Shown: positions 1 through 64,000 of the stretch, one piece after another
Position numbering within the stretch: the stretch's first letter is position 1
Layout: each line of letters begins with the position of its first letter
Assembly (NCBI GenBank): GCA_949287425.1
Contig: CASEGJ010000005.1
Coordinates: forward strand, 1-64,000
DNA length: 64,000 bases
Reading direction: 5' to 3'
Source: an uncultured Caryophanales bacterium
GTDB lineage: Bacteria > Bacillota_I > Bacilli_A > RFN20 > CAG-288
Notes under the pieces: model-generated
What the model was told of the DNA's origin: nothing
Databases searched by the model: none
Seen by the model: the letters and a program-made list of their open reading frames with translations, nothing else
Position numbers and translations under genes: made by a program

Positions 1-140
1 AAAGTGGATTTACCAGCTCCAGAAGGACCTATTAAAAAAACTAATCCAGTATCAGGCAAATCTATATTTATATCAACTAAAGCCTCAACATCTCTAGATT
101 TAGATTTATATATCTTAGTTAAGTTTTCTATCTTTATCAT
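1..140 (-). CDS. ABC transporter ATP-binding protein, N-terminal part (runs off the window)
   Basis: Only the first 46 codons are present; the gene continues past base 1. The reading starts at an ATG ending at 140 and begins MIKIENLTKIYKSKSRD, followed by a beta-strand region and a Walker A P-loop GPSGAGKST near residues 38-46. The phrase DTGLVFLIGPSGAGKS is typical of MacB/LolD-type ATPases and of the ATPase-permease fusions that Bacillota use for peptide or lipoprotein export. It starts 11 bases after the stop of the secreted protein at 152-1180, so both are probably one transcript and may work together. Whether a FtsX-like permease is fused or follows cannot be seen. Family assignment is firm, substrate unknown. 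Confidence 0.8.
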   Translation of the reverse strand, partial: MIKIENLTKIYKSKSRDVEALVDINIDLPDTGLVFLIGPSGAGKST

Positions 141-151
141 ATTTAAATTCT

Positions 152-1180
152 CTATAAATAGTAAATTGAAGGATTATATTTATCAAATAAAACTCTATTT
201 CCGCTAGCATCATCATAATATTTACTAATATCATGGTAAGGAGGATCAACTGGAACTAGTACATAGTATGTATCAATACCTAATATACTTGATGGTGTAT
301 ATTCCTTATTAGTATCAGCGTTAAAAACCCCACTTTTCCATTCACTAACATTATATTGATACTGATAACTAGCAAAAAAGTAAATCTTAAATTTTTGTCT
401 AAAGCACTCCTGAAAATATGTATAATGCGAGCTATTAGAATTATCTAAAGTCACAACTTCTTCTCTAACTTCTTCAAAATATGTAGAAGTAGATGATGAT
501 TCTGTAATTGTTTTATAATTTTCGTCAGTAGTTGTCGCTTTAGCACTAGCATTTGAAGATAAATCAACTTGTAAAAAGCCCAAATCTAATTTAGTACTAG
601 TTCCTAATGCGCCAGAAACTTCACTAGATTCAATTCTTCTATGCCCTTCTTCAATAACTGTTGAAGTTGCTTTAGTAACTGAATTAGTCCTTTTTATATC
701 AATAGTACGTGTTTGATATGCTCCAACGCCATAATTAGATAAAATTTCAACTGGTATATCAATATATTTTTCAAAAGTGTATGTAAAAGTTAAGACATTG
801 ATAATATCTTCCCAATGCTTATCATCTTTAAAAAAGCCTGATTGATATGTTTGAACAGATTTTAACGACCATGTTTTATCAGCAATATAAGGAAAATTAG
901 GATCAGTTCCAATAAATCTTCCTAATCCTTCCTGCTCATAAGCAATATAATCTATTACATAATTAATTCCAGTTATATCAGTATCAACAGGTACATCACT
1001 TCTAGTTTTGTAAATACTTCCATCACCATTTCCATCATCTTTAGAAATATCTCCTAAACCATAAGTAACTGCTTTAGATGGTGTTTTATACAAATCACCT
1101 ATCTTAAGATTACTTTCAAGGCTAGAATAATTCAAACAACAACTAAATGTAGTCAATAACAACATTATAGCCTTTCGCAT
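152..1180 (-). CDS. Predicted secreted or lipoprotein-like protein of unknown function
   Basis: I do not recognise this 342-residue protein. The ATG at 1180 is preferred over an in-frame TTG at 1195 because GGGG lies 9 bases before it and the promoter at 1207-1235 leaves only a short leader. Residues 1-20 (MRKAIMLLLTTFSCC) form a short basic-then-hydrophobic export signal; the cysteines at its end are not in a good lipobox. The mature part has no membrane span and is rich in Ser, Thr, Tyr and Asp. The middle, roughly residues 165-255, alternates polar and hydrophobic residues with many Ser/Thr, suggesting long beta strands, a pattern also seen in beta-pore-forming toxins; this resemblance is only compositional. 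It heads a transcript that continues into an ABC transporter ATPase. Confidence 0.7.
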   Translation of the reverse strand: MRKAIMLLLTTFSCCLNYSSLESNLKIGDLYKTPSKAVTYGLGDISKDDGNGDGSIYKTRSDVPVDTDITGINYVIDYIAYEQEGLGRFIGTDPNFPYIADKTWSLKSVQTYQSGFFKDDKHWEDIINVLTFTYTFEKYIDIPVEILSNYGVGAYQTRTIDIKRTNSVTKATSTVIEEGHRRIESSEVSGALGTSTKLDLGFLQVDLSSNASAKATTTDENYKTITESSSTSTYFEEVREEVVTLDNSNSSHYTYFQECFRQKFKIYFFASYQYQYNVSEWKSGVFNADTNKEYTPSSILGIDTYYVLVPVDPPYHDISKYYDDASGNRVLFDKYNPSIYYL

Positions 1181-1206
1181 AAATTTTTTCCCCAATTCAT
1201 GTTTAT

Positions 1207-1235
1207 ATTTTATAAGACATTTATAATCGTGTCAA
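1207..1235 (-). promoter_or_regulatory. Sigma-A type promoter for the secreted-protein gene
   Basis: On the minus strand TTGACA (1230-1235) and TAAAAT (1207-1212) are separated by exactly 17 bases. Transcription would begin near base 1200, about 20 bases before the ATG at 1180. The rest of the gap up to the tRNA promoter (1236-1360) is plain AT-rich sequence with nothing I can name. Confidence 0.7.
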
Positions 1236-1360
1236 TATATTGTCGTTTGTTTTTAGCGTTATTTTTAAAAATTCAAAATATAAGAATGTAATCTATAAAA
1301 CGGAACTTACTATTTCAATTATCTTATTAAAATTTTTTTGTCTTTTTTTCTAAAATATTA

Positions 1361-1389
1361 TTGACAAGGCTAAATAATCTTGGTATCTT
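1361..1389 (+). promoter_or_regulatory. Promoter of the tRNA-Ile/Val/Thr cluster
   Basis: TTGACA at 1361-1366 and TATCTT at 1384-1389 with a 17-base spacer, 23 bases before the first tRNA. The perfect -35 box fits a strongly expressed stable-RNA operon. Confidence 0.7.
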
Positions 1390-1412
1390 AATAGAGCATG
1401 TTAAGTGCAATT

Positions 1413-1489
1413 GGGTCTTTAGCTCAGTTGGTTAGAGCGTGCGCTTGATAAGCGCAAGGTCACTGGTTCAAGCCCAGTAAGACCCACCA
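1413..1489 (+). tRNA. tRNA-Ile (anticodon GAT)
   Basis: A 77-base cloverleaf with acceptor GGGTCTT pairing AAGACCC, D-arm AGCTCAGTTGGTTAGAGC, anticodon loop TTGATAA on a GCGC stem, T-arm CTGG-TTCAAGC-CCAG, discriminator A and an encoded CCA. All stems pair well. Confidence 0.95.
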
Positions 1490-1501
1490 TATTACGAAGT
1501 T

Positions 1502-1528
1502 GGCCCATCTAGTAAGTAGGCCTTTTTT
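1502..1528 (+). terminator. Possible weak terminator or processing hairpin between tRNA-Ile and tRNA-Val
   Basis: GGCC at 1502-1505 can pair with GGCC at 1519-1522, followed at once by six T (1523-1528). The stem is interrupted by a C-A mismatch after four pairs, so read-through into the next two tRNAs is likely; it could set relative tRNA levels or be a decayed terminator. Confidence 0.35.
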
Positions 1529-1535
1529 CTTAAAA

Positions 1536-1611
1536 GGACACTTAGCTCAGCTGGGAGAGCACTTCCTTCACACGGAAAAGGTCGTAGGTTCGACTCCTAC
1601 AGCGTCCACCA
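1536..1611 (+). tRNA. tRNA-Val (anticodon CAC)
   Basis: A 76-base cloverleaf with encoded CCA (1609-1611). The D-arm is AGCTCAGCTGGGAGAGC, the anticodon loop TTCACAC gives CAC, and the T-arm is GTAGG-TTCGACT-CCTAC. Two pairs are not Watson-Crick: A-C at the fifth acceptor pair (GGACACT against AGCGTCC) and C-A at the outermost anticodon-stem pair. The molecule still folds. Two transition-type mismatches in one tRNA are unusual and may reflect sequence variation or assembly error. Confidence 0.85.
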
Positions 1612-1612
1612 T

Positions 1613-1686
1613 GCCACTTTAGTTCAACGGTAGAACGGTTGCCTTGTAAGCATCAGACAGTGTTTCGACTACGCTAAGTGGCACCA
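1613..1686 (+). tRNA. tRNA-Thr (anticodon TGT)
   Basis: A 74-base cloverleaf starting one base after the CCA of tRNA-Val. Acceptor GCCACTT pairs AAGTGGC, the anticodon loop CTTGTAA gives TGT, the T-loop is TTCGACT, and CCA is encoded. The anticodon stem GTTGC/GCATC has one T-T mismatch. Confidence 0.9.
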
Positions 1687-1703
1687 TAGCTTTGAAATTA
1701 TCG

Positions 1704-1725
1704 ACCACCAAATTGGTGGTTTTTT
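1704..1725 (+). terminator. Intrinsic terminator of the tRNA cluster
   Basis: ACCACCA (1704-1710) and TGGTGGT (1714-1720) form a 7-bp stem with a 3-base loop, followed by a T run. It lies 17 bases after tRNA-Thr. Confidence 0.8.
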
Positions 1726-1765
1726 ATTTATTATCAAAATAATTTAATCGTAATATTTTTTAAAA

Positions 1766-1809
1766 CAAAAAAAGAAGTATCTAAACTTATTATAAAGTCT
1801 AAATACTTC
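1766..1809 (-). terminator. Intrinsic terminator of rplM-rpsI
   Basis: Reading the minus strand, GAAGTATTTAGACTT pairs with AAGTTTAGATACTTC around a short AT loop, followed by eight T (1773 down to 1766). It lies just after the rpsI stop. Confidence 0.8.
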
Positions 1810-1830
1810 CCTAGCTTTCTCAATATACGA

Positions 1831-2238
1831 TTAACGTTTAGAGAATTGAGGAGCACGTCTAGCACCCTTCAAACCGTATTTCTTTCTTTCCTTAACTCTA
1901 GCATCAACAGTTAATAAACCAGCTGATTTAAGTAAAGGACGATATTCTTCAGTAACTTTTAATAAAGCTCTAGCGATACCTAATTTGATAGCGTCAGTTT
2001 GACCTTTAAAGCCACCACCTTTAACAAAGACTTTGGCATCGAACTTATCAGTATTATTAGTAACTGAGAAAGGTTCTTTTAAGATGAGAACATCAGTTTC
2101 ATAAGGTAAGAAATCTTTGGCTTGTTTGCCATTGATTGTAATATTACCTTCACCAGAGGATAAATAAACTCTAGCGATAGAAGACTTACGTCTACCAGTA
2201 CCATAATAGTAGGTAACAGTTTTAGTTTGTTTTGCCAT
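1831..2238 (-). CDS. rpsI: 30S ribosomal protein S9
   Basis: A 135-residue S9 protein, a structural part of the small-subunit head whose C-terminal tail reaches the P-site tRNA. The family marks are visible: [16 protein letters not shown] near the N-terminus, the [19 protein letters not shown] block in the middle, and the basic tail [17 protein letters not shown] ending in the conserved Lys-Arg. It follows rplM by 18 bases, the usual L13-S9 pair, and shares its promoter and leader. Full length and intact. Confidence 0.98.
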
Positions 2239-2256
2239 ATTATTTATACCTCTCTA

Positions 2257-2697
2257 TTAAAACTTAAGCTCTTTAACAACAGGTTTTTGAGCTTCATGTT
2301 TATGTTGATCATCAGCATAAACAAATAACTTTTTGCCCATTTTACGACCTAAAGAAGTGTGAGGAATCATTCCTTTAACACTCTTTTCAATCATTTCACA
2401 TGGACGAGTTTGTAACATTTCGCCAGCGGATCTTTTCTTTAATCCACCAGTCCAACCAGAGACTCTATAATAATATTTATCTTTTAATTTGTTTCCAGAT
2501 AAACTTACTTTAGAGGCATTAATGACAATTACGTAATCACCACAATCGACATTTGGGGTGTAACTAGGTTTGTCTTTACCCATTAAAATAACAGCGACCT
2601 CTGAGGCTAAACGACCTAAAGGTTTATTAGCTGCATCGACAATATACCATTTTTTTGTAGTTTCATTAGGTTTAACTAATGTAGTTTGACGTTGCAT
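2257..2697 (-). CDS. rplM: 50S ribosomal protein L13
   Basis: L13 is an early-assembling large-subunit protein. The coding sequence matches the family throughout (WYIVDAANKPLGRLAS, GDYVIVINASKV, MLQTRPCEMIEKSVKGM, LFVYADDQHKHEAQKP). An in-frame ATG exists at 2718, but AAGGA sits 8 bases before the ATG at 2697 and the protein then begins MQRQTTLVKPNE, the normal L13 start, so 146 residues are called. The 5' region carries a structured leader and a strong promoter, suggesting autogenous control of the L13-S9 pair. Confidence 0.97.
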   Translation of the reverse strand: MQRQTTLVKPNETTKKWYIVDAANKPLGRLASEVAVILMGKDKPSYTPNVDCGDYVIVINASKVSLSGNKLKDKYYYRVSGWTGGLKKRSAGEMLQTRPCEMIEKSVKGMIPHTSLGRKMGKKLFVYADDQHKHEAQKPVVKELKF

Positions 2698-2718
2698 TAT
2701 TTTTTTCCTTTCAATCAA

Positions 2719-2754
2719 GCAAATTGTTTAACCTTACCGGGGTTAAGATATTGC
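2719..2754 (-). promoter_or_regulatory. Putative L13 leader hairpin
   Basis: Between the rplM promoter and its ribosome binding site the transcript can fold into a two-part stem: an outer GCAA/TTGC helix (2719-2722 with 2751-2754) and an inner TTAACC/GGTTAA helix (2728-2733 with 2741-2746), with a CCGG-containing loop. Ribosomal-protein leaders that bind L13 are known in Bacillota; size and position fit, but I cannot match the covariance model by eye. Confidence 0.45.
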
Positions 2755-2770
2755 AATTTAGCCATTTGTT

Positions 2771-2799
2771 ATATTACTAAATTTGTTTAATTTAGTCAA
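2771..2799 (-). promoter_or_regulatory. Promoter of rplM-rpsI
   Basis: On the minus strand TTGACT (2794-2799) and TAATAT (2771-2776) are spaced by 17 bases. The -35 box overlaps the last codons of the upstream HAD gene, so L13-S9 has its own start of transcription just before the leader. Confidence 0.8.
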
Positions 2800-3431
2800 T
2801 TGTTTTTTAATCTAAAAGCTAATTCATCTATGCTTTTGCAAACATTACCACTATTTAATGCTTCTAAATCTTCTAATTTTGCAGTTTTATAGTAATTGAC
2901 AGATATAATTTCTATTCCCATTTGACGACAAAATAATATATCCTTTTTAGAATCACCTATATATAAGATGTCGGTGTTTTTAACATTGTAATCCTGCATT
3001 ATTTGATGAAAAGAAGCGTCTTTATTAGGACCGATAATCGAACCGGCGTAAATCTTTTCAAATATGTTTTCTAAATGGAGCTTTTTAAGTGAAATTTGAG
3101 TAGTAAGAACATGTCGACCCGTAACTAAAACTAGGTGAGTTTTATCCTTTAAATACATCAATAAATCACGGAGTTTATTATCGATATTAGGCATAATAGA
3201 ATCATGCAAAGCTTCATAATATCTTAAATAATCGTGAAAAGCTTCTTCATAATCATCGTAAGGAAATAGCTTCTTACATATTCCTTCTTCGTTAGAACCT
3301 AAATGACTTCTAACTTCATCATCAGATATATTTACGTTAAAATCGTTAAAGACATGATGAAAACAAATCAAAAGACTTTGAAAAGAATCGCAGATTGTAC
3401 CATCAAAATCAAAAGCGACAATTTTTTTCAT
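2796..3431 (-). CDS. HAD-superfamily hydrolase, phosphoglycolate phosphatase-like
   Basis: A 211-residue cytosolic phosphatase of the HAD superfamily. Motif I is DFDGT at residues 8-12 (nucleophile Asp8), motif II is the Thr of VTGRH near 104, motif III is Lys137 in GPNKDAS, and motif IV is IGDSKKD near 158. The region between motifs I and II is a helical cap of the type found in phosphoglycolate and pyrophosphate phosphatases (Gph/PpaX). The substrate cannot be told from sequence. It starts 6 bases after yebC with no clear ribosome binding site, suggesting translational coupling. Confidence 0.85.
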   Translation of the reverse strand: MKKIVAFDFDGTICDSFQSLLICFHHVFNDFNVNISDDEVRSHLGSNEEGICKKLFPYDDYEEAFHDYLRYYEALHDSIMPNIDNKLRDLLMYLKDKTHLVLVTGRHVLTTQISLKKLHLENIFEKIYAGSIIGPNKDASFHQIMQDYNVKNTDILYIGDSKKDILFCRQMGIEIISVNYYKTAKLEDLEALNSGNVCKSIDELAFRLKNN

Positions 3432-3436
3432 TATAA

Positions 3437-4153
3437 TTAAATGTTAGCGTTAGTATAGACGTTTTGAACATCGTCGAGTTCATTTAAAGCATCGACAAAA
3501 TTCTTATATTTTTCAGCATCTTCACCAGTTAAATCAACTGTTTGATCAGCAATTAAAGTAACTTCATCAATCAAAAATTCTTCTATACCCATATCTTTTA
3601 AGCAGGCTTCAGCTTTTTGTAAATCGTTTGGAGCAACTAAAACTGATATAATTCCTTCTTCTGGAGATTTAACTTCTTTAACATCAATGTCAGCCATAAT
3701 TAATGATTCTGTTACTTTATCAACATCATTGCCGTTAAAATCAATTTCGCCTAAACGATTGAAATTGTAACTAACAGCGCCAGAATCACCAAGTTTACCA
3801 CCTTTATGATTAAAGACAGCTCTAACTTCTGAAAAAGCTCTTTTAGCATTGTCAGATAAAGTTTCTACAATAACCATGCAACCACCTGGGCCAAAACCTT
3901 CATAAGTAGCAGCAATATATTCTTCTCCACCTTTACCTTGAGCTTTATCAATAGCTCTTTGAATTACATCTTTAGGAATAGATTGACCTTTAAATTTTTC
4001 TAAAGCAGCACGCAAAGCGAGATTTTCTCTAGGGTCAGGAGAACCACCTTTAGCTGCCATATAAATTTCTCTTGAAGCTTTCATATAAAGCGCAGATTTA
4101 GCTTTACCAGTAGCAGCAATACTAGCTTTTCTTACTTCGTAAGCTCTTCCCAT
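3437..4153 (-). CDS. yebC: YebC/PmpR/TACO1-family protein
   Basis: A 238-residue YebC-family protein. These proteins were annotated as transcription regulators; more recent work on the family links them to translation and relief of ribosome stalling. Conserved blocks are MGRAYEVRKASI at the start, SIPKDVIQRAIDKAQG, the YEGFGPGGCMVIVETLSDN core and GKLGDSGAVSYNF. The MGRA start resembles the YeeN-like subfamily. An in-frame start six codons upstream (4171) is rejected because GAAGGAG precedes the ATG at 4153. It lies directly upstream of the HAD gene. Confidence 0.92.
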   Translation of the reverse strand: MGRAYEVRKASIAATGKAKSALYMKASREIYMAAKGGSPDPRENLALRAALEKFKGQSIPKDVIQRAIDKAQGKGGEEYIAATYEGFGPGGCMVIVETLSDNAKRAFSEVRAVFNHKGGKLGDSGAVSYNFNRLGEIDFNGNDVDKVTESLIMADIDVKEVKSPEEGIISVLVAPNDLQKAEACLKDMGIEEFLIDEVTLIADQTVDLTGEDAEKYKNFVDALNELDDVQNVYTNANI

Positions 4154-4261
4154 ACTATTTTCTCCTTCCAATTATATATAAAATAAGACCATCTAAAATA
4201 TTAGCATAAAAATTAAAAGTTAGTCAAAATTATTGAAGCTGTTTGCTTTAATTTGTCAACT

Positions 4262-5593
4262 TTAGTTTTTAAACGAAATAGTAAATTTAGTACCTTGAGC
4301 CAATTTAGAAGTAACTTTTATTTCAAAATTATATGATTCGATAATATGTTTTACTATCGCTAATCCTAGACCAATTCCACTTTCTTGATTAGATTTAGAA
4401 CCATCGACTTGATAAAACCTTTCAAAGATTCGATTTAAATTATCTTTACTTATTCCAATACCAGTATCTTCGATAGTTAAAATTTGATTGTTAGAATCAA
4501 TTTCTATTGAAATTTTTCCATTTAGTTTATTGTATTTAATGGCGTTTTCAACGAGATTTTTCACTAATGATGAAGCATCGTCTTTATTCATGTTAATTGC
4601 AAATGTATCTTTATTTATTTCAACTTGAATATTTTTATTTTTAATTTCTAATTGCAATTCATTAACTATATTTTGACATAGCTGATTTAAATCAATCGCT
4701 TCAATATCATTGATGTTATTTTTAAATTCGTATTTTGATAGCGAAAGCATTTGCTTAACTATTGTCGACATTTTATTGGCTTTATTTAATATCGCTTCAA
4801 TCGCTTCATCTTTTTCTTTTTGAGAAGATAAAAAGCCTTCTTTAAGCATTTGCGAATAACCGATAATAGATGTCAAAGGAGATTTTAATTCATGACTAGC
4901 ATTAGCGAAGAAATCGCGTTTGACATTTGCTAATTCCTTAGTTAAAGAAATATCTGAGAAAAATAAGCCCACCCAATATAAAGGATATTTACTAGAATGA
5001 CCGACATCGATAGAAGTTATACTGATTTTATAATTTCTATTGTTAATTTCTTCTTCTAATGTAGAATTAACTATTCTTTGATGAGCAGTTTTAATTTCTT
5101 GAAGAATGTTTGGATAATTAATTATTGAATAGATAGTTTGACCTATTTTTCCCTGAGGAAAAATTTCTAAGCAAGCCTTATTGATTATGGAAATATTAGA
5201 TTTATGGTCTAACAAAATTAAACCTTGTGACATCGAATTAATTACGTAGTTTAATTTTTGATTGTCGAGATTTAACTTTCTGATTTTTTTTGCGATATCG
5301 ATAGTAAAATCAGTTGTCGTATCGATTTTATCGACCTTTTCATCTAGAATCTTTGAAATTTTTTCACGAAGTTGTAAATTTTCCGCAAAATCTTTCTTGT
5401 TTTGAAAATAAATGAAAATTGTTATAAAACAACCCATTCCAACAAACAGGAGAACTTCTATCAAAATAGTTAAAGCATCTTCTATACCTTTTTTTGGTAA
5501 AAAGTACCCTATCAAAATAGTAGCAATAAAATATATACTAGCGATAAATAAAACAATAAGATACCTTTTTAAATATGAATTAATCTTTACCAT
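4262..5593 (-). CDS. phoR: PhoR-type membrane sensor histidine kinase
   Basis: A 443-residue kinase, partner of the response regulator next to it. Two membrane spans (residues about 11-31 and 41-63) are joined by a very short external loop, so there is no large extracellular sensor. A coiled region and a PAS-like segment (about 108-215) follow. The dimerisation domain has ASHELKSPLTSI with phospho-acceptor His234. The ATPase domain shows the N box NLVENAIKYN, G1 DTGIGIS and G2 GIGLGLAIVKHI. The ATG abuts the phoP stop (TAA directly followed by ATG). Its place after pst-phoU argues for phosphate sensing through the transporter and PhoU, as in E. coli PhoR. Confidence 0.93.
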   Translation of the reverse strand: MVKINSYLKRYLIVLFIASIYFIATILIGYFLPKKGIEDALTILIEVLLFVGMGCFITIFIYFQNKKDFAENLQLREKISKILDEKVDKIDTTTDFTIDIAKKIRKLNLDNQKLNYVINSMSQGLILLDHKSNISIINKACLEIFPQGKIGQTIYSIINYPNILQEIKTAHQRIVNSTLEEEINNRNYKISITSIDVGHSSKYPLYWVGLFFSDISLTKELANVKRDFFANASHELKSPLTSIIGYSQMLKEGFLSSQKEKDEAIEAILNKANKMSTIVKQMLSLSKYEFKNNINDIEAIDLNQLCQNIVNELQLEIKNKNIQVEINKDTFAINMNKDDASSLVKNLVENAIKYNKLNGKISIEIDSNNQILTIEDTGIGISKDNLNRIFERFYQVDGSKSNQESGIGLGLAIVKHIIESYNFEIKVTSKLAQGTKFTISFKN

Positions 5594-6262
5594 TTAACTT
5601 ACTAAATACCCCACACCATAAATAGTTTTAATAATTTCTGCATTTTCATCGCCAATTTTCTTACGAATAGCTTTAATATGCATATCCAATGTTCTAGATT
5701 CAATAGCCATAGTTGAACCATATATATGGTTAAATAACTCATCGCGAGTTATAGCTCTACCAATATTAGAAAGTAAATAGAACAAAATTTCAAATTCCAT
5801 ATTTGTTAAACTGACTTCATTATCTAAATAAATGCATGTTCTTTTATCGGCATTTAACGTGATATTTTTATAAGTTATTTCATTGTGAAATTTCGTCCTT
5901 CTAAATCTAGCGTTAACTCTTGAAAGTAGTTCTAGAATATCGAAAGGTTTACCTATATAATCATCAGCGCCTGAATCTAAGCCATCAACTTTATCAATCG
6001 GATTATTTCTTGCAGAAATAATTATTACTTGGATATTTTCATTGCTAGGTTCAGATTTAATTTCTTTAAGCAAATCTAATCCTGAGCAATCTGGAAGCAT
6101 GATATCAAGCAAAATCATATCTGGTTTTTTCTTTTTAAATTCCTGCTTGAAAGATTCGCCATTAGAAAATGAAACTACATTATATCCGCCTTTTTGAAGT
6201 GTAGTTGCAATGATTTTAGAAATATCGATATCATCTTCAACTGAATAAATTAATCTTGCCAT
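5594..6262 (-). CDS. phoP: PhoP/PhoB-type response regulator
   Basis: A 222-residue OmpR-family regulator. The receiver domain has the acidic pair in YSVEDDID, phospho-acceptor Asp in MILLDIMLPDCSG and the conserved Lys in DDYIGKPF. The C-terminal winged helix includes LTNMEFEILFYLLSN and the recognition-helix region RTLDMHIKAIRKKIG. The ATG at 6262 (MARLIYSVEDD) follows GGGG; a longer reading to 6325 would run back into phoU and is rejected. It sits between phoU and phoR and probably binds the Pho box upstream of pstS. Confidence 0.95.
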   Translation of the reverse strand: MARLIYSVEDDIDISKIIATTLQKGGYNVVSFSNGESFKQEFKKKKPDMILLDIMLPDCSGLDLLKEIKSEPSNENIQVIIISARNNPIDKVDGLDSGADDYIGKPFDILELLSRVNARFRRTKFHNEITYKNITLNADKRTCIYLDNEVSLTNMEFEILFYLLSNIGRAITRDELFNHIYGSTMAIESRTLDMHIKAIRKKIGDENAEIIKTIYGVGYLVS

Positions 6263-6273
6263 ATTTTCCCCTT

Positions 6274-6915
6274 TTAAACTATTTGTGCATCTTTGTAATA
6301 TCCAGTTGCGATATAGATGACCCATTCAGCAATATTTGTCGCATGATCAGCTATCCTTTCTAGATACTTAACAATCAATGTTGTATAAACTGATGTTGAA
6401 GATGATATTTTATCTTCATCGTCTTTTTCGATAAGTTCATTTAAAATTTCTAAATAAGTATTATCGACATAATCATCAGAATCAATTACTTTTTTTGCTA
6501 ATTTATCATCTAGTTGCATATATGAATTAATAGCGTCAGTAACCATATTCATAACATATTCGACAAGTTCGTTCAATTTATCGCCATGAGTGAATCTGTT
6601 ACGCTTTAATTTTAACGCAAACTGAGTGATATCTTCAGCATGGTCATCTAATCTTTCAAAGTCTTCAACCATAGTTATTACGCCAGTGACAAATCTCATA
6701 TCTGATGCAAACAATCTTTCAGAAAGCATTAAATGCAAACAAATAGTTTCAATCTTTCTTTCATATGCATCAATTTCACTGTCATTTACTTGCTTATATT
6801 GTTTATTTTCATCATAGTTAAGTAAACAATCCATAGCATATCTTAAATTGGTTTGAACTTTTCCAGACATCTCTACAATAAGTTCATTAAGTTGTTTAAT
6901 TTCATCTTTAATCAT
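6274..6915 (-). CDS. phoU: Phosphate signalling protein PhoU
   Basis: A 213-residue, all-helical PhoU protein with the family's two similar three-helix bundles. The metal-binding acidic signatures are seen as EDFERLDDHAEDI in the first half and KYLERIADHATNIAEW in the second. PhoU links PstSCAB activity to the PhoR kinase and represses the regulon when phosphate is plentiful. The ATG at 6915 is chosen because GAGGTG precedes it; the GTG nine bases upstream is part of that Shine-Dalgarno. It lies between pstB and phoP. Confidence 0.95.
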   Translation of the reverse strand: MIKDEIKQLNELIVEMSGKVQTNLRYAMDCLLNYDENKQYKQVNDSEIDAYERKIETICLHLMLSERLFASDMRFVTGVITMVEDFERLDDHAEDITQFALKLKRNRFTHGDKLNELVEYVMNMVTDAINSYMQLDDKLAKKVIDSDDYVDNTYLEILNELIEKDDEDKISSSTSVYTTLIVKYLERIADHATNIAEWVIYIATGYYKDAQIV

Positions 6916-6926
6916 AATTTGCACCT

Positions 6927-7769
6927 CTATGAAAATCTACCAGTAATATAATCTTCAGTCTTTTTAGATTTAGGTCTTGAGAAAACATCTTCTGTTCCAC
7001 CATATTCTACTAAATCTCCAAGCATGAAAAAAGCTGTATAATCTGATACTCTTGTCGCTTGTTGCATATTATGAGTAACAATTGCGATAGTATATTTCTC
7101 TTTTAAACTTCTCACTAACTCTTCAACTTTTAAAGTGGCGATTGGATCTAAGGCAGAAGTCGGTTCATCCATTAAAATAACTTCAGGTTTCATTGCCAAG
7201 CATCTTGCAATACATAACCTTTGTTGCTGACCACCAGATAAAGCTAATCCGGAAGTTTTTAATTTATCTTTTACTTCATCAAATAGCGCCGCTTCTTTTA
7301 AAGACGTTTCGACAAGTTCATCTAAAAACTTTTTATTTCTAATTCCTTGACAACGTGGACCATAGGCAATGTTATCGTAAATTGACATTGGAAAAGGGTT
7401 AGGTTGTTGAAATACCATTCCAACCCTAGTTCTTAATAGTATCGGATTTGTCTTTGTAACATCTTCACCATTAAAAAGTATCTTGCCATCAACTTTACAT
7501 CCATCTAATAAATCATTCATTCTATTTAAACATCTTAAAAATGTCGATTTACCACAACCTGAAGGTCCAATAAATGCGGTAACTTTATTTTTCAATATCT
7601 GCATATTGATATTATGTAAAGCTTCAAATTCTCCGTAATGCAATTTTAAATTTTGTACGTCAAAGACCACTTCATCTTTAGAAGAAACCACAAAATTATT
7701 CAATGTAGTAGTTGAACTTAAACTGCTAATATCATTTACTTTTTTATCAGTTATTTTACTATCTAACAT
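6927..7769 (-). CDS. pstB: Phosphate ABC transporter ATPase PstB
   Basis: A 280-residue ATPase that drives phosphate uptake through PstA/PstC. It has Walker [11 protein letters not shown]-loop [16 protein letters not shown] (the PNPFP phrase is typical of PstB), signature LSGGQQQRL, Walker [13 protein letters not shown] and switch histidine VTHNMQQA. An extra N-terminal stretch of about 30 residues rich in Ser and Thr precedes the core. The ATG lies inside the end of pstA (11-base overlap) with GGAGG 7 bases upstream, so translation is coupled. Confidence 0.97.
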
Positions 7770-9177
7770 CGTTAACCTCCTTTACTTTTTTACTTTTTAT
7801 AGCTTTTTTAATCATATCTATCAATTTTCCTAGTGACGTTTTATTTTGCTTAATCTCAAATTTATTTAAGTAGTGTGAAACTATTGATAAAATCACATTT
7901 AAAATCAAAATCATAATCAAAATAACTATTGAAATACTACAAGCAGCATCGTAATTTGGAACTTCCCCTTGCATAACTGACCAGATATGTACTGCTAAAG
8001 TAGTTGCCGGTTGTAAAATATCGATATTATCTTGAACCATAACACCTACTGCAAAAATTAACGATGCTGATTCACCAATTATTCTTCCAATTGCTAAAAT
8101 TGTGCCAGTTAGTATTCCTGATAATGAATTAGGTAAAATAACTTTCCATATTGTCTGTGATTGGCTAGCCCCTAAAGCCAAAGAAGCTTGAGAAAGCGAA
8201 TTAGGTACGACTTTAATAGCTTCCTCGGTATTTTTAACAATAATTGGAAGAACCATTATTGCTAATGTTAATGCTCCTGACATTATTGAACCTTTCCCAC
8301 TAGAAGAAAATAGCGGTATAAATAGTAAAGCTCCTACTAAGCCAAAAATAATTGAAGGAATACCTGAAAGTAAATCAATCGCACTCCTAATAAAATTAGT
8401 TACTTTTGATTTTTTAGCATAAACACCTAAATAGATTGCACCCCCAATACCTAGAGGTAAAGCAAACGCTAAAGTTAACAATATCATATATATAGTTGCG
8501 ATAAATGAGCCTCTAAACCCATCACCGCTTGTTGAAATTGTCCCCATAATAATTTGAGTTGATTTATCTAAACAACTTGCAAACCACATAGAATTTGATG
8601 TCATTTCTACTGGTCTACTTCCTTCTAATTGAGTAGAAAAATTTAAAATCAAATTATTTGGATCATTAGTAATAGTGGTCATACCTGGAACAATCCAACC
8701 TATATGAGGTGTAAATTGCCCACTTTCAGCCCCTTGAGTATATAATTCAGTATCAAATGGCGAATTAGGAACAATATAGGAAACTACAACCTGACTAACT
8801 CCACCATTACCGACACTATCGACAAAACTAACTCCCCAATATTTAGAAAAATATTCACCTTCACTCGGGCTATATTCATATTCGATAGTTAAATCGTTAG
8901 TATAATCATCTGGAGTAGCAAAATTTCTAACTACCGCTTGATAATCGCCTGAAAAATATTCCCAATTGAGATTTTTCCAACCTTTAGAAAAAACAAAGAC
9001 AAAGATTGCGATAACTGCAGTTAAACTTATCCCGGTAAAAAGATAAGTGAAGATATTCTTAACAGTATCGAAAATCTTTCTTTTGGTTTTGTTTTTCGAA
9101 GTTTCTTTAACGATATATTCGCGCTGATTGTTGTCATTAGAAGGATTGACAATGCTATTATTTTCTAAATTATCCAT
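7759..9177 (-). CDS. pstA: Phosphate ABC transporter permease PstA with a large extracytoplasmic insertion
   Basis: A 472-residue permease; PstA is normally near 290. One membrane span lies at residues 43-64, the other spans fall at about 225-445, and the coupling loop is the [20 protein letters not shown] segment. Between the first and second spans is an extra domain of about 150 residues (70-220) facing outside. Its part 112-172 ([35 protein letters not shown]) resembles a PDZ domain in strand order and in its hydrophobic ligand-type loop. The ATG overlaps pstC by 8 bases and has AGGAGG upstream. Confidence 0.93.
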
Positions 9178-10255
9178 TGTTATCCTCCTTTTTAAATTTA
9201 GACTTTATTTTTAATGTGAAATCTTTAATGTTTTGATTATAATTTACTTTCCTTTTTACAATGCCGTTGTTTTTTCTATAAATGTAATTTCTACAGGCAT
9301 TCAAGCATAAATTAGAAAATAAAATTACAACCATTAAAATTAATCCGACAGTAAATCTAGCATTATAATCTAATGAGGTTCTTGAAAGCTCATTGATGCC
9401 TTCAAGCATTTTAGTTGTTAAACTAGCCGTGTCTCTAAATAATGAAAAGCTCGGTCCACTTGAAGCACCAATAACCATTTGAACTGCAGTCGCTTCACCT
9501 ATTGCTCTACCCATACCTAAAATAATGGAAGCAAATATCCCTGATTGAGCCGCAGTTAAAACAATCTTAAAATTAGTCTGTGTTTTCGATGCTCCTAAAG
9601 CTAATGAAGCCATAATTAGCTTATTATCTACCGCTTTAATAGCTGTTACTGTCATTGATATTATTGTCGGTAACGACATAATCGCTAAAACTAATACCGC
9701 TGTTAATGTCGCTTTTCCACCCGCAGTTTGATACCCGATAGAACTAGCAAAATCTCTAACTAATGGTTTTAATACACCCATAGCAAAAACACCTATAATA
9801 ACACTAGGAATACCAGATAAAACTGTTATTATGGTATTTATTATTGAACCGAGAAATTTCGGAGCGACTCTAGTAATAAATAAAGCGGTCAAAATACCAG
9901 TTGGTATAGTTATAACTAAAGATAGTAATGTCATATATATAGTATTAACTATCAACCAGCCAATTCCAAAATACGGTGATGCAAATGAAGTTCCTGAAAT
10001 AAACTTCCAAAAGTGCAATTTAGCTTGTTCACCAGTTTCTCTAAGAGGAAAACTTTTAAAAAATGGCAATAAACCTGAATATAATAAATAGACTAAAGTA
10101 GCTAAAACAATTAATACGGATAAAAACGCTAAACCGAAAAAGATTGCTTTAACTAATTTATCAACATTGGATTTTCTATTGGTGTGAGATATTGCTTTTT
10201 GTTGGATAAATAAAGCGATATCTTCACTAGAACTAGGAATGTTTTTATTAGACAT
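9170..10255 (-). CDS. pstC: Phosphate ABC transporter permease PstC
   Basis: A 361-residue permease with about six membrane spans. The cytoplasmic coupling loop reads [22 protein letters not shown] and is followed by GMGRAIGEATAVQMVIGAS, a conserved PstC stretch. The first span is at about residues 37-62, with an external loop before GIGWLIVNTIYMTLLSL. It forms the channel with PstA. AAGGAG precedes the ATG. A strong hairpin between pstS and this gene probably lowers its expression relative to pstS. Confidence 0.96.
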   Translation of the reverse strand: MSNKNIPSSSEDIALFIQQKAISHTNRKSNVDKLVKAIFFGLAFLSVLIVLATLVYLLYSGLLPFFKSFPLRETGEQAKLHFWKFISGTSFASPYFGIGWLIVNTIYMTLLSLVITIPTGILTALFITRVAPKFLGSIINTIITVLSGIPSVIIGVFAMGVLKPLVRDFASSIGYQTAGGKATLTAVLVLAIMSLPTIISMTVTAIKAVDNKLIMASLALGASKTQTNFKIVLTAAQSGIFASIILGMGRAIGEATAVQMVIGASSGPSFSLFRDTASLTTKMLEGINELSRTSLDYNARFTVGLILMVVILFSNLCLNACRNYIYRKNNGIVKRKVNYNQNIKDFTLKIKSKFKKEDNNG

Positions 10256-10280
10256 CTTGACTCCTTATTAACGCAAATAG

Positions 10281-10307
10281 GCCGAGGTTAATTAAATTAA
10301 CCTCGGC
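10281..10307 (-). terminator. Intergenic hairpin between pstS and pstC, attenuator or mRNA-stabilising stem
   Basis: A perfect 12-bp inverted repeat, GCCGAGGTTAAT and ATTAACCTCGGC, with a 3-base loop. On the minus strand it is followed by CTATTTGCG rather than a T run, so it should not terminate fully. Stems of this kind after pstS let a binding protein be made in excess over the permeases. Confidence 0.7.
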
Positions 10308-10329
10308 ATATAAATATCAATTAATTTAA

Positions 10330-11424
10330 CTAGTTATTGAATAAACTAGCGACTGCTGGGAAAGTGGCTTTAGCAACGACATTGAAATATCTTTGTAATT
10401 CATAATCACCACTTAATACATTAGCAGTTGTTGGTTCAATACCATTTACAGATAAACCTTTAACACCAGTAGCAGATTGTAAGGAATCTAAGGATGCATA
10501 ACCAATTCCATTAGCATCACTAGCAATATCGCTTAACATATTCCCGTTACTTGCAGCGGTTGAATAACCTTCGACAATATAGCTATAACCATCACTATCT
10601 TTACCATCACCTTTAGCATCTTTAATGCCGATCTTTTCAGTGAAACATTCTCTAGTACCTGAAGTAGCATCACGAGAATAAACCTTAATATCAGTAGTCA
10701 ATTTAGAACTTGATAAGCTGCTCCAATTGGTAATAGGCTCTTTGTTAGCTAAAGCTTGACCTTCTTGATAATAATGTTCACCAGCGTAAATTCTAGCTAA
10801 TTCTTCAGTTGTAATATTAGCTAATTGGTTGCTGGAATTAACAATAGGGACAACCGCATCAATAGCGAAATGCGAATGATTAGCTCCAATTTGAGTAACA
10901 GTAGTTAATTCATCGGAATCTAATTCTCTAGAAAGATAACCGACATCAGCACTACCATCTTCAACACCAGCGACAGCGGTACCTGAACCAGTTTGATGTG
11001 TAGTATCAAATTTACAAGATTTACCACTTGAAAAATATGAAGTGAATGTTTCAGCTAAAGCATCGGTAATTTTTTCAACAGAAGTTGAACCTGCGATATT
11101 GATAGTTAAACTAGAATTATCAGCTTTAAACCAAGCATAGTCATTAGCGTTAAAACTTGTAGCTTGAGTAAGAGCGTTGCTAGGTAAGATACCTCCATTT
11201 TGAGAAATGATAGCTAAACCTTGTTTAGAATAAGTAAAATCGATCCAAGCTTGAACTAATTGAGCTTTAGTGGCTGAAGTATCTTGGTTAGCTGAGCTAG
11301 AGACACTAGTGTTAGTTTGACTTGTAGATGATGAACTAGATGTTTCAGTAGTAGTGTCACAAGCAGTTAAACCACTCATTGCTAATAAAGCGACTGATAG
11401 TGTTAAAATTCTTTTAATTTTCAT
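10330..11424 (-). CDS. pstS: Phosphate-binding lipoprotein PstS, apparently circularly permuted
   Basis: A 364-residue lipoprotein: signal MKIKRILTLSVALLAMSGLTAC with lipobox LTAC (Cys22), then a Ser/Thr-rich linker. The ATG at 11424 follows AGAGGG; an in-frame start at 11442 is rejected. The binding fold runs from about residue 105, with IAGSTSVEKITDALAETF, GSGTAVAGVEDGSADVGYLSRE and SRDATSGTRECF, ending at RYFNVVAKATFPAVASLF. Family members then have a final helix of the form AFIDFILSxEGQxIVxKxG. Here it is missing from the end, but residues 54-82 (QLVQAWIDFTYSKQGLAI, then ISQNGGILPSN) match it, placed before the fold. This looks like a circular permutation. First gene of the pst-pho operon. 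Confidence 0.92.
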   Translation of the reverse strand: MKIKRILTLSVALLAMSGLTACDTTTETSSSSSTSQTNTSVSSSANQDTSATKAQLVQAWIDFTYSKQGLAIISQNGGILPSNALTQATSFNANDYAWFKADNSSLTINIAGSTSVEKITDALAETFTSYFSSGKSCKFDTTHQTGSGTAVAGVEDGSADVGYLSRELDSDELTTVTQIGANHSHFAIDAVVPIVNSSNQLANITTEELARIYAGEHYYQEGQALANKEPITNWSSLSSSKLTTDIKVYSRDATSGTRECFTEKIGIKDAKGDGKDSDGYSYIVEGYSTAASNGNMLSDIASDANGIGYASLDSLQSATGVKGLSVNGIEPTTANVLSGDYELQRYFNVVAKATFPAVASLFNN

Positions 11425-11491
11425 AAAAATACCCTCTTTCATTTAACAAGCTTAGTATAAAAAAAAGTTTTTTTATAAAAAATCATAGTCT

Positions 11492-11518
11492 TGTAAATGA
11501 AAGTAAAAGGATTGTAAA
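11492..11518 (-). promoter_or_regulatory. Pho box: three direct repeats upstream of pstS
   Basis: On the minus strand TTTACA (11513-11518), TTTACT (11502-11507) and TTTACA (11492-11497) recur at 11- and 10-base spacing, one helical turn apart, as PhoP boxes do in Bacillus (TTAACA-like repeats about 11 bp apart). A TATGAT hexamer follows at 11482-11487; TATAAA and TATACT lie further on, so the exact -10 is open. The operator begins 5 bases after the stop of the upstream PHP gene. Confidence 0.7.
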
Positions 11519-11523
11519 CATCG

Positions 11524-12318
11524 TCAATTAATTTTCAATTTTTCAATTAAATTTAAATTGTATTTTCTAACTAACATGATTGCTTTTTCATTAGCTTCTA
11601 AATTATCTATTTGCTTAGGAGAGTGAGCATCTTGACCGATAATTACTTTGGCGTTATATTTTTGACAAGTTTGTAAAAACAAATCAGTAGGATAAACATA
11701 TCTATTTATCTTACCTATCTTTTTCATTCCATTTCTAATTCCGGCAAGGTTAATTTCTAAAGGAATATCTAACTCGACACATAGACTAACGATATCATTC
11801 ATAACCTTTTTGACGTCTTTATCGATATTTTCTATATTTGACATAAAATAATCAGGATGAGCAAAACATTTAAAGCAACCTGTCTGCAAACTCGAAAAAG
11901 TTAAATCTCTATATAGATAAAGTTCACTTGCAGATTTTATTTTAGAAAAATGACAAAAAATCTTTTTGTTATCATCCATAGCTAAATGATTGCCTAAAAT
12001 TAGATAATCAATTTTTTTAGAAGAAATAAGTTCTCTATAAAAAGGATAATATTGAGGAAAGGCCTCCGCTTCAAAGCCAATATAGACTTTTATTCTATCT
12101 TTATATTTATTTTTAATATTAGTTATCGAAGAAATATAATCTTCAAATAGAGAAAAATCTCCTCTAATGCCAACTTCAGAATAACCTGGTAACATAATAT
12201 GGTCTGAATAACCTAATTCAACCATGCCAGCTCCAAGAGCTTCTTTTAAATAATCTTCATCTTCCCCTGAAGCATGTCCACATCTATATGTGTGAGTGTG
12301 ATAATTTGCTTTTAACAT
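11524..12318 (-). CDS. PHP-domain phosphoesterase, histidinol-phosphatase (HisJ) family
   Basis: A 264-residue PHP-domain protein. Metal-binding residues are visible in NYHTHTYRCGHASGE at the start, LGYSDHIMLPG, YIGFEAEAF, ILGNHLAM, FAHPDYF and VIIGQDAHS, the order expected for the HisJ/HisK type. The family cleaves histidinol phosphate, but many members outside his operons have other phosphate-ester substrates. No histidine genes are nearby, so the substrate is undecided. It lies 6 bases after truA at the end of the dCMP-deaminase/ECF/truA operon. Confidence 0.85.
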   Translation of the reverse strand: MLKANYHTHTYRCGHASGEDEDYLKEALGAGMVELGYSDHIMLPGYSEVGIRGDFSLFEDYISSITNIKNKYKDRIKVYIGFEAEAFPQYYPFYRELISSKKIDYLILGNHLAMDDNKKIFCHFSKIKSASELYLYRDLTFSSLQTGCFKCFAHPDYFMSNIENIDKDVKKVMNDIVSLCVELDIPLEINLAGIRNGMKKIGKINRYVYPTDLFLQTCQKYNAKVIIGQDAHSPKQIDNLEANEKAIMLVRKYNLNLIEKLKIN

Positions 12319-12324
12319 ATCTAT

Positions 12325-13068
12325 CTATTCACCTTTATAATATACCTTATCTAATATTAAACCACTTGCGGGAGCTTTAAAATTGATATGAACTTTATTT
12401 TTTCCATCTAATTTATCTTTTAACTCATCTAAAGTAAGTCTACCTATACTAACTAAATAACAAGCTCCAATCATATATCTAATTTGATATCTGCCAAAGC
12501 TATGACCAGTAATTTTAATTTTCAAATAATCCTTCTTTTTGACTAATTTACAACTATCGATTTTTTTATATAAATTTAATTTAGATTCATCAACAGAGAA
12601 AAAGCAGGAGAAATCATGTTCGCCTTCCATTAATTTTAATCCTTGTTCAAATTTATCAACATCTAAATTAAAAATAGGAACAAAACAAAATCTATCGTTG
12701 AATGGGTCATATTTTCCAAGGTGAATATTATATTCATATCTTTTTTTATAAGCGTTTTTTCTAGAATGAAAATCTAGTTTTACTAATTTAGACTTTTTCA
12801 CTCTAATATAATTTGGTAGCAATCTATTTAAAACATACGCTAAGTTACTAGCAGCAATTTTTTCACTATCTGCAATAAAATTAACTATAAACATTCTAGC
12901 TGATACTCCTTTATCTAATCTAGAGCAAGGAATAAGTTTAACTTTTTGATTGAAAACTTTAGAAATAAGCTCAGTCAAAATTCCCTGCACAGAAGAATAA
13001 TTAGTCTGTATCTGTGTTCCGTTAAAATAGTTTCCATCAAAGCATATTTCTAAAAGATAATTAACCAT
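12325..13068 (-). CDS. truA: tRNA pseudouridine synthase A
   Basis: A 247-residue TruA, which makes pseudouridine at positions 38-40 of tRNA anticodon arms. The catalytic aspartate is in SRLDKGVSARMF near residue 53. The second-half signature is FGRYQIRYMIGACYLVSIGRL. It starts inside the end of ecfT (8-base overlap), as in the widespread ecfA-ecfA-ecfT-truA arrangement of Bacillota. In many relatives rplM and rpsI follow truA; here that pair is 10 kb away. Confidence 0.96.
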   Translation of the reverse strand: MVNYLLEICFDGNYFNGTQIQTNYSSVQGILTELISKVFNQKVKLIPCSRLDKGVSARMFIVNFIADSEKIAASNLAYVLNRLLPNYIRVKKSKLVKLDFHSRKNAYKKRYEYNIHLGKYDPFNDRFCFVPIFNLDVDKFEQGLKLMEGEHDFSCFFSVDESKLNLYKKIDSCKLVKKKDYLKIKITGHSFGRYQIRYMIGACYLVSIGRLTLDELKDKLDGKNKVHINFKAPASGLILDKVYYKGE

Positions 13069-13924
13069 TTATCACTTCTAGAATCATATCGACAAAATCC
13101 AATTGATAGACGCTTAATACTATCATACCTGCTAAAAAGAGTACTAAAACAACACAGGAAATAGAATTAGAAATAGACCATTTTCTTTTATTGTATCTCG
13201 TCCTTTTGGCTAGTGGATCATATCCTCTTGCATCCATAGCATCAGCTAAGTCACTCGATCTTGATAAACAAGAAACAAAAAGTGGAATTACTAGTGAAAT
13301 TAAACCTTTAATCCTATCTTTTAACTTTCCATTTTTAAAATCCACACCTCGAGAGGCTTGAGCTTGCATAATTCTACTAGCATCATCTGCCAAAGAAGGA
13401 ATAAATCTCAAAGCGAGAGAAATAGTCATAGCAAATACGTGAATTAAAACTCTCATAGTATTACAAAAACCTAAAGGAGTTAATACCCATTCCATAGCGA
13501 AAGTTAGTTCCATAGGTTGAGTTGTCGCTGTTAGAATAGAAGTTAGCATAATCATCAAAATTAATCTAAACACTATATAAAAAGTTCGATAAAACGCTTC
13601 ATCATAAAAATCAAAACCAGCTATCGTAAACCATATATTACCTTGTTGAGTAAAAAACATATTGACAATCAATAATAAAATCATCATAAGCCAAATTGCT
13701 TTTATCGATTTAAATATAGACCAAATAGAAACTTTACCAATAAAAACAACTATCATTAACAAGATAAAAAAGATAGCAAACATTATATAATTTTGAAAAT
13801 TTGAACCGTAGTTTAAAAATAAAGCGACAAAAAAGACAATATAAGCTATTAACTTAATTCGGGGATCAATTTTATGAATGCAACTAGATATAGGAATATA
13901 TCTACCAAAAAGCATATTAGACAT
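13061..13924 (-). CDS. ecfT: ECF transporter transmembrane component EcfT
   Basis: A 287-residue integral membrane protein with four to five spans clustered at residues 25-150 and a last one near the C-terminus. The coupling helices are recognisable from the two alanine-arginine signatures: ASRIMQAQASRGVDF and DLADAMDARGYDP. EcfT joins the two ATPases to interchangeable substrate-binding S components in uptake of vitamins and metals. No S component is in this operon, so this is probably a shared (group II) energising module. It overlaps ecfA2 and truA by 8 bases each. Confidence 0.95.
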   Translation of the reverse strand: MSNMLFGRYIPISSCIHKIDPRIKLIAYIVFFVALFLNYGSNFQNYIMFAIFFILLMIVVFIGKVSIWSIFKSIKAIWLMMILLLIVNMFFTQQGNIWFTIAGFDFYDEAFYRTFYIVFRLILMIMLTSILTATTQPMELTFAMEWVLTPLGFCNTMRVLIHVFAMTISLALRFIPSLADDASRIMQAQASRGVDFKNGKLKDRIKGLISLVIPLFVSCLSRSSDLADAMDARGYDPLAKRTRYNKRKWSISNSISCVVLVLFLAGMIVLSVYQLDFVDMILEVING

Positions 13925-14831
13925 TGTTTTTTACCCTTTTAATTTCATCAGCTAAACTGGGAATATCTTTGATATTCTCAATATTTAAATCCAAACCATT
14001 TTCAATCAAAGCCATCGATAAATTAAAAACTTCTGGTGGTCTAATTGAAGTTTTAGACATCAATTCTTTATTTCTAAATATATTTAACGGAGTATCGATT
14101 GAAACTATTTTTCCATCATCCATCAAAATGACTTTTTGAACATATTTAAAAACTATTTCCATATTGTGAGTAACTAAAACAATATTTTTGCCACTTTGAT
14201 AAATTTTATTAAAAAGTTCCATCATCGATTTTTCACCTTCTGGATCAAGGCCAGCTGTCGGTTCATCTAAAATTAAGACATCAGGATCCATAGCTAAAAT
14301 TCCCGCTATAGCTACTCTTCTTTTTTCTCCACCTGAAAGTTCAAAAGGTGAACGTTGATAATAAGATGAATCTAATCCGACTAAATCTAAAGCAATTTTA
14401 GCCTTGTTTTCAGCTTCTTTTTCATCGACTTTAAAATTTAATGGACCATAACAAACATCTTTTAAAACACTAGATTCAAACAGTTGATATTCAGGAAATT
14501 GAAATACTAAGCCAGCCTTTTTTCTGAGCTTTTTAATATCAAATTGCTTTCTTTTATGAAATAACTTCAGTTTAGTTAAACTAGTATCGATATAGTAAGA
14601 TTTATCTTTTAAAGTGTATATCTTGTATTGATCGAAACTTACACTTCCCTCACTAGGAACTAATAAGCCGTTAATATGTTGAATTAAAGTAGATTTACCT
14701 GAACCAGTATGACCAATTAATGCCGCAAAAAAATGCCCGGATAATTCTAAATTTATATCGTAAATAGCTTTTGATGAAAAAGGAGTATTTTTCCCATATA
14801 TATGTGAAAGATTTTCAAATTTTATTTGCAT
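13917..14831 (-). CDS. ecfA2: ECF transporter ATPase EcfA2
   Basis: A 304-residue ATPase. It has Walker A GHTGSGKST, Q-loop VFQFPEYQLFESSVLKDV, signature ELSGGEKRRVAIAG, Walker B VLILDEPTAGLD and switch VTHNME. The C-terminal extension holds SIRPPEVF, a marker of EcfA2-type subunits. It pairs with EcfA1 and sits on EcfT. The start overlaps the end of ecfA1 by 10 bases. Residues 83-105 carry a Lys/Tyr-rich insertion before the Q-loop. Confidence 0.96.
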   Translation of the reverse strand: MQIKFENLSHIYGKNTPFSSKAIYDINLELSGHFFAALIGHTGSGKSTLIQHINGLLVPSEGSVSFDQYKIYTLKDKSYYIDTSLTKLKLFHKRKQFDIKKLRKKAGLVFQFPEYQLFESSVLKDVCYGPLNFKVDEKEAENKAKIALDLVGLDSSYYQRSPFELSGGEKRRVAIAGILAMDPDVLILDEPTAGLDPEGEKSMMELFNKIYQSGKNIVLVTHNMEIVFKYVQKVILMDDGKIVSIDTPLNIFRNKELMSKTSIRPPEVFNLSMALIENGLDLNIENIKDIPSLADEIKRVKNNV

Positions 14832-15658
14832 AATCTATCTACTAGTTCCTCTAAGCAACTAGCTCCTTTAACATCTATTCCTCTTAAAGCTAACTGAGTA
14901 TCTAATTCAAGATAAAAAGGAATATCTAATCTATATTTTAAAAGCAAATCCCTATTTTTAAAAACTTCCTTAGGACTACCATCTAAAACTTTTTTTCCGT
15001 CATCTAAAACAATAACGTGATTAGCTTGATAAGCTTCTTGAATATCGTGAGTGATTGAAATAACAGTCAGTTCTGGATTAGCTCTTTTTAATGAATATAT
15101 CAAATTTAAAATTTCTTGTTTTCCTTTTGGATCTAACATACTAGTCGCTTCATCCATAATAAATATCTTTGGATTTCTAGCTAAAACACCTGCAATAGAA
15201 ACGCGCTGCTTTTGACCACCAGAAAGTAAAGATGGTGACTTATCTAGATATTTTTCCATGCCGACTTTTTTAGCATAATCATCGATTATATCTTGCATTT
15301 TTGAATTAGGAACACAGTTATTTTCTAAACCGAAAGCGATATCTTCTTGAACAGTTGAACCGATAAATTGATTGTCGGGATTTTGAAAAATAATTCCGAG
15401 ATCTTTTCTAATCTTATATAGATTTTCATCGTTTAATTCCATATCAAAAATAGTAATTTTGCTATTTTCATCAGCGACTAAAAGTCCCATTAATATTTTA
15501 GCAATAGTCGATTTACCTGAACCGTTATGTCCAACTAAAGCGACATATTCGCCTTTTTTTATTGAAAAAGATACATCTTTTATCGCTAAATCATCATTGT
15601 TAATCCGATATGAAAAATTTAAATTTTCAACTTTTAATACAACGTTATTTTCTATCAT
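14822..15658 (-). CDS. ecfA1: ECF transporter ATPase EcfA1
   Basis: A 278-residue ATPase with Walker A GHNGSGKST, Q-loop IFQNPDNQFIGSTVQEDI (the DNQF phrase is typical of EcfA1), signature LLSGGQKQRVSIAG, Walker B IFIMDEATSMLDP and switch ITHDIQEA. With EcfA2 and EcfT it forms the energising module. Its ATG lies within the end of the small membrane gene before it (14-base overlap), continuing an overlapping chain from the dCMP deaminase to truA. Confidence 0.96.
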   Translation of the reverse strand: MIENNVVLKVENLNFSYRINNDDLAIKDVSFSIKKGEYVALVGHNGSGKSTIAKILMGLLVADENSKITIFDMELNDENLYKIRKDLGIIFQNPDNQFIGSTVQEDIAFGLENNCVPNSKMQDIIDDYAKKVGMEKYLDKSPSLLSGGQKQRVSIAGVLARNPKIFIMDEATSMLDPKGKQEILNLIYSLKRANPELTVISITHDIQEAYQANHVIVLDDGKKVLDGSPKEVFKNRDLLLKYRLDIPFYLELDTQLALRGIDVKGASCLEELVDRLCK

Positions 15659-15911
15659 ATTTTTCGCCCAAATCTAAATGCTGTAAGTTTTTTTCGTGCT
15701 TAAACATCTTATATTCACGCATAAAACCATATATCCAATATGCGATTATTAGACAAACTGAAAAGGATACAAAAACCCATAGATATATCTTTTTAACTTC
15801 TTCACTGCCATTAATTGCAATAGCGATTGAAGAAGCTAAAATAACAACTAATATCAGTAAGATAACAAATGTTCCTCTTAAATAATATTTGTAATTAAAT
15901 TTAAATTTCAT
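15645..15911 (-). CDS. Small two-span membrane protein, unknown function
   Basis: I do not recognise this 88-residue protein. The ATG at 15911 is preferred because GGAG lies just upstream inside the end of the dCMP deaminase gene, which it overlaps by 11 bases. It begins MKFKFNYKYYLRG, has two membrane spans at about residues 14-34 and 47-66, a basic loop (EEVKKIY) between them and a charged tail ending LDLGEKYDRK. The tight overlap on both sides suggests it is genuinely translated with the ECF genes. No function is claimed. Confidence 0.75.
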   Translation of the reverse strand: MKFKFNYKYYLRGTFVILLILVVILASSIAIAINGSEEVKKIYLWVFVSFSVCLIIAYWIYGFMREYKMFKHEKNLQHLDLGEKYDRK

Positions 15912-16389
15912 CGCCATCTCCAAAATCGATATGTGGAAGTCGAGAATTATATTGTCTAACCTTAACTCCAGCATTTGATAATATCGTACTACTTGCTATA
16001 CCTAGACCATCATCTTTATGTTTGCTTGAAAGATAAACAACTTCAATAATTCCACATTGAACGATAGCTTTCGAACATTCGTTACATGGAAATCTAGTAA
16101 CGTATAATGTGGCTCCTGTTAAATCTTTATTGGCATTTAAAATTGCGTTTAATTCAGCATGAACAACATATGGCCTTTTAGTTAAAAGTGGATCTGGATT
16201 AGTTTTACCCCAAGGCATATCTTCATCTTTGCATCCTCTTGGCATACCATTATAGCCTAAAGATAAAACTCTGTTATTTTTAATAATTGCCGCTCCAACT
16301 TTACAGCTAGGATCTTTTGAGCGCATTGAGGAAAGAATAGCTATACCCATAAAATATTCTTCCCATGAGATATGTCTTCCTTCTTCCAT
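15901..16389 (-). CDS. dCMP deaminase (ComEB-like cytidine/deoxycytidylate deaminase)
   Basis: A 162-residue zinc deaminase that converts dCMP to dUMP for thymidylate synthesis. Zinc and catalytic motifs are VVHAELNAI (His and proton-shuttling Glu) and FPCNECSKAI (two Cys). The N-terminal SWEEYFMGIAILSSMRSKDPSCKVGAAI and the NGMPRGC phrase are typical of dCMP deaminases. The ATG at 16389 follows AAAGGGG; an in-frame ATG at 16404 lacks such a site. It is first of the operon leading into the ECF module and is divergent from the exporter genes. Confidence 0.93.
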   Translation of the reverse strand: MEEGRHISWEEYFMGIAILSSMRSKDPSCKVGAAIIKNNRVLSLGYNGMPRGCKDEDMPWGKTNPDPLLTKRPYVVHAELNAILNANKDLTGATLYVTRFPCNECSKAIVQCGIIEVVYLSSKHKDDGLGIASSTILSNAGVKVRQYNSRLPHIDFGDGDEI

Positions 16390-16539
16390 AAATCCCCTTT
16401 CCATTTTACAGTTAACATTGTTATTTTATCGACAATTTTTAACTAATTAAAGCAAAAAATAAAATTATAATTACTCGCTTTGACTTATATATTATAAAAT
16501 ACATATGTAAGTAAAACAAAATAAAACTTAGGAGGCAAT

Positions 16540-18279
16540 ATGAAAGAAATAATTAAAGCCACTAAAGGCTATAAGAAATACGCTTTAATGTCGCCGATAT
16601 TAATGATAATAGAAGCTCTAATTGAAGTTTTTATTCCTACTATTACTAAAGATATCATCGATATAGGAATTCAAAATTCCGATTACACTTTCATTTGGCA
16701 GCGATCTGTTTTGATGATTATTTTAGCTATAATCTCTTTTATTAGCGGTGTTGGAGCTGGTTTTTTTGCTACTAGAGCTAGTGCTGGAGTAGGTAAAAAC
16801 ATCAGAAAAGCTCTCTATGATAAAATTCAAACTTTCTCTTTTGAAGATCTAGATAAGTTTTCAACTGCTAGTCTAATTACTAGACTAACAACTGATGTTA
16901 GCAATGTTCAAGCTTCTTTCCAAATGACAATCAGAATTTGTTTTAGAGCCCCTATCCTTTTTATTTCCACTTTAATTATGGCTTATATAGCCTATCCTAG
17001 CTTTGCAAATATCTATGCTATTGCTGCTCCAATAATGTTAAGTCTAGTTTGTTTAGCTACTTTCCCTGCTATCAAATTATTTAGACAAATGTTTACAAAA
17101 TACGATAAGATGAATTTAATCTCTGAAGAAAATATCAACGCTATTAGAACTGTCAAAGCTTACAATACTCAACAAAGAGAAATTGATAAGTTTGTTCAAG
17201 CGTCAAAAGAAACTAGAAACATCGGTTTTAAAGCGGATATTCTCGCTTCTTTTGCTAATCCTATATCTTCAAGTTCTATCTATGTCTGTAGTATTTTAAT
17301 TTCATATCTAGGTGCTATGTTAATATTTAACGATTCTTCTAGTTCGCATATAGGTTTAGTTTCTATGATGATAAATTACGGAACAACTATTTTAATGTCA
17401 TTAACTATGGTTACTGGTATTTCTATCATGCTATTTATGTCTAAAGCCTCTTTAGATAGAATTCACGAAGTCTTTATTCAAGAACCGTCAATCGTTAATC
17501 CTAGTAACCCACTTACAGAAGTTAAAAATGGCGATGTCGAATTTGACCACGTTTATTTTTCTTATTCTAAAAACGATGTCATGTCGCTTAAAGATATTAC
17601 TTTCAAAGCCAAACAAGGCGATATTATTGGGATATTTGGACCGACTGGTTCTTCTAAAACAACATTAATATCGTTAATTGCTAGATTATATGATGTTTCA
17701 CAAGGCCAAGTTAAACTTGGAGATGAAGATGTTAGAAAATACGATTTAGTAACTTTAAGAGACGCTGTTGGTGTCGTCTTGCAAAAAAACACCCTATTTT
17801 CAGGAACTATACGTTCTAATATGCTTTGGGGAAATCAAAAAGCTAGCGATGATGAAATTTATAAAGCATTAGAATTAGCTCAGGCTAAAGATTTTGTCAT
17901 TGAAAAAGGCGGCCTCGATTGTAAAGTTGAAGAAGAAGGCACTAATTTTTCAGGTGGACAAAAACAAAGACTATGTATCGCTAGAGCTTTATTAAAATCT
18001 CCTAAAGTTCTAATTTTAGATGACTCTACTTCAGCTGTTGATACTAAAACTGATGCATCTATTAGACAGGCTTTCAAAACTTATATTCCAACAACTACCA
18101 AAATTATTATTTCTCAAAGAATTTCTTCTTTGATGTTTGCTGATAATATTCTCCTTTTAAAAGATGGCGAGCTAGTCGAACAAGGTAGCCATAATTATCT
18201 ATTAAAAAACAGCAAATATTATCAAGAAATTTTCAATGCCCAGGCTAAATCATCAGCCAAATTACAGGAGGAAAAATAA
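16540..18279 (+). CDS. ABC exporter half-transporter, degenerate-site subunit
   Basis: A 579-residue exporter subunit with six membrane spans (about residues 15-300) and an ATPase domain. Walker A is GPTGSSKT (367-374), where the usual third glycine is Ser. The signature is FSGGQKQRL. After Walker B (VLILDDSTSAVD) the catalytic Glu is Asp. A degenerate site of this kind is normal in one half of heterodimeric multidrug exporters such as BmrC/BmrD, YheI/YheH or TM287/288. The stop overlaps the next ATG (TAATG), so both halves are made together. AGGAGG precedes the start. Substrate is unknown; drug or lipid export are both possible. Confidence 0.93.
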   Translation: MKEIIKATKGYKKYALMSPILMIIEALIEVFIPTITKDIIDIGIQNSDYTFIWQRSVLMIILAIISFISGVGAGFFATRASAGVGKNIRKALYDKIQTFSFEDLDKFSTASLITRLTTDVSNVQASFQMTIRICFRAPILFISTLIMAYIAYPSFANIYAIAAPIMLSLVCLATFPAIKLFRQMFTKYDKMNLISEENINAIRTVKAYNTQQREIDKFVQASKETRNIGFKADILASFANPISSSSIYVCSILISYLGAMLIFNDSSSSHIGLVSMMINYGTTILMSLTMVTGISIMLFMSKASLDRIHEVFIQEPSIVNPSNPLTEVKNGDVEFDHVYFSYSKNDVMSLKDITFKAKQGDIIGIFGPTGSSKTTLISLIARLYDVSQGQVKLGDEDVRKYDLVTLRDAVGVVLQKNTLFSGTIRSNMLWGNQKASDDEIYKALELAQAKDFVIEKGGLDCKVEEEGTNFSGGQKQRLCIARALLKSPKVLILDDSTSAVDTKTDASIRQAFKTYIPTTTKIIISQRISSLMFADNILLLKDGELVEQGSHNYLLKNSKYYQEIFNAQAKSSAKLQEEK

Positions 18280-20156
18280 TGCCACCTCGTTTTAATAATT
18301 CACATAGACCTAATATTCCTAGCAAAGTTTATCATCCGTTTAAACTATTTATCCGCATGATTAAAAATCTGGTAAACAATCAAATACCTTTAGTTTGTTT
18401 AATTGTTCTATTAATGATTATCGCGGCTGGTGGACCAGTAATTGGCACTAGTTTACTAACCCCTATTTTACAAGCCGCTATCGATAAAGATTTAAATCAA
18501 ATTTACTTATTACTAACTATACAAGCGTGTATATTTATCCTAGCAATCATTTCTTCATTTATAGCACAAATAACAATGGTTAGATTAAATCAAAATGCCC
18601 TTCATAGAATTAGAGCCAGGATGTTTAAGCACATGGAAGATCTTCCTATTTCCTATTTTGACCAAAGAACTACTGGTGAAATAATGTCGATATATACAAA
18701 CGATACTGATACTTTAAGACAAGTCTATTCTCAATCTTGTCCTCAAATAATTAACTCAATCGTTCAATTTATCGCTTCATGTACTATGATGTTTATCTAT
18801 TCATGGGTCTTGGCATTAATTTCGTGTGGCTTTCTTATCCTAGTATTTTTAACTATTATATTTATTTCTAAAAAATCATCTAGACATTTCATGCGTCAGC
18901 AGATTGACCTTTCTAAATTAAATGGTTTCATTCAAGAAATGACAAATGGCCAGCGTGTAATTAAAGTATTTAACCATGAAAAAGAAGCTATTAATGATTT
19001 TAAACAAATAAATGAAAGATTGGAATTTTCAAACGCTAAAGGTAACTTCTATGGTTCAATTATGTTCCCAGCTGTAAATAATATCGGGTATTTGTGTTTT
19101 GCTAGTAACGCTATGGTTGGTAGCTTATTAATTGTCAGTGGCGCATTTAACTTACAAGCGACAATATTAGCTTCATTTATGAATCTTAATAAAACGTTTA
19201 TGATGCCGATTTCTAATGTTGCCTCTCAAATTAATTTCATTTTCCAAGGCTTAGCTGGAGCTAGTAGAATCTTTTCTATTCTCGATGCTGATAGTGAAGT
19301 TGATAATGGCTATTACACATTAGTTAAAGTTAGAAAAGATGAAAATAATTCTCTTGTTGAAGATTCTAGTTCTACTAATTTATGGGCGTGGAAAAACACT
19401 AAAAATGGTGAACTTATCGAATTAAAAGGCGATATTAGATTTAACGATGTAGATTTTAGCTATGTTGAAAATAAACAGGTTCTTTTCGATATTAATTTAT
19501 ATGCTAAACCAGGTCAAAAGATTGCTTTTGTTGGAGCAACTGGGGCCGGTAAAACTACTATTACTAATTTATTAAATAGATTTTACGATATCCAAAAAGG
19601 AACTATTTTATTCGATGGAATCGATATTAAAAACATCAAAAAGAAAGATTTAAGAAACTCTATTGCTGTTATTTTACAAGATACAAATCTATTTACTGGT
19701 AGCATCGAAGATAATATTAAATATGGTTGCCCTAATGCTAGTTTAGAACAAGTTATTAACGCTGCTAAGCTTTCTAATGCCGATTCGTTTATTAGAAATC
19801 TCCCTAACGGATATAAAACAATAATTACTGGAAATGGTTCTTCTTTATCTCAAGGCCAAAAACAATTAATTTCAATTGCTAGAGCGGCTATTATGAATCC
19901 ACCTGTTTTAGTTTTAGATGAAGCGACTTCTTCAATCGATACATATACTGAATCATTAGTACAATCTGGTATGGATAAGCTTATGATTAATAGAACGACG
20001 TTTGCTATCGCACATAGACTTTCAACTGTTCAAAACTGCAACGCTATCATGGTTTTAGATCACGGACATATAATTGAAAGAGGCACTCACGATCAATTGC
20101 TACTTGAAAAAGGCATATATTACCAACTGTATACTGGAGGACTGGAATTAGAATAA
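18279..20156 (+). CDS. ABC exporter half-transporter, canonical-site subunit
   Basis: A 625-residue partner of the preceding exporter. It has a longer N-terminus, six spans at about residues 30-330, then a linker and an ATPase domain. Walker A is GATGAGKT (about 419), Walker B VLVLDEATSSID keeps the catalytic Glu, and the signature is SLSQGQKQL. LSQGQ in this subunit with an Asp in the partner's Walker B is the pairing expected for an asymmetric heterodimer with one active site. Translation is coupled by a one-base overlap, with CAGGAGG upstream. Confidence 0.94.
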   Translation: MPPRFNNSHRPNIPSKVYHPFKLFIRMIKNLVNNQIPLVCLIVLLMIIAAGGPVIGTSLLTPILQAAIDKDLNQIYLLLTIQACIFILAIISSFIAQITMVRLNQNALHRIRARMFKHMEDLPISYFDQRTTGEIMSIYTNDTDTLRQVYSQSCPQIINSIVQFIASCTMMFIYSWVLALISCGFLILVFLTIIFISKKSSRHFMRQQIDLSKLNGFIQEMTNGQRVIKVFNHEKEAINDFKQINERLEFSNAKGNFYGSIMFPAVNNIGYLCFASNAMVGSLLIVSGAFNLQATILASFMNLNKTFMMPISNVASQINFIFQGLAGASRIFSILDADSEVDNGYYTLVKVRKDENNSLVEDSSSTNLWAWKNTKNGELIELKGDIRFNDVDFSYVENKQVLFDINLYAKPGQKIAFVGATGAGKTTITNLLNRFYDIQKGTILFDGIDIKNIKKKDLRNSIAVILQDTNLFTGSIEDNIKYGCPNASLEQVINAAKLSNADSFIRNLPNGYKTIITGNGSSLSQGQKQLISIARAAIMNPPVLVLDEATSSIDTYTESLVQSGMDKLMINRTTFAIAHRLSTVQNCNAIMVLDHGHIIERGTHDQLLLEKGIYYQLYTGGLELE

Positions 20157-20164
20157 AATTTTTC

Positions 20165-20193
20165 TTGACAAAACTAATCGACTAGATTAATAT
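20165..20193 (+). promoter_or_regulatory. Promoter of infC-rpmI-rplT
   Basis: TTGACA (20165-20170) and TAATAT (20188-20193) with a 17-base spacer, 9 bases after the exporter stop. Transcription would start near 20200, leaving a leader of about 148 bases before infC. Confidence 0.85.
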
Positions 20194-20199
20194 ATTCAA

Positions 20200-20340
20200 G
20201 GAATAAATCCAAGGAAAGTCAAGTTTACTTGCACCTGAACTAGAATTATAGTTAGGTAAATAGCCACTAGATACTAAAATGTATATATTGAACTATTAGC
20301 GAGCACTTGACTATGCTCGCTTTTATTTTATTAAGGAGGA
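20200..20340 (+). promoter_or_regulatory. L20-type leader with terminator hairpin and long-range pairing, controlling infC-rpmI-rplT
   Basis: The leader ends in a terminator-like stem GCGAGCA/TGCTCGC (20299-20305 with 20314-20320) followed by TTTTATTTT. The loop of that stem holds ACTTGACT (20305-20312), the exact reverse complement of AGTCAAGT at 20217-20224, so a pseudoknot or antiterminator can form about 90 bases apart. In Bacillus the infC operon leader is an L20-binding attenuator; the position, the hairpin and the long-range pairing fit that model. Confidence 0.75.
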
Positions 20341-20347
20341 AAAACTT

Positions 20348-20905
20348 ATCAACGCGCCAATTTTTAAAAGACCACCACTACCTAAAGTTTCAAAGGACCT
20401 AGTAAATGAAAACATCCCGTTTCAACAGGTCTTAGTTATTGATGAAAATGGGAAAAAAGTCGGTGTCATGTCTATCAATCAAGGCTTAGAAATGGCCTAC
20501 AATAAAGACTTAGATCTATTTTGTATCGCACCTAATTCTAAACCTGCCGTCTGTAAGATTATCAACTATTCAAAATACAAATTTGAAAAAAAGAAAGCTG
20601 AAAAAGAGGCTAAATCCAAACAGACTAAACCTAATCCTGAAAAAGAGATTCAAATTACATCACTTACTAGCCAACACGATATTGAAACTAAGGCTAATCA
20701 AGCGATTAAGCTCTTGCAGAAAGGATATAAATTAAAATTAGTCGTATTTTTAAAAGGTAGAATGATTGATAGAATCGATGTTGCTCAACAAGCTTTGCAA
20801 AAACTTATTGATCAGTTGATTGATTATGGCACTATCGATAAGCAACCTACTAAAGAAGGTAGACAATATTTCTGTTTTATGTCACCTATTAAAAAGAAAA
20901 ATTAA
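20348..20905 (+). CDS. infC: Translation initiation factor IF-3 with an AUC start codon
   Basis: A 185-residue IF-3, which discriminates start codons and keeps the ribosomal subunits apart. The frame is open well upstream of the first ATG (20468): the peptide INAPIFKRPPLPKVSKD, NENIPFQQVLVIDENGK matches the IF-3 N-domain. AAGGAGG at 20333-20339 lies 8 bases before ATC at 20348, so AUC is called. Non-AUG starts in infC are well known and let IF-3 repress its own synthesis. The C-domain carries the basic KKAEKEAKSK linker, KEIQITSLTSQHDIETK and KLVVFLKGR. First gene of the operon. Confidence 0.92.
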   Translation: MNAPIFKRPPLPKVSKDLVNENIPFQQVLVIDENGKKVGVMSINQGLEMAYNKDLDLFCIAPNSKPAVCKIINYSKYKFEKKKAEKEAKSKQTKPNPEKEIQITSLTSQHDIETKANQAIKLLQKGYKLKLVVFLKGRMIDRIDVAQQALQKLIDQLIDYGTIDKQPTKEGRQYFCFMSPIKKKN

Positions 20906-20915
20906 GGAGGAAATT

Positions 20916-21116
20916 ATGAAAGTTAAACAAAAATCTAAACGTGCTGTTTGCAAACGTTTACACGTCACTGGTTCTGGTAAAATCATGAAAAACGGCAATA
21001 CCAACACCAGCCATCTTGCTTTATCCAAATCACATAAAAGAAAGATGCATTTAAGAAAGGCCGGTGCTCTTTCTAGAGCCGATAGAAGACGTTTAAATCG
21101 TCTTATTTCTAGATAA
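20916..21116 (+). CDS. rpmI: 50S ribosomal protein L35
   Basis: A 66-residue basic L35 protein. [21 protein letters not shown] and the [15 protein letters not shown] region are conserved in the family. The ATG at 20916 has AAGGAGG 7 bases upstream; a longer in-frame start inside infC is rejected. It begins 10 bases after infC, the standard position between IF-3 and L20. Confidence 0.96.
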
Positions 21117-21130
21117 TAGGAGGTAATAAA

Positions 21131-21487
21131 ATGAGAGTAAAAGGTGGAACTGTCAAACACGATCACAGAAAGAAAGTATTAAAATTTACCAAAGGTTATT
21201 TTGGTTCTAAACACACTCTTTATAGAACAGCTAACGAAGCTAGAATTAAAGCCTTAGCTTATAGCTATACTTCTAGAAGATTGAGAAAAAGAGATTTCAG
21301 AAAATTGTGGATTACAAGAATTAACGCTGCTTGCCACGCTAACGATATCTCCTATTCTAGATTCATCAACGGCTTAAAATTAGCTAAAATTGACTTAAAT
21401 AGAAAGATGCTTTCTGAAATTGCTATCAGCGATCCTAAAGCCTTTACTAGCTTAGTTGATACTGCTAAAAAAGCTCTTGCCAAATAA
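21131..21487 (+). CDS. rplT: 50S ribosomal protein L20
   Basis: A 118-residue L20 protein, an assembly protein that also binds its operon leader. The family start [19 protein letters not shown], then [41 protein letters not shown], are readily recognised. AATAGGAGGTAATAAA precedes the ATG. It is last in the operon and is followed by a terminator. Confidence 0.98.
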
Positions 21488-21509
21488 ATTGAAATTTAGA
21501 AATTAAATT

Positions 21510-21541
21510 AGCTGCTAGAAATTGTTTCCTAGCAGCTTTTA
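21510..21541 (+). terminator. Intrinsic terminator of infC-rpmI-rplT
   Basis: AGCTGCTAG (21510-21518) and CTAGCAGCT (21529-21537) form a 9-bp stem with a 10-base loop, followed by TTTTATT. It lies between convergent rplT and thiI. Confidence 0.85.
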
Positions 21542-21571
21542 TTATGTAAAAAGATAATAAGATTTATTAAA

Positions 21572-22756
21572 TTAGAAGTAATTCTCTTCTTCGGAAATCA
21601 TTTCGACTTTAATATTTTTATAAGCTTCATCTAAAAGATTAGAAAAGTCAAATTTACTTTCGTAATAATTGACCTTATCAAAATGAGGACAAGTAGTAGG
21701 ATTTTTTACACTAAATATCGTACAGCAATCTTCATAAGGTCTAATTGAAATATCATATGTTCCTATAAATTTTGACAATTTAATAATATCCAACTTATCA
21801 TAGGTAGCTAAAGGTCTAATTATCGGCAATATGCAATCTTTTTCAATAGCGCGAATAGATTGCAAAGTTTGAGAAGCTACTTGACCAATTGATTCTCCGT
21901 TACATAAAACAATATCCTTGTGATTTATAGCTACTCTAGAAGCAATTTGTAACATCATCCTTCTCATAATAGTAATCGCATAACTTCTATCGCAAACTTC
22001 ATAAATTTTCTTTTGAATTTCAGTAAAAGGAACAATATATAATTTTATACTAGGCTGAAAAACATTTAATTTTTTAATTATATCTTTTATTTTGACAATT
22101 ACTTGCTCAGAAGTATATGGAGGAGCTGCAAAATGAATCATTTCTAATCTAACTCCTCTTTTCATCATTAAAAATGAAGCAACTGGTGAATCTATTCCTC
22201 CAGAAAGAAGCATCAAAGCCTTACCAGCAATTCCAGTAGGATATCCACCTAAACCAGGATAGGATTTTGAATAAATATAAACGATATCTTCTCTAACAGT
22301 AATATGTATTTTAAAATCTGGATTGTGGACATCTACTTTTAAATTTGGATAATTGTGCAATAAATTACCTGCTACTTTCCTATTGATTTCATCTGAAGTA
22401 AACGGAAATAGTTTATCTATTCTTTTAGCGACTACCTTAAATGTTTTATTACCTTCAACTTCTTTAGCTAATTCCAAACATTTATTAACTATAGAATCGA
22501 TATCTTTATTAACACTCTCACATAAAGAAAAAGAAAGTAATCCTGGAATTAAACTTAAACGAAATTTAACTTGTTCAAAATCTTCATTATTAAGATATAT
22601 ATAGATGTGATCATGTTTAATATCATAAGTTAAATTAGGAAAAGATTTTAATCCATCTTTGATATTTTGACCGAGTTTTTTAATAAATTCTCTAATATTT
22701 TTACCTTTAGTTGATAGTTCACCAAAGCGAACCATAATTATATTTGAATGTTGCAT
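21572..22756 (-). CDS. thiI: tRNA 4-thiouridine synthetase ThiI
   Basis: A 394-residue ThiI: N-terminal ferredoxin-like and THUMP RNA-binding region (about 1-165), then a PP-loop ATPase with LLSGGIDSPVASFLMMKRG. It adenylates U8 of tRNA and inserts sulfur. There is no C-terminal rhodanese domain, the usual state in Bacillota, where a partner cysteine desulfurase supplies sulfur directly. CVLCNGESIGQVASQT-like sequence and ISIRPYEDCCTIF contain the conserved cysteines. It starts 3 bases after the desulfurase gene, as in the Bacillus nifZ-thiI pair. AAGGAG precedes the ATG. Confidence 0.96.
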   Translation of the reverse strand: MQHSNIIMVRFGELSTKGKNIREFIKKLGQNIKDGLKSFPNLTYDIKHDHIYIYLNNEDFEQVKFRLSLIPGLLSFSLCESVNKDIDSIVNKCLELAKEVEGNKTFKVVAKRIDKLFPFTSDEINRKVAGNLLHNYPNLKVDVHNPDFKIHITVREDIVYIYSKSYPGLGGYPTGIAGKALMLLSGGIDSPVASFLMMKRGVRLEMIHFAAPPYTSEQVIVKIKDIIKKLNVFQPSIKLYIVPFTEIQKKIYEVCDRSYAITIMRRMMLQIASRVAINHKDIVLCNGESIGQVASQTLQSIRAIEKDCILPIIRPLATYDKLDIIKLSKFIGTYDISIRPYEDCCTIFSVKNPTTCPHFDKVNYYESKFDFSNLLDEAYKNIKVEMISEEENYF

Positions 22757-22759
22757 ATA

Positions 22760-23893
22760 TTATCTCCTTTTAATATTGTTGACTACATCTAATAAAATAG
22801 AGACGAAATCATCAACTTGCTTAATATCTTCATTACCTTCAAAAGAAACTCTAATTGAATTTTGAGAAATAACATCGTTATATCCCATAGCTTTTAAACA
22901 ACTTGAAAATTGCTCTTTTTTCGATGAACAAGCTGAAGTTGTTGAGACATAGACTTCTTTGCTAGAAAGAGATTCAACCACAACACTTGCTTTACTAGTT
23001 AACAAAGAAAAGTTAAATATAAAATTTGAAGAATTTTCTCTATTTGTATTTATATGAAACAACATAGGATACTTACTTAATTTATCATATAATCTATCAA
23101 ATAGAATTTTAGCTTGTTTTTTTCTTTGAGGATAACTATTTAAATAGATTCTTAATCCAGCCGCTAACGAACAATTTAACGGAGCATTAATAGTACCTGA
23201 ACGATAGTTATCTTGTTGACCTCCACCTAAAATAAGCCCGTTAATTTTTAAATTCTTTTTAAAGCAGACAAAGCCTGATGATTTTAACCCGCCAATTTTA
23301 TGTCCAGACATAGCAAAACCATCTAAACAAGAATAATCGATATCAGTTTTACCAATTCCTTGAGTAACATCACTTATAAAATAAGCTTTAGACTTACTAT
23401 GCACAAGTTTAGAAATCTTTTCAATATCAAAATTGAAACCGACTTCATTATTAGTAGACATCAAACTAACTAGAATAGTTGAATCATCTAAATTGGCTTC
23501 TAATTGAGAATAATCTAAATTTCCATATCTATCTACATCAAGATAAACAGCTTGATATCCTTCTTTTTCTAACTGTTTAAATACTTCTAAAACAGAAGGA
23601 TGTTCAACTTTGCTAGTTATTATCTTTTTGCCTTGACGAAAATTTCTTTTAACTATCCCTTGGATTAAAAAATTGTTACCTTCACTAGCGCCTGAAGTAA
23701 AAACAAGTTCATAACTAGGTATTTTTAATAGATTTAAAATTTGTTTAGCAGCTTTGTTTTCATACTCTAAAGCCTGAAATCCCAAATGATGATTTGAAGA
23801 AGGGTTTCCTATCAATTGAAGAGTCAGTTTATTAAAAATATCTAAAACTTCTCTATTTACTAAACTAGTTGCGGCGTTATCAAAATATATCAT
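22760..23893 (-). CDS. Cysteine desulfurase (NifS/IscS family), dedicated to ThiI
   Basis: A 377-residue PLP enzyme taking sulfur from cysteine. It begins MIYFDNAATSLVN; FTSGASEGNN binds the cofactor, SDVTQGIGK and MSGHKIGGLKSSGF include the Schiff-base lysine, and STTSACSSKKEQ carries the catalytic cysteine on its mobile loop. The order ezrA, desulfurase, thiI matches Bacillus subtilis ezrA-nifZ-thiI, so the likely role is sulfur delivery for tRNA 4-thiouridine. Only 2 bases separate it from ezrA. Confidence 0.93.
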   Translation of the reverse strand: MIYFDNAATSLVNREVLDIFNKLTLQLIGNPSSNHHLGFQALEYENKAAKQILNLLKIPSYELVFTSGASEGNNFLIQGIVKRNFRQGKKIITSKVEHPSVLEVFKQLEKEGYQAVYLDVDRYGNLDYSQLEANLDDSTILVSLMSTNNEVGFNFDIEKISKLVHSKSKAYFISDVTQGIGKTDIDYSCLDGFAMSGHKIGGLKSSGFVCFKKNLKINGLILGGGQQDNYRSGTINAPLNCSLAAGLRIYLNSYPQRKKQAKILFDRLYDKLSKYPMLFHINTNRENSSNFIFNFSLLTSKASVVVESLSSKEVYVSTTSACSSKKEQFSSCLKAMGYNDVISQNSIRVSFEGNEDIKQVDDFVSILLDVVNNIKRR

Positions 23894-23895
23894 AC

Positions 23896-25614
23896 TTAAT
23901 TATTATTAGCTTCTTGATTTGATTCTCTTTTAAAAATATTAGCAGCTTGAACACTCGCTCGTGAAAAATCACCTTCGTTAAATGCTTTTTCAACTGTGAC
24001 TAAGCTATTGCGGCATTCTAATGATAAAAGTCTATATCTATTATCTAAAACTATAAATTCTTCAGCTCTTTTTAGCAAAACTAAATTGGAATCAATTTCG
24101 GCAAATAAATTATCAAAATACGATTTAGCTTCATTATATATAGAATCTAGTTCCATAACATCTAATGGTAAAGAATTTAATCCTTTATCTAACTTAACTA
24201 AATATTGATATCCGAAGTTCAACTTTTCTAAATATACATCTATAAAATTTTTAACATATGTGAGATTGACCTTATTTTCATAAACTCTCATTTTTTCATA
24301 ATATACGCGAATAAACTTATAAATATTATCTGAATCAGCTTTTAATGATAAAAGATAATTTCTAAAATCATCAAAGACATTTTTAACTTTGCTGATTTTT
24401 AAAGAGAGATCTTTAATAGTTTGCATCAAAACAGAATAAGGTTGTTTAGTAGCAGAATTAATATAACCATCAAGCATTCTCTTTTTAGCAGACATTACAT
24501 CAATAAGTTCTTTTAAAGAATCCAATTGATTGATATAACTTGGCGAAATCTTATATACTTTCTGATATTCTGGAAGGCTATTTTTCAAATTGGCATACTG
24601 TTTTTCAGCATTGTATGTCGAAGTGTTAATTAAACCATTTTCAGCTTCAAAATCTTTTCTAGCTTTTCTTTCAGTATCAAAAGCATTTAGAAAAGTTGTA
24701 ATTTCCATAGTAATATTTTCTAAAGTGCTACTTACTCCAGAAATAGATAGCTTTGCTAATTTACTGCGACATTTTTCTAATTTACTATTCATTTCATCGA
24801 TAGCTTGTTTAACGCCTAAATGATGAATTGGATAGCCATCTTGTAAAAGATTTTTATATGTTTGTTCTAAATCGTTGATTTTTTGAGGTACGACTTTTTC
24901 AGTTAAAGTGTTTAAGTATGGCAAATCGACCATAACTTTATTTAAAGCATCAATCAACTGTTCAATTTCAGGAATAATCTTGCTAGCTTTTTGATAATCT
25001 GCAAAATTTAAATCATCTTCAAATTCCACGAACAAATCAGTCAAATGGTTAAAAATCTCTTCAAAAGAATCTTTTAGACTATCTAAAGCGGTAATATTAT
25101 CAGAATACAATTGTTTTAACTTTCTAAATTTTTCTTTTAAAACAACTATCATCATTCTTAAATCTTCTTCTTTTTTCAAAATAGCTTGTAAATCATTATT
25201 TAATTCAATTGCTTCTTTTGAAAAAGTATCCATTGAAATTTTAGTAGAACCAATTATTGAACCTATGCCTTTATACGATTTATTAGCAATTAAATTTTTT
25301 AAAGATTGTACAGCTAAATAGCAAGACTTATCATTATCTTTTAAAATCTGATTAAATCTAGAATTTGTCGATTCATATATGGATTGATAGTTAGAATTGT
25401 TAGAAGCGATAGTCTGTACCCTTTTGATCATATTGGAACAATCAGTAGAAAATGTATCGTGAATAGAATTATATCTTTCCTCTAAATCACTGACTTTTTT
25501 CTTATTAGCCTTTCTTTTTATGAACAAAAAAGATAAGATGCCTAGTACAACAAACGCTAGGCTTCCTACTATAACAAAGATAATAATTAAAACATTTTGC
25601 ATATTTTCAGGCAT
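23896..25614 (-). CDS. ezrA: Septation ring formation regulator EzrA
   Basis: A 572-residue membrane-anchored coiled-coil protein, close to the usual 560. One N-terminal span (residues about 8-32) is followed by RKANKKKVSDLEERY and then long helical spectrin-like repeats over the rest of the protein. EzrA binds FtsZ, prevents extra Z rings and links the ring to cell-wall synthesis, so the organism divides with a conventional septum. The neighbours iscS and thiI confirm the assignment beyond the weak sequence conservation. Confidence 0.85.
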   Translation of the reverse strand: MPENMQNVLIIIFVIVGSLAFVVLGILSFLFIKRKANKKKVSDLEERYNSIHDTFSTDCSNMIKRVQTIASNNSNYQSIYESTNSRFNQILKDNDKSCYLAVQSLKNLIANKSYKGIGSIIGSTKISMDTFSKEAIELNNDLQAILKKEEDLRMMIVVLKEKFRKLKQLYSDNITALDSLKDSFEEIFNHLTDLFVEFEDDLNFADYQKASKIIPEIEQLIDALNKVMVDLPYLNTLTEKVVPQKINDLEQTYKNLLQDGYPIHHLGVKQAIDEMNSKLEKCRSKLAKLSISGVSSTLENITMEITTFLNAFDTERKARKDFEAENGLINTSTYNAEKQYANLKNSLPEYQKVYKISPSYINQLDSLKELIDVMSAKKRMLDGYINSATKQPYSVLMQTIKDLSLKISKVKNVFDDFRNYLLSLKADSDNIYKFIRVYYEKMRVYENKVNLTYVKNFIDVYLEKLNFGYQYLVKLDKGLNSLPLDVMELDSIYNEAKSYFDNLFAEIDSNLVLLKRAEEFIVLDNRYRLLSLECRNSLVTVEKAFNEGDFSRASVQAANIFKRESNQEANNN

Positions 25615-25643
25615 ATTAATTGATAGTAATAAATAATAAGAAA

Positions 25644-26660
25644 TTAATTTTTCTTAGTTGAACCTCTTGTAACAAATTTTGCAGTAAAGTTAAATACTTT
25701 ATTTTTATCGTCAAGTTCACCTTTTAGTAACTTGGTTAACATTCTAACTGCGATAGAACCAACTTCAAATAAGTCAATATCGCAAGAAGAAACTTGAGGT
25801 CTAACAATGTAAGAATATTTAGTTCCAACAATAGAAATAACTTCTAAATCTTCAGGAACTTTAACTCCAGAAGAAATAGCGGCATTAATAACTGCACATG
25901 CAAGAGAATCTCTTGGACAGATAAATAAACCGTGTTTATTAGAATCAGATTCAAAATAGACTTTCATATCAGAATATAATCTTTGATAAGAATCTTCTGA
26001 ATGGACTAAGGCAATATTTTTTCCAACTTCTCTACCGAAATTTAAAACTGCATCTCTAACTTCGTCCATCATATTTCCAGCCATAGAAACATCAAGATAA
26101 TGCACTTCATCTCCACCTCTATCAAAATACGATTTTAAAAAGTTAATAATTGGAGTTGTATAATCTAAAATCATCGATCCGAGATTTTCATTTTTCATGT
26201 GGTGACCGACAACTACTAAAGGTATGTTGTAATTTTGAATATATTTAATTTCATTTTGATCAAGCTCATCATCAAAAATAACTGCACCATCAACATGACT
26301 AGAAATTAATTTTTCAATGACAGCTTGTGCGTCTTCTTTAGAATGTCTAGCGACAAACAAAGTGGTTTGATATCCATATATTTTAGCAATATCAATCATA
26401 CCAGCTAACATGTTGCAAATATAAACATAGTTAACACCTGGTAAAACAATACCGATATTGGTAGAACGATTAGTAGCTAATCCTCTTGCTAATGCAGATG
26501 GTCTATACCCTAAATCTTTAATAGCTTCTTGAACGCGAAGACGAGTTTTTTCAGTAACATTATCTTTTCCGTTAATAACTCTTGAAACAGTTGCTAAAGA
26601 AACATTCGCTCTTTTAGCAACACCATATATAGTTGCTCTATCTTTTATATTTCCACTCAT
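25644..26660 (-). CDS. LacI-family transcription regulator, CcpA-like
   Basis: A 338-residue regulator. The N-terminal helix-turn-helix is TIYGVAKRANVSLATVSRVING (residues about 10-31), followed by the hinge RPSALARGLATNRS, then a periplasmic-binding-protein type sensor domain to the end. The DNA-binding helix and hinge closely resemble CcpA, the catabolite control protein of Bacillota. The HPr-contacting surface is not conserved enough to judge by eye, so the call stays at LacI family. AGAGGTGA precedes the ATG. It may control itself; no obvious operator was found next to it. Confidence 0.88.
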   Translation of the reverse strand: MSGNIKDRATIYGVAKRANVSLATVSRVINGKDNVTEKTRLRVQEAIKDLGYRPSALARGLATNRSTNIGIVLPGVNYVYICNMLAGMIDIAKIYGYQTTLFVARHSKEDAQAVIEKLISSHVDGAVIFDDELDQNEIKYIQNYNIPLVVVGHHMKNENLGSMILDYTTPIINFLKSYFDRGGDEVHYLDVSMAGNMMDEVRDAVLNFGREVGKNIALVHSEDSYQRLYSDMKVYFESDSNKHGLFICPRDSLACAVINAAISSGVKVPEDLEVISIVGTKYSYIVRPQVSSCDIDLFEVGSIAVRMLTKLLKGELDDKNKVFNFTAKFVTRGSTKKN

Positions 26661-26756
26661 ACTTCACCTCTATAAAATATTTAAATACATCCAATATTAG
26701 TTTACTTAATTTTAAGTCAAAAATAAAGCTAATTTAAAGTTGACTTTAACCATATT

Positions 26757-26781
26757 AAAACCCCTTAGAAAAACTAAGGGG
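26757..26781 (-). terminator. Intrinsic terminator of the rubrerythrin gene
   Basis: On the minus strand CCCCTTAG and CTAAGGGG (26774-26781 with 26761-26768) form an 8-bp stem with a 5-base loop, extended by A-T pairs and followed by TTTTAAT. It lies 27 bases after the rubrerythrin stop. Confidence 0.85.
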
Positions 26782-26807
26782 TAAAATCACATCGATCAAT
26801 AATTCAA

Positions 26808-27368
26808 TTAAATGATTTCGTTTCTTTTTTCATCAACGCGGCAGAAATATGCTCTATCGTGCATACAAACTGGGCATTTCATTGGAGCGGATTTACCAAC
26901 GTGAATATATCCGCAATTCTTACATTTCCAAATGACAACTTCATCGGAGATAAAGACTTTATTAGTTTGTAAGTTTTCTAACAATTTATTGTATCTTTCT
27001 TCGTGAACTTTTTCGATACTAGCGACACCTCTAAATTGATTAGCGATATCTTTGAAACCTTCTTCATCAGCGACTTTAGCAAATTCAGCATACATTTCAG
27101 TCCATTCGTAATGTTCACCTTCAGCAGCAGCTTTCAAATTGTTGGCGGTATCTGAAATTCCACCCATTGCTTTAAACCATAATTCAGCATGTTCTTTTTC
27201 GTTGTTAGCTGTTTCTAAAAATAATTCTGAAAATTGAACATATCCTTCTTTTTTGGCGACTGAGGCATAGAAAGTATATTTATTTCTAGCTTGAGATTCT
27301 CCAGCAAAAGCAGTTTGTAAATTTTCTAATGTCTTTGTTCCTTTTAACATTTCTGGTGTAGTAGCCAT
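26808..27368 (-). CDS. Rubrerythrin
   Basis: A 186-residue non-haem iron peroxidase that removes hydrogen peroxide in anaerobes and microaerobes. The ferritin-like diiron domain has [29 protein letters not shown] and [16 protein letters not shown] with the glutamate and histidine ligands. The C-terminal rubredoxin domain has [10 protein letters not shown] and [11 protein letters not shown], giving four iron-binding cysteines. AGGAGGAAG precedes the ATG. Transcribed alone; implies an oxygen-sensitive lifestyle. Confidence 0.97.
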
Positions 27369-27463
27369 TAATTTCTTCCTCCTAAATACAGATATTAAAT
27401 ACCTGTTAACTTATTCTAACATAAAACTAACTGAATTTTGTTTGTTTTAAAATATTTTAATAA

Positions 27464-27898
27464 CTAATTGTCAAAATTAATTTCAACAAGGTGATTTTTA
27501 TAACTAAAAATATCGATAATAATTGAATAAATTAGCAATATTAATCCCATCAAGCAAGAAATTGCAAAAAATACATATGCGACAATGTATAAAAAGTTAG
27601 AGACATTTTCATTTGAAAACGAACTGATAGCTAAAACTTCGCAAACTATATAAATTAAACAAGAAAAAATAGCAGTTAAAATCAAACATACATCTATAAA
27701 TCTCCTGTTTTTAAATTCTTTTAATGACCAATAAAAAGAAAATAGACAAAACACTAAACTCATCATAAAAAACGGCAACAATTTTACCATGATAATTGGA
27801 TCATTTAAACTTCTACCATAAAAAATAAAAAATAACGAAATTATCAATATGATAGATATAATACAAGTGAAATTTTTAATTAAATATTTTTTCAACAT
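27464..27898 (-). CDS. Four-span membrane protein, unknown function
   Basis: I do not recognise this protein of about 144 residues. Four membrane spans fall at roughly residues 8-28, 37-57, 66-88 and 98-126, with short loops and the tail YKNHLVEINFDN. The start is uncertain: an ATG at 27898 and a TTG at 27904 are both in frame and neither has a clear Shine-Dalgarno, so translation may be coupled to the CvpA gene that stops 8 bases upstream. Confidence 0.65.
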   Translation of the reverse strand: MLKKYLIKNFTCIISIILIISLFFIFYGRSLNDPIIMVKLLPFFMMSLVFCLFSFYWSLKEFKNRRFIDVCLILTAIFSCLIYIVCEVLAISSFSNENVSNFLYIVAYVFFAISCLMGLILLIYSIIIDIFSYKNHLVEINFDN

Positions 27899-27906
27899 AA
27901 TCAAAA

Positions 27907-28647
27907 CTAGATAAACAAATTAATTATAAAATAGGCCCAATTGTAAAATGTCTTTGAAATGGTGACAAAATCCTCATGAAAACCGACCTGGTTTTGTAAC
28001 CATGTATTCATCTGTGGAACAAAAGAACCAATTAAGACCATTACTAACATAATAATTACAATGCTACATCCTGATTTAAACACACCATAAATTAAACCTA
28101 ACAAGCGATCAAAAATACCCTTTTTACCTTCTTGTTTTGCTTTTTCAGATTTAAATAAATTAAATAGGAAATTAACAATTAATCCAGCAACTAAACCTGC
28201 AATTATAAATAAAATGATAAAAGTAACAGCATAAGTTATACTTGCGACAAATGATGATCCCATTGCTACAGCTACTGTACTAGTATTTATAAATACTTTA
28301 GAAATAAAAAATGAAGCTAAGAATTTAGGAACACCGCATTCAACATATATATTTTTCAATGAATCTATATCGTTAGTAAATTCACTATATGGCATTTGTA
28401 AAAAAATACTTACTTCATTAGAAGAAGCACCATCAATAAACTTGTTAGCCCAAAATTCCGACCAAGTATTGCCAAAATTATTAGTGGTTAGAATCAAATT
28501 AGCTAACATTTGATAACACAAAATAGCAACAGTAAATCCAGCAATTGTTACTGCTAAACTTTTAATTTTCTTTTTTGCACCTCTAATAAAGCCAATTAAG
28601 CCACCTAAAACTAAAAGTGCCAATATTATATAATCTAGTAATTGCAT
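27907..28647 (-). CDS. CvpA-family membrane protein
   Basis: A 246-residue membrane protein of the CvpA type. It starts MQLLDYIILALLVLGGLIGFIRGAKKKI, the family's first span and conserved GxxRG turn. Further spans lie at about residues 33-52, 128-160 and 186-215, with a basic loop EKAKQEGKKGIFDRLLGLIYG, also a CvpA mark. The middle loop (about 55-125) is longer than usual. CvpA was named for colicin V production; in Bacillota its role is unclear, with links to cell envelope homeostasis. AAGGAGAAG precedes the ATG. Confidence 0.8.
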   Translation of the reverse strand: MQLLDYIILALLVLGGLIGFIRGAKKKIKSLAVTIAGFTVAILCYQMLANLILTTNNFGNTWSEFWANKFIDGASSNEVSIFLQMPYSEFTNDIDSLKNIYVECGVPKFLASFFISKVFINTSTVAVAMGSSFVASITYAVTFIILFIIAGLVAGLIVNFLFNLFKSEKAKQEGKKGIFDRLLGLIYGVFKSGCSIVIIMLVMVLIGSFVPQMNTWLQNQVGFHEDFVTISKTFYNWAYFIINLFI

Positions 28648-28753
28648 TCATCTTCTCCTTAACAAATATATTATAATACATAACTTATAAACTTTTAAAA
28701 ACGAAGACTGTGAAATTTTGATAAAAGCATGCTAAATTAATAGTGGTGATAAT

Positions 28754-29251
28754 ATGAATAGAAAACTATATACAAAAAATGAATTGATGCAAATCGCAAT
28801 AAATGAAGCCAAAAAAGGAATTATAAATAATGAAGGCGGTCCATTTGGAAGTGTCATTGCTAAAATGATAGATGATAATAATGGATATCTAATTGCTAAA
28901 GGTCACAATCAAGTTGTTAAAAATAACGATCCAACTTGCCATGGTGAAATGATGGCCATTCATAAAGCTTGTAAAAAGCTCAACTCTTTCAATTTATCCG
29001 GATATACTTTATTTACTACAGGTGTTCCTTGTCCAATGTGCTTTGGTGCAATTTTATGGGCAAACATCGATAAAGTTTACTATGGGTGTGACTTAAAAGA
29101 TACTGAACAAATCGGCTTTAAAGATGAAATATTTATGCAAAAAATCAAAAATTCCGCAAAATATGAAGATAATTTTATTCAACTAGATAGGAATCAGTGT
29201 TTAAAATTATATAATTATTATTTATCTTTAAAGAATAAAACCCCATATTAA
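28754..29251 (+). CDS. Nucleoside/guanine deaminase (zinc-dependent CDA fold)
   Basis: A 165-residue deaminase closest to guanine deaminase GuaD. Its motifs are GGPFGSVIAK, NDPTCHGEMMAIHKACK (zinc His and catalytic Glu) and TTGVPCPMCFGAILWANI (zinc cysteines). GuaD usually has HAE; here it is HGE, which keeps the functional residues. The C-terminal segment that swaps between monomers is present. The stop overlaps that of the convergent gene at 29248 (shared TTAA). GGTGAT precedes the ATG. Confidence 0.88.
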   Translation: MNRKLYTKNELMQIAINEAKKGIINNEGGPFGSVIAKMIDDNNGYLIAKGHNQVVKNNDPTCHGEMMAIHKACKKLNSFNLSGYTLFTTGVPCPMCFGAILWANIDKVYYGCDLKDTEQIGFKDEIFMQKIKNSAKYEDNFIQLDRNQCLKLYNYYLSLKNKTPY

Positions 29252-32200
29252 TCTTCTTCTAATTCATCTGGTTTAGATTTGTATGAATAAGTTTTATTCA
29301 TTGTTTTAGCTTTTCTTTTCTTTAGCATAAAGATAATACTTACGACAATTACAAATATTATCATAGCTGAAATATAACCTAGCATATCGATACCAACATC
29401 AGCTAACGTACATCCTCTTCCTGGAACAAAATATTGAATTATTTCTGTTAATCCAGCAATTATAAAGCCAATTAACGATGAACAACTAGCGGCAATTAAT
29501 CTAGAAATATACGATTTAAATTGAATTACCATATATACACATGATAAAAATCCTATAAAGAAGAATAAGCCAAAATGTCCAATTGATTTTCTTACAAATA
29601 AGGCAAATTGCTTAAAGATACTATTGGTATCTCTAACGATATTAAAATATATAAATACTGAATATGATTTTAAAGAATCTTCTCCTCCATATGTCATTTT
29701 ATATTTAGCTTCACCAACACCTTTTAATGAAATTTGACCATTATAATCAATAGAAACAACATTGGAATCATCTAAACATTCATATCTAATATTAGTCGAT
29801 GTCGCATATTCAAGCATCTTTGGAACTAACTGATATGATTTACCATATAACAAAGTAATCGAATAATATGTAATTCCATCTTTTACTTCTTTTTTAAATT
29901 CTTTGGCGTTTAATTTAGAATTATCTAAGCTAAATGAAGAAGTAGCATCAACTACTTTGATAGTTTTAGTTAAAAACACATCTGGTTCCATTTTAGATTG
30001 ACAAATAATTTGACAAGTACCTTTAGAAAGACAAGTAGCATACCCACTATTATTTATAGAAATAATATTTGGATTACTCGAAGAATAAATAACATCTTTA
30101 TATGTTGCATTATCATTAATAATACTTCCAATTTGCATAGTTGTACCTATAGCAAAAATTCCGTTATTAATATCAGGAATATTTTCTTTAGGATAACTAA
30201 TAGTATCAATTGTCAGTGAAAAAGCATCCATATCTATAGGTATATATGTGATATTTAAATCTAAATATTTAGATAAATTATCAACGTTTTTAACGATAAA
30301 TTCTAGTCTAGAACTACCGATATTAATTGGAGAAACAACGTTATTTTCACTACTATAAACAACATTTGAATTACTAACTTGAACTTGATAAGGATAATCT
30401 ATCTTGTAATTTGAAATATAACCATCTTTAAATTTGTTAGAAAATTCAAATTCCATTTTTACTTTTAAAACATCTTTAACACCGAGTTCAATAGAATTTG
30501 AAGTAATTTCACTAGCTATACCATCATTATCAATAGAAGTTAAATATGAGATATTAGGAACATCAACTATTTCAAGCGTGTAATTTAAATCGTTTAAGTT
30601 TAGCCCTTGCTTATCAAATCCTGAAATTAATTCAAAATTAACTTTACCAACTTTTATTGGTAATACTTCGTTAATTTGTCTTAAGTTAATTGGAGAATCA
30701 ATATCGAGTAAATTGCGATTTGCATCGTAAAATTCAATGTTATTTTTTCCATTTGTAACATTCAAAAACACATCGGTATTAGAATATTGGCTTGGCATAA
30801 TTGAAAACTTTTTAAAGATATTCTCTTCTGGAATATTTAAATATAACTTATTGAAACAATTACATTCACTTGACTCTAAATCAGTATATAAACTATTTAA
30901 ACTGATACTTTCTAATGAAACTGTCGAATGAATTTCTTGATATTCATAATGGAAAGTCAAATAACTATCCATTGTATTTTTATCAAAATAATAATTAATT
31001 TCACCATCTGTTTTAGAAGTGCTATTTTTAAGCTTAAAAACTAATTTATTATATGAACTGCTAATTAAATTTAGATTATTAGTATCATACTCAACCATAT
31101 AGTTATTTAAAACATATTCTTTTGAATTTGAAATATTATATGGAATATTAATTGTAAATGTATCTATTGAACATATCTCATTAATATAATTAATATTTGG
31201 CGAATAGCTAGTAATAAGTTTATCTTTAGATACATCATCAATATCTAGATATTTTTTACTAGTAACATTAACATCGAAAGTCGTATTAATTACCTGATTT
31301 TCATCTGTTTTATATTCTAATAAAATATCTTTATAAAGCTTATCTTCATTTTTATTGTTAGATTGAATTATTAAATTAGTATTAGATACATTAATAGTTA
31401 AATCTCCATAATTACTTATTTTTAATCTTGATGGATCAAAGCTAGCATCGATAGGATTAATAATAATTTTAGAAGTATATTTATCTTGTAAAGCGTACAT
31501 ATTTACATCATTGACAAAAATCGATTCAACTTTTTTATCGATATTATCTTCTTTTGCTTTTACTTCAACAATAAAACTATCATTAATTTCACTATTTTCT
31601 AAACTAGCTACTTTAATAGTAGATTTACCTTCTTTTAAACCTTTTATTAACCCTTTTTCAGATATACTAACTACAACTAAATTAGAAGAAGAAAACACTA
31701 CATCTTTATTTGTAGCATTACTTGGAAAAATTTCATACTTTAATTGATAAGTCGAATTTATATCTATAGCTTGAACTAATTTATTAACTATTTCAATTTT
31801 CTCTATTTTAATATCGCTAACATTAAAAGTATACTTTTTAACTAAATTTTCATTATGGATAGATGCAAAATATATATTCAAATTATCTTTAGCTTTAGTA
31901 AATGTGATACTTGAATCAGAATTGATAGTAAAATATGATGTATCTCCACTAACTTTTACTCCCTTATATGATGTATCTTCTGGTTCATAATTAACTGTAT
32001 ATTTAATTTTGTCGCCAACTTTAACGTTTTTAGATTCATTAGAAAATTCAACACTAAAATTAGCCAGATTTTTAACGTTATCTTCATCATAAATATCATT
32101 GATATTATCGTTAAAATTACCCGTAATTGAATTAGATTGATTAGCAGAAATTGTCCCAGGTAAACTAGCTTCAGCAATAGCTAAACCGCTAGCTGCAATA

Positions 32201-32262
32201 TACAATCCTAAGAAGATATATTTAACAAATTTACCAACCTTTGCCTTTTTTAATCTATTCAT
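29248..32262 (-). CDS. Large surface protein: Ig-like (BIG2) repeats fused to a VanZ-like membrane domain
   Basis: A 1004-residue protein. Residues about 9-30 are an N-terminal span or uncleaved signal. The long middle is extracellular, beta-rich, Asn/Ser-rich, and holds degenerate BIG2 units marked by VVSISEKGLIKGLKEGKSTIKV, ISINNSGYATCLSKGTCQII and VVSIDYNGQISLKGVGEAKY. The last 125 residues contain three to four spans with VanZ hallmarks: KSIGHFGLFFFIGF and TEIIQYFVPGRGCTLADVGID. VanZ proteins confer low-level teicoplanin resistance in enterococci, but the general role is unknown. Fusion to a large outer Ig array suggests a surface or adhesion protein anchored by VanZ. AGGACA precedes the ATG. 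Confidence 0.85.
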   Translation of the reverse strand: MNRLKKAKVGKFVKYIFLGLYIAASGLAIAEASLPGTISANQSNSITGNFNDNINDIYDEDNVKNLANFSVEFSNESKNVKVGDKIKYTVNYEPEDTSYKGVKVSGDTSYFTINSDSSITFTKAKDNLNIYFASIHNENLVKKYTFNVSDIKIEKIEIVNKLVQAIDINSTYQLKYEIFPSNATNKDVVFSSSNLVVVSISEKGLIKGLKEGKSTIKVASLENSEINDSFIVEVKAKEDNIDKKVESIFVNDVNMYALQDKYTSKIIINPIDASFDPSRLKISNYGDLTINVSNTNLIIQSNNKNEDKLYKDILLEYKTDENQVINTTFDVNVTSKKYLDIDDVSKDKLITSYSPNINYINEICSIDTFTINIPYNISNSKEYVLNNYMVEYDTNNLNLISSSYNKLVFKLKNSTSKTDGEINYYFDKNTMDSYLTFHYEYQEIHSTVSLESISLNSLYTDLESSECNCFNKLYLNIPEENIFKKFSIMPSQYSNTDVFLNVTNGKNNIEFYDANRNLLDIDSPINLRQINEVLPIKVGKVNFELISGFDKQGLNLNDLNYTLEIVDVPNISYLTSIDNDGIASEITSNSIELGVKDVLKVKMEFEFSNKFKDGYISNYKIDYPYQVQVSNSNVVYSSENNVVSPINIGSSRLEFIVKNVDNLSKYLDLNITYIPIDMDAFSLTIDTISYPKENIPDINNGIFAIGTTMQIGSIINDNATYKDVIYSSSNPNIISINNSGYATCLSKGTCQIICQSKMEPDVFLTKTIKVVDATSSFSLDNSKLNAKEFKKEVKDGITYYSITLLYGKSYQLVPKMLEYATSTNIRYECLDDSNVVSIDYNGQISLKGVGEAKYKMTYGGEDSLKSYSVFIYFNIVRDTNSIFKQFALFVRKSIGHFGLFFFIGFLSCVYMVIQFKSYISRLIAASCSSLIGFIIAGLTEIIQYFVPGRGCTLADVGIDMLGYISAMIIFVIVVSIIFMLKKRKAKTMNKTYSYKSKPDELEED

Positions 32263-32379
32263 AATATGTCCTAGAAATATTATAAACTATTTTATTTTTA
32301 GCCGGCTGAGTAAATGTTATTTTTTGTCATTTTTTGTTTTAAATGTGTTGAGCTTCAAAACTAACAAAAATACACATCA

Positions 32380-32904
32380 TTATATATTCTTTTTAAATTT
32401 TAAAACTGTATCCTTATACTTATCTTCTCTATATAAAAGACAAAGATTTGTTTTCCATCCAGCTGCAAATTCATCAAGATAATTAAGAATCATTTCAATT
32501 GTTAAAGATGAGTATATTAAACCATTATCTAGAAACTTTTCTGGTGGTGTTAAATAATTTAATCTATCTATTAAAATATAATCATATTTCCTATCCAACA
32601 TAAGTTTTTCAATTGTTTTCTTTAATAAATCAATAGATCTAACATCAAAATCATCAACAATTGAAATACATCCACCATTTTTACCATTGATATTTTTTAC
32701 ATGATCAGAATTAGAAGTTATTTCATGTTCATCCAAACAAAAAGTGAACCTTTTTAATATTGTATTTGCGTTTAAATCAAAACTAACAAACAAAATTTTT
32801 TTACCATCAGTAAAATCAGCACTTATTTTGTTAAATATATTTGTAAGTGTCTCTTCTTCATTGATGATAGTAAATAATTTAATATTTAGAAATGTATTTT
32901 CCAT
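32380..32904 (-). CDS. Degenerate DnaB-like RecA-fold protein lacking Walker A
   Basis: A 174-residue protein that aligns by eye with the C-terminal motor of replicative helicase DnaB. GKKILFVSFDLNANTILKRF corresponds to the GKTVxxFSLEM helix, YDYILIDRLNYLTP to the Walker B strand (DLIVIDYLQLI), and CLLYREDKY near the end to the FLYRDDYY strand. The P-loop is absent: the N-terminus starts after it, and Walker B has Arg-Leu-Asn where DnaB has Tyr-Leu-Gln. ATP hydrolysis is therefore unlikely. It could be a decayed paralogue or a regulator that binds DnaB. TATAAT lies at 32922-32927, with only a weak AAAGAA ribosome site. Confidence 0.55.
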   Translation of the reverse strand: MENTFLNIKLFTIINEEETLTNIFNKISADFTDGKKILFVSFDLNANTILKRFTFCLDEHEITSNSDHVKNINGKNGGCISIVDDFDVRSIDLLKKTIEKLMLDRKYDYILIDRLNYLTPPEKFLDNGLIYSSLTIEMILNYLDEFAAGWKTNLCLLYREDKYKDTVLKFKKNI

Positions 32905-33103
32905 GTTTCTTTATATTCAATATTATAAAAGTTTTAACATCTAAAATCTATCATTTCATCTTCTAACGAAATGAGATAATTGAAATAGTAAGTTCCATTT
33001 TACAAAACATAAACTGCATTTTAGTTTTACACAAGCAATTTTATAGTAAAACCAAATTTTTAAAATCAATCTTTTCAAGCTGATTTTATCTACTAACAAA
33101 ACT

Positions 33104-33128
33104 TAAAAAAACGCTCGATTTCTCGAGC
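33104..33128 (-). terminator. Intrinsic terminator of the initiator tRNA gene
   Basis: On the minus strand GCTCGA-GAAA-TCGAGC (33128 down to 33113) is a 6-bp stem with a GNRA tetraloop, followed by G and seven T. The stretch 32928-33103 downstream of it holds nothing else that I can identify. Confidence 0.8.
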
Positions 33129-33176
33129 AAATATCAGTAATTTAACACGATTATTTATGTCAAATATTGTCTTCTA

Positions 33177-33252
33177 TGGTGGCGGGGGCAAGATTCGAAC
33201 TTGCGGCCTCCGGGTTATGAGCCCGACGAGCTGACCACTGCTCTACCCCGCG
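33177..33252 (-). tRNA. Initiator tRNA-fMet (anticodon CAT)
   Basis: A 76-base cloverleaf with encoded CCA. Acceptor CGCGGGG pairs CCCCGC with position 1 unpaired (C1 against C72), the initiator hallmark; bacterial initiators usually have C1-A72. The anticodon stem carries the three consecutive G-C pairs (GGG-CTCATAA-CCC) also specific to initiators. T-arm GCAAG-TTCGAAT-CTTGC. It has its own terminator. Confidence 0.93.
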
Positions 33253-33325
33253 ATAACAAGCAAACACTTTTAAAGTGCTTTATAATTTTAACACATCATT
33301 TTATATAATACAACAAATTTTTACA

Positions 33326-33354
33326 TTGACTTAGCCTAACTGGTATATTAATAA
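33326..33354 (+). promoter_or_regulatory. Putative promoter of gmk
   Basis: TTGACT (33326-33331) and TAATAA (33349-33354) with a 17-base spacer, leaving a leader of about 165 bases before the gmk ATG. A second TTGACA lies at 33428-33433 but has no matching -10 at a good distance. Confidence 0.5.
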
Positions 33355-33394
33355 GCTATACACAAACCATTTTTACTTAATTATCAATCAAATT

Positions 33395-33415
33395 AGTGCT
33401 AAAGAAAGCACTTTT
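33395..33415 (+). terminator. Small hairpin with T run in the gmk leader
   Basis: AGTGCT (33395-33400) and AGCACT (33407-33412) form a 6-bp stem followed by TTTTA. If the promoter at 33326 is real, this could be a weak attenuator in the gmk leader; it may also be chance. Confidence 0.35.
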
Positions 33416-33524
33416 ATATTGAAGTAATTGACATTAATATATTAAAATGTTTTTGATAATTTTAAATTTTGAATCTACAATTAAAATTTTTAATTATCTT
33501 TTTTATAAAAAGGAGCTAGTGGGA

Positions 33525-34073
33525 ATGATTGTAATTACAGGGGCAAGTGCAACTGGAAAAACAGAAACAGCTAAAGAATTAGGAAGTTTATACGACATTA
33601 AAAAGGTCGTTACTCACACTACACGAGCTAAAAGAATAGGTGAAATCGATGATGTCGATTATCATTTTGTCACTAAGGAACAATTTCTTCAATTAGAAAA
33701 AGAAGGTGCCTTTGTTGAAACCACTGAATATAACAACAATTTCTATGGCACAACTAAAAAAGAAATTGCTGATAATAAAGTCGTTGTGTGTGAAACTAAT
33801 GGAGCTAGAGTCTGGTTAAGTTGCAAAGATCCTAGAATCGTTGTCTATCGTCTTCACGCTTCTTTACAAGCTCGTGCCTTAAGAATGAAGCAAAGAGGTG
33901 ATGATCCTATCTTAATCGAAGAAAGATTAAAAAATGATGTCACTAGATTTGCCGATGACCAATTAAAATCAAACAAAATTTTTGAAATAGATACCGAAAA
34001 ATATTCAATAAAAGAGGTAGCTAACATAATCTATAACGATTATATTAACTACCTAAAATCCTTAAATGATTAA
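33525..34073 (+). CDS. gmk: Guanylate kinase-like nucleotide kinase
   Basis: A 182-residue P-loop kinase. The P-loop is GASATGKT; the GMP-binding block VVTHTTRAKRIGEIDDVDYHFV matches guanylate kinase (TTRxxRxGExxGxDYxFV), and the lid region is RMKQRGDD. It phosphorylates GMP/dGMP to the diphosphate. The P-loop ends in KTETAK rather than the common KGT, so it may be a divergent Gmk or a paralogue; no second copy is in the window. The ATG at 33525 follows AAGGAG; a longer in-frame reading from 33447 starts in AT-rich leader and is rejected. Confidence 0.85.
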   Translation: MIVITGASATGKTETAKELGSLYDIKKVVTHTTRAKRIGEIDDVDYHFVTKEQFLQLEKEGAFVETTEYNNNFYGTTKKEIADNKVVVCETNGARVWLSCKDPRIVVYRLHASLQARALRMKQRGDDPILIEERLKNDVTRFADDQLKSNKIFEIDTEKYSIKEVANIIYNDYINYLKSLND

Positions 34074-34079
34074 ATGATT

Positions 34080-34110
34080 AACTTACTAGCTATCTAGCTA
34101 GTAAGTTTTT
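34080..34110 (+). terminator. Terminator between convergent gmk and glgA
   Basis: AACTTACTAGCTA and TAGCTAGTAAGTT form a 13-bp perfect stem with a 2-base loop, followed by T on the plus strand. The stem includes the glgA stop codon (34090-34092). The minus side lacks a T run, so it mainly serves gmk but may also protect the glg mRNA end. Confidence 0.8.
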
Positions 34111-35517
34111 ATATAAATCAATGTATTCATTTACCTGTTTTGACCATGAAAAGTCTTCTTTCATGGCATTTTTAATCATATTATCTAATTCTTCAGAATG
34201 TCCATAATACATTTGAATAGCTAAACCTATTGAATAGTCAAAACCATTTTCATCCCAGCCATCAAAACTATAACCAGTGGCATTTGCTTTATTATCATAA
34301 TATGAAATAACTGTATCGTTTAATCCACCGACTTTTGATACGATAGGCAAACTACCATAATGCATAGCGATAATTTGGCCTAAACCGCATGGTTCAAATC
34401 TTGAAGGCATCAAGAAGAAATCACTTCCAGCATAAAGTAAGTGTGAAAGTTCTTCTGAATAACCTAAATAAATTTTCAAAGTGTTAGGATATTGATTACA
34501 ATAATCTTTTAATGTTTGTTCAATATTACTATCCCCTTGGCCAAGTAAAACTAACTTAGCTCCTTGACTAGCTAATTGTGGGATGTTTCTAACTATTCTT
34601 TCAACTCCCTTTTGAGAGGTTAATCTTGAAATAGCAGTAAATAAAGGACAATCTAATTCGTTAAGATTAAAGCCGAATTTTTCATAAATAGCTTTTTTAT
34701 TAGCTAACTTTCCTTCTTTATATGTTTTATAATCATACTCTTTAACAATATGAGAATCGTTATCTGGTGAGAAATTAGTATAATCGATACCATTAACTAT
34801 TCCAAACATATCAAATCTTCTGTTATTTAAAATATAACCTAAACCATTAAAGGCTTTAAAATCAGAAAGCAATTCATTAGCGTGAGTTCTAGAAACTGTT
34901 GAAATAGCATCAACGCTACAAATTCCACCCTTTAGTAAGGAAACTTGATCGTTAAATCTCAATAAACCTGATGAATAATAATATTCTTGTAAATCTAAAT
35001 ATGACCCAAGGTTATATGGATTAAAATAACCTTGGAATAAAGGGTTATGTATAGTTAATAAAGAACGGAATTTCAATCCAGCATCAGCTAATAACAAAGG
35101 CAAAATAGCAGTTTGCCAATCGTGAACATGAACAATATCAGGTTGAAGGTTAAATCTCAAAATAGCTTTTCTAACTGCTTGGCAGAAAAAAGAAAATCTT
35201 CTTTCATCATCGCCATATCCATAATAGCCATCTCTTTCAAAGAATTCTCCACATTCGATAAAATAGAAAGTGACATCATCTCTAACATCTTTTAAGATAT
35301 TACAACCAATCATTTGATTGCCCATAGCTACGCCAAATGAATCGACAAATTCATAATTATCTAAAACGCCTCTTTTAGTTTTTAAATAGAATGGCAAAAA
35401 GACATAGACTTTGTGCCTTTTTTTAACTAAAGCTTTAGATAGACCACTTACAACATCTCCTAATCCGCCAGTTTTAGAAAATGGTACAGATTCACTAGCA
35501 GCAAATACTATTTTCAT
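34090..35517 (-). CDS. glgA: Glycogen synthase GlgA
   Basis: A 475-residue GT5 enzyme that adds glucose from ADP-glucose to alpha-1,4-glucan. The ADP-glucose motif KTGGLGDVVSGLSKAL is at residues 15-30. LVHVHDWQTA-type sequence (DIVHVHDWQTAILPLLL) and the C-terminal domain with SRLTSQKGVERIVRN and PSRFEPCGLGQIIAMHYGSLP (retaining GT signature) are complete. The start is 1 base past the glgD stop, with GGAGAT inside glgD. Last gene of the glgC-glgD-glgA operon. Confidence 0.97.
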   Translation of the reverse strand: MKIVFAASESVPFSKTGGLGDVVSGLSKALVKKRHKVYVFLPFYLKTKRGVLDNYEFVDSFGVAMGNQMIGCNILKDVRDDVTFYFIECGEFFERDGYYGYGDDERRFSFFCQAVRKAILRFNLQPDIVHVHDWQTAILPLLLADAGLKFRSLLTIHNPLFQGYFNPYNLGSYLDLQEYYYSSGLLRFNDQVSLLKGGICSVDAISTVSRTHANELLSDFKAFNGLGYILNNRRFDMFGIVNGIDYTNFSPDNDSHIVKEYDYKTYKEGKLANKKAIYEKFGFNLNELDCPLFTAISRLTSQKGVERIVRNIPQLASQGAKLVLLGQGDSNIEQTLKDYCNQYPNTLKIYLGYSEELSHLLYAGSDFFLMPSRFEPCGLGQIIAMHYGSLPIVSKVGGLNDTVISYYDNKANATGYSFDGWDENGFDYSIGLAIQMYYGHSEELDNMIKNAMKEDFSWSKQVNEYIDLYKNLLAR

Positions 35518-35518
35518 A

Positions 35519-36640
35519 TTAGACTATATCTCCTCTTTTAATATAGATTACCTTTTCATCACTACCGACAATTTTCTTGGTGTGAATAATTCTAGCTTCT
35601 TTATCGCAAACGACATATTCTAAATGAGTAGATTCAGAAATATATGAACCAGATAAGATAATACTATCTTTAATATAAGCTCCTTCTTTAACAACTACAT
35701 CTCTTCCGATTATTGAATTGATAACAGTACCATCAATTCTACATCCATTAGCAATAAAAGATTGTTTAACAGAAGCGTGATCTCCATATTTTACAGGAGG
35801 AGTATCATATGATTTAGTATAAACTGGCCAACTTGAATCAAAATAAACTTTCATTATTTCTGGATTTAAAACTTCTTTAGAATAATCCAAATAATGTTTT
35901 AATGAATCAAAACAACGTAAATAACCATCAAATTTATAAGCATGAATAGGAATATCTTTATAAATCATAGCCAAAACGTCGTTTAAAGTATATAAAGATG
36001 AAGTTCTTTTTCCTAAATGAATTAAACCTTTCAAAACTTCTTTATCTATAATAGCAGTTTGCATATAAATGTTAGCATCATCACTTGTCGATAAATTTTT
36101 AGAAATATCTGTAACTATATTTTGATCGTTTACTTTAATTTTATATTCACCGATAAATGCTGATTTAGCGTTATCTACCTGTTTATAGAAAATAGAAATC
36201 TTGTTGTTATTTTTAATGTGTTCATCGATATATGGTCTAAAATCCATTTTGTAAATCATATGTGTAGGAGCGATTATACATACTTCTACATCATCAGGAA
36301 TAGATTTTAAAAACCAACTATTTTCAATTAAGTTATTGATATCGTGGTTATATGTAGGAGAAGTAGCATATGGTTCATCATATAAAATAGAAAGGCCACC
36401 TAATTTAGAGTTTTCATTATAAATATGACCATCTCCAATATGTTGAATGATAGAACGTAGATTTTTCTTAACTAAGACAGCCATTCTATCGATACCAGAA
36501 TTGGCAAAATTAGAAAGAGGAAAATCCATAAAAGCGTATCTTCCTAAAAAGGAAGTAGAAGCTAATGAACGTGTAGAATTAATTCCTTCACATTCAGGAC
36601 AATAATGCAAGTTTAAAATACCGACAGCTTTTGATGACAT
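35519..36640 (-). CDS. glgD: Glucose-1-phosphate adenylyltransferase regulatory subunit GlgD
   Basis: A 373-residue GlgC homologue without the catalytic GGxGxRL loop; its N-terminus is ILNLHYCPECEGINSTRSLA instead. MDFPLSNFANSGID and the C-terminal left-handed beta-helix hexapeptides (NSIIGRDVVVKEGAYIKDSIIL) are conserved. GlgD proteins of Bacillota form heterotetramers with GlgC and raise its activity. AAGGAGGAAG precedes the ATG, and it follows glgC by 14 bases. Confidence 0.96.
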   Translation of the reverse strand: MSSKAVGILNLHYCPECEGINSTRSLASTSFLGRYAFMDFPLSNFANSGIDRMAVLVKKNLRSIIQHIGDGHIYNENSKLGGLSILYDEPYATSPTYNHDINNLIENSWFLKSIPDDVEVCIIAPTHMIYKMDFRPYIDEHIKNNNKISIFYKQVDNAKSAFIGEYKIKVNDQNIVTDISKNLSTSDDANIYMQTAIIDKEVLKGLIHLGKRTSSLYTLNDVLAMIYKDIPIHAYKFDGYLRCFDSLKHYLDYSKEVLNPEIMKVYFDSSWPVYTKSYDTPPVKYGDHASVKQSFIANGCRIDGTVINSIIGRDVVVKEGAYIKDSIILSGSYISESTHLEYVVCDKEARIIHTKKIVGSDEKVIYIKRGDIV

Positions 36641-36654
36641 AATCTTCTTCCTCC

Positions 36655-37767
36655 TTAGTTATTAATTAACAATATTGGTTCATCTTCTTTACCAATATAT
36701 TCGCCTTCAACTTCAATATTTGGGCTTACAATAGCTCTTTTAATATGACTATGGGCTTTGATAGTAGTATTTGGCATAACTACGCAATCTTCAACAACAG
36801 CACCTTTTTCAATAGTAACACCATTAAAGATAACTGAATGTTTAACTTTACCAAAAATCATCGCGCCTTGATTGGCCATAGAATCGGAAATCTCACCATT
36901 TTTACCTAAAAAGCAAGGTGATGATAAATTATCTTCTGACATTATACGATTGGCATTTTCATAGATATTAAGTTCACATTTATCATCTAATAAATCCATA
37001 TTAGCTTCCCAAAGTGAATCGATAGTACCGACATCTTTCCAATAGCCTTTAAATGGATAAGCGTATAATCTCTTTTTAGATTCTAACATGCTTGGAATAA
37101 TATTTTTACCAAAGTCATTTTCAGATTCAGGGTTTTTATGATCTTTAATAAGCTCATTTCTTAACATTTTGTAATTAAAAATGTAAATACCCATACTAGC
37201 TAAAGTTGATTCAGGGTTTTTAGGTTTTTCAGTAAAAGATTCAATTTTATAATTTTCATCTGTTTTCATAATACCGAATCTTTTAGCTTCTTCTAAGCTA
37301 ACTTCAATACAGGCGACAGTTAAATCAGCACCTTTAGAAATATGGAAATTTAACATATCGTCATAATCCATCTTATAGATATGATCGCCAGATAAAATAA
37401 TTACATAATCTGGATTTTCTTGTTCTAAAAAGTCTAAGTTTTGATAAATAGCATCAGCTGTACCATTGTACCAAGATGCTCCTTCTTCAGTTTGTTTAGG
37501 AGTTAAAGCAACAGTCAGCGACTTTTTACCATCGATACCCCAGTTGATACCATTTGATACATAAGTATTCAAAGGTGTTGATTCATACTGAGTAAGTACA
37601 CCAACTGTATCGATTCCCGAATTAGCACAGTTAGAAAGTGGGAAATCAATAATCCTGTACTTTCCTCCAAAATAAACCGCAGGTTTTGCTAATTTTTTAG
37701 TAAGAGATTTTAATCTAGTTCCCTTACCACCTGCTAATAGCATAGCTACCATCTTTCCTTTTGCCAT
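36655..37767 (-). CDS. glgC: Glucose-1-phosphate adenylyltransferase GlgC
   Basis: A 370-residue catalytic subunit making ADP-glucose from ATP and glucose-1-phosphate, the committed step of glycogen synthesis. [21 protein letters not shown] is the nucleotide loop, [12 protein letters not shown] and [16 protein letters not shown] carry the catalytic Asp, and [10 protein letters not shown] is the sugar-phosphate segment. The C-terminal beta-helix holds [29 protein letters not shown] precedes the ATG. It directly precedes glgD. Confidence 0.98.
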
Positions 37768-37785
37768 AATACTTTCCTTTCTATT

Positions 37786-38919
37786 TTAATATGTCAATAT
37801 GCCATTTCCCTTTTCCTCAGGGGCAAAATTAACCTCACCGTTAAGATTTGTCACTATATTAGTGACACCTTGAATAAGTCCAATTAAAGCTTCAACTTGC
37901 TTTTCTAAAATCTGATCGTTAAGTTTATCAGCTAACTTTTTAGTTAATTTAAATTTAAAACCTTCTAATAAAACAATTAATTTGTCTTCTTTAATAGTAA
38001 TTGAAATATCGGTCTTAACATAAAATGAAAGTTCACAAATAGCATCAGCGACTTTTTTATTGACGATTAAATAGATTTCTGGACCTAAAGTTGTATAACA
38101 AATAAAGTTAGCGAGATTAGATATTCCATCAAAACCATATCTATTTATTTTTAAGCCATCATATCTATCTATTTTAGGCTCACCATATGTTCTAAATTGA
38201 ATATAAGCGTGAGTTTTAACTCTCGTTAAAGAAGTAACAATCAATAAGCCATCAATATTTTTGTTCTCGTAATTTTCCAATTCATATTGATACATTTTTA
38301 AATCAGCTAAAGAGGTATTAGCTTGATAACTTGAAACTAGATTTGGAGAATAAAAATCCAAATCTTTTAAATACGATATATTGTCATTTAATTCATCTTC
38401 TTTAACATCAATTTGATTAAAAATAACGCCGTTAACTTTCGCTTCCATAACTAAACTAGAAAAATACTTTTCTTGAAAAATAGCACTTTGCTTCTTCATA
38501 TAGAAAAAATTGAAAGTGAAATAACTAATTATGCATAAAATAACAATTCCAACTAACAATAAAAACCTCTCTAAACTCGATATGTAAGAAAAATCAAACA
38601 AATTTGCTTCAATAGGAAAATACGGCCAAAATTCCAAGCTTGAAACAGAATTAAAAAAGCCGTTAAACCAATTGTAATAAGAATGGCCTAAACAATAGAT
38701 GAAAATATATAAAAAATATATGAAAAATATACCAAAAGACAATAAATAGGCATATAAATGAGATTTAAATCTCATTTTTCTTTGTAGTTTTACTAGATTA
38801 TCAGATTCAGAGATAACTGTTTTAGCCATACCTAATAAATTTTCTATATTTCTATTATACACTTTAAAGCCCTTACAAAAAACATTTTTTTTAATAGAAT
38901 CGCTAGTAAAATTTACCAT
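37786..38919 (-). CDS. Two-span membrane protein, possibly DUF3137-like
   Basis: A 377-residue membrane protein heading the glycogen operon, 18 bases before glgC. Two spans lie at about residues 53-75 and 116-137 with a Phe/Tyr-rich outer loop between. The cytosolic C-terminal part (about 140-365) includes a GLLIVTSLTRVKTHAYIQF strand, DGISNLANFICYTTLGPEIYLIV and ISITIKEDKLIVLLEGFKF, an order that recalls DUF3137-type proteins; this is a tentative match by eye. A link to glycogen is only positional. No good ribosome site is seen before the ATG. The 150 bases upstream show no clear promoter. Confidence 0.6.
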   Translation of the reverse strand: MVNFTSDSIKKNVFCKGFKVYNRNIENLLGMAKTVISESDNLVKLQRKMRFKSHLYAYLLSFGIFFIYFLYIFIYCLGHSYYNWFNGFFNSVSSLEFWPYFPIEANLFDFSYISSLERFLLLVGIVILCIISYFTFNFFYMKKQSAIFQEKYFSSLVMEAKVNGVIFNQIDVKEDELNDNISYLKDLDFYSPNLVSSYQANTSLADLKMYQYELENYENKNIDGLLIVTSLTRVKTHAYIQFRTYGEPKIDRYDGLKINRYGFDGISNLANFICYTTLGPEIYLIVNKKVADAICELSFYVKTDISITIKEDKLIVLLEGFKFKLTKKLADKLNDQILEKQVEALIGLIQGVTNIVTNLNGEVNFAPEEKGNGILTY

Positions 38920-39013
38920 TTTAACAACTGCTAATTTGCAAATTTATAACACTTAATTATCTCAAATTGAAAATATGCGTTTTTTTAATTAAAAAAGCGT
39001 TATTTTACAATAA

Positions 39014-39058
39014 TAAAAAAGCTGATAAACCAATTTTAATACTCAGTTTTATCAGCTT
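39014..39058 (-). terminator. Intrinsic terminator of the jetA-jetB-jetC operon
   Basis: On the minus strand GCTGATAAAAC pairs with GTTTATCAGC (39056-39046 with 39030-39021, one bulged base), followed by six or more T. It lies 14 bases after the jetC stop. Confidence 0.85.
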
Positions 39059-39071
39059 TTATTAAATATTT

Positions 39072-42000
39072 TTACACGTTAATTTCTAAATTTGCTTTAG
39101 CTATAGTATTGTTATCTAATTTCTTTTTATCTTGATATCTATCGATTCTAGAACGGTTATGTTTAACATCGTGCATAACAACTAAAGTCAAATCGACTTC
39201 GTTAACTAAATCAACAACCTTTTCAGTAGGAGTAGATAAAATAACTTGTAAACCAAACGATCTTAATAAACTGACAGCTTCTTTAATTCTTGAACCATCC
39301 ATCTTTGAGAAAGCTTCATCGAAAATAACGAGTCTAATAGTATCAGAATGCTCATCGTTAGTTCTATATAATTGAGCGAAAGAAGCTAATATAGCGATGT
39401 AGAATGGAGTTTGAGTTTCACCACCAGATTGTCTTTTGAAAGTTCTTGCCAAACTAGATTCAGTATCAGAATTCCCTCTTTTGACCAATAAGTCAAATAC
39501 CAAATATGTTCTATAATCAGTAAATTTTTCAACGTTAGCAATTATTTGTTCTCTTTGATCGATAGAAGATGTTGTCGATTCAGAAATCATATTAAATAAG
39601 TTATTTAATACAGCGCCGTATTTTTCAAGATAAACATCTTCAGCATCACCGACATTTAATAACAAATCATCGGTAATCATATTGTAATATTCAATATAGT
39701 CTCTATTAGGTTCGACCAAGAAACGATATGAATCTCGACCGAATTTTACATCTTTTAAAGCTAAATTAAGTTCATCAATTTGAGTTTCAATAATCTTGAA
39801 TGAATTTCTAAGCTTGTAAATAAAATCATCCTTGAACTCTTTAATAGCCTTTTTATGTGCCACTTCGATTTGTTGAAGATAACTAGGTAATAAAACTGTA
39901 GTTAAATTATTTAATTCATTGTCAAAATCTTCATTTGAATCTTCTTTAGTAGTGTCGTAAGAAAGATGATAAGTAACAGTGTATTTACTTCTTAAATCAA
40001 TGAGCTTATCTTTACTTATCTTCATTCTGTTTTGAGTTTGAACATAAGTGATTCTAGCTTGTTCAGTAATCTTAGTTAAAGACATTGATTCAATAGCTTT
40101 TTCAAAGAAAGGACCATATTTTTCTTCAACTAAGCTAGGATCGTATTTTAATAATTTATCACCAGCAATAGTAACATAAGCGGATTTAGTAGGAATTAAA
40201 TCATCTTTTAAAGTCTTGTTAGTATTTTCTAAACCGCCTTGTTCAATCAAAAGCTTGTTTTTCTCTTCTTCTAAAGCCTTAATATCAGATTCAATTGATT
40301 TAATCTTATTATCATAAGAATTAACTTCACCTAAATCTCCTTCTTCTAACTGATTGTCAAGACGTTCAATTTCTTGATTGAAAGTATCAATTTGTTGTAA
40401 AGAAGAAAGATCAGAGACAAAAGTCTTAATTTCTGAAGAAGAAATAACTTCCAGAGTAGCGATAGCTTTAAAATAAGAATTTAAATCGTTATAAATATCT
40501 AATTTACGATTAAATTCATTTAAATCATCTTGTTTTTCAAAAGCTGATTCTTCAGATATTTTAGTGCCAAAAAACGGTGTTCTTTCTTTTAATGAGAAAG
40601 AAGCAAAATTCCTATAACCTGTTAAATTAGGTAATAAACCATTTCCAGATTCTCTAGCTTCTTGGAAAGTTTCACATTTTTGAACTCGACCTAACAAGAA
40701 ATTAGCATAAGCCCTTGCTCCTTTATTAGAAGTAACAATTTCTTCAGCGACAGAATTTTCTTCAGCTTTAAAGTTTCTAGCTATCAATCTTTGAGTATCA
40801 ACTAAGCTTAATCCATATAAATCGTATTGTCTAACTACTCTATCTAAAATTTTAGCACCATCGACATAATAATCTTCATTATTAATAAAGAAATTAAATT
40901 TTTGAGTATTTATATATGCTTCAATTGATTTAACCCATCTTTTAGTTTTAATATCGCATAAATCACAAAAGAAATCGATTCTAGCATCTGGATATTTTTG
41001 TCTCAATTCATCTTCAAAAGCAGCCTTAACTTGCAAAAGTTGATTAGAATAAGGCTTTTGGCCACTAGTTATCGCAAATAATTGGCTGTTAATTGCACCG
41101 ATTGAATCGTTTAAATCAGCGATAGTATCTTCTAAAATATGAACAAAACGCAAACTAGAAGAGTGCAAAGAAGACATTTCGGTTTGAAATTCATTTAACA
41201 AATTAACATCGATATCTTTTCTTTCAATTTGTTCAAGTAAGCTAGTATAAGTATTAGTAAATTCTATAGCGTCATTTTTAAACTTTTCTAATTCATCAGC
41301 TTCCCTATCAGTTAAAATACTTTCATCAAAATTATTTAATCTAACGTTAATGGCGTTTAAAGCTTCAGAATATTGTCTAATATATGATTTTAAAGTTAAA
41401 GCTAAAGAAGCGTAGTTATCTTGTAAAGTAGCAATCTTTTCTAAAACGACATTCTTTTTAGAAGAGATTGAAGAAGCTAATGAATAGCCTTGAGAACCGA
41501 CTTTTTTGGCTAAATATGATTCGGATTCAGATTTTAGTTCAGCAATTTGTTCATCTTTTTCAGCTAAAAGCTTTGAAATTTCAATAATTCTAAGATTGTT
41601 TTCATCTAATCTTTTCTTATATGATTCTAAATCTCTTTTAGCAGATTCAAAATTAGCTCTATCGACAACATAATCCGCTAATCCCAAATTCGATTTAATA
41701 TTTTGATAGTTATTATAAGCTTCTTGAATAGCTTTTAAAGAATCAATTTTAGTTTGAATCTTTTTGGCTTCAATTTCTAATAACTTATACTGCTCAATAT
41801 TAGTCTGCATAGAAGTAATATCGACCTTATGAGGTAGATCACAGACAAATTCAGTAATAAAAGACGAAATATTAGTAAATGGTGTAAAAGAAACAGCATT
41901 TTTAAACAAAGAGAAAAACTTATCAGGTAAATCGCCTAATATCTCTTTTAAAAAGGCTTTATATGCAGTATTTGTATCGAAGAATTTATAATCTTCAGTC

Positions 42001-42503
42001 TTGTAATTAGCTTGGAAGAAATTCGATAGTTCTTTATATGACATCGGTCTAATTAAAGACTTATTATCACTATTAGAAGAATTGGAAAAATTATTTTCAG
42101 GAAATTTATCGTTTAAATAGAAAAATCTATGTTCTTCTTTATCATCTTCATAACAATCAAAGACGATACCTAAACTGAAAGTAGAATCTTTGCTATCGTC
42201 GTAAAATTGCATAGCAATATACGATGAAAATCTACCAGGTCTAAGAGTCATAACTTGCCCTTGGCTAGTTTCACCTAATTCGCAGCGTAAATATCCACGT
42301 AAAGTTCTACCTGTTCTTTCATTAGCTGCCTTATTGAAATTTCTACCTGAAGTATCAGCTAATAAAAGGACTTGCATAGCATCGATAATAGTTGATTTAC
42401 CAGTACCATTAGAGCCAGTTAAGAAAGTAATTGGTTTAATTTCAACAGTATCGTTAAAAAACAAATGCCAGTTAATTAATCTAAGCTTATTTAATATTTT
42501 CAT
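39072..42503 (-). CDS. jetC: SMC/MukB-like ATPase, Wadjet JetC
   Basis: A 1143-residue SMC-type ATPase. The head has LINWHLFF, Walker A GSNGTGKS (30-37) and the NKAANERTGRTLRGYLRCELGE block of JetC/MksB proteins. Two coiled-coil arms (about 240-470 and 690-960) flank a hinge. The C-terminal head has signature SGGETQTPFYIAILASFA (about 1026) and Walker B IRLVIFDEAFSKMD, with the catalytic Glu. In Wadjet, JetABC extrudes DNA loops and JetD cuts small circular DNA. Here the operon is jetA-jetB-jetC with a 4-base overlap to jetB, and no JetD (Toprim/DUF2220) gene lies on either side. All catalytic residues look intact. Confidence 0.93.
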   Translation of the reverse strand: MKILNKLRLINWHLFFNDTVEIKPITFLTGSNGTGKSTIIDAMQVLLLADTSGRNFNKAANERTGRTLRGYLRCELGETSQGQVMTLRPGRFSSYIAMQFYDDSKDSTFSLGIVFDCYEDDKEEHRFFYLNDKFPENNFSNSSNSDNKSLIRPMSYKELSNFFQANYKTEDYKFFDTNTAYKAFLKEILGDLPDKFFSLFKNAVSFTPFTNISSFITEFVCDLPHKVDITSMQTNIEQYKLLEIEAKKIQTKIDSLKAIQEAYNNYQNIKSNLGLADYVVDRANFESAKRDLESYKKRLDENNLRIIEISKLLAEKDEQIAELKSESESYLAKKVGSQGYSLASSISSKKNVVLEKIATLQDNYASLALTLKSYIRQYSEALNAINVRLNNFDESILTDREADELEKFKNDAIEFTNTYTSLLEQIERKDIDVNLLNEFQTEMSSLHSSSLRFVHILEDTIADLNDSIGAINSQLFAITSGQKPYSNQLLQVKAAFEDELRQKYPDARIDFFCDLCDIKTKRWVKSIEAYINTQKFNFFINNEDYYVDGAKILDRVVRQYDLYGLSLVDTQRLIARNFKAEENSVAEEIVTSNKGARAYANFLLGRVQKCETFQEARESGNGLLPNLTGYRNFASFSLKERTPFFGTKISEESAFEKQDDLNEFNRKLDIYNDLNSYFKAIATLEVISSSEIKTFVSDLSSLQQIDTFNQEIERLDNQLEEGDLGEVNSYDNKIKSIESDIKALEEEKNKLLIEQGGLENTNKTLKDDLIPTKSAYVTIAGDKLLKYDPSLVEEKYGPFFEKAIESMSLTKITEQARITYVQTQNRMKISKDKLIDLRSKYTVTYHLSYDTTKEDSNEDFDNELNNLTTVLLPSYLQQIEVAHKKAIKEFKDDFIYKLRNSFKIIETQIDELNLALKDVKFGRDSYRFLVEPNRDYIEYYNMITDDLLLNVGDAEDVYLEKYGAVLNNLFNMISESTTSSIDQREQIIANVEKFTDYRTYLVFDLLVKRGNSDTESSLARTFKRQSGGETQTPFYIAILASFAQLYRTNDEHSDTIRLVIFDEAFSKMDGSRIKEAVSLLRSFGLQVILSTPTEKVVDLVNEVDLTLVVMHDVKHNRSRIDRYQDKKKLDNNTIAKANLEINV

Positions 42504-43147
42504 AACATTTCTCCTTTATTAACATCAAATGGAGTATCTGCAACTGGAGCATTAGATGTTAAAGTTTCATATAGACTATTTAATCTAGCATTAGAAATAG
42601 CATATCTAATTGAAGGTAAGATATCAAAAGAATAGCTGACATCAGAAAAACTTCCCCTTCTAATAGCGATGATATTATAACTAGACAACGTTCTTAAACC
42701 CGCTTGAATAGTAACAGCGGAAATTCTTCTATTGACAGTTGATAAAGAAAGCTCTTTTAAAAGAGACTTTAGAGCTATTGAATCAATAGTGACTTCATTT
42801 GAAGTGGGATTTGAACCTAACTTATCTTCGTAGTAACTTCTTAAAGCGTAAATTAACAAAGTAGTTACACCATCGATTCTTATTTTATTAACATCAAAAC
42901 TAGATGAAGTAAATATAACCCCATTATCATCATCTTTAGTAACTTCAATACCAGCAAAATCTAAATAAGAAGTTATTAAATCAAAATGACGTTCAATAAA
43001 AAGATAATTAGGATTAATTTTAAAAGTGTTAGTAGGCTTATCAAAACTTCTTCTAACTATAAAACAGTGATATAACAAATTAGAAAGAACTTCTTGAAAC
43101 TGATTTTGCTCTCCTCTAGAAAGCTTTTCATATTCTTCTTCAAACAT
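42500..43147 (-). CDS. jetB: Wadjet JetB / MukE-like subunit (DUF4194 family)
   Basis: A 215-residue DUF4194-type protein. Two winged-helix domains are suggested by LLYHCFIVRRSFD at the start and LLKELSLSTVNRRISAVTIQAGLRTLSSYNIIAIRRGSF toward the end. Such subunits bind the kleisin JetA and DNA in MukBEF-like complexes. It overlaps jetA by one base (TAATG, with GGGAGG upstream) and jetC by four (ATGA), so the three are made together. Confidence 0.88.
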   Translation of the reverse strand: MFEEEYEKLSRGEQNQFQEVLSNLLYHCFIVRRSFDKPTNTFKINPNYLFIERHFDLITSYLDFAGIEVTKDDDNGVIFTSSSFDVNKIRIDGVTTLLIYALRSYYEDKLGSNPTSNEVTIDSIALKSLLKELSLSTVNRRISAVTIQAGLRTLSSYNIIAIRRGSFSDVSYSFDILPSIRYAISNARLNSLYETLTSNAPVADTPFDVNKGEML

Positions 43148-44610
43148 TAATATTTTCCTCCCTTTCTAGTGAACTTGTAATTTGGAACTATAAACTTGTT
43201 ATTTATAAAAGTTTCATCTAGACGTTCAATAGAATAAAACATATCACCAAATTGTGCTCTGACAGTAGCTAAGATCAATAAAATCATATCGTCTAAAGAT
43301 TCTAATTTTATGTCTTTAGTTGTTATAACTTTCTCATTGTTAAAGTTTTTAAGCATAAATTCATTGATAGAATCTTGAGAAAACTTAGTAACTTCAGTTT
43401 CTATATAATTAGCTAAATCGCTATCTTCACCAAAAAGTTCATCTTCCAATGCTAGTGGTTCAACTTCTTCACGAGCTTCACGTTTAAATGGCATAGTTAG
43501 TGAATCAGAACTAACAAAGCCTTGTCTATATAAACAAACAGTATCGCTAGCTTGATTAACAATCCCGATATTAGTGTAATCGCCTTTATAATCTAAAGGT
43601 AAACTATCTAACGCTTTAGCCATTGCCAATATAACAGTATCTAATTTACCTTTGATAGACTTATCGGAATTAGATAAATAATTGACTTTCTTTTGAACTG
43701 CTTGAGTATATTTAGCATTAGCTTTATCTATCTCGTTAAACGACTCATTCAATTTGTTATAGATATCTATAGTCTGCTGAATCATCCTATTAACGATATC
43801 GAAGACTTCACTTGTTTTAGTTTTGGCATAGCTAGGATCATATTTAGCTTGACTAACTAACTTAGCCATGATTCTTTTATCTTTTTGCCATCTAGTTAAA
43901 ATTTTAATTACAGGCAAAGCGTATAAGCCTAAAGAATCGTAAGTTTTCATCGGGTGATATATCTTATCACCAACTTGCTTTTTAAAAATATCAAAATGCT
44001 GTTTTAAAGCTTCATTAGGATCAAAAACACTAGTTAAATTATGTCCAAACACGCAAATAGAATGATGAAGTAAAGTGACATTTAATTCAAGCTCATCGGC
44101 GTTTTTTCTAGCTGAGAGTAAAGAACGAAACATATAATCATCTTCTTTTTCATCTTCTAACGATAATTCAGAATAAGTTTGATGAACTAAAGGAACATAT
44201 AATGCGGTATCTTGAGAAAGTTCATCAATTAGCTGCATCATTTTAATTGAATAACTAGGTAAATAAAGCATGTCAGCGTTAGTTACTGGATCTTTTTCAA
44301 GATCAATCCAACCTGTAGCACATAACTTTCTAAAAATGTAATTCGTTTTACCATTTATTGTTTCAATATCTGTTTCGACAATATCATCATCACTAGAAGA
44401 ATCATCTAGTCTATCTAAATTAACATCAAACAAAGACATAATCTGATCACAATGGCTTCTTAACATGTTTATATAATCAGATTTATGAATGTTAGTCTTA
44501 TAAACTTTTAAACACTGGTATAAAGTTATTAACGCATAAGAATAAACAGCTTTATATTTTCTCGACAATACAGAAAAGAAATTTTCTGGAATTTTATCAA
44601 ATAGATTCAC
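43147..44610 (-). CDS. jetA: Wadjet JetA / MukF-like kleisin
   Basis: A 487-residue protein starting MNLFDKIPENFFSVLSRKYKAVYSYAL, the characteristic JetA opening. The N-terminal winged-helix region is followed by a helical middle segment (about 200-330) and a C-terminal winged helix, as expected for a kleisin that bridges the SMC heads. It starts with GTG (44608-44610); GGAG lies 11 bases upstream. First gene of the operon with its own consensus promoter. Confidence 0.88.
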   Translation of the reverse strand: MNLFDKIPENFFSVLSRKYKAVYSYALITLYQCLKVYKTNIHKSDYINMLRSHCDQIMSLFDVNLDRLDDSSSDDDIVETDIETINGKTNYIFRKLCATGWIDLEKDPVTNADMLYLPSYSIKMMQLIDELSQDTALYVPLVHQTYSELSLEDEKEDDYMFRSLLSARKNADELELNVTLLHHSICVFGHNLTSVFDPNEALKQHFDIFKKQVGDKIYHPMKTYDSLGLYALPVIKILTRWQKDKRIMAKLVSQAKYDPSYAKTKTSEVFDIVNRMIQQTIDIYNKLNESFNEIDKANAKYTQAVQKKVNYLSNSDKSIKGKLDTVILAMAKALDSLPLDYKGDYTNIGIVNQASDTVCLYRQGFVSSDSLTMPFKREAREEVEPLALEDELFGEDSDLANYIETEVTKFSQDSINEFMLKNFNNEKVITTKDIKLESLDDMILLILATVRAQFGDMFYSIERLDETFINNKFIVPNYKFTRKGGKY

Positions 44611-44649
44611 TTAATTTTGTTCTCCAAAGATTTGTTTTTACACAAAAAT

Positions 44650-44678
44650 ATTATATGTTTAAATGATTTTTTTTACAA
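44650..44678 (-). promoter_or_regulatory. Promoter of the jetABC operon
   Basis: On the minus strand TTGTAA (44673-44678) and a perfect TATAAT (44650-44655) with a 17-base spacer, 40 bases before jetA. No inverted repeat that could be an operator was found next to it. Confidence 0.75.
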
Positions 44679-44717
44679 TCTATATATTGAAAAAATTTAC
44701 GTTAAATATTGAAAATT

Positions 44718-45509
44718 TTATATTCCAGCAATATCGAAATTATTTTTTGAATTTCTATAGGAATATTTTAAAACTAGCTCTTTATCTATTTGACGCAACC
44801 TGTCAACTTCATTAGCTATCTTATCTTCGATAATTTTAGAAAGTTCAATGGTAGTTAAACCTTTAAATTCACTAGGATAAATAGGGTTCAAAAATGATAT
44901 TTGGATAGGATATTTTTTCATTTTGAGCTTTTTATCTAAAACTCTAAATCCACCATATATAGCGACTAGCTGAATAGGCTTATTAGAATTGAAAGCCGGT
45001 TTTAAAGAACCAGGTTTAAATTCATTTAATGTATGTAAACCATCTTTAGAACGAGTCCCTTCTGGGAAAATAACGACACTTTGTTCTCCCTTTTTTAATA
45101 TAGAAGTAACTTGCATCAAACACCTTATTTCAGAACGAAAATCTTTTCTATCCATAAATATACCATCGATGGCCTTTAAAACTTTTCTAACATATGGAAA
45201 TTTCAAAACTTCAATCTTGGATAAAAACGTCAATGGTTTTTCAATTACCGCTAAAAAGCTCAAAGCATCCATATTAGATTGATGGTTACAAATAAATAAG
45301 CAGTTAGAATCTTGAATTAAGTTTTCTTTATTATTAACGATAAATAGACAATCTAGCTTTTCACAAACCTTAACGATTAAATCGTGAGAATAATTATATC
45401 TATCTATTAAACTGAATTCATCTTTATGTTTATTTATTTTCGTCAAAAATCGCGATTGAGATAAAACTAAATAACCAGCCTTACAAACTATTTTAAAATA
45501 CTTAAACAT
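44718..45509 (-). CDS. plsC: 1-acyl-sn-glycerol-3-phosphate acyltransferase (PlsC-like)
   Basis: A 263-residue membrane-associated acyltransferase that forms phosphatidic acid. The HX4D active site is ICNHQSNMDALSFLAV, and the substrate motif is VVIFPEGTRSKDGLHTLNEFKPGSLKPAF. IDGIFMDRKDFR is the second conserved block. AGGAGAAAG precedes the ATG. It lies 9 bases after the pullulanase gene at the end of the ftsK operon. Confidence 0.93.
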   Translation of the reverse strand: MFKYFKIVCKAGYLVLSQSRFLTKINKHKDEFSLIDRYNYSHDLIVKVCEKLDCLFIVNNKENLIQDSNCLFICNHQSNMDALSFLAVIEKPLTFLSKIEVLKFPYVRKVLKAIDGIFMDRKDFRSEIRCLMQVTSILKKGEQSVVIFPEGTRSKDGLHTLNEFKPGSLKPAFNSNKPIQLVAIYGGFRVLDKKLKMKKYPIQISFLNPIYPSEFKGLTTIELSKIIEDKIANEVDRLRQIDKELVLKYSYRNSKNNFDIAGI

Positions 45510-45518
45510 ATCTTTCTC

Positions 45519-47642
45519 CTATTTTACTAATATCAAAGCGCTAAGAGGATGAATTTTAGCAGAACTAACTGACTTTTTCAAATCGAAATCAACCTTGCAA
45601 TCATCGTATAGAACTCTATTGCAGCCATCTAATCCAAGATGAGTAGTATGCAAAATAGTTGGATTAATATATATTACAAGTTTAACTTCTTTATTTTTTG
45701 AATACTTAATTTTTAAACAACCATTTTCAATATTTTCAAACGAAACGGCATTTTCAATTTGAATTCTGTTATTTAAATTGAATAAATCGTAATATCTCTT
45801 TTTTATTTCAATGACATTTTTAACATTTTCAACTAAGAAATATCTTTCAACCATCATTTCAAAATCAAAGCCGTTAATTTGATCGCCGGCATTATATGAA
45901 TTTCTAATTCCCTTTTTTGTTTGACCAAATTCTTGTCCCATATGAATAAAACAATTCCCACAAGCGAGAATAGAAATAGTATTAATCAAATTTTGAGTGG
46001 ATAAAACTTCCATCAAATTAGAATTAATAGTAATTAACTTATCAAATAAACAGTTATCATCGTGACACTCAACATAATTAATCGATTGACTAGCTTCATC
46101 AAATAACGGTGGAAAAGCTATAGGTTCAACGCATCCGGCAAATACATGTTTAAATCCTTCAATATAATTTATATCTCCACTTAAATAACCTTTGCAAAAT
46201 AGATTGTCATTATAATTACTACCTCTAGTTATATCTCTAAATCTATCGTTAAAAAAGCCTATGTTTTTCAACTGACTAGCGTTTTTCATACTAGAACGCT
46301 CATTGGAAGGTAAAACTGATTGCATATCCCAACCTTCACCATAAACCATAGCTAATTTGTCTTTTTTATGAATTAACTTTTCAACTTGCTGCATGCTAGT
46401 TAAATCGATTAAACCCATCAAGTCAAATCTAAATCCATCTATAGAATAGACATCCATAAAAAAGCAGATGTTATCTAAAACAAATTTTCTTATCATGAAT
46501 TTTCTAGTTTCAAGTTCATTTCCGCATCCTGTCGCATTGGAAAGATGACCCTGACTATCTTTTCTAAAACAATAATTCGGACATAAAATATTTAAAGAAT
46601 TGTATCTAGCATCAAAGACGTGATTGAATACAACATCCATATTTACCCTAATTCCCTTTTTATGAAAACTGGAAACTAGATTTTTAAATTCAATCATACG
46701 AGTGTAACAATTTTCTGGATCTGAACTAAAAGAACCTTCTATCGCGAAGTAAAACTTAGGATCATATCCCCAGTTATAAGATTCTCTAGGGAAAGAATCA
46801 TTGACAGTTTGAAAATCAAAAACCGGCATTATTTGAACATGACTAACACCTAAATTAGCAATATAATCTATACCTATCGGCTTACCTTTATATTTAAGAT
46901 TAGATTTAGATAGCAAGTTAAAAGTTCCAGCTTCGGAAGAATAATATAAACTAGTCATATCTCTAACACTAAGTTCATATATGTAATTTCCTTCTAACTT
47001 ACTAGGTAAATTTTCTTTATATGTCTCAAGATTTTTTATTTTATTGATATCGACAATATACCCGTGTCGAGAATTAGTATCAACTGAATAAGCATATGGG
47101 TCAACAACTTGAAAAAATTGACCATTGATCTTAACTAAATAAACATATTTAAGACCTTCTAAATCACCTTCAACGATCGTTTGGAAAACACCGTTAATTT
47201 GTCTATCCATTTTAATGACTTTGGTAGTCTTATTTAAGTCGGTGTAATAAATTTTCACATACATTTGACTAGCTAAAGGCGAAAAGACTTTAAATTCTGT
47301 CTTTTCTTTAGAATAGATAGAACCTAGTTGACCACGATATCTATATCTTTTTTCAAAAGAATCTAAACCGGCAAAATATGTAATATCCAAATTATATATT
47401 CTATTTAACTTGTCATAGATTGTATATTCTTTACCTATTTTAATTTCTTTTGAAAACTTATAAGAGCAAATACATGATTTACCATCGTGAGAAACTAGCA
47501 TATTATCCAGTTGAAGGTTTTCTAAAAATTTACCATTTTCATATAATTTAACAATCAATAAATCTTCTTTATTGAAATAATCATAATACATTTCAATTCT
47601 ATGTAAATCGATAACTTTAGCAGATCCACTGATATTTTCCAT
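45519..47642 (-). CDS. pulA: Type I pullulanase (GH13)
   Basis: A 707-residue debranching enzyme that hydrolyses alpha-1,6 bonds of pullulan or glycogen. There is no signal peptide, so it acts inside the cell, probably on glycogen. An N-terminal beta domain (CBM48-like, about 85-180) precedes the catalytic barrel. The type I signature YNWGYDPKFYFAIEG is present. DGFRFDLMGLID holds the nucleophile Asp, VYGEGWDMQSV the acid Glu and VECHDDNCLFDKL the third Asp. It sits between acpS and plsC, away from the glg operon 8 kb downstream. GGAGC precedes the ATG. Confidence 0.95.
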   Translation of the reverse strand: MENISGSAKVIDLHRIEMYYDYFNKEDLLIVKLYENGKFLENLQLDNMLVSHDGKSCICSYKFSKEIKIGKEYTIYDKLNRIYNLDITYFAGLDSFEKRYRYRGQLGSIYSKEKTEFKVFSPLASQMYVKIYYTDLNKTTKVIKMDRQINGVFQTIVEGDLEGLKYVYLVKINGQFFQVVDPYAYSVDTNSRHGYIVDINKIKNLETYKENLPSKLEGNYIYELSVRDMTSLYYSSEAGTFNLLSKSNLKYKGKPIGIDYIANLGVSHVQIMPVFDFQTVNDSFPRESYNWGYDPKFYFAIEGSFSSDPENCYTRMIEFKNLVSSFHKKGIRVNMDVVFNHVFDARYNSLNILCPNYCFRKDSQGHLSNATGCGNELETRKFMIRKFVLDNICFFMDVYSIDGFRFDLMGLIDLTSMQQVEKLIHKKDKLAMVYGEGWDMQSVLPSNERSSMKNASQLKNIGFFNDRFRDITRGSNYNDNLFCKGYLSGDINYIEGFKHVFAGCVEPIAFPPLFDEASQSINYVECHDDNCLFDKLITINSNLMEVLSTQNLINTISILACGNCFIHMGQEFGQTKKGIRNSYNAGDQINGFDFEMMVERYFLVENVKNVIEIKKRYYDLFNLNNRIQIENAVSFENIENGCLKIKYSKNKEVKLVIYINPTILHTTHLGLDGCNRVLYDDCKVDFDLKKSVSSAKIHPLSALILVK

Positions 47643-47654
47643 ATAACTAGCTCC

Positions 47655-47975
47655 CTATTTTAATAAAACGACACTTACAAGATAACCATCGTGAGAAATA
47701 GAAACTTCCCCAACTTCCTTTTCTAAATAATATAAATGAGGTTTACCATTTTCATCAGATAGTATTTCAATATCCTTATAAGGAATATTCTTTTGATTTT
47801 TAGCCTTTATAAAAGCCTCTTTAGAAGCAAATCTACCACCGACATATTCAATCTTTTGCTTGATATTATCGAGTTTTTGATATTGTAGATATTCTCTTTT
47901 AGAAAGCAATCTATCAGCCAAGCTAGAATAAGACTCTTTTATTCTATCCAAATTAATTATATCGACACCTAACAT
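47655..47975 (-). CDS. acpS: Holo-[acyl-carrier-protein] synthase
   Basis: A 106-residue AcpS that transfers 4'-phosphopantetheine from CoA to acyl carrier protein. Magnesium-binding Asp is in MLGVDIINLDRIK, and GRFASKEAFIKA holds the catalytic Glu and Lys. The end HDGYLVSVVLLK is typical (SHDxxxAxAxVxL). It is slightly short but complete. It lies 6 bases after the M16-like gene. No good ribosome site, so coupling is likely. Confidence 0.95.
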   Translation of the reverse strand: MLGVDIINLDRIKESYSSLADRLLSKREYLQYQKLDNIKQKIEYVGGRFASKEAFIKAKNQKNIPYKDIEILSDENGKPHLYYLEKEVGEVSISHDGYLVSVVLLK

Positions 47976-47981
47976 AATAAT

Positions 47982-49196
47982 CTAACTTAAATATAAAGAT
48001 TTTTCACAACTAGATAACTGCAAGATAAAATCCTTAAACATTTTATAATCTAAATTAAAAATTAACGAGTATAATTTATTGACATTAAGGTTATATCTTA
48101 AAGCCTTTAAAGCGAATCTAAATGTCATATGCAAAGAAATATGATATGAAGATAATTGCCTATTTAAATATTGTTTAATATTGACAAATTCCTTTTTAGT
48201 AATTTTGATTTTATCTATTTCAAGACGCAACAAATCTAAATTTATATCCTTGTTATTTAATATAAACATCTCTTCATAAAATATATTATTACTAGTTTCA
48301 ATCACTTTTGAATGAATCGCATCTTCGATTTTATTTTTTAACGATTTAAAATCAGTTAATCTATTCGATAAAGGCAAATATAAATAATTTAGATATTCAT
48401 ATATAGCATATAAACTATCTCCATATTTATATAGCAATTCCTTTTTATCAGGAAATTTTACCCCTACTAATAAATATTTAATATCTTTAGGTACATTTAA
48501 CTGATTTAAACCTTCCTTTTTAGTTGAAAAATTCGCTTTAGTTATTAAACTAGGATATTCATGTAAAGAATAACTGTTAAAAACTTCCATAAGTTGATTT
48601 GAATCTAGTTTAGAAACAACGATTATCTCCTTATTGGTCTTTATAAAATACTTTTCAATAAATGAGACTAACTCTTTAGGAGTGATAAAATCTATATTTT
48701 CTAAATCTAAATAATTTAAACAAGGCAAATCATCTTCAATAAACAATCTGTTGTAATTAAATAAAGTGTAATTATCACTTATAGCAATTGTGGCTTTAAG
48801 TTTAGCTAACTTTTTAATCTTTTCAAAATCTATCTTGTCAAAAGAAAACTCACTTACCATTCTAATGAATTTATCAAGGCCAATCTGAACATCGTCATTA
48901 GAACTAGAAAAAGTAAAAAAGATATTATCTGTTTCAATATTATATGTTACTTTGTTTTTATATTCATCTTCATTGACAAAATAAATCAAAGCCTCAGCAG
49001 CTAAATATAGCAACAACTGATAATATTTAGAATTAGGAAAATCCACAAATTTATTAGAAAGACCAAAAGGTAAGCTCAAGCTCATCTTTCCCTCTTTATA
49101 TTTATTAGAAGAAATTACTTGAACATGAAAGCAACCTTGATAAAAGCTATCGATAGGAACTAATGTCTTAGCTTGATAACTATCTCTCTCTTTCAT
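47982..49196 (-). CDS. M16 peptidase homologue without active site (YmfF-like)
   Basis: A 404-residue protein with the length and strand-helix layout of a peptidase M16 half. Place of the zinc motif HxxEH is taken by LLLYLAAEALIYF, so no zinc can be bound. Sequence similarity is otherwise weak. The call rests on its pairing with the next M16 homologue and on the ftsK-YmfF/YmfH neighbourhood, known from Bacillus. KERDSYQ follows the start. Function unknown; possibly a non-catalytic partner. Confidence 0.6.
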   Translation of the reverse strand: MKERDSYQAKTLVPIDSFYQGCFHVQVISSNKYKEGKMSLSLPFGLSNKFVDFPNSKYYQLLLYLAAEALIYFVNEDEYKNKVTYNIETDNIFFTFSSSNDDVQIGLDKFIRMVSEFSFDKIDFEKIKKLAKLKATIAISDNYTLFNYNRLFIEDDLPCLNYLDLENIDFITPKELVSFIEKYFIKTNKEIIVVSKLDSNQLMEVFNSYSLHEYPSLITKANFSTKKEGLNQLNVPKDIKYLLVGVKFPDKKELLYKYGDSLYAIYEYLNYLYLPLSNRLTDFKSLKNKIEDAIHSKVIETSNNIFYEEMFILNNKDINLDLLRLEIDKIKITKKEFVNIKQYLNRQLSSYHISLHMTFRFALKALRYNLNVNKLYSLIFNLDYKMFKDFILQLSSCEKSLYLS

Positions 49197-49203
49197 AATT
49201 TTT

Positions 49204-50442
49204 TTACTTTTTAGAAATTAAATATGTCCTTGGAAATTTAATAAAGTCAGAATAGAAAGCCATAAACTTCTTATAAGAAGATTTGCATGCTAATTCAACA
49301 ACAAGCATATCGGCTTTTCCATTAGCAAACGAAGATAACATACGTGAATATAACAAATCTATATCGGCTTTATATAAATTAGTAAATTTCTTTAAAAGAG
49401 CCTTTTTAGCTTTGTAAAAATCCCACTTAGAAATAGGTGTAGGATTTGATAAAAACTTTTCAATTTGTTCTTGTAAAACCTCAGGAGTACCAGTTTGGAA
49501 GATTTGATAAAAATAAGCATCTTCTAAACCTTCATGTAAACCAGATTCTTTCAAAGCAAACAAAGCAGGACAATTAGTTTTTACTAAATTAGTAACTTCA
49601 GAAAAAATCAAATGCTGAATTAAGAAATAATAGTAGAAATTTTCTCCATTGTATTTTTCAAATAAAGATTTTCTTGAAGGGAACTTAACACCTAAAACTA
49701 AACTATCAGTTAAATTAGTATAGCCTAAATAGGAAGGAACTGATTGATAGTTTTCTTTAGATGGTTTATATATTGGTTCTTCATATTCTCCTCTATTGGG
49801 AAATTTATGAGTTTCAATTAAATTTGCAATATCGGTAGGAGAAATATTTCCAACGACAAACATAGTCATAAATTGAGGGTTAAAGAAAGTATTAAAAACC
49901 TTTTTAGCAGCAGGAAGATGAACTAATTTAATACTTTCTTTATTACCTAAAGGAGACTCTTTCATTGGAGAAGAATAATAAAGATAACTTCTTAGTTGTT
50001 CATCTACGTTTTTATTCTTCTCTTCAATTTTAGAAATAACTTCTTTTTTCAACTCTTCAAATTGATCATTGGTAATTTCAAACTTATCTAACAAACTTAG
50101 TAAAGCTTGCATATATTTACCAGCTTGAGAAATTTCACAAGTAACCTCAAACGAAGTGTAAGATTCGTAAACCTTGCTTTCAAACTTACATTCCCCATCA
50201 AATAAGCAATCAGCAGAACTCGGGTGATATTTACATAAACCGGAAACAAGCATGGTCAATGTTCCTGGATAAATCTTTTGCTTATTGATAAAAAAATCCT
50301 TGCTAGTTCCACCTTTAGAAACATATATACCAAATTTTACTTGCTTAGCTTGAACAACAGGAACCACTAATAATTTCATTCCTGTTTTAAACTTTTGTTG
50401 AAATAAAATTTTATCTATTTTAGTAAATTTTAATTTTTCCAT
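49204..50442 (-). CDS. M16 peptidase homologue without active site (YmfH-like)
   Basis: A 412-residue M16-fold protein. FKTGMKLLVVPVVQAKQVKFGIYVSKGGTSKD is the usual first strands, and GTLTMLVSGLCKYHP occupies the position of GIAHFLEHM: both His and the Glu are lost. Later blocks fit the family, such as FNPQFMTMFVVGNISP (the NMxLxVxGDxxx strand). AGAAAGGAT precedes the ATG. It follows ftsK by 21 bases. In Bacillus the YmfH copy retains the active site, so inactivity of both copies here is notable. Confidence 0.75.
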   Translation of the reverse strand: MEKLKFTKIDKILFQQKFKTGMKLLVVPVVQAKQVKFGIYVSKGGTSKDFFINKQKIYPGTLTMLVSGLCKYHPSSADCLFDGECKFESKVYESYTSFEVTCEISQAGKYMQALLSLLDKFEITNDQFEELKKEVISKIEEKNKNVDEQLRSYLYYSSPMKESPLGNKESIKLVHLPAAKKVFNTFFNPQFMTMFVVGNISPTDIANLIETHKFPNRGEYEEPIYKPSKENYQSVPSYLGYTNLTDSLVLGVKFPSRKSLFEKYNGENFYYYFLIQHLIFSEVTNLVKTNCPALFALKESGLHEGLEDAYFYQIFQTGTPEVLQEQIEKFLSNPTPISKWDFYKAKKALLKKFTNLYKADIDLLYSRMLSSFANGKADMLVVELACKSSYKKFMAFYSDFIKFPRTYLISKK

Positions 50443-50463
50443 ATTTATAATCCTTTCTAAAAA

Positions 50464-53232
50464 TTAATTTTCACTTTCATCTGTCGAATTTTCTGCTATA
50501 ACTTCTTTTCGACCATTAGGTAAACTCTTAACTATACCTTCTTCTTCTAAAGCATCAATTAAACTAGCAGCGCGAGAATAACCAATACTTAATTTTCTCT
50601 GCAAAAAAGAAGTAGAAGCAATGTGGTTTTCAATAACTATACTTTTAGCAGTCTCATATAATTCATCTTTAAAACCAGCTGCTTGACCAAAGGAAGTACC
50701 TAACTTACCAACTATATGTTCACCTTCATTAAAATTAATAAATTCTTTATTATATTGAGGCTGACATTGTTGTTTTAAATATTTACTTACCATTGAAATT
50801 TCATTTCCTGAAACAAAAGGAGACTGCAATCTAACAATGGCTTTTAAAGAAGGAATTCTAGCTAACATATCGCCATGGCCCAATAAGGTTTCAGCACCAA
50901 CTTCATCTAAAATGGTTCTTGAATCAACTCCAGAAGGTAAAGCTAAAGCTACTCTTGCTGGAATATTGGCTTTAATAGTACCAGTGATACATTTAACAGT
51001 TGGCCTTTGAGTAGCGATAATTAAATAAATACCAGCTGCTCTAGCTTTTTGAGCAATCCTTTGCGTGTTAGAATCGACATTTTTAGGATCTTGCATCATC
51101 ATATCGGCAAACTCATCAATTATGCAAACAATGTTAGGTAAGATTTCCATATCTGGATTATCTTTCCTAAGTTCGTTATATTCTTGCAACTTTGAACATT
51201 CAAATCTAGAAAGTAAAGAATATCTTCTATCCATTTCATCACAGAGCTTTTTTAACATTGAAACAGCCTGAGTAATATTGGTAATAATAGGACAATATAA
51301 ATGTGGGATATCTTTATATTTAGAAAATTCAACTGTCTTTGGATCAACTAAAATTAACTTTAATTGATCTGGATAATTTCTCATAATTAAACTCATGATA
51401 ATAGAATGAACAAAGACAGATTTACCTGAACCAGTAGTTCCAGCAATTAATAAATGAGGCATATCATCCAAAGAAGTAGTAATAACTTCATTAGAAATAG
51501 TTTTACCAAGTGGAATAGTTAATCTGTCATTTTTCTTTAAAACTTCACCATAACACTCTTTGAAAGATACAGTCATCCCTTTAGCGTTACCAATTTCAAT
51601 TCCAGAAGTATTAGAGCCTTGAACAACACCTTCAATTCTTACAGACATATCTCCGCATAAATCAACCTGAAGTTCATTTAAAACATCTTCTTTGGTTATT
51701 TCAGAAACTTTTACCCCTTCATCACGTTCGATATTAAATCTAGTAACAGAAGGCCCAATAGTAAAATCCTTAACATGCGCACCGATATGCAATTTATCAA
51801 AAACGCCATTGATAACTCCTATTTTAGCTTCAGCTGCCTGTTGATTAACTTCTAGTTTAGAAAAATCATCATTTTGTTGAAGTAAATTAATAGAAGGTAA
51901 AACATAATGTTTCATACTCATTGGTTTTTGTAAAGAAGTCGGCGATTTAAACTCTTCCTTATTTATATTAGTAGTTTCAACATCAATTTTATTTTCAACT
52001 TTTTTGTCCATACTACTAGTTAAAGTATCATTGTAATTAACTTCACTTACACTAGGTTGAGACTTGTAAGAAATTGTTTCAGAATTATTTTCTTTAAGTG
52101 GACTAGAAAATTGAATTTCATCTTCTAAAGAATTATCAGTTTCATCTTCTGAAATAACATTTCCATTAGAAGAAACAAAATCAATCTCATTAGCAGTATC
52201 ATCTTGATTTAAAGTAGAACTATCTATATTTTCATTCCTATTTAAACTAGCATCATCTAATTTGGAATCTACTAAATTAGCTGAAGATACATTTTCTAAA
52301 GTATCAGTCTTAAAAAGATTATTATCTTCAGATTTAACAACTTCTTTATTTTTGTTATAAAAAATATTTAACCCTGTTTCATCTAAATTTGCTTTGCTAT
52401 TTTTTTCATATTGAGAGTAAGCTTTAGCCATAGGTGAAATATCATTAATATAAGTAGTATCTTCTAAATCCTCTTTTTCAGGCTTAGGATCAAAAATCGT
52501 AGTCTTAGTGTTCAGTGTCAAATTATCATTTCGATTACCAAAGTCAATTTCTTGAGTTTGGACATCATTTTCACTTTCTTCAATTTTCTTTTGAATCTTT
52601 TCCTCAGTTTCAATTTTTTCTTGGCTCATCTTAGCTTTCTTTTTTAGCATATAGTCTCTAATAAAAACATACAAAGCTAAAATTGGTGCCCTTAAAATTA
52701 AAATTGCACCTATCAATAAAAAAATTACTTCAAAGCAAATAGTACCAGCATAGCCTAATCCAGTCATAAATAAACTAGCAAACATATAACCTAAAAAGCC
52801 ACCATACAAGCTTGAAATAACCAATTGATTAGATAATTGTATAGAATTTACTAACTTAGATTGAAATTCGCTATTATATAAATAAGAAAAATTTCCTATT
52901 GATAAATCTTCAACATTCATACTGCTTGCTAAACAGCTAAATAAAATTATAAAAATAATTCCTAAACCAGAAAAAGAAAATTTGAGCTTAGGAAACTTCA
53001 TAAAAGCCATTAAATATAATCCATATAGACCAATTAAAGGAAGAATAACATAACTAAACATTCCAAAAACATAGCTAAATGCATATAAAATTAGGCTTGA
53101 TAATCCATATGAATTAAAAAACGCAATAATTACAATTAACAGTAAAATTGTCCCCAATAAAAATATTGGAACCTTTTTTGAAAAAAAACCAAACTTGAAA
53201 TTATTTTTGTCATTTATATCTAAATTATTCAT
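50464..53232 (-). CDS. ftsK: DNA translocase FtsK/SpoIIIE
   Basis: A 922-residue septal DNA pump. Four membrane spans lie at about residues 20-190, then a long acidic, Ser/Asn-rich linker (about 205-450). The motor has alpha and beta parts: GVKVSEITKEDVLNELQVDLC, Walker A AGTTGSGKSVFVHSI (about residue 600), KLILVDPKTVEFSKY and IVCIIDEFADMMM. The C-terminal gamma winged helix SFLQRKLSIGYSRAASLIDALEEEGIV reads the chromosome's polar sequences. AAGGTGAT precedes the ATG at 53232; the in-frame GTG at 53241 is within that site. First gene of the operon. Confidence 0.96.
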   Translation of the reverse strand: MNNLDINDKNNFKFGFFSKKVPIFLLGTILLLIVIIAFFNSYGLSSLILYAFSYVFGMFSYVILPLIGLYGLYLMAFMKFPKLKFSFSGLGIIFIILFSCLASSMNVEDLSIGNFSYLYNSEFQSKLVNSIQLSNQLVISSLYGGFLGYMFASLFMTGLGYAGTICFEVIFLLIGAILILRAPILALYVFIRDYMLKKKAKMSQEKIETEEKIQKKIEESENDVQTQEIDFGNRNDNLTLNTKTTIFDPKPEKEDLEDTTYINDISPMAKAYSQYEKNSKANLDETGLNIFYNKNKEVVKSEDNNLFKTDTLENVSSANLVDSKLDDASLNRNENIDSSTLNQDDTANEIDFVSSNGNVISEDETDNSLEDEIQFSSPLKENNSETISYKSQPSVSEVNYNDTLTSSMDKKVENKIDVETTNINKEEFKSPTSLQKPMSMKHYVLPSINLLQQNDDFSKLEVNQQAAEAKIGVINGVFDKLHIGAHVKDFTIGPSVTRFNIERDEGVKVSEITKEDVLNELQVDLCGDMSVRIEGVVQGSNTSGIEIGNAKGMTVSFKECYGEVLKKNDRLTIPLGKTISNEVITTSLDDMPHLLIAGTTGSGKSVFVHSIIMSLIMRNYPDQLKLILVDPKTVEFSKYKDIPHLYCPIITNITQAVSMLKKLCDEMDRRYSLLSRFECSKLQEYNELRKDNPDMEILPNIVCIIDEFADMMMQDPKNVDSNTQRIAQKARAAGIYLIIATQRPTVKCITGTIKANIPARVALALPSGVDSRTILDEVGAETLLGHGDMLARIPSLKAIVRLQSPFVSGNEISMVSKYLKQQCQPQYNKEFINFNEGEHIVGKLGTSFGQAAGFKDELYETAKSIVIENHIASTSFLQRKLSIGYSRAASLIDALEEEGIVKSLPNGRKEVIAENSTDESEN

Positions 53233-53261
53233 CGATATCACCTTGATTAATTAGCAAATTA

Positions 53262-53267
53262 ATTATA
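53262..53267 (-). promoter_or_regulatory. -10 box of the ftsK operon promoter
   Basis: A perfect TATAAT (minus strand) lies 29 bases before the ftsK ATG. No good -35 is seen at 17 bases, so a weak or activator-helped promoter is possible. Confidence 0.4.
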
Positions 53268-53354
53268 CTAAAAAAATGAGGTTTTGTTTACTATTTTACG
53301 TATATTTATATAAAAAGTGACAAATTTAATTTAGATTCTATCTTTTATAATTAT

Positions 53355-54293
53355 CTATTTAGTTTTTAAAAAACTTCTTCCCTCTAAAAATGGAATACGT
53401 TGAGAAAATTCTCCTACTTCAATTGATTTTAAAGCGTTGTTTAAAATAAACATTTTCGAATCAATATCATCTAACATATGTATTAAATAAGCTTCAGGAG
53501 TTTTAGGTAAAATCGAAGAACCATATTCAGGCTCACCATGATGAGATAAAATGATATGAACAACAATAGCTAATTTATCTTCTGATATTTGAATTCTTTT
53601 TCCAACTTCTTCAACAATATTAGCCCCGATATTAATATGTCCTTCTAAATTGCCTTGCAAAGTATAACTAGAAGCAATAACCCCATTCATCTCAACAGTT
53701 TTACCGATATCGTGAAGTAGACTTCCAACAATTAAGTAATCTAGATTTAACTGTGGATATTGTTTAGCAAAAAATACAGATGCTTCAGCTATACATATAG
53801 AATGATATACAATACCAGATTTATAAGCGTGATGAACACTTATTGCAGCTGGATAGTTCATATATTTTTCCTTATTTTCATTTATAACTTGAATAACTAG
53901 CTTTTTTAATTCTTCGTCTTTAACTAAACTAATTAATTCGTATAATTTACTTTCAAGTTGCTTACTTGAGAGTGGACAACCAATTAAAAAATCATCCATA
54001 TCAATTTCACTTACTTCCATTTTAGAGACGCTTTCAACCTTTAACTGATTGCTACCTTTATATTTAAATATATTTCCACTTACTAAAATTACATTATTTG
54101 GCTGAATTATATCTAAATCATCATCTTTAATTTCCCATTTTTTAGCAACTATACTACTAGAGATATCTTGAAAATTGATAGTTAAATAATTTGAGCCAGT
54201 CGAAGTTACTCCCTTTTCAACTGATTTAACTAATAAAGGTCCAGAAAATTTCCCCCCTTCATCAAGGTAGTCTTTTAAATATTTATCTAACAT
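53355..54293 (-). CDS. YhaM-like 3'-5' exoribonuclease (OB fold plus HD domain)
   Basis: A 312-residue nuclease. The N-terminal OB domain covers about residues 15-95 (FSGPLLVKSVEKGVTSTGSNYL). The HD metal-binding domain has HHAYKSGIVYHS, LLHDIGKTVE and the later HHGEPEYGS and HMLDDIDSKM. YhaM degrades RNA and single-stranded DNA from the 3' end in Bacillota. The ATG at 54293 has GGAGG 9 bases upstream; the GTG at 54299 is too close to it. It overlaps recX by 11 bases. Confidence 0.88.
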   Translation of the reverse strand: MLDKYLKDYLDEGGKFSGPLLVKSVEKGVTSTGSNYLTINFQDISSSIVAKKWEIKDDDLDIIQPNNVILVSGNIFKYKGSNQLKVESVSKMEVSEIDMDDFLIGCPLSSKQLESKLYELISLVKDEELKKLVIQVINENKEKYMNYPAAISVHHAYKSGIVYHSICIAEASVFFAKQYPQLNLDYLIVGSLLHDIGKTVEMNGVIASSYTLQGNLEGHINIGANIVEEVGKRIQISEDKLAIVVHIILSHHGEPEYGSSILPKTPEAYLIHMLDDIDSKMFILNNALKSIEVGEFSQRIPFLEGRSFLKTK

Positions 54294-55122
54294 CTTCACT
54301 TACCTCCTTATATGTCTTTTTAATTTTATCATAGGAATATCCTTTTTTTATAAAACGCGCACAGATTTTATTAAACATTTCTTTTGAAGATAAATTCTTA
54401 TTCACAGCAATAAAAGTTAGTATCATCTGTTTTAAATTATCTTCTTCTTTTTTAATAAATTCATTTTTAACATAGTCATTTTCATCCATATATTTTTCAA
54501 AACTAGTTACTGAAACTTCAAAGCTATAGCCTAGTTCAGCCAATTTTGAAATAACGCTATTTTTCAATTGAGCGTAATCTTTATTTTTATATTTCTCAAC
54601 AAGTTTAGAAACAACATCTATTAAATTTGATTTATATTCTTGTTTACTATCTAAAACTTGTTTAATTTCTTTTTTAGAATATCCCAAATTGATTAATTTA
54701 TATTCAATTAACGATGTTGAATATCCTTTTTCTAAATAAGTTTCAACATAATTATCTAAATAATTTTTAGGATCATATATACCTTTTTCAATCAAAAAAT
54801 CTATCATTTGTTCAATACTAGATTCTTTTAAACCTTTTTTTATGAGTTTTTCAAACAGTACCTTTTTAGGATAGTATTTAGAAGTTACTAACTTAAAAAG
54901 ATAATTAAAACCTTTAGAATCTTTTTCAAGTTCTAATAATCTTTCAAATTCAAATTGGCTAAGCTCTTTTCCTTTATATATATAAAAATCCAAATTTGCA
55001 TATAACAAATTAGACAATGTAATTTCTTTTGTATTAGAAAACGATATCTTAACATTTTCATTTGAAGAAGAAATTTCTTCAACTATATTACCAATAACGT
55101 TGCAAGGCTCTTTTATAAACAT
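54283..55122 (-). CDS. recX: Regulatory protein RecX
   Basis: A 279-residue RecX, which caps RecA filaments. Three-helix RecX repeats are visible, for example YPKKVLFEKLIKKGLKESSIEQMIDFLIEKGIYD, then YLEKGYSTSLIEYKLINLGYSKKEIKQVLDS and the last KEMFNKICARFIKKGYSYDKIKKTY. The N-terminal 55 residues are a beta-rich extension typical of long RecX of Bacillota. The ATG lies 35 bases inside the glycosyltransferase gene with AGAGGATGA upstream. Confidence 0.85.
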   Translation of the reverse strand: MFIKEPCNVIGNIVEEISSSNENVKISFSNTKEITLSNLLYANLDFYIYKGKELSQFEFERLLELEKDSKGFNYLFKLVTSKYYPKKVLFEKLIKKGLKESSIEQMIDFLIEKGIYDPKNYLDNYVETYLEKGYSTSLIEYKLINLGYSKKEIKQVLDSKQEYKSNLIDVVSKLVEKYKNKDYAQLKNSVISKLAELGYSFEVSVTSFEKYMDENDYVKNEFIKKEEDNLKQMILTFIAVNKNLSSKEMFNKICARFIKKGYSYDKIKKTYKEVSEDVR

Positions 55123-56278
55123 TTATCATCCTCTTATAAAATAAATCTAACGAATATTTTTCAACGTTGTTTTTATACGCTTGTGAAATAACTTCTTGTT
55201 TTTGTTCAGGCTTAAGATTTCTAATTAAATCGAGTTTTTCAAAAAATGTCTTTTTATCGTAAAAGAAAAATCCAGTTTTTCCATCTTCGATACACAAAGT
55301 TAAATTTTTATCATATTTTGCTAAAACTAACAATTTACAAGCCATCGCTTCATTAAAAGTTAAACCTTGTGTCTCACTAGTTGAAGCGGATAAAAATAAA
55401 TCGCCAATATAATAAAAATAAGGAACTAGTTCATGCTCGACTGCTTTTGTAAAAATTGCAATATCTTTCAAAATGGAATTGCTGGCTGCTCTTTCTAAAT
55501 TTTCTCTATCTGGACCATCACCGACAACTAACAATTTAACCTTATCTATAAGCTCTTTATGATTGCTTAAATATTCAGATAGATAATCAAAAATTTCTAA
55601 GTTAGATTTTTCTTTAGCGATTCTACCTAAAATCAAAAAGACAAACTTATCCTTTAAATCGTACTTATCAATTATCTCATTTAACTTATCTTGTTGAATT
55701 TTATCATAATCAAACATAGAAAAATCAATTCCAATAGGAATGACATTTATATATTTTTTTACGCCGTATTTAACAAGAATATCTTTAGCTTTATTTGAAG
55801 TTGTCGTTAGTTCAGTATTAGTATCTGAAACAATTTTAGACATAAAAGCAATAATTTTTTTAGCAACAGTATCAACTGGTTTAAATCCACCTGTTATATA
55901 ATAAGTATAATCTTCATACAAAGTATGATAAGTATAGATTAAAGGAACATTCAATCTTTTAGCTATGAATCGACCAAAAATACATATCGACATCTCAGTT
56001 TGAATATGTATTACTTCAGGTTGAAAGTCTTTAACTAACATAAAAGCTTTTTGAGAGTAAAGTCTAGCCAACTGATAATTATATATTCTTTTTAAAACCA
56101 CACCTGGAATTCTAATTACCCCATCTTCGTAACTTAAATGCTTTTGATTAGGTTTAGAAATAGTAACTACTAAAACTTGATGCCCATTTTGTTCTAAAAC
56201 TTTTTTTAATGTATAAGTAGCTGTAGCTACCCCATTTAAATAAGGAGGATAAGTATCTGTAAATAGTGCAATTCTCAT
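55088..56278 (-). CDS. GT4 glycosyltransferase, probable glycolipid synthase
   Basis: A 396-residue GT4 enzyme similar to alpha-monoglucosyldiacylglycerol synthases. It begins MRIALFTDTYPPYLNGVATA (a hallmark of this group), has the EVIHIQTEMSICIFGR and YTYHTLYEDYTYYI segments of the N-domain, LGRIAKEKSNLEIFDYL, and the EX7E motif SETQGLTFNEA. The enzyme would glucosylate diacylglycerol at the membrane, giving glycolipid for the membrane or a lipoteichoic anchor. The following UPF0104 gene, 1 base upstream, is its common partner. AAGGAG precedes the ATG. Confidence 0.87.
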   Translation of the reverse strand: MRIALFTDTYPPYLNGVATATYTLKKVLEQNGHQVLVVTISKPNQKHLSYEDGVIRIPGVVLKRIYNYQLARLYSQKAFMLVKDFQPEVIHIQTEMSICIFGRFIAKRLNVPLIYTYHTLYEDYTYYITGGFKPVDTVAKKIIAFMSKIVSDTNTELTTTSNKAKDILVKYGVKKYINVIPIGIDFSMFDYDKIQQDKLNEIIDKYDLKDKFVFLILGRIAKEKSNLEIFDYLSEYLSNHKELIDKVKLLVVGDGPDRENLERAASNSILKDIAIFTKAVEHELVPYFYYIGDLFLSASTSETQGLTFNEAMACKLLVLAKYDKNLTLCIEDGKTGFFFYDKKTFFEKLDLIRNLKPEQKQEVISQAYKNNVEKYSLDLFYKRMINVYKRALQRYW

Positions 56279-56279
56279 T

Positions 56280-57887
56280 TTATTGCTCCTTTTTTTGCTT
56301 TTTCATTTCTTTTTTTAATAAACGCTTTTTCTTTTTTTCAAGTTTTCTAATTTTACTTTTGTCAATAGCTTCTAGATCTTCTTTAATTGCCAATTGAACT
56401 TGCGTATCAATTTTCTTTGATTCTTTAATATCAGCTTCAATATTTTCAAGGTCTTTATAAACTTCCTGCAAAGCTTGATGGACATTTAAATTAGAACTAG
56501 GTTCATATTTTTCAACATCTTTATTATCAATAAGAGTTTCTTTAATATGCTTAAATGATTCCTCTAATTGCTCTGCTGTAATATATTTCAAGGCTTCATC
56601 TTTAGCTTTAGTTTGCTGCTGAGATAAAATAGTGTTAAATTTATCGACAGTTGAAGAAATTATTCCTGGCTTAATTGATGTATTAGTCATTTCTTTTAAA
56701 ACAGGCGTGTCATTTTCATTAACAGCCATAGATACGATTTTTAAATCGACAAAAGTTTTTTGTAACGAAGAATAAGATTGTTTTGATTGCTTTGGTGAAC
56801 CGCCATAAGAAATAAAAACTATAAATCCGACAAATAAAGTGAAATAAAATGAAACTCCTCTTGTTAAAATGTTAGCAGCTGAAGTAATACTATAATCGTT
56901 ATATATAGAAGAAAACAATATTTGGAAAGCTCCTTCAGCTACACCTGATGAACCAGGAATAGGAATAAAACCAGTTATCATATTTTGATAAGATGAAGAC
57001 CATAGACAAGTCATATAAGTAGATATATTTACAAAACTAGTATCTATATCTTTACCTAGTGCTAATCCTGCGATAAATGGCAAACTGTAAGTACATGAAA
57101 ACTTTAAAATTTCTACTAGCAATATAGAAATTAACAAATATGGACTTTTAAATAATCTAGTTAACTCAATTCTAAAAGAAGCGACTGAAGAAGCAATCTC
57201 TATTCTCTTTCTTTTCGGATCTTTAATTAAATGAATCTTATATAAAAAATTGACACCTTTTGATAGGATGAATCTATGCAAAGGCTTTAAATAAGCGAGA
57301 AGTAAAATAATTAACAAAACAAATATATTAATTACAAAACCAATAACTGAGAAAACAATAGGAGATAACTCTAAATTAAAAATATTAATATTATCCATTT
57401 TTAAAATAGTAGAAGAATAACCAAAAATCATAGCAAAAACACCATAGACAATTACAACAATCTGCGAAACGATAAATAGCATTACTAATACACTAGCGGA
57501 ATTACTAGCTTTTACCCCCTGTCTAGAAAAAGTATAAGCTTGGGCAAATTGACCACCAGAACTAGAAGGAGTAATAGCAGAAAATAGTGAACCGATAGTC
57601 CCATTTAATACACCTTGATAATATTTGTAATGCTTATTGTACGATTTAGTTAAAATAGTTATCGCTAAACCTTCAAACAACATTGCCATTATTGCCATTG
57701 CTATCATCAATATAATATATCCAAATTTGGCCCCAACTATAGAATTCCAAATAGCGACAGGGTCATCTTTTAAAATATAGTAAAAAGCTAAGATAGTTAC
57801 TATGGCAATAACCAAGCATAAAAACACGTATTTGAAGACGGCTTTGCGCTTAGATTTACTATTTTGTTTTATATTTTTATCTTCCAT
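56280..57887 (-). CDS. UPF0104 / lysylphosphatidylglycerol-synthase-like membrane protein with long coiled tail
   Basis: A 535-residue protein. Residues about 20-360 hold 8 or so membrane spans of the UPF0104 (MprF flippase-like) family, with SSGGQFAQAYTFSRQGV and FIPIPGSSGVAEGAFQIL as hallmarks. Typical members stop near 340. Here a cytosolic tail of about 170 residues follows, with helical Glu/Lys-rich segments ending in KIRKLEKKKKRLLKKE. The family is proposed to move glycolipids or aminoacyl lipids across the membrane; with the adjacent GT4 enzyme, a glycolipid is the likely substrate. Divergent from the gene at 57932. Confidence 0.87.
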   Translation of the reverse strand: MEDKNIKQNSKSKRKAVFKYVFLCLVIAIVTILAFYYILKDDPVAIWNSIVGAKFGYIILMIAMAIMAMLFEGLAITILTKSYNKHYKYYQGVLNGTIGSLFSAITPSSSGGQFAQAYTFSRQGVKASNSASVLVMLFIVSQIVVIVYGVFAMIFGYSSTILKMDNINIFNLELSPIVFSVIGFVINIFVLLIILLLAYLKPLHRFILSKGVNFLYKIHLIKDPKRKRIEIASSVASFRIELTRLFKSPYLLISILLVEILKFSCTYSLPFIAGLALGKDIDTSFVNISTYMTCLWSSSYQNMITGFIPIPGSSGVAEGAFQILFSSIYNDYSITSAANILTRGVSFYFTLFVGFIVFISYGGSPKQSKQSYSSLQKTFVDLKIVSMAVNENDTPVLKEMTNTSIKPGIISSTVDKFNTILSQQQTKAKDEALKYITAEQLEESFKHIKETLIDNKDVEKYEPSSNLNVHQALQEVYKDLENIEADIKESKKIDTQVQLAIKEDLEAIDKSKIRKLEKKKKRLLKKEMKKQKKEQ

Positions 57888-57931
57888 ATTTACTCATCTT
57901 TTTATACAAGATATTATATTATATTATTGAT

Positions 57932-58846
57932 ATGAATATAAATAGTACATCGAAAAAGCCAACCTATCAAATTGCTTTTATAAGTATGATGCTGTGCTTT
58001 GAAGTTTTATTGATTTACTTAAATCTAACTATTCCTTATCTAGAAATTATTTTGCCAATAATAATTCCTTTTTTAGCAACATGCGTTGCGATTAAAGCTA
58101 ATTATCTATTTAAGATAGTATATTTATTAGCTAATGTTGCCATTTGCTTTTTAGATATTCAAAATGGCTTTTTAGTATTTTTGCCTAATTGTATTATCGG
58201 TCTGATATTTGGAAGTTTCATTTCAAAAATCCAGCTGAATTTCCTTTCTTTTTTTTCACTGATAATAGCGTCATTTTTAGCTGAACTATTCTCAACATAT
58301 CTATTGATATATCTTTATCAAATTGATGTATTTCAGATCTATCAAAATCTTTTTAAAATATCTAACGATAATATATTAAATTTCTATATGATTTTTAGTT
58401 TTATTGTTTCAAGTATATCTAGCTTATTTATATATCTATTCTCTTATGAATATTTAAATAGATTAAAATTAGCAAAAACTAGCATAGATAAGCCTTTTTA
58501 TTTATATATCTTTACTTTGATTTCTCTAGCTTTATATACGTTATTTTATTTTTTTAATTTAAGCTTATGTTACATATTTAGCCTAATATGCTTAATTAGC
58601 AATCTCTATTACTATTTAACAAGTAGAAAGTTTATAAATTTAAAATACCTAGTTATAGAAATTATCTTAAACCTAATTTTGTCAGCAATTTTAATATGTT
58701 TTTTATTAATTCCTAATATTTTATATAAAACTTTCGGAATAATTATATATTCACTATATTTAAACTTTTCATATTTAATTATGATAAAATATCTTTATAA
58801 GGTTAAACCTTCTTTACAAATTGACTTATTAAATAAACAAAAATAA
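57932..58846 (+). CDS. Multi-span membrane protein, unknown function
   Basis: I do not recognise this 304-residue protein. It has eight or so hydrophobic segments over its length and almost no soluble part. The opening (YQIAFISMMLCFEVLLIYLN, then IPYLEIILPIIIPFLATCV) resembles the first helices of ECF S components and DUF2232 proteins, but this is weak. There is no Shine-Dalgarno before the ATG and only 44 bases separate it from the divergent UPF0104 gene, so the message may have almost no leader. Two further membrane-protein genes follow. Confidence 0.65.
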   Translation: MNINSTSKKPTYQIAFISMMLCFEVLLIYLNLTIPYLEIILPIIIPFLATCVAIKANYLFKIVYLLANVAICFLDIQNGFLVFLPNCIIGLIFGSFISKIQLNFLSFFSLIIASFLAELFSTYLLIYLYQIDVFQIYQNLFKISNDNILNFYMIFSFIVSSISSLFIYLFSYEYLNRLKLAKTSIDKPFYLYIFTLISLALYTLFYFFNLSLCYIFSLICLISNLYYYLTSRKFINLKYLVIEIILNLILSAILICFLLIPNILYKTFGIIIYSLYLNFSYLIMIKYLYKVKPSLQIDLLNKQK

Positions 58847-58848
58847 AT

Positions 58849-59286
58849 ATGGATAACATCTTTAAAAGATTAGGAATAGGCATAGTTAGTATAGTTTGTG
58901 CCCCTTTGTGGATAGCGTATTTTCTTATTTATATAATATACGCAAGTATCAATTTAATTATTTCCCCTTTTAAAATACTCTATTATTACTTAAAAGGAAG
59001 GAAATATACCATTAAAAGTCACTATGATTTACAAGCGGAAGCTATATTAAATCAAGAGCCTAATTTAAATGCTAACAATAATCCTCCACCTAATAATCAA
59101 CAACCTATTAATATCAACATTAACTATGTGCCAAATCAAAATCCTAATTTCCCTAACAACAATCAAATAAATATTCCTAGCTTTGATATTTCTAATAATC
59201 AAGTTAGTTCTTTTGATCAATTGAACAATCAATTTGACAATAATCAATCTAACATTCTAGAAAATAAGGATGAAACAAATGAATGA
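58849..59286 (+). CDS. Membrane-anchored protein with Asn/Pro/Gln-rich disordered tail
   Basis: A 145-residue unrecognised protein. Residues about 6-45 are one long or two short membrane spans, then KGRKYTIKSHYDLQAEA. From residue 66 to the end the chain is low-complexity: NNNPPPNNQQP, NPNFPNNNQIN and repeated SFD/NNQ elements, with no Cys or Trp. The start lies 2 bases after the previous stop and there is no ribosome site. It overlaps the next gene by 8 bases (AAATGAATGA). Confidence 0.65.
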   Translation: MDNIFKRLGIGIVSIVCAPLWIAYFLIYIIYASINLIISPFKILYYYLKGRKYTIKSHYDLQAEAILNQEPNLNANNNPPPNNQQPINININYVPNQNPNFPNNNQINIPSFDISNNQVSSFDQLNNQFDNNQSNILENKDETNE

Positions 59287-59905
59287 CATTTTAATTATAT
59301 TAGCTGATACTCAAAAAATCGAAAGGCGTTTGATTTTCGTTTTGTTAATCGTCTTTTTACTATTGATTATCATTGCTGGATATTTACAAAAATTAGTAGG
59401 ATATATCATGCGTCAACAAGGTCTAAAAGTCGATACTATGATGTATAATATATTAACAAACAAAGTCATAGTCGATAAAAAAATCTTTTTAAAAGAAGCT
59501 TATAGAAAATCGATGGTTTATTTTGTCAAAAAAGCTTACTTGCCTTTTATTGGTATTTTAATATGTACTTTTGCCATCTTAATTTATGGTTGGGCAAATA
59601 ACAACGATTTTTCTTACTATACTTCTGGCATAGATAGCTTTAGTTATCATTTCTATTTCCCAACGACAACTTTATTTGGAATGACTGTTATTTCTAACTG
59701 GCCTAGCGTTGTTAAAACTCCCGATTTCTCTTTTGAAATTAGCAAATACTATGCCTTAGTTTTCACTGTATTATTGGTAATTAGCGGTTTAATATATCTT
59801 TATCAAGTTCAAGCTTATATTTCTAGATGCCTGAGAATTAGACAATTAGCGAGAAAATATTTCATTAAAGAACTCGTTAACGAATCGACAAATAAACAAA
59901 TATAG
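59279..59905 (+). CDS. Three-span membrane protein, unknown function
   Basis: A 208-residue unrecognised protein. The ATG at 59279 is used because AAGGAT precedes it by 8 bases; an ATG at 59270 lies too close. Spans fall at about residues 17-38, 89-110 and 157-180. Between the first two is a basic cytosolic stretch (RQQGLKVDTMM to KKAYLP) and between the last two an outer loop rich in Tyr, Ser and Phe. The tail RCLRIRQLARKYFIKEL is strongly basic. It precedes galE by 13 bases. Confidence 0.7.
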   Translation: MNDILIILADTQKIERRLIFVLLIVFLLLIIIAGYLQKLVGYIMRQQGLKVDTMMYNILTNKVIVDKKIFLKEAYRKSMVYFVKKAYLPFIGILICTFAILIYGWANNNDFSYYTSGIDSFSYHFYFPTTTLFGMTVISNWPSVVKTPDFSFEISKYYALVFTVLLVISGLIYLYQVQAYISRCLRIRQLARKYFIKELVNESTNKQI

Positions 59906-59918
59906 AAAGGAATTTTTT

Positions 59919-60959
59919 ATGTCAGAAATTAAAAACGTCTTAGTAAGTGGTGGCCTTGGTTATATCGGTTCACATACAATATGTCAACTCGTTCAACATA
60001 ACTATAATCCAATCATAGTTGATAATCTTTCAAATTCTTGTTTAGAAGTTCTAAATAGACTAGAAATTATTAACAATAGAAAATTTAAATTCTATCAATT
60101 AGATTGTACCAACTTAGAGGAATTAGAAATAGTTTTTAAAGAAAATAAAATAGATGCCATTATTCATTTTGCTGCCTATAAAGCAGTGGGTGAATCAGTT
60201 AAAGAACCTTTAAAATACTATTTTAACAACCTTATTTCTTATCTAAATATCATGATGTATTTAGAAAAATATAAAGTTAAAAACTTTGTTTTCTCTTCCT
60301 CAGCTACTGTTTATGGCATTCCAAATCACGTTCCGTTATTTGAAACTGATCCAGTTCAAAAAGCCACTAATCCTTATGGCTCAACTAAAATCATGATTGA
60401 AGAAATGTTAGAAGATTATTCTAAAGTACATAAAGATATTAATATTGCAATTTTAAGATATTTTAATCCTATAGGTGCCCATCCATCTGGATTAATAGGT
60501 GAACAGCCAAATGGAATCCCCAATAACTTAATGCCATATATTACCCAAGTCGCCATTGGAAAATTAGAAAAACTCACCATCTTTGGTAACGATTATCCTA
60601 CTAGTGATGGAACTTGTATTAGAGATTATGTCCACGTTATGGATTTAGCGGAAGGTCACGTTCTAACTTTAAATAAATTTCAAAAAGAAAACACCGGTCT
60701 AGTAATTTATAATCTAGGTACTGGCAAAGGAACATCAGTTTTAGAATTAGTTAACGCTTATATGCAAGCTAACAATATTAAAATACCTTATGTTTTCGGT
60801 CCAAGAAGACAAGGAGATGTCGTTTCTAACTACGCTTCTACTAAAAAAGCTGAAACTGAACTGGGATTTAAAGCTAAATATACCATCTATGATTGTTGTA
60901 AAGATTCTAATCATTTCCAACAATTAAATCCAAATGGATTTGTTAAAATAAATAAATAA
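59919..60959 (+). CDS. galE: UDP-glucose 4-epimerase
   Basis: A 346-residue short-chain dehydrogenase-type epimerase interconverting UDP-glucose and UDP-galactose. NAD-binding GGLGYIGSHT, NLSNSCLEVLNRL, FSSSATVYG with catalytic Ser, and the YxxxK pair NPYGSTKIM are intact, as is ALRYFNPIGAHPSG-type sequence and GTCIRDYVHVMDLAEGH. UDP-galactose would feed cell-surface glycans or glycolipids. AGAAAGGA precedes the ATG. It is last in its operon. Confidence 0.96.
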   Translation: MSEIKNVLVSGGLGYIGSHTICQLVQHNYNPIIVDNLSNSCLEVLNRLEIINNRKFKFYQLDCTNLEELEIVFKENKIDAIIHFAAYKAVGESVKEPLKYYFNNLISYLNIMMYLEKYKVKNFVFSSSATVYGIPNHVPLFETDPVQKATNPYGSTKIMIEEMLEDYSKVHKDINIAILRYFNPIGAHPSGLIGEQPNGIPNNLMPYITQVAIGKLEKLTIFGNDYPTSDGTCIRDYVHVMDLAEGHVLTLNKFQKENTGLVIYNLGTGKGTSVLELVNAYMQANNIKIPYVFGPRRQGDVVSNYASTKKAETELGFKAKYTIYDCCKDSNHFQQLNPNGFVKINK

Positions 60960-60962
60960 ATA

Positions 60963-60989
60963 AATACCGGCTAAACTGCCGGTATTTTT
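60963..60989. terminator. Bidirectional terminator between galE and the nrnA-cysQ fusion
   Basis: AATACCGGC (60963-60971) and GCCGGTATT (60978-60986) form a 9-bp stem with a 6-base loop. T residues follow on the plus strand, and the minus strand reads TATTTATTTAT, so both convergent genes can use it. Confidence 0.85.
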
Positions 60990-60990
60990 G

Positions 60991-62754
60991 CTACTTTTTC
61001 AATATTTCTTCAAGTTCGAGTTCAGTTAATAGTTTATTATCTAAACTATTTAAAGCGGTAAAACCATCCCTATTATAAACATCTTTTCTATTGTAAGTAA
61101 TTTCATTAAGGTGATTTGTAAGAAATTTACCACCCGCTTCTTCTAAAACAATCTGAGGCGCACAAGTATCCCACTCTTTAGTTCCTAAACCAAGTGAATA
61201 ACAAACTTCTGCTTTTCCTTGAGCTATTAAACAACTTTTTAAAGCTGAACCAACGTATTTTATATCGCTAATTTTCTTGTTACTTTTAACAAAATCTAAG
61301 TACTTTTGATTTTTGTGAAAACTGGAATTTAAAACAGTCAAATTCTTCTTTTTACTAGAAACGTGCAATTTAGAAATCATTTCATTACTTGAAAAAACAT
61401 AGCTACCTTTATCTTTAACAGCAAAATATATTTTATCTTGAGCTGGAATAGCCACTACGCCTATTACAGGTTGATGATTTTTAACTAAAGCGATATTAAT
61501 TGCAAACATATCGTCTTTATTAACGAAATCTTTCGTTCCATCTAAAGGATCAATAATAAAGACGTATTCTTTATTTAATCTAGTTAAATCATCTTGATCC
61601 TCTTCTGATAAAATCGCATAATCTGGAAACTTTTTACTTAAGCTTTCTTTAATAATTTTATTTGAAGCTAAATCAGCACTAGTAACTGGTGAATTGTCGT
61701 TTTTTATTTCAACGCTAAATCCAGATTTATATTTTTCCATAACTACTTTAGAGGCTTGTTTAGCTAACTCTAACATTGTTTTTAATTCTTCTTGATATGG
61801 TGAAAAATAATCTAATAAAGCCTGTTGACAAGCATCGATAACTTCTTGATAGCGGCTAAATTTATCTAATGTGCATCCTGAGGCATTTAAATGACCTCCT
61901 CCAGTAAATTTACTAGCGATTTGTTGAACATCGATATTTCCTAATGATCTAAATTCACAAAAAGCTTTTCCATCGCTAGTTTCAGCAATTATACACCAAA
62001 GTTTAGAAGCATTAATTCGACCTAAACTATTGACAAAAATAGCAGCTTGATGCGGATTGTAACCATATTTTTGACTATCTTTATATGGAACAATACAATA
62101 ACAGACACCTAAATCAGTCTTTTGATAATGTGAATATAAATATCCATTAAAGCGAATAGAAGATTCACTAACTACATACATACTAGAATATAACTTATTA
62201 GCATCTGCACCATCAGAAAGTAATTTAGCCCCAATTAAAGCTGATTTATTATTAGCATACATAAATCTATTAGTATCAGTTGTAAATCCATAATATAGCA
62301 AATCACAAGCTAACTTAGGTAATTTATCAAACTTAGTATAGAAAATTTTAGCGATTATCTCCGCACATGAACTAGCCTCATCTTCAATAATTTCTAATTG
62401 ACCAAAATGCTCTTTGAAAATATGATGATCAATTTTAATCATACCTAAATTTTTCAAGCTAAAGGCACGTGAATCACTTACTCTAACTTTATCAGGTAAA
62501 TCTACACATATGACTAAAGAATTTTCAATAACAGAATCTTCAACATCATCCATATGAGGAAAATCATCAGGAATTTTAGAAATATCAGTTCCTAAAACGT
62601 AAACTTTCTTTTCTGGATAAAGGTAATTTATAAGATATTTTAACCCTTGGGAAGAAGCATAGCAGTCCCCATCAGGATAAATATGACCAAAAATACAAAT
62701 AGAAGAATGCTGCTCGATAATTTTAAAAAATTCTAAATATAATTTATTTTCCAT
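60991..62754 (-). CDS. Fusion of NrnA-type DHH phosphoesterase and CysQ-type inositol monophosphatase-family phosphatase
   Basis: A 587-residue two-domain enzyme. Residues 1-315 are DHH/DHHA1: GHIYPDGDC (24-31), IKIDHH (107-111), TTDTNRF and GGGHLNASG (285). NrnA of this kind removes nanoRNA and dephosphorylates pAp. Residues 325-587 are an IMPase domain: LSEEDQDD (382), DPLDGTKDF (402), GSALKSCLIAQGKAE and GTKEWDTCAPQIVLEEAGG, which is the CysQ/BPNT pattern for pAp phosphatase. Thus two unrelated folds with the same substrate are in one chain. The ATG at 62754 follows AGAGGA; one at 62787 inside rpoE lacks a site. Last gene after rpoE. Confidence 0.93.
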   Translation of the reverse strand: MENKLYLEFFKIIEQHSSICIFGHIYPDGDCYASSQGLKYLINYLYPEKKVYVLGTDISKIPDDFPHMDDVEDSVIENSLVICVDLPDKVRVSDSRAFSLKNLGMIKIDHHIFKEHFGQLEIIEDEASSCAEIIAKIFYTKFDKLPKLACDLLYYGFTTDTNRFMYANNKSALIGAKLLSDGADANKLYSSMYVVSESSIRFNGYLYSHYQKTDLGVCYCIVPYKDSQKYGYNPHQAAIFVNSLGRINASKLWCIIAETSDGKAFCEFRSLGNIDVQQIASKFTGGGHLNASGCTLDKFSRYQEVIDACQQALLDYFSPYQEELKTMLELAKQASKVVMEKYKSGFSVEIKNDNSPVTSADLASNKIIKESLSKKFPDYAILSEEDQDDLTRLNKEYVFIIDPLDGTKDFVNKDDMFAINIALVKNHQPVIGVVAIPAQDKIYFAVKDKGSYVFSSNEMISKLHVSSKKKNLTVLNSSFHKNQKYLDFVKSNKKISDIKYVGSALKSCLIAQGKAEVCYSLGLGTKEWDTCAPQIVLEEAGGKFLTNHLNEITYNRKDVYNRDGFTALNSLDNKLLTELELEEILKK

Positions 62755-62779
62755 AATATCCTCTAAAAAAAGGACTAGA

Positions 62780-63178
62780 TTAAGCATCTAGTTCCTTTTG
62801 AATATCATCATCTGAAGAATCATCATCGCTAGATTCAAAATCGCCTTCTTTTTGCTCATCTTCACCTAGTAAAGAAGTAGTATCATCAATTTCGGATTTA
62901 TCTTCATCTTCTTCATCGATATCGTTGTAAGCTTCATTCATATCGATGTGAACTTTATCAAAGCTGACTCTTTCACGTAAATCCCAGTGGTTATCTTGTA
63001 AGACAACAAATTTTCCATCTAAAGATAAGTTAGTGTAAAATTGAGCCATTTTATCCATCTTTTCTTGTTCAGAAAAGCCTAACTCTTCAGCTACTTTATC
63101 CAAAAGTTCATTAAAAGGTAATGGCTTTCCATTTTCCTTTAAAACATCATAAGCGACTGCTAACATTGATTTAACCAT
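62780..63178 (-). CDS. rpoE: RNA polymerase delta subunit
   Basis: A 132-residue delta factor, found in Bacillota, which increases polymerase recycling and specificity. N-terminal winged-helix domain (MVKSMLAVAYDVLKENGKPLPF through DNHWDLRERV) is followed by a highly acidic disordered tail rich in Asp and Glu from about residue 80. GGGAGAA precedes the ATG. It follows argS by 28 bases, a common Bacillota order. Confidence 0.94.
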   Translation of the reverse strand: MVKSMLAVAYDVLKENGKPLPFNELLDKVAEELGFSEQEKMDKMAQFYTNLSLDGKFVVLQDNHWDLRERVSFDKVHIDMNEAYNDIDEEDEDKSEIDDTTSLLGEDEQKEGDFESSDDDSSDDDIQKELDA

Positions 63179-63206
63179 AATATATTTTCTCCCTTTCTTT
63201 TATATA

Positions 63207-64000
63207 TTACATGTGTTTAGGAGCATTAACTCCAATTAAATTTAATCCTTCAGCTAATACAATTCTACTAGCATTTACTAACCCGAGTCTTTGAGAAGTA
63301 ATTTCAGGATTAGAAGCATCAAGAATTCGACATTTTGTATAAAACTCATTAATACATCCTGCCAATTCCCTAACATACATTGTAATTTTACATGGTTGCA
63401 ATGTCAATGCAGAATCCTTAATTACGTTTTTAAATTCACCTAATTTTTTAGCAAGAGCAATTTCAACATCGGAATTTAAACTAGTCGGTTTAATATTTAT
63501 TTCAAATTTCGATTTCGCCATTTCTAAGACAGTGCATAATCTAGCGTGAGCATATTGACAATAATACACTGGATTAGTTGAGGATAATGACTTAGCTAAA
63601 TCTAAATTGAAATCTAAATGTTGAGAATTAGCACGTGAAACAAAGAAGAATCTTACAGCATCGACACCAACTTCTTCACAAAGTTCTTTTAATGAAACGG
63701 CATTACCTGTTCTTTTTGACATTTTAAATTCTTGACCATCTTTAAATAACCTTACCATTTGAACTAAATCGACTTGAAGCTTATCTGGATTGTAACCTAA
63801 CGATTTCATAGAAGACTTCAATCTAGAAATATATCCATGGTGATCAGCTCCTAATAGATCGATAAGATATTGATAACCTCTATCAAATTTGTCTTTATGA
63901 TAGGCGATATCAGGTAACAAATAAGTATAACTACCATCAGATTTAACAATTACTCTATCTTTATCATCACCATCTTTAGTTGTATTTAAATAAGTGGCTC
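63207..64000 (-). CDS. argS: Arginyl-tRNA synthetase, C-terminal part (5' end beyond the window)
   Basis: About 264 residues of ArgRS; the start lies past base 64000. The frame continues to the window edge as ATYLNTTKDGDDKDRVIVKS. The catalytic part YTYLLPDIAYHKDKFDRGY, KMSKRTGNAV (KMSK-type loop) and VDAVRFFFVSRANSQHLDFN is followed by the helical anticodon-binding domain ending GLNLIGVNAPKHM, the usual ArgRS C-terminus. No frameshift is seen. Confidence 0.96.
   Translation of the reverse strand, partial: ATYLNTTKDGDDKDRVIVKSDGSYTYLLPDIAYHKDKFDRGYQYLIDLLGADHHGYISRLKSSMKSLGYNPDKLQVDLVQMVRLFKDGQEFKMSKRTGNAVSLKELCEEVGVDAVRFFFVSRANSQHLDFNLDLAKSLSSTNPVYYCQYAHARLCTVLEMAKSKFEINIKPTSLNSDVEIALAKKLGEFKNVIKDSALTLQPCKITMYVRELAGCINEFYTKCRILDASNPEITSQRLGLVNASRIVLAEGLNLIGVNAPKHM

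Follow-up and report, generated by a model that had tools for sequence, protein, structure and literature searches.

What does the motor of a Wadjet system do when it is found without its nuclease and among housekeeping genes? This question is raised by the jetA-jetB-jetC operon of an uncultured Caryophanales bacterium (order RFN20, family CAG-288), which lies on contig CASEGJ010000005.1 in a stretch of 64,000 nucleotides that we analysed as a whole (the window). Wadjet type I systems, also known as EptABCD or MksBEFG, are made of JetABCD. An earlier, sequence-only reading of the window had proposed that jetD might be located elsewhere in the genome, that another nuclease might have been recruited, or that the complex might be a condensin acting on the chromosome, as MksBEF-like systems would. 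Of these three options, the last fits best, because the operon is near-universal, single-copy and syntenic and encodes the sole SMC-type complex of the order. JetABC is thus likely to be the motor of a type I Wadjet, devoid of JetD and fixed in the chromosome, that stands in place of Smc-ScpAB.

A Type I Wadjet Operon without jetD

The three genes overlap as first described, jetA and jetB by 1 base and jetB and jetC by 4 bases, and both Pfam and PADLOC models identify their products as Wadjet type I components (Table 1). The ATPase motifs of JetC, said to be intact, are indeed complete (Walker A GSNGTGKST, signature SGGE, Walker B LVIFDEAF) and invariant across the alignment of the order, while a profile match reveals the SMC hinge in JetC orthologues. 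In the PDB, the top matches of JetC are the JetC chains 9qxt/8as8, with MukB far weaker. JetA and JetB have no PDB match by sequence alone, but fold comparison did return matches: the AlphaFold model of JetB (pLDDT 85) retrieves MukE and JetB chains, and that of JetA (pLDDT 79, pTM 0.40) is best matched by MukF and JetA chains, albeit with low TM-scores. Altogether, the operon has the make-up of MukBEF and MksBEF, i.e., an SMC protein, a kleisin and a KITE subunit, with the nuclease gene absent.

Regarding the flanks, the glycogen operon (downstream) and plsC (upstream) are confirmed. The operon was also thought to extend from one consensus promoter to one terminator: the terminator is well supported, whereas the promoter is not, since promoter-like sites are not above chance in this AT-rich region (32 observed vs. 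34.7 in shuffled sequence), even though the site exists.

Table 1. Features of the jetABC locus, ordered by position in the window.
Feature	Position	Strand	Description
glgC, glgD, glgA	34090..37767	(-)	Conserved downstream neighbours; mark the housekeeping locus; context, outside the complex
Predicted membrane protein	37786..38919	(-)	377 aa, no Pfam match; frequent immediate 3' neighbour of jetC in the order
Terminator hairpin	39011..39064	(-)	U-rich tail, directly 3' of jetC; -15.5 kcal/mol, z -4.4
jetC, SMC-type ATPase	39072..42503	(-)	1143 aa; coiled coils and hinge; PADLOC JetC1 1019 bits
jetB, KITE subunit (MukE/JetB-like)	42500..43147	(-)	215 aa; PF13835 (DUF4194) 2.6e-17; PADLOC JetB1 1e-63
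jetA, kleisin (MukF/JetA-like)	43147..44610	(-)	487 aa, GTG start; PF18982 (JetA, DUF5716) 6.6e-70; PADLOC JetA1 4.6e-98
Promoter-like site	44650..44678	(-)	TTGTAA-17-TATAAT, 5' of jetA; 10/12 consensus matches
plsC-like acyltransferase	44718..45509	(-)	Upstream neighbour; context

Searches for the Toprim domain of JetD (JetD_C, PF09983) and for DUF3322 (PF11795) returned nothing, either near the operon, as already noticed from the sequence, or in the whole 1.34-Mb genome (94% complete), so that a JetD encoded elsewhere is ruled out as far as the assembly allows. Recruitment of another nuclease fares no better, as no conserved nuclease is found behind the operon in relatives. More generally, no family-wide candidate for a replacement effector emerged, the commonest extra neighbour behind jetC being the 377-aa membrane protein, whose homologues occupy this position in 22 loci of families f1, f3 and f5. 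This gene stays at jetC even where the glg genes have been lost (L044, L081).

Across the 59 genomes of the order, JetD exceeds the cut-off in three (G055, G053 and G048), and never adjoins the main operon. The JetD of G055 is part of a complete second, distant Wadjet that coexists with the JetD-less operon, while that of G048 is truncated and devoid of jetABC. In G053 (L048:6091-7731), also without jetABC, a JetD-like protein starts with a recombinase-like stretch, as if what is left of a Wadjet had been joined to a mobile element. All three JetDs reached these genomes separately and do not belong with the core operon. Finally, in a comparison made for a loss of JetD-contact residues in JetA, 21 columns were conserved only in JetD-linked proteins and 1 showed the reverse, but JetB and JetC share this asymmetry and the JetD-less set is the more divergent.

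Conservation of jetABC across the Order RFN20

The distribution of the operon was examined across 59 genomes of the GTDB order RFN20, whose members are uncultured gut bacteria, most of the genomes compared being MAGs. This order includes Candidatus Enterosoma (UBA7642), which belongs to the same family CAG-288 (PMC8035907), a family in which both peptidoglycan and sporulation are predicted to be missing (PMC10868615). JetC was found in 50/59 genomes, nearly always in single copy, with JetA and JetB alongside wherever the contig was long enough. It is present in all 47 genomes of families f1, f2, f3, f4, f6 and f8 and in 3/11 genomes of f5, and is absent from the single f7 genome (69% complete). 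Moreover, f1, f3 and f5 share the gene order jetABC-glgC-glgD-glgA, which recurs at about 50 loci. jetABC is a core gene set of the order RFN20.

An operon that is found almost universally, in single copy, in six families and that occupies a fixed housekeeping locus is unlike a defence system. JetABC could still be one if an unlinked and unrelated nuclease had replaced JetD, considering that known Wadjet JetABC senses circular DNA (PMC10586767) and that unlinked partners are invisible to synteny. Yet, no conserved extra gene travels with the operon throughout the order, and G055 maintains its separate Wadjet, complete with its own JetD, next to the JetD-less operon, so that we regard continued plasmid defence as improbable.

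Absence of Smc-ScpAB

ScpA (PF02616) is above the cut-off in none of the 59 genomes of the order, including the genome under study. The SMC hinge (PF06470) matches in 12 of them, but a comparison of coordinates locates all 12 matches inside JetC ORFs. The searches themselves are effective, as they are positive in 9–10 of 14 control genomes; of the 247 genomes of the class, about half are matched by the ScpA and hinge models, the very fast-evolving Mycoplasma-like families f11 and f22 among them. Smc-ScpAB being absent, the order is left with JetABC as its only SMC-type complex. Among JetC carriers, JetD and Smc status appear to be associated (7/11 vs. 3/57; Fisher p 3e-5), a figure obtained among the matches listed and uncorrected for kinship.

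These results bear on two other interpretations. On the one hand, the motor, which is intact, might restrain plasmids without cutting them, by compacting and silencing them in the way proposed for Smc5/6 and viral circles, Smc5/6 silencing being described in a review (PMC10586767). This could coexist with a condensin role, but leaves the order-wide replacement of Smc-ScpAB unexplained, and we consider it an unlikely account of the operon. On the other hand, Smc-ScpAB might be present but missed because of gaps or divergence, in which case JetABC would be a second condensin, like MksBEF in Pseudomonas aeruginosa. The assemblies are incomplete, as is the genome under study, but neither ScpA nor a hinge outside JetC appears even in the 38 genomes of the order that are at least 90% complete, and the same models do detect Smc and ScpA in f11 and f22, which makes an overlooked Smc-ScpAB very improbable.

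ParB is the usual loader of Smc. ParB matches were obtained in 41/59 genomes of the order, 30 of them above the cut-off; one homologue just below it (G000:C4:460038-460457; 56 bits for a cut-off of 58) has been kept though Smc is absent. Since ParB is retained in most genomes, it may work with another partner or serve another function.

The complex can also be lost, as indicated by 8 of the 11 sampled f5 genomes, where JetC and all other SMC complexes sought here are undetected. Similarly, ScpA, the SMC hinge and JetC are all undetected in families f12, f19 and f23 of the class, which implies that the loss of Smc requires no substitution by JetABC. These three families and most of f5 (e.g., G026, G033, G043) are candidate SMC-complex-free bacteria. 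A MukB-like protein of 942 aa in G170 (f19) was set aside, as it lies on a 7.4-kb contig and possibly represents contamination.

Origin of the Operon and Selection

In JetC trees, the RFN20 proteins adjoin clostridial JetCs (Caldicoprobacter, Thermoclostridium, Desulfosporosinus and others), whose operons have jetD at +1, directly behind jetC, and neighbour genes unrelated to those of the RFN20 locus. RFN20 JetCs form order-spanning JetD-less clades beside, and not within, the jetD-linked clostridial clade. Thus, neither of the two results named beforehand as evidence against a JetD-independent complex, i.e., a jetD elsewhere in the genome or a JetC inside a jetD-linked clade, was observed. 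The best tree does not unite the RFN20 JetCs in a single clade, yet a tree that does is not significantly worse (AU test, p 0.067), so that jetD may have been lost once or twice. Family groups broadly agree between JetC and RpoB (Mantel r 0.54, p 0.0006), although the branching order of f1, f3 and f5 is not settled. The JetC relatives in plasmid records are all distant, with identities of 27% at most.

Two deviating cases deserve mention. In the Clostridium-type MAGs L132, L135, L136 and L138, jetC is intact but the jetD that follows it is broken up into two to four ORFs. In genus g30 of f5 (L056, L174, L175), JetABC, again without JetD, is highly divergent and clusters with a different JetC lineage, one that is linked to JetD; it was possibly re-acquired once the original operon had been lost.

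The dN/dS ratios of jetA, jetB and jetC, computed on close pairs, are about 0.02–0.11, which corresponds to strong purifying selection, and the ATPase motifs are intact in all full JetD-less proteins examined; the sequence-only reading was right to favour a functional complex over a decaying one. A Wadjet remnant drifting after the loss of jetD, to which the missing gene and the broken jetD of related Clostridium MAGs might point, is scarcely credible in view of full-length genes at about 40% identity across several families, and is refuted by the selection data. Considering the absence of Smc-ScpAB, the fixed JetD-less operon and the jetD-linked clostridial relatives together, a Wadjet motor has apparently replaced Smc-ScpAB.

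Parallel Cases in the Class

Families f10, f16, f26, f27 and f28 of the class likewise lack ScpA and the Smc hinge, and have JetABC without JetD. In the RpoB tree, they group with f12, f19, f21 and f23 in a second clade, which Smc-positive families separate from RFN20, so that Smc-ScpAB was lost at least twice. The JetCs of the five JetABC-bearing families are also placed elsewhere in the JetC tree than those of RFN20. Two of the f16 genomes (1,496,992 and 1,554,229 long) are presumably those of Acholeplasma laidlawii PG-8A and A. palmae, respectively. In f14 (L168, G114), Smc-ScpAB, a complete JetABCD and an extra JetD-less JetABC are found in one genome, a coexistence that is a possible intermediate state.

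On balance, we favour a scenario in which RFN20 and the Acholeplasmatales group each turned a Wadjet motor into their sole chromosomal condensin, independently of one another and losing JetD and Smc-ScpAB in the process, which makes at least two such events. Genus g30 of f5 may be a third, divergent case, and some sister lineages do without any SMC complex.

Relation to Known Systems and Proposed Role

The RFN20 operon resembles Wadjet type I in its JetA, JetB and JetC families, its gene order and overlaps and its JetC subfamily, and its nearest relatives are complete clostridial jetABCD operons. It differs by the lack of jetD, both in the operon and in the genome, by its near-universal occurrence at a fixed housekeeping locus and by the absence of Smc-ScpAB, the role of which would be the same as that proposed here for JetABC. 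In Pseudomonas, MksBEF works beside Smc-ScpAB, whereas the JetABC of RFN20, besides belonging to a different lineage, has no other SMC complex at its side. MukBEF of Enterobacteria likewise took over from Smc-ScpAB, and is a divergent complex of SMC, kleisin and KITE subunits (PMC10586767). The predicted structures of JetA and JetB match MukF and MukE, but JetC has much more in common with Wadjet JetC than with MukB, and ParB is mostly retained in RFN20. Descent from the lineage of MukB or of P. aeruginosa MksB is not observed, the best matches of JetC being to JetC1, and the likeness thus concerns the proposed working, not membership. Within the PMC papers searched, no earlier report of Acholeplasma condensins or JetD-less Wadjets was found beyond a remark on Pseudomonas in a review.

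From the absence of Smc-ScpAB and the near-universal presence of JetABC, we infer that this complex loads on the chromosome, extrudes loops and takes part in segregation. JetC dimers would be joined at the hinge and closed by the kleisin JetA, which would carry JetB dimers. Once loaded on the chromosome, JetABC would extrude DNA loops at the expense of ATP, a process expected to compact the chromosome and to help separate it, in the manner of enterobacterial MukBEF. As JetD is not there to dock, extrusion would finish or stall without cleavage, hence a motor that should be safe on the cell's own DNA.

An order with a JetD-less motor as its only SMC complex represents a natural experiment and, if the identity of Acholeplasma laidlawii is true, a cultivable organism makes the question directly testable. 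In the meantime, defence-annotation tools will label such operons as Wadjet, though they are probably housekeeping: in RFN20, what was once a weapon now probably serves to organise the chromosome of the bacterium itself.
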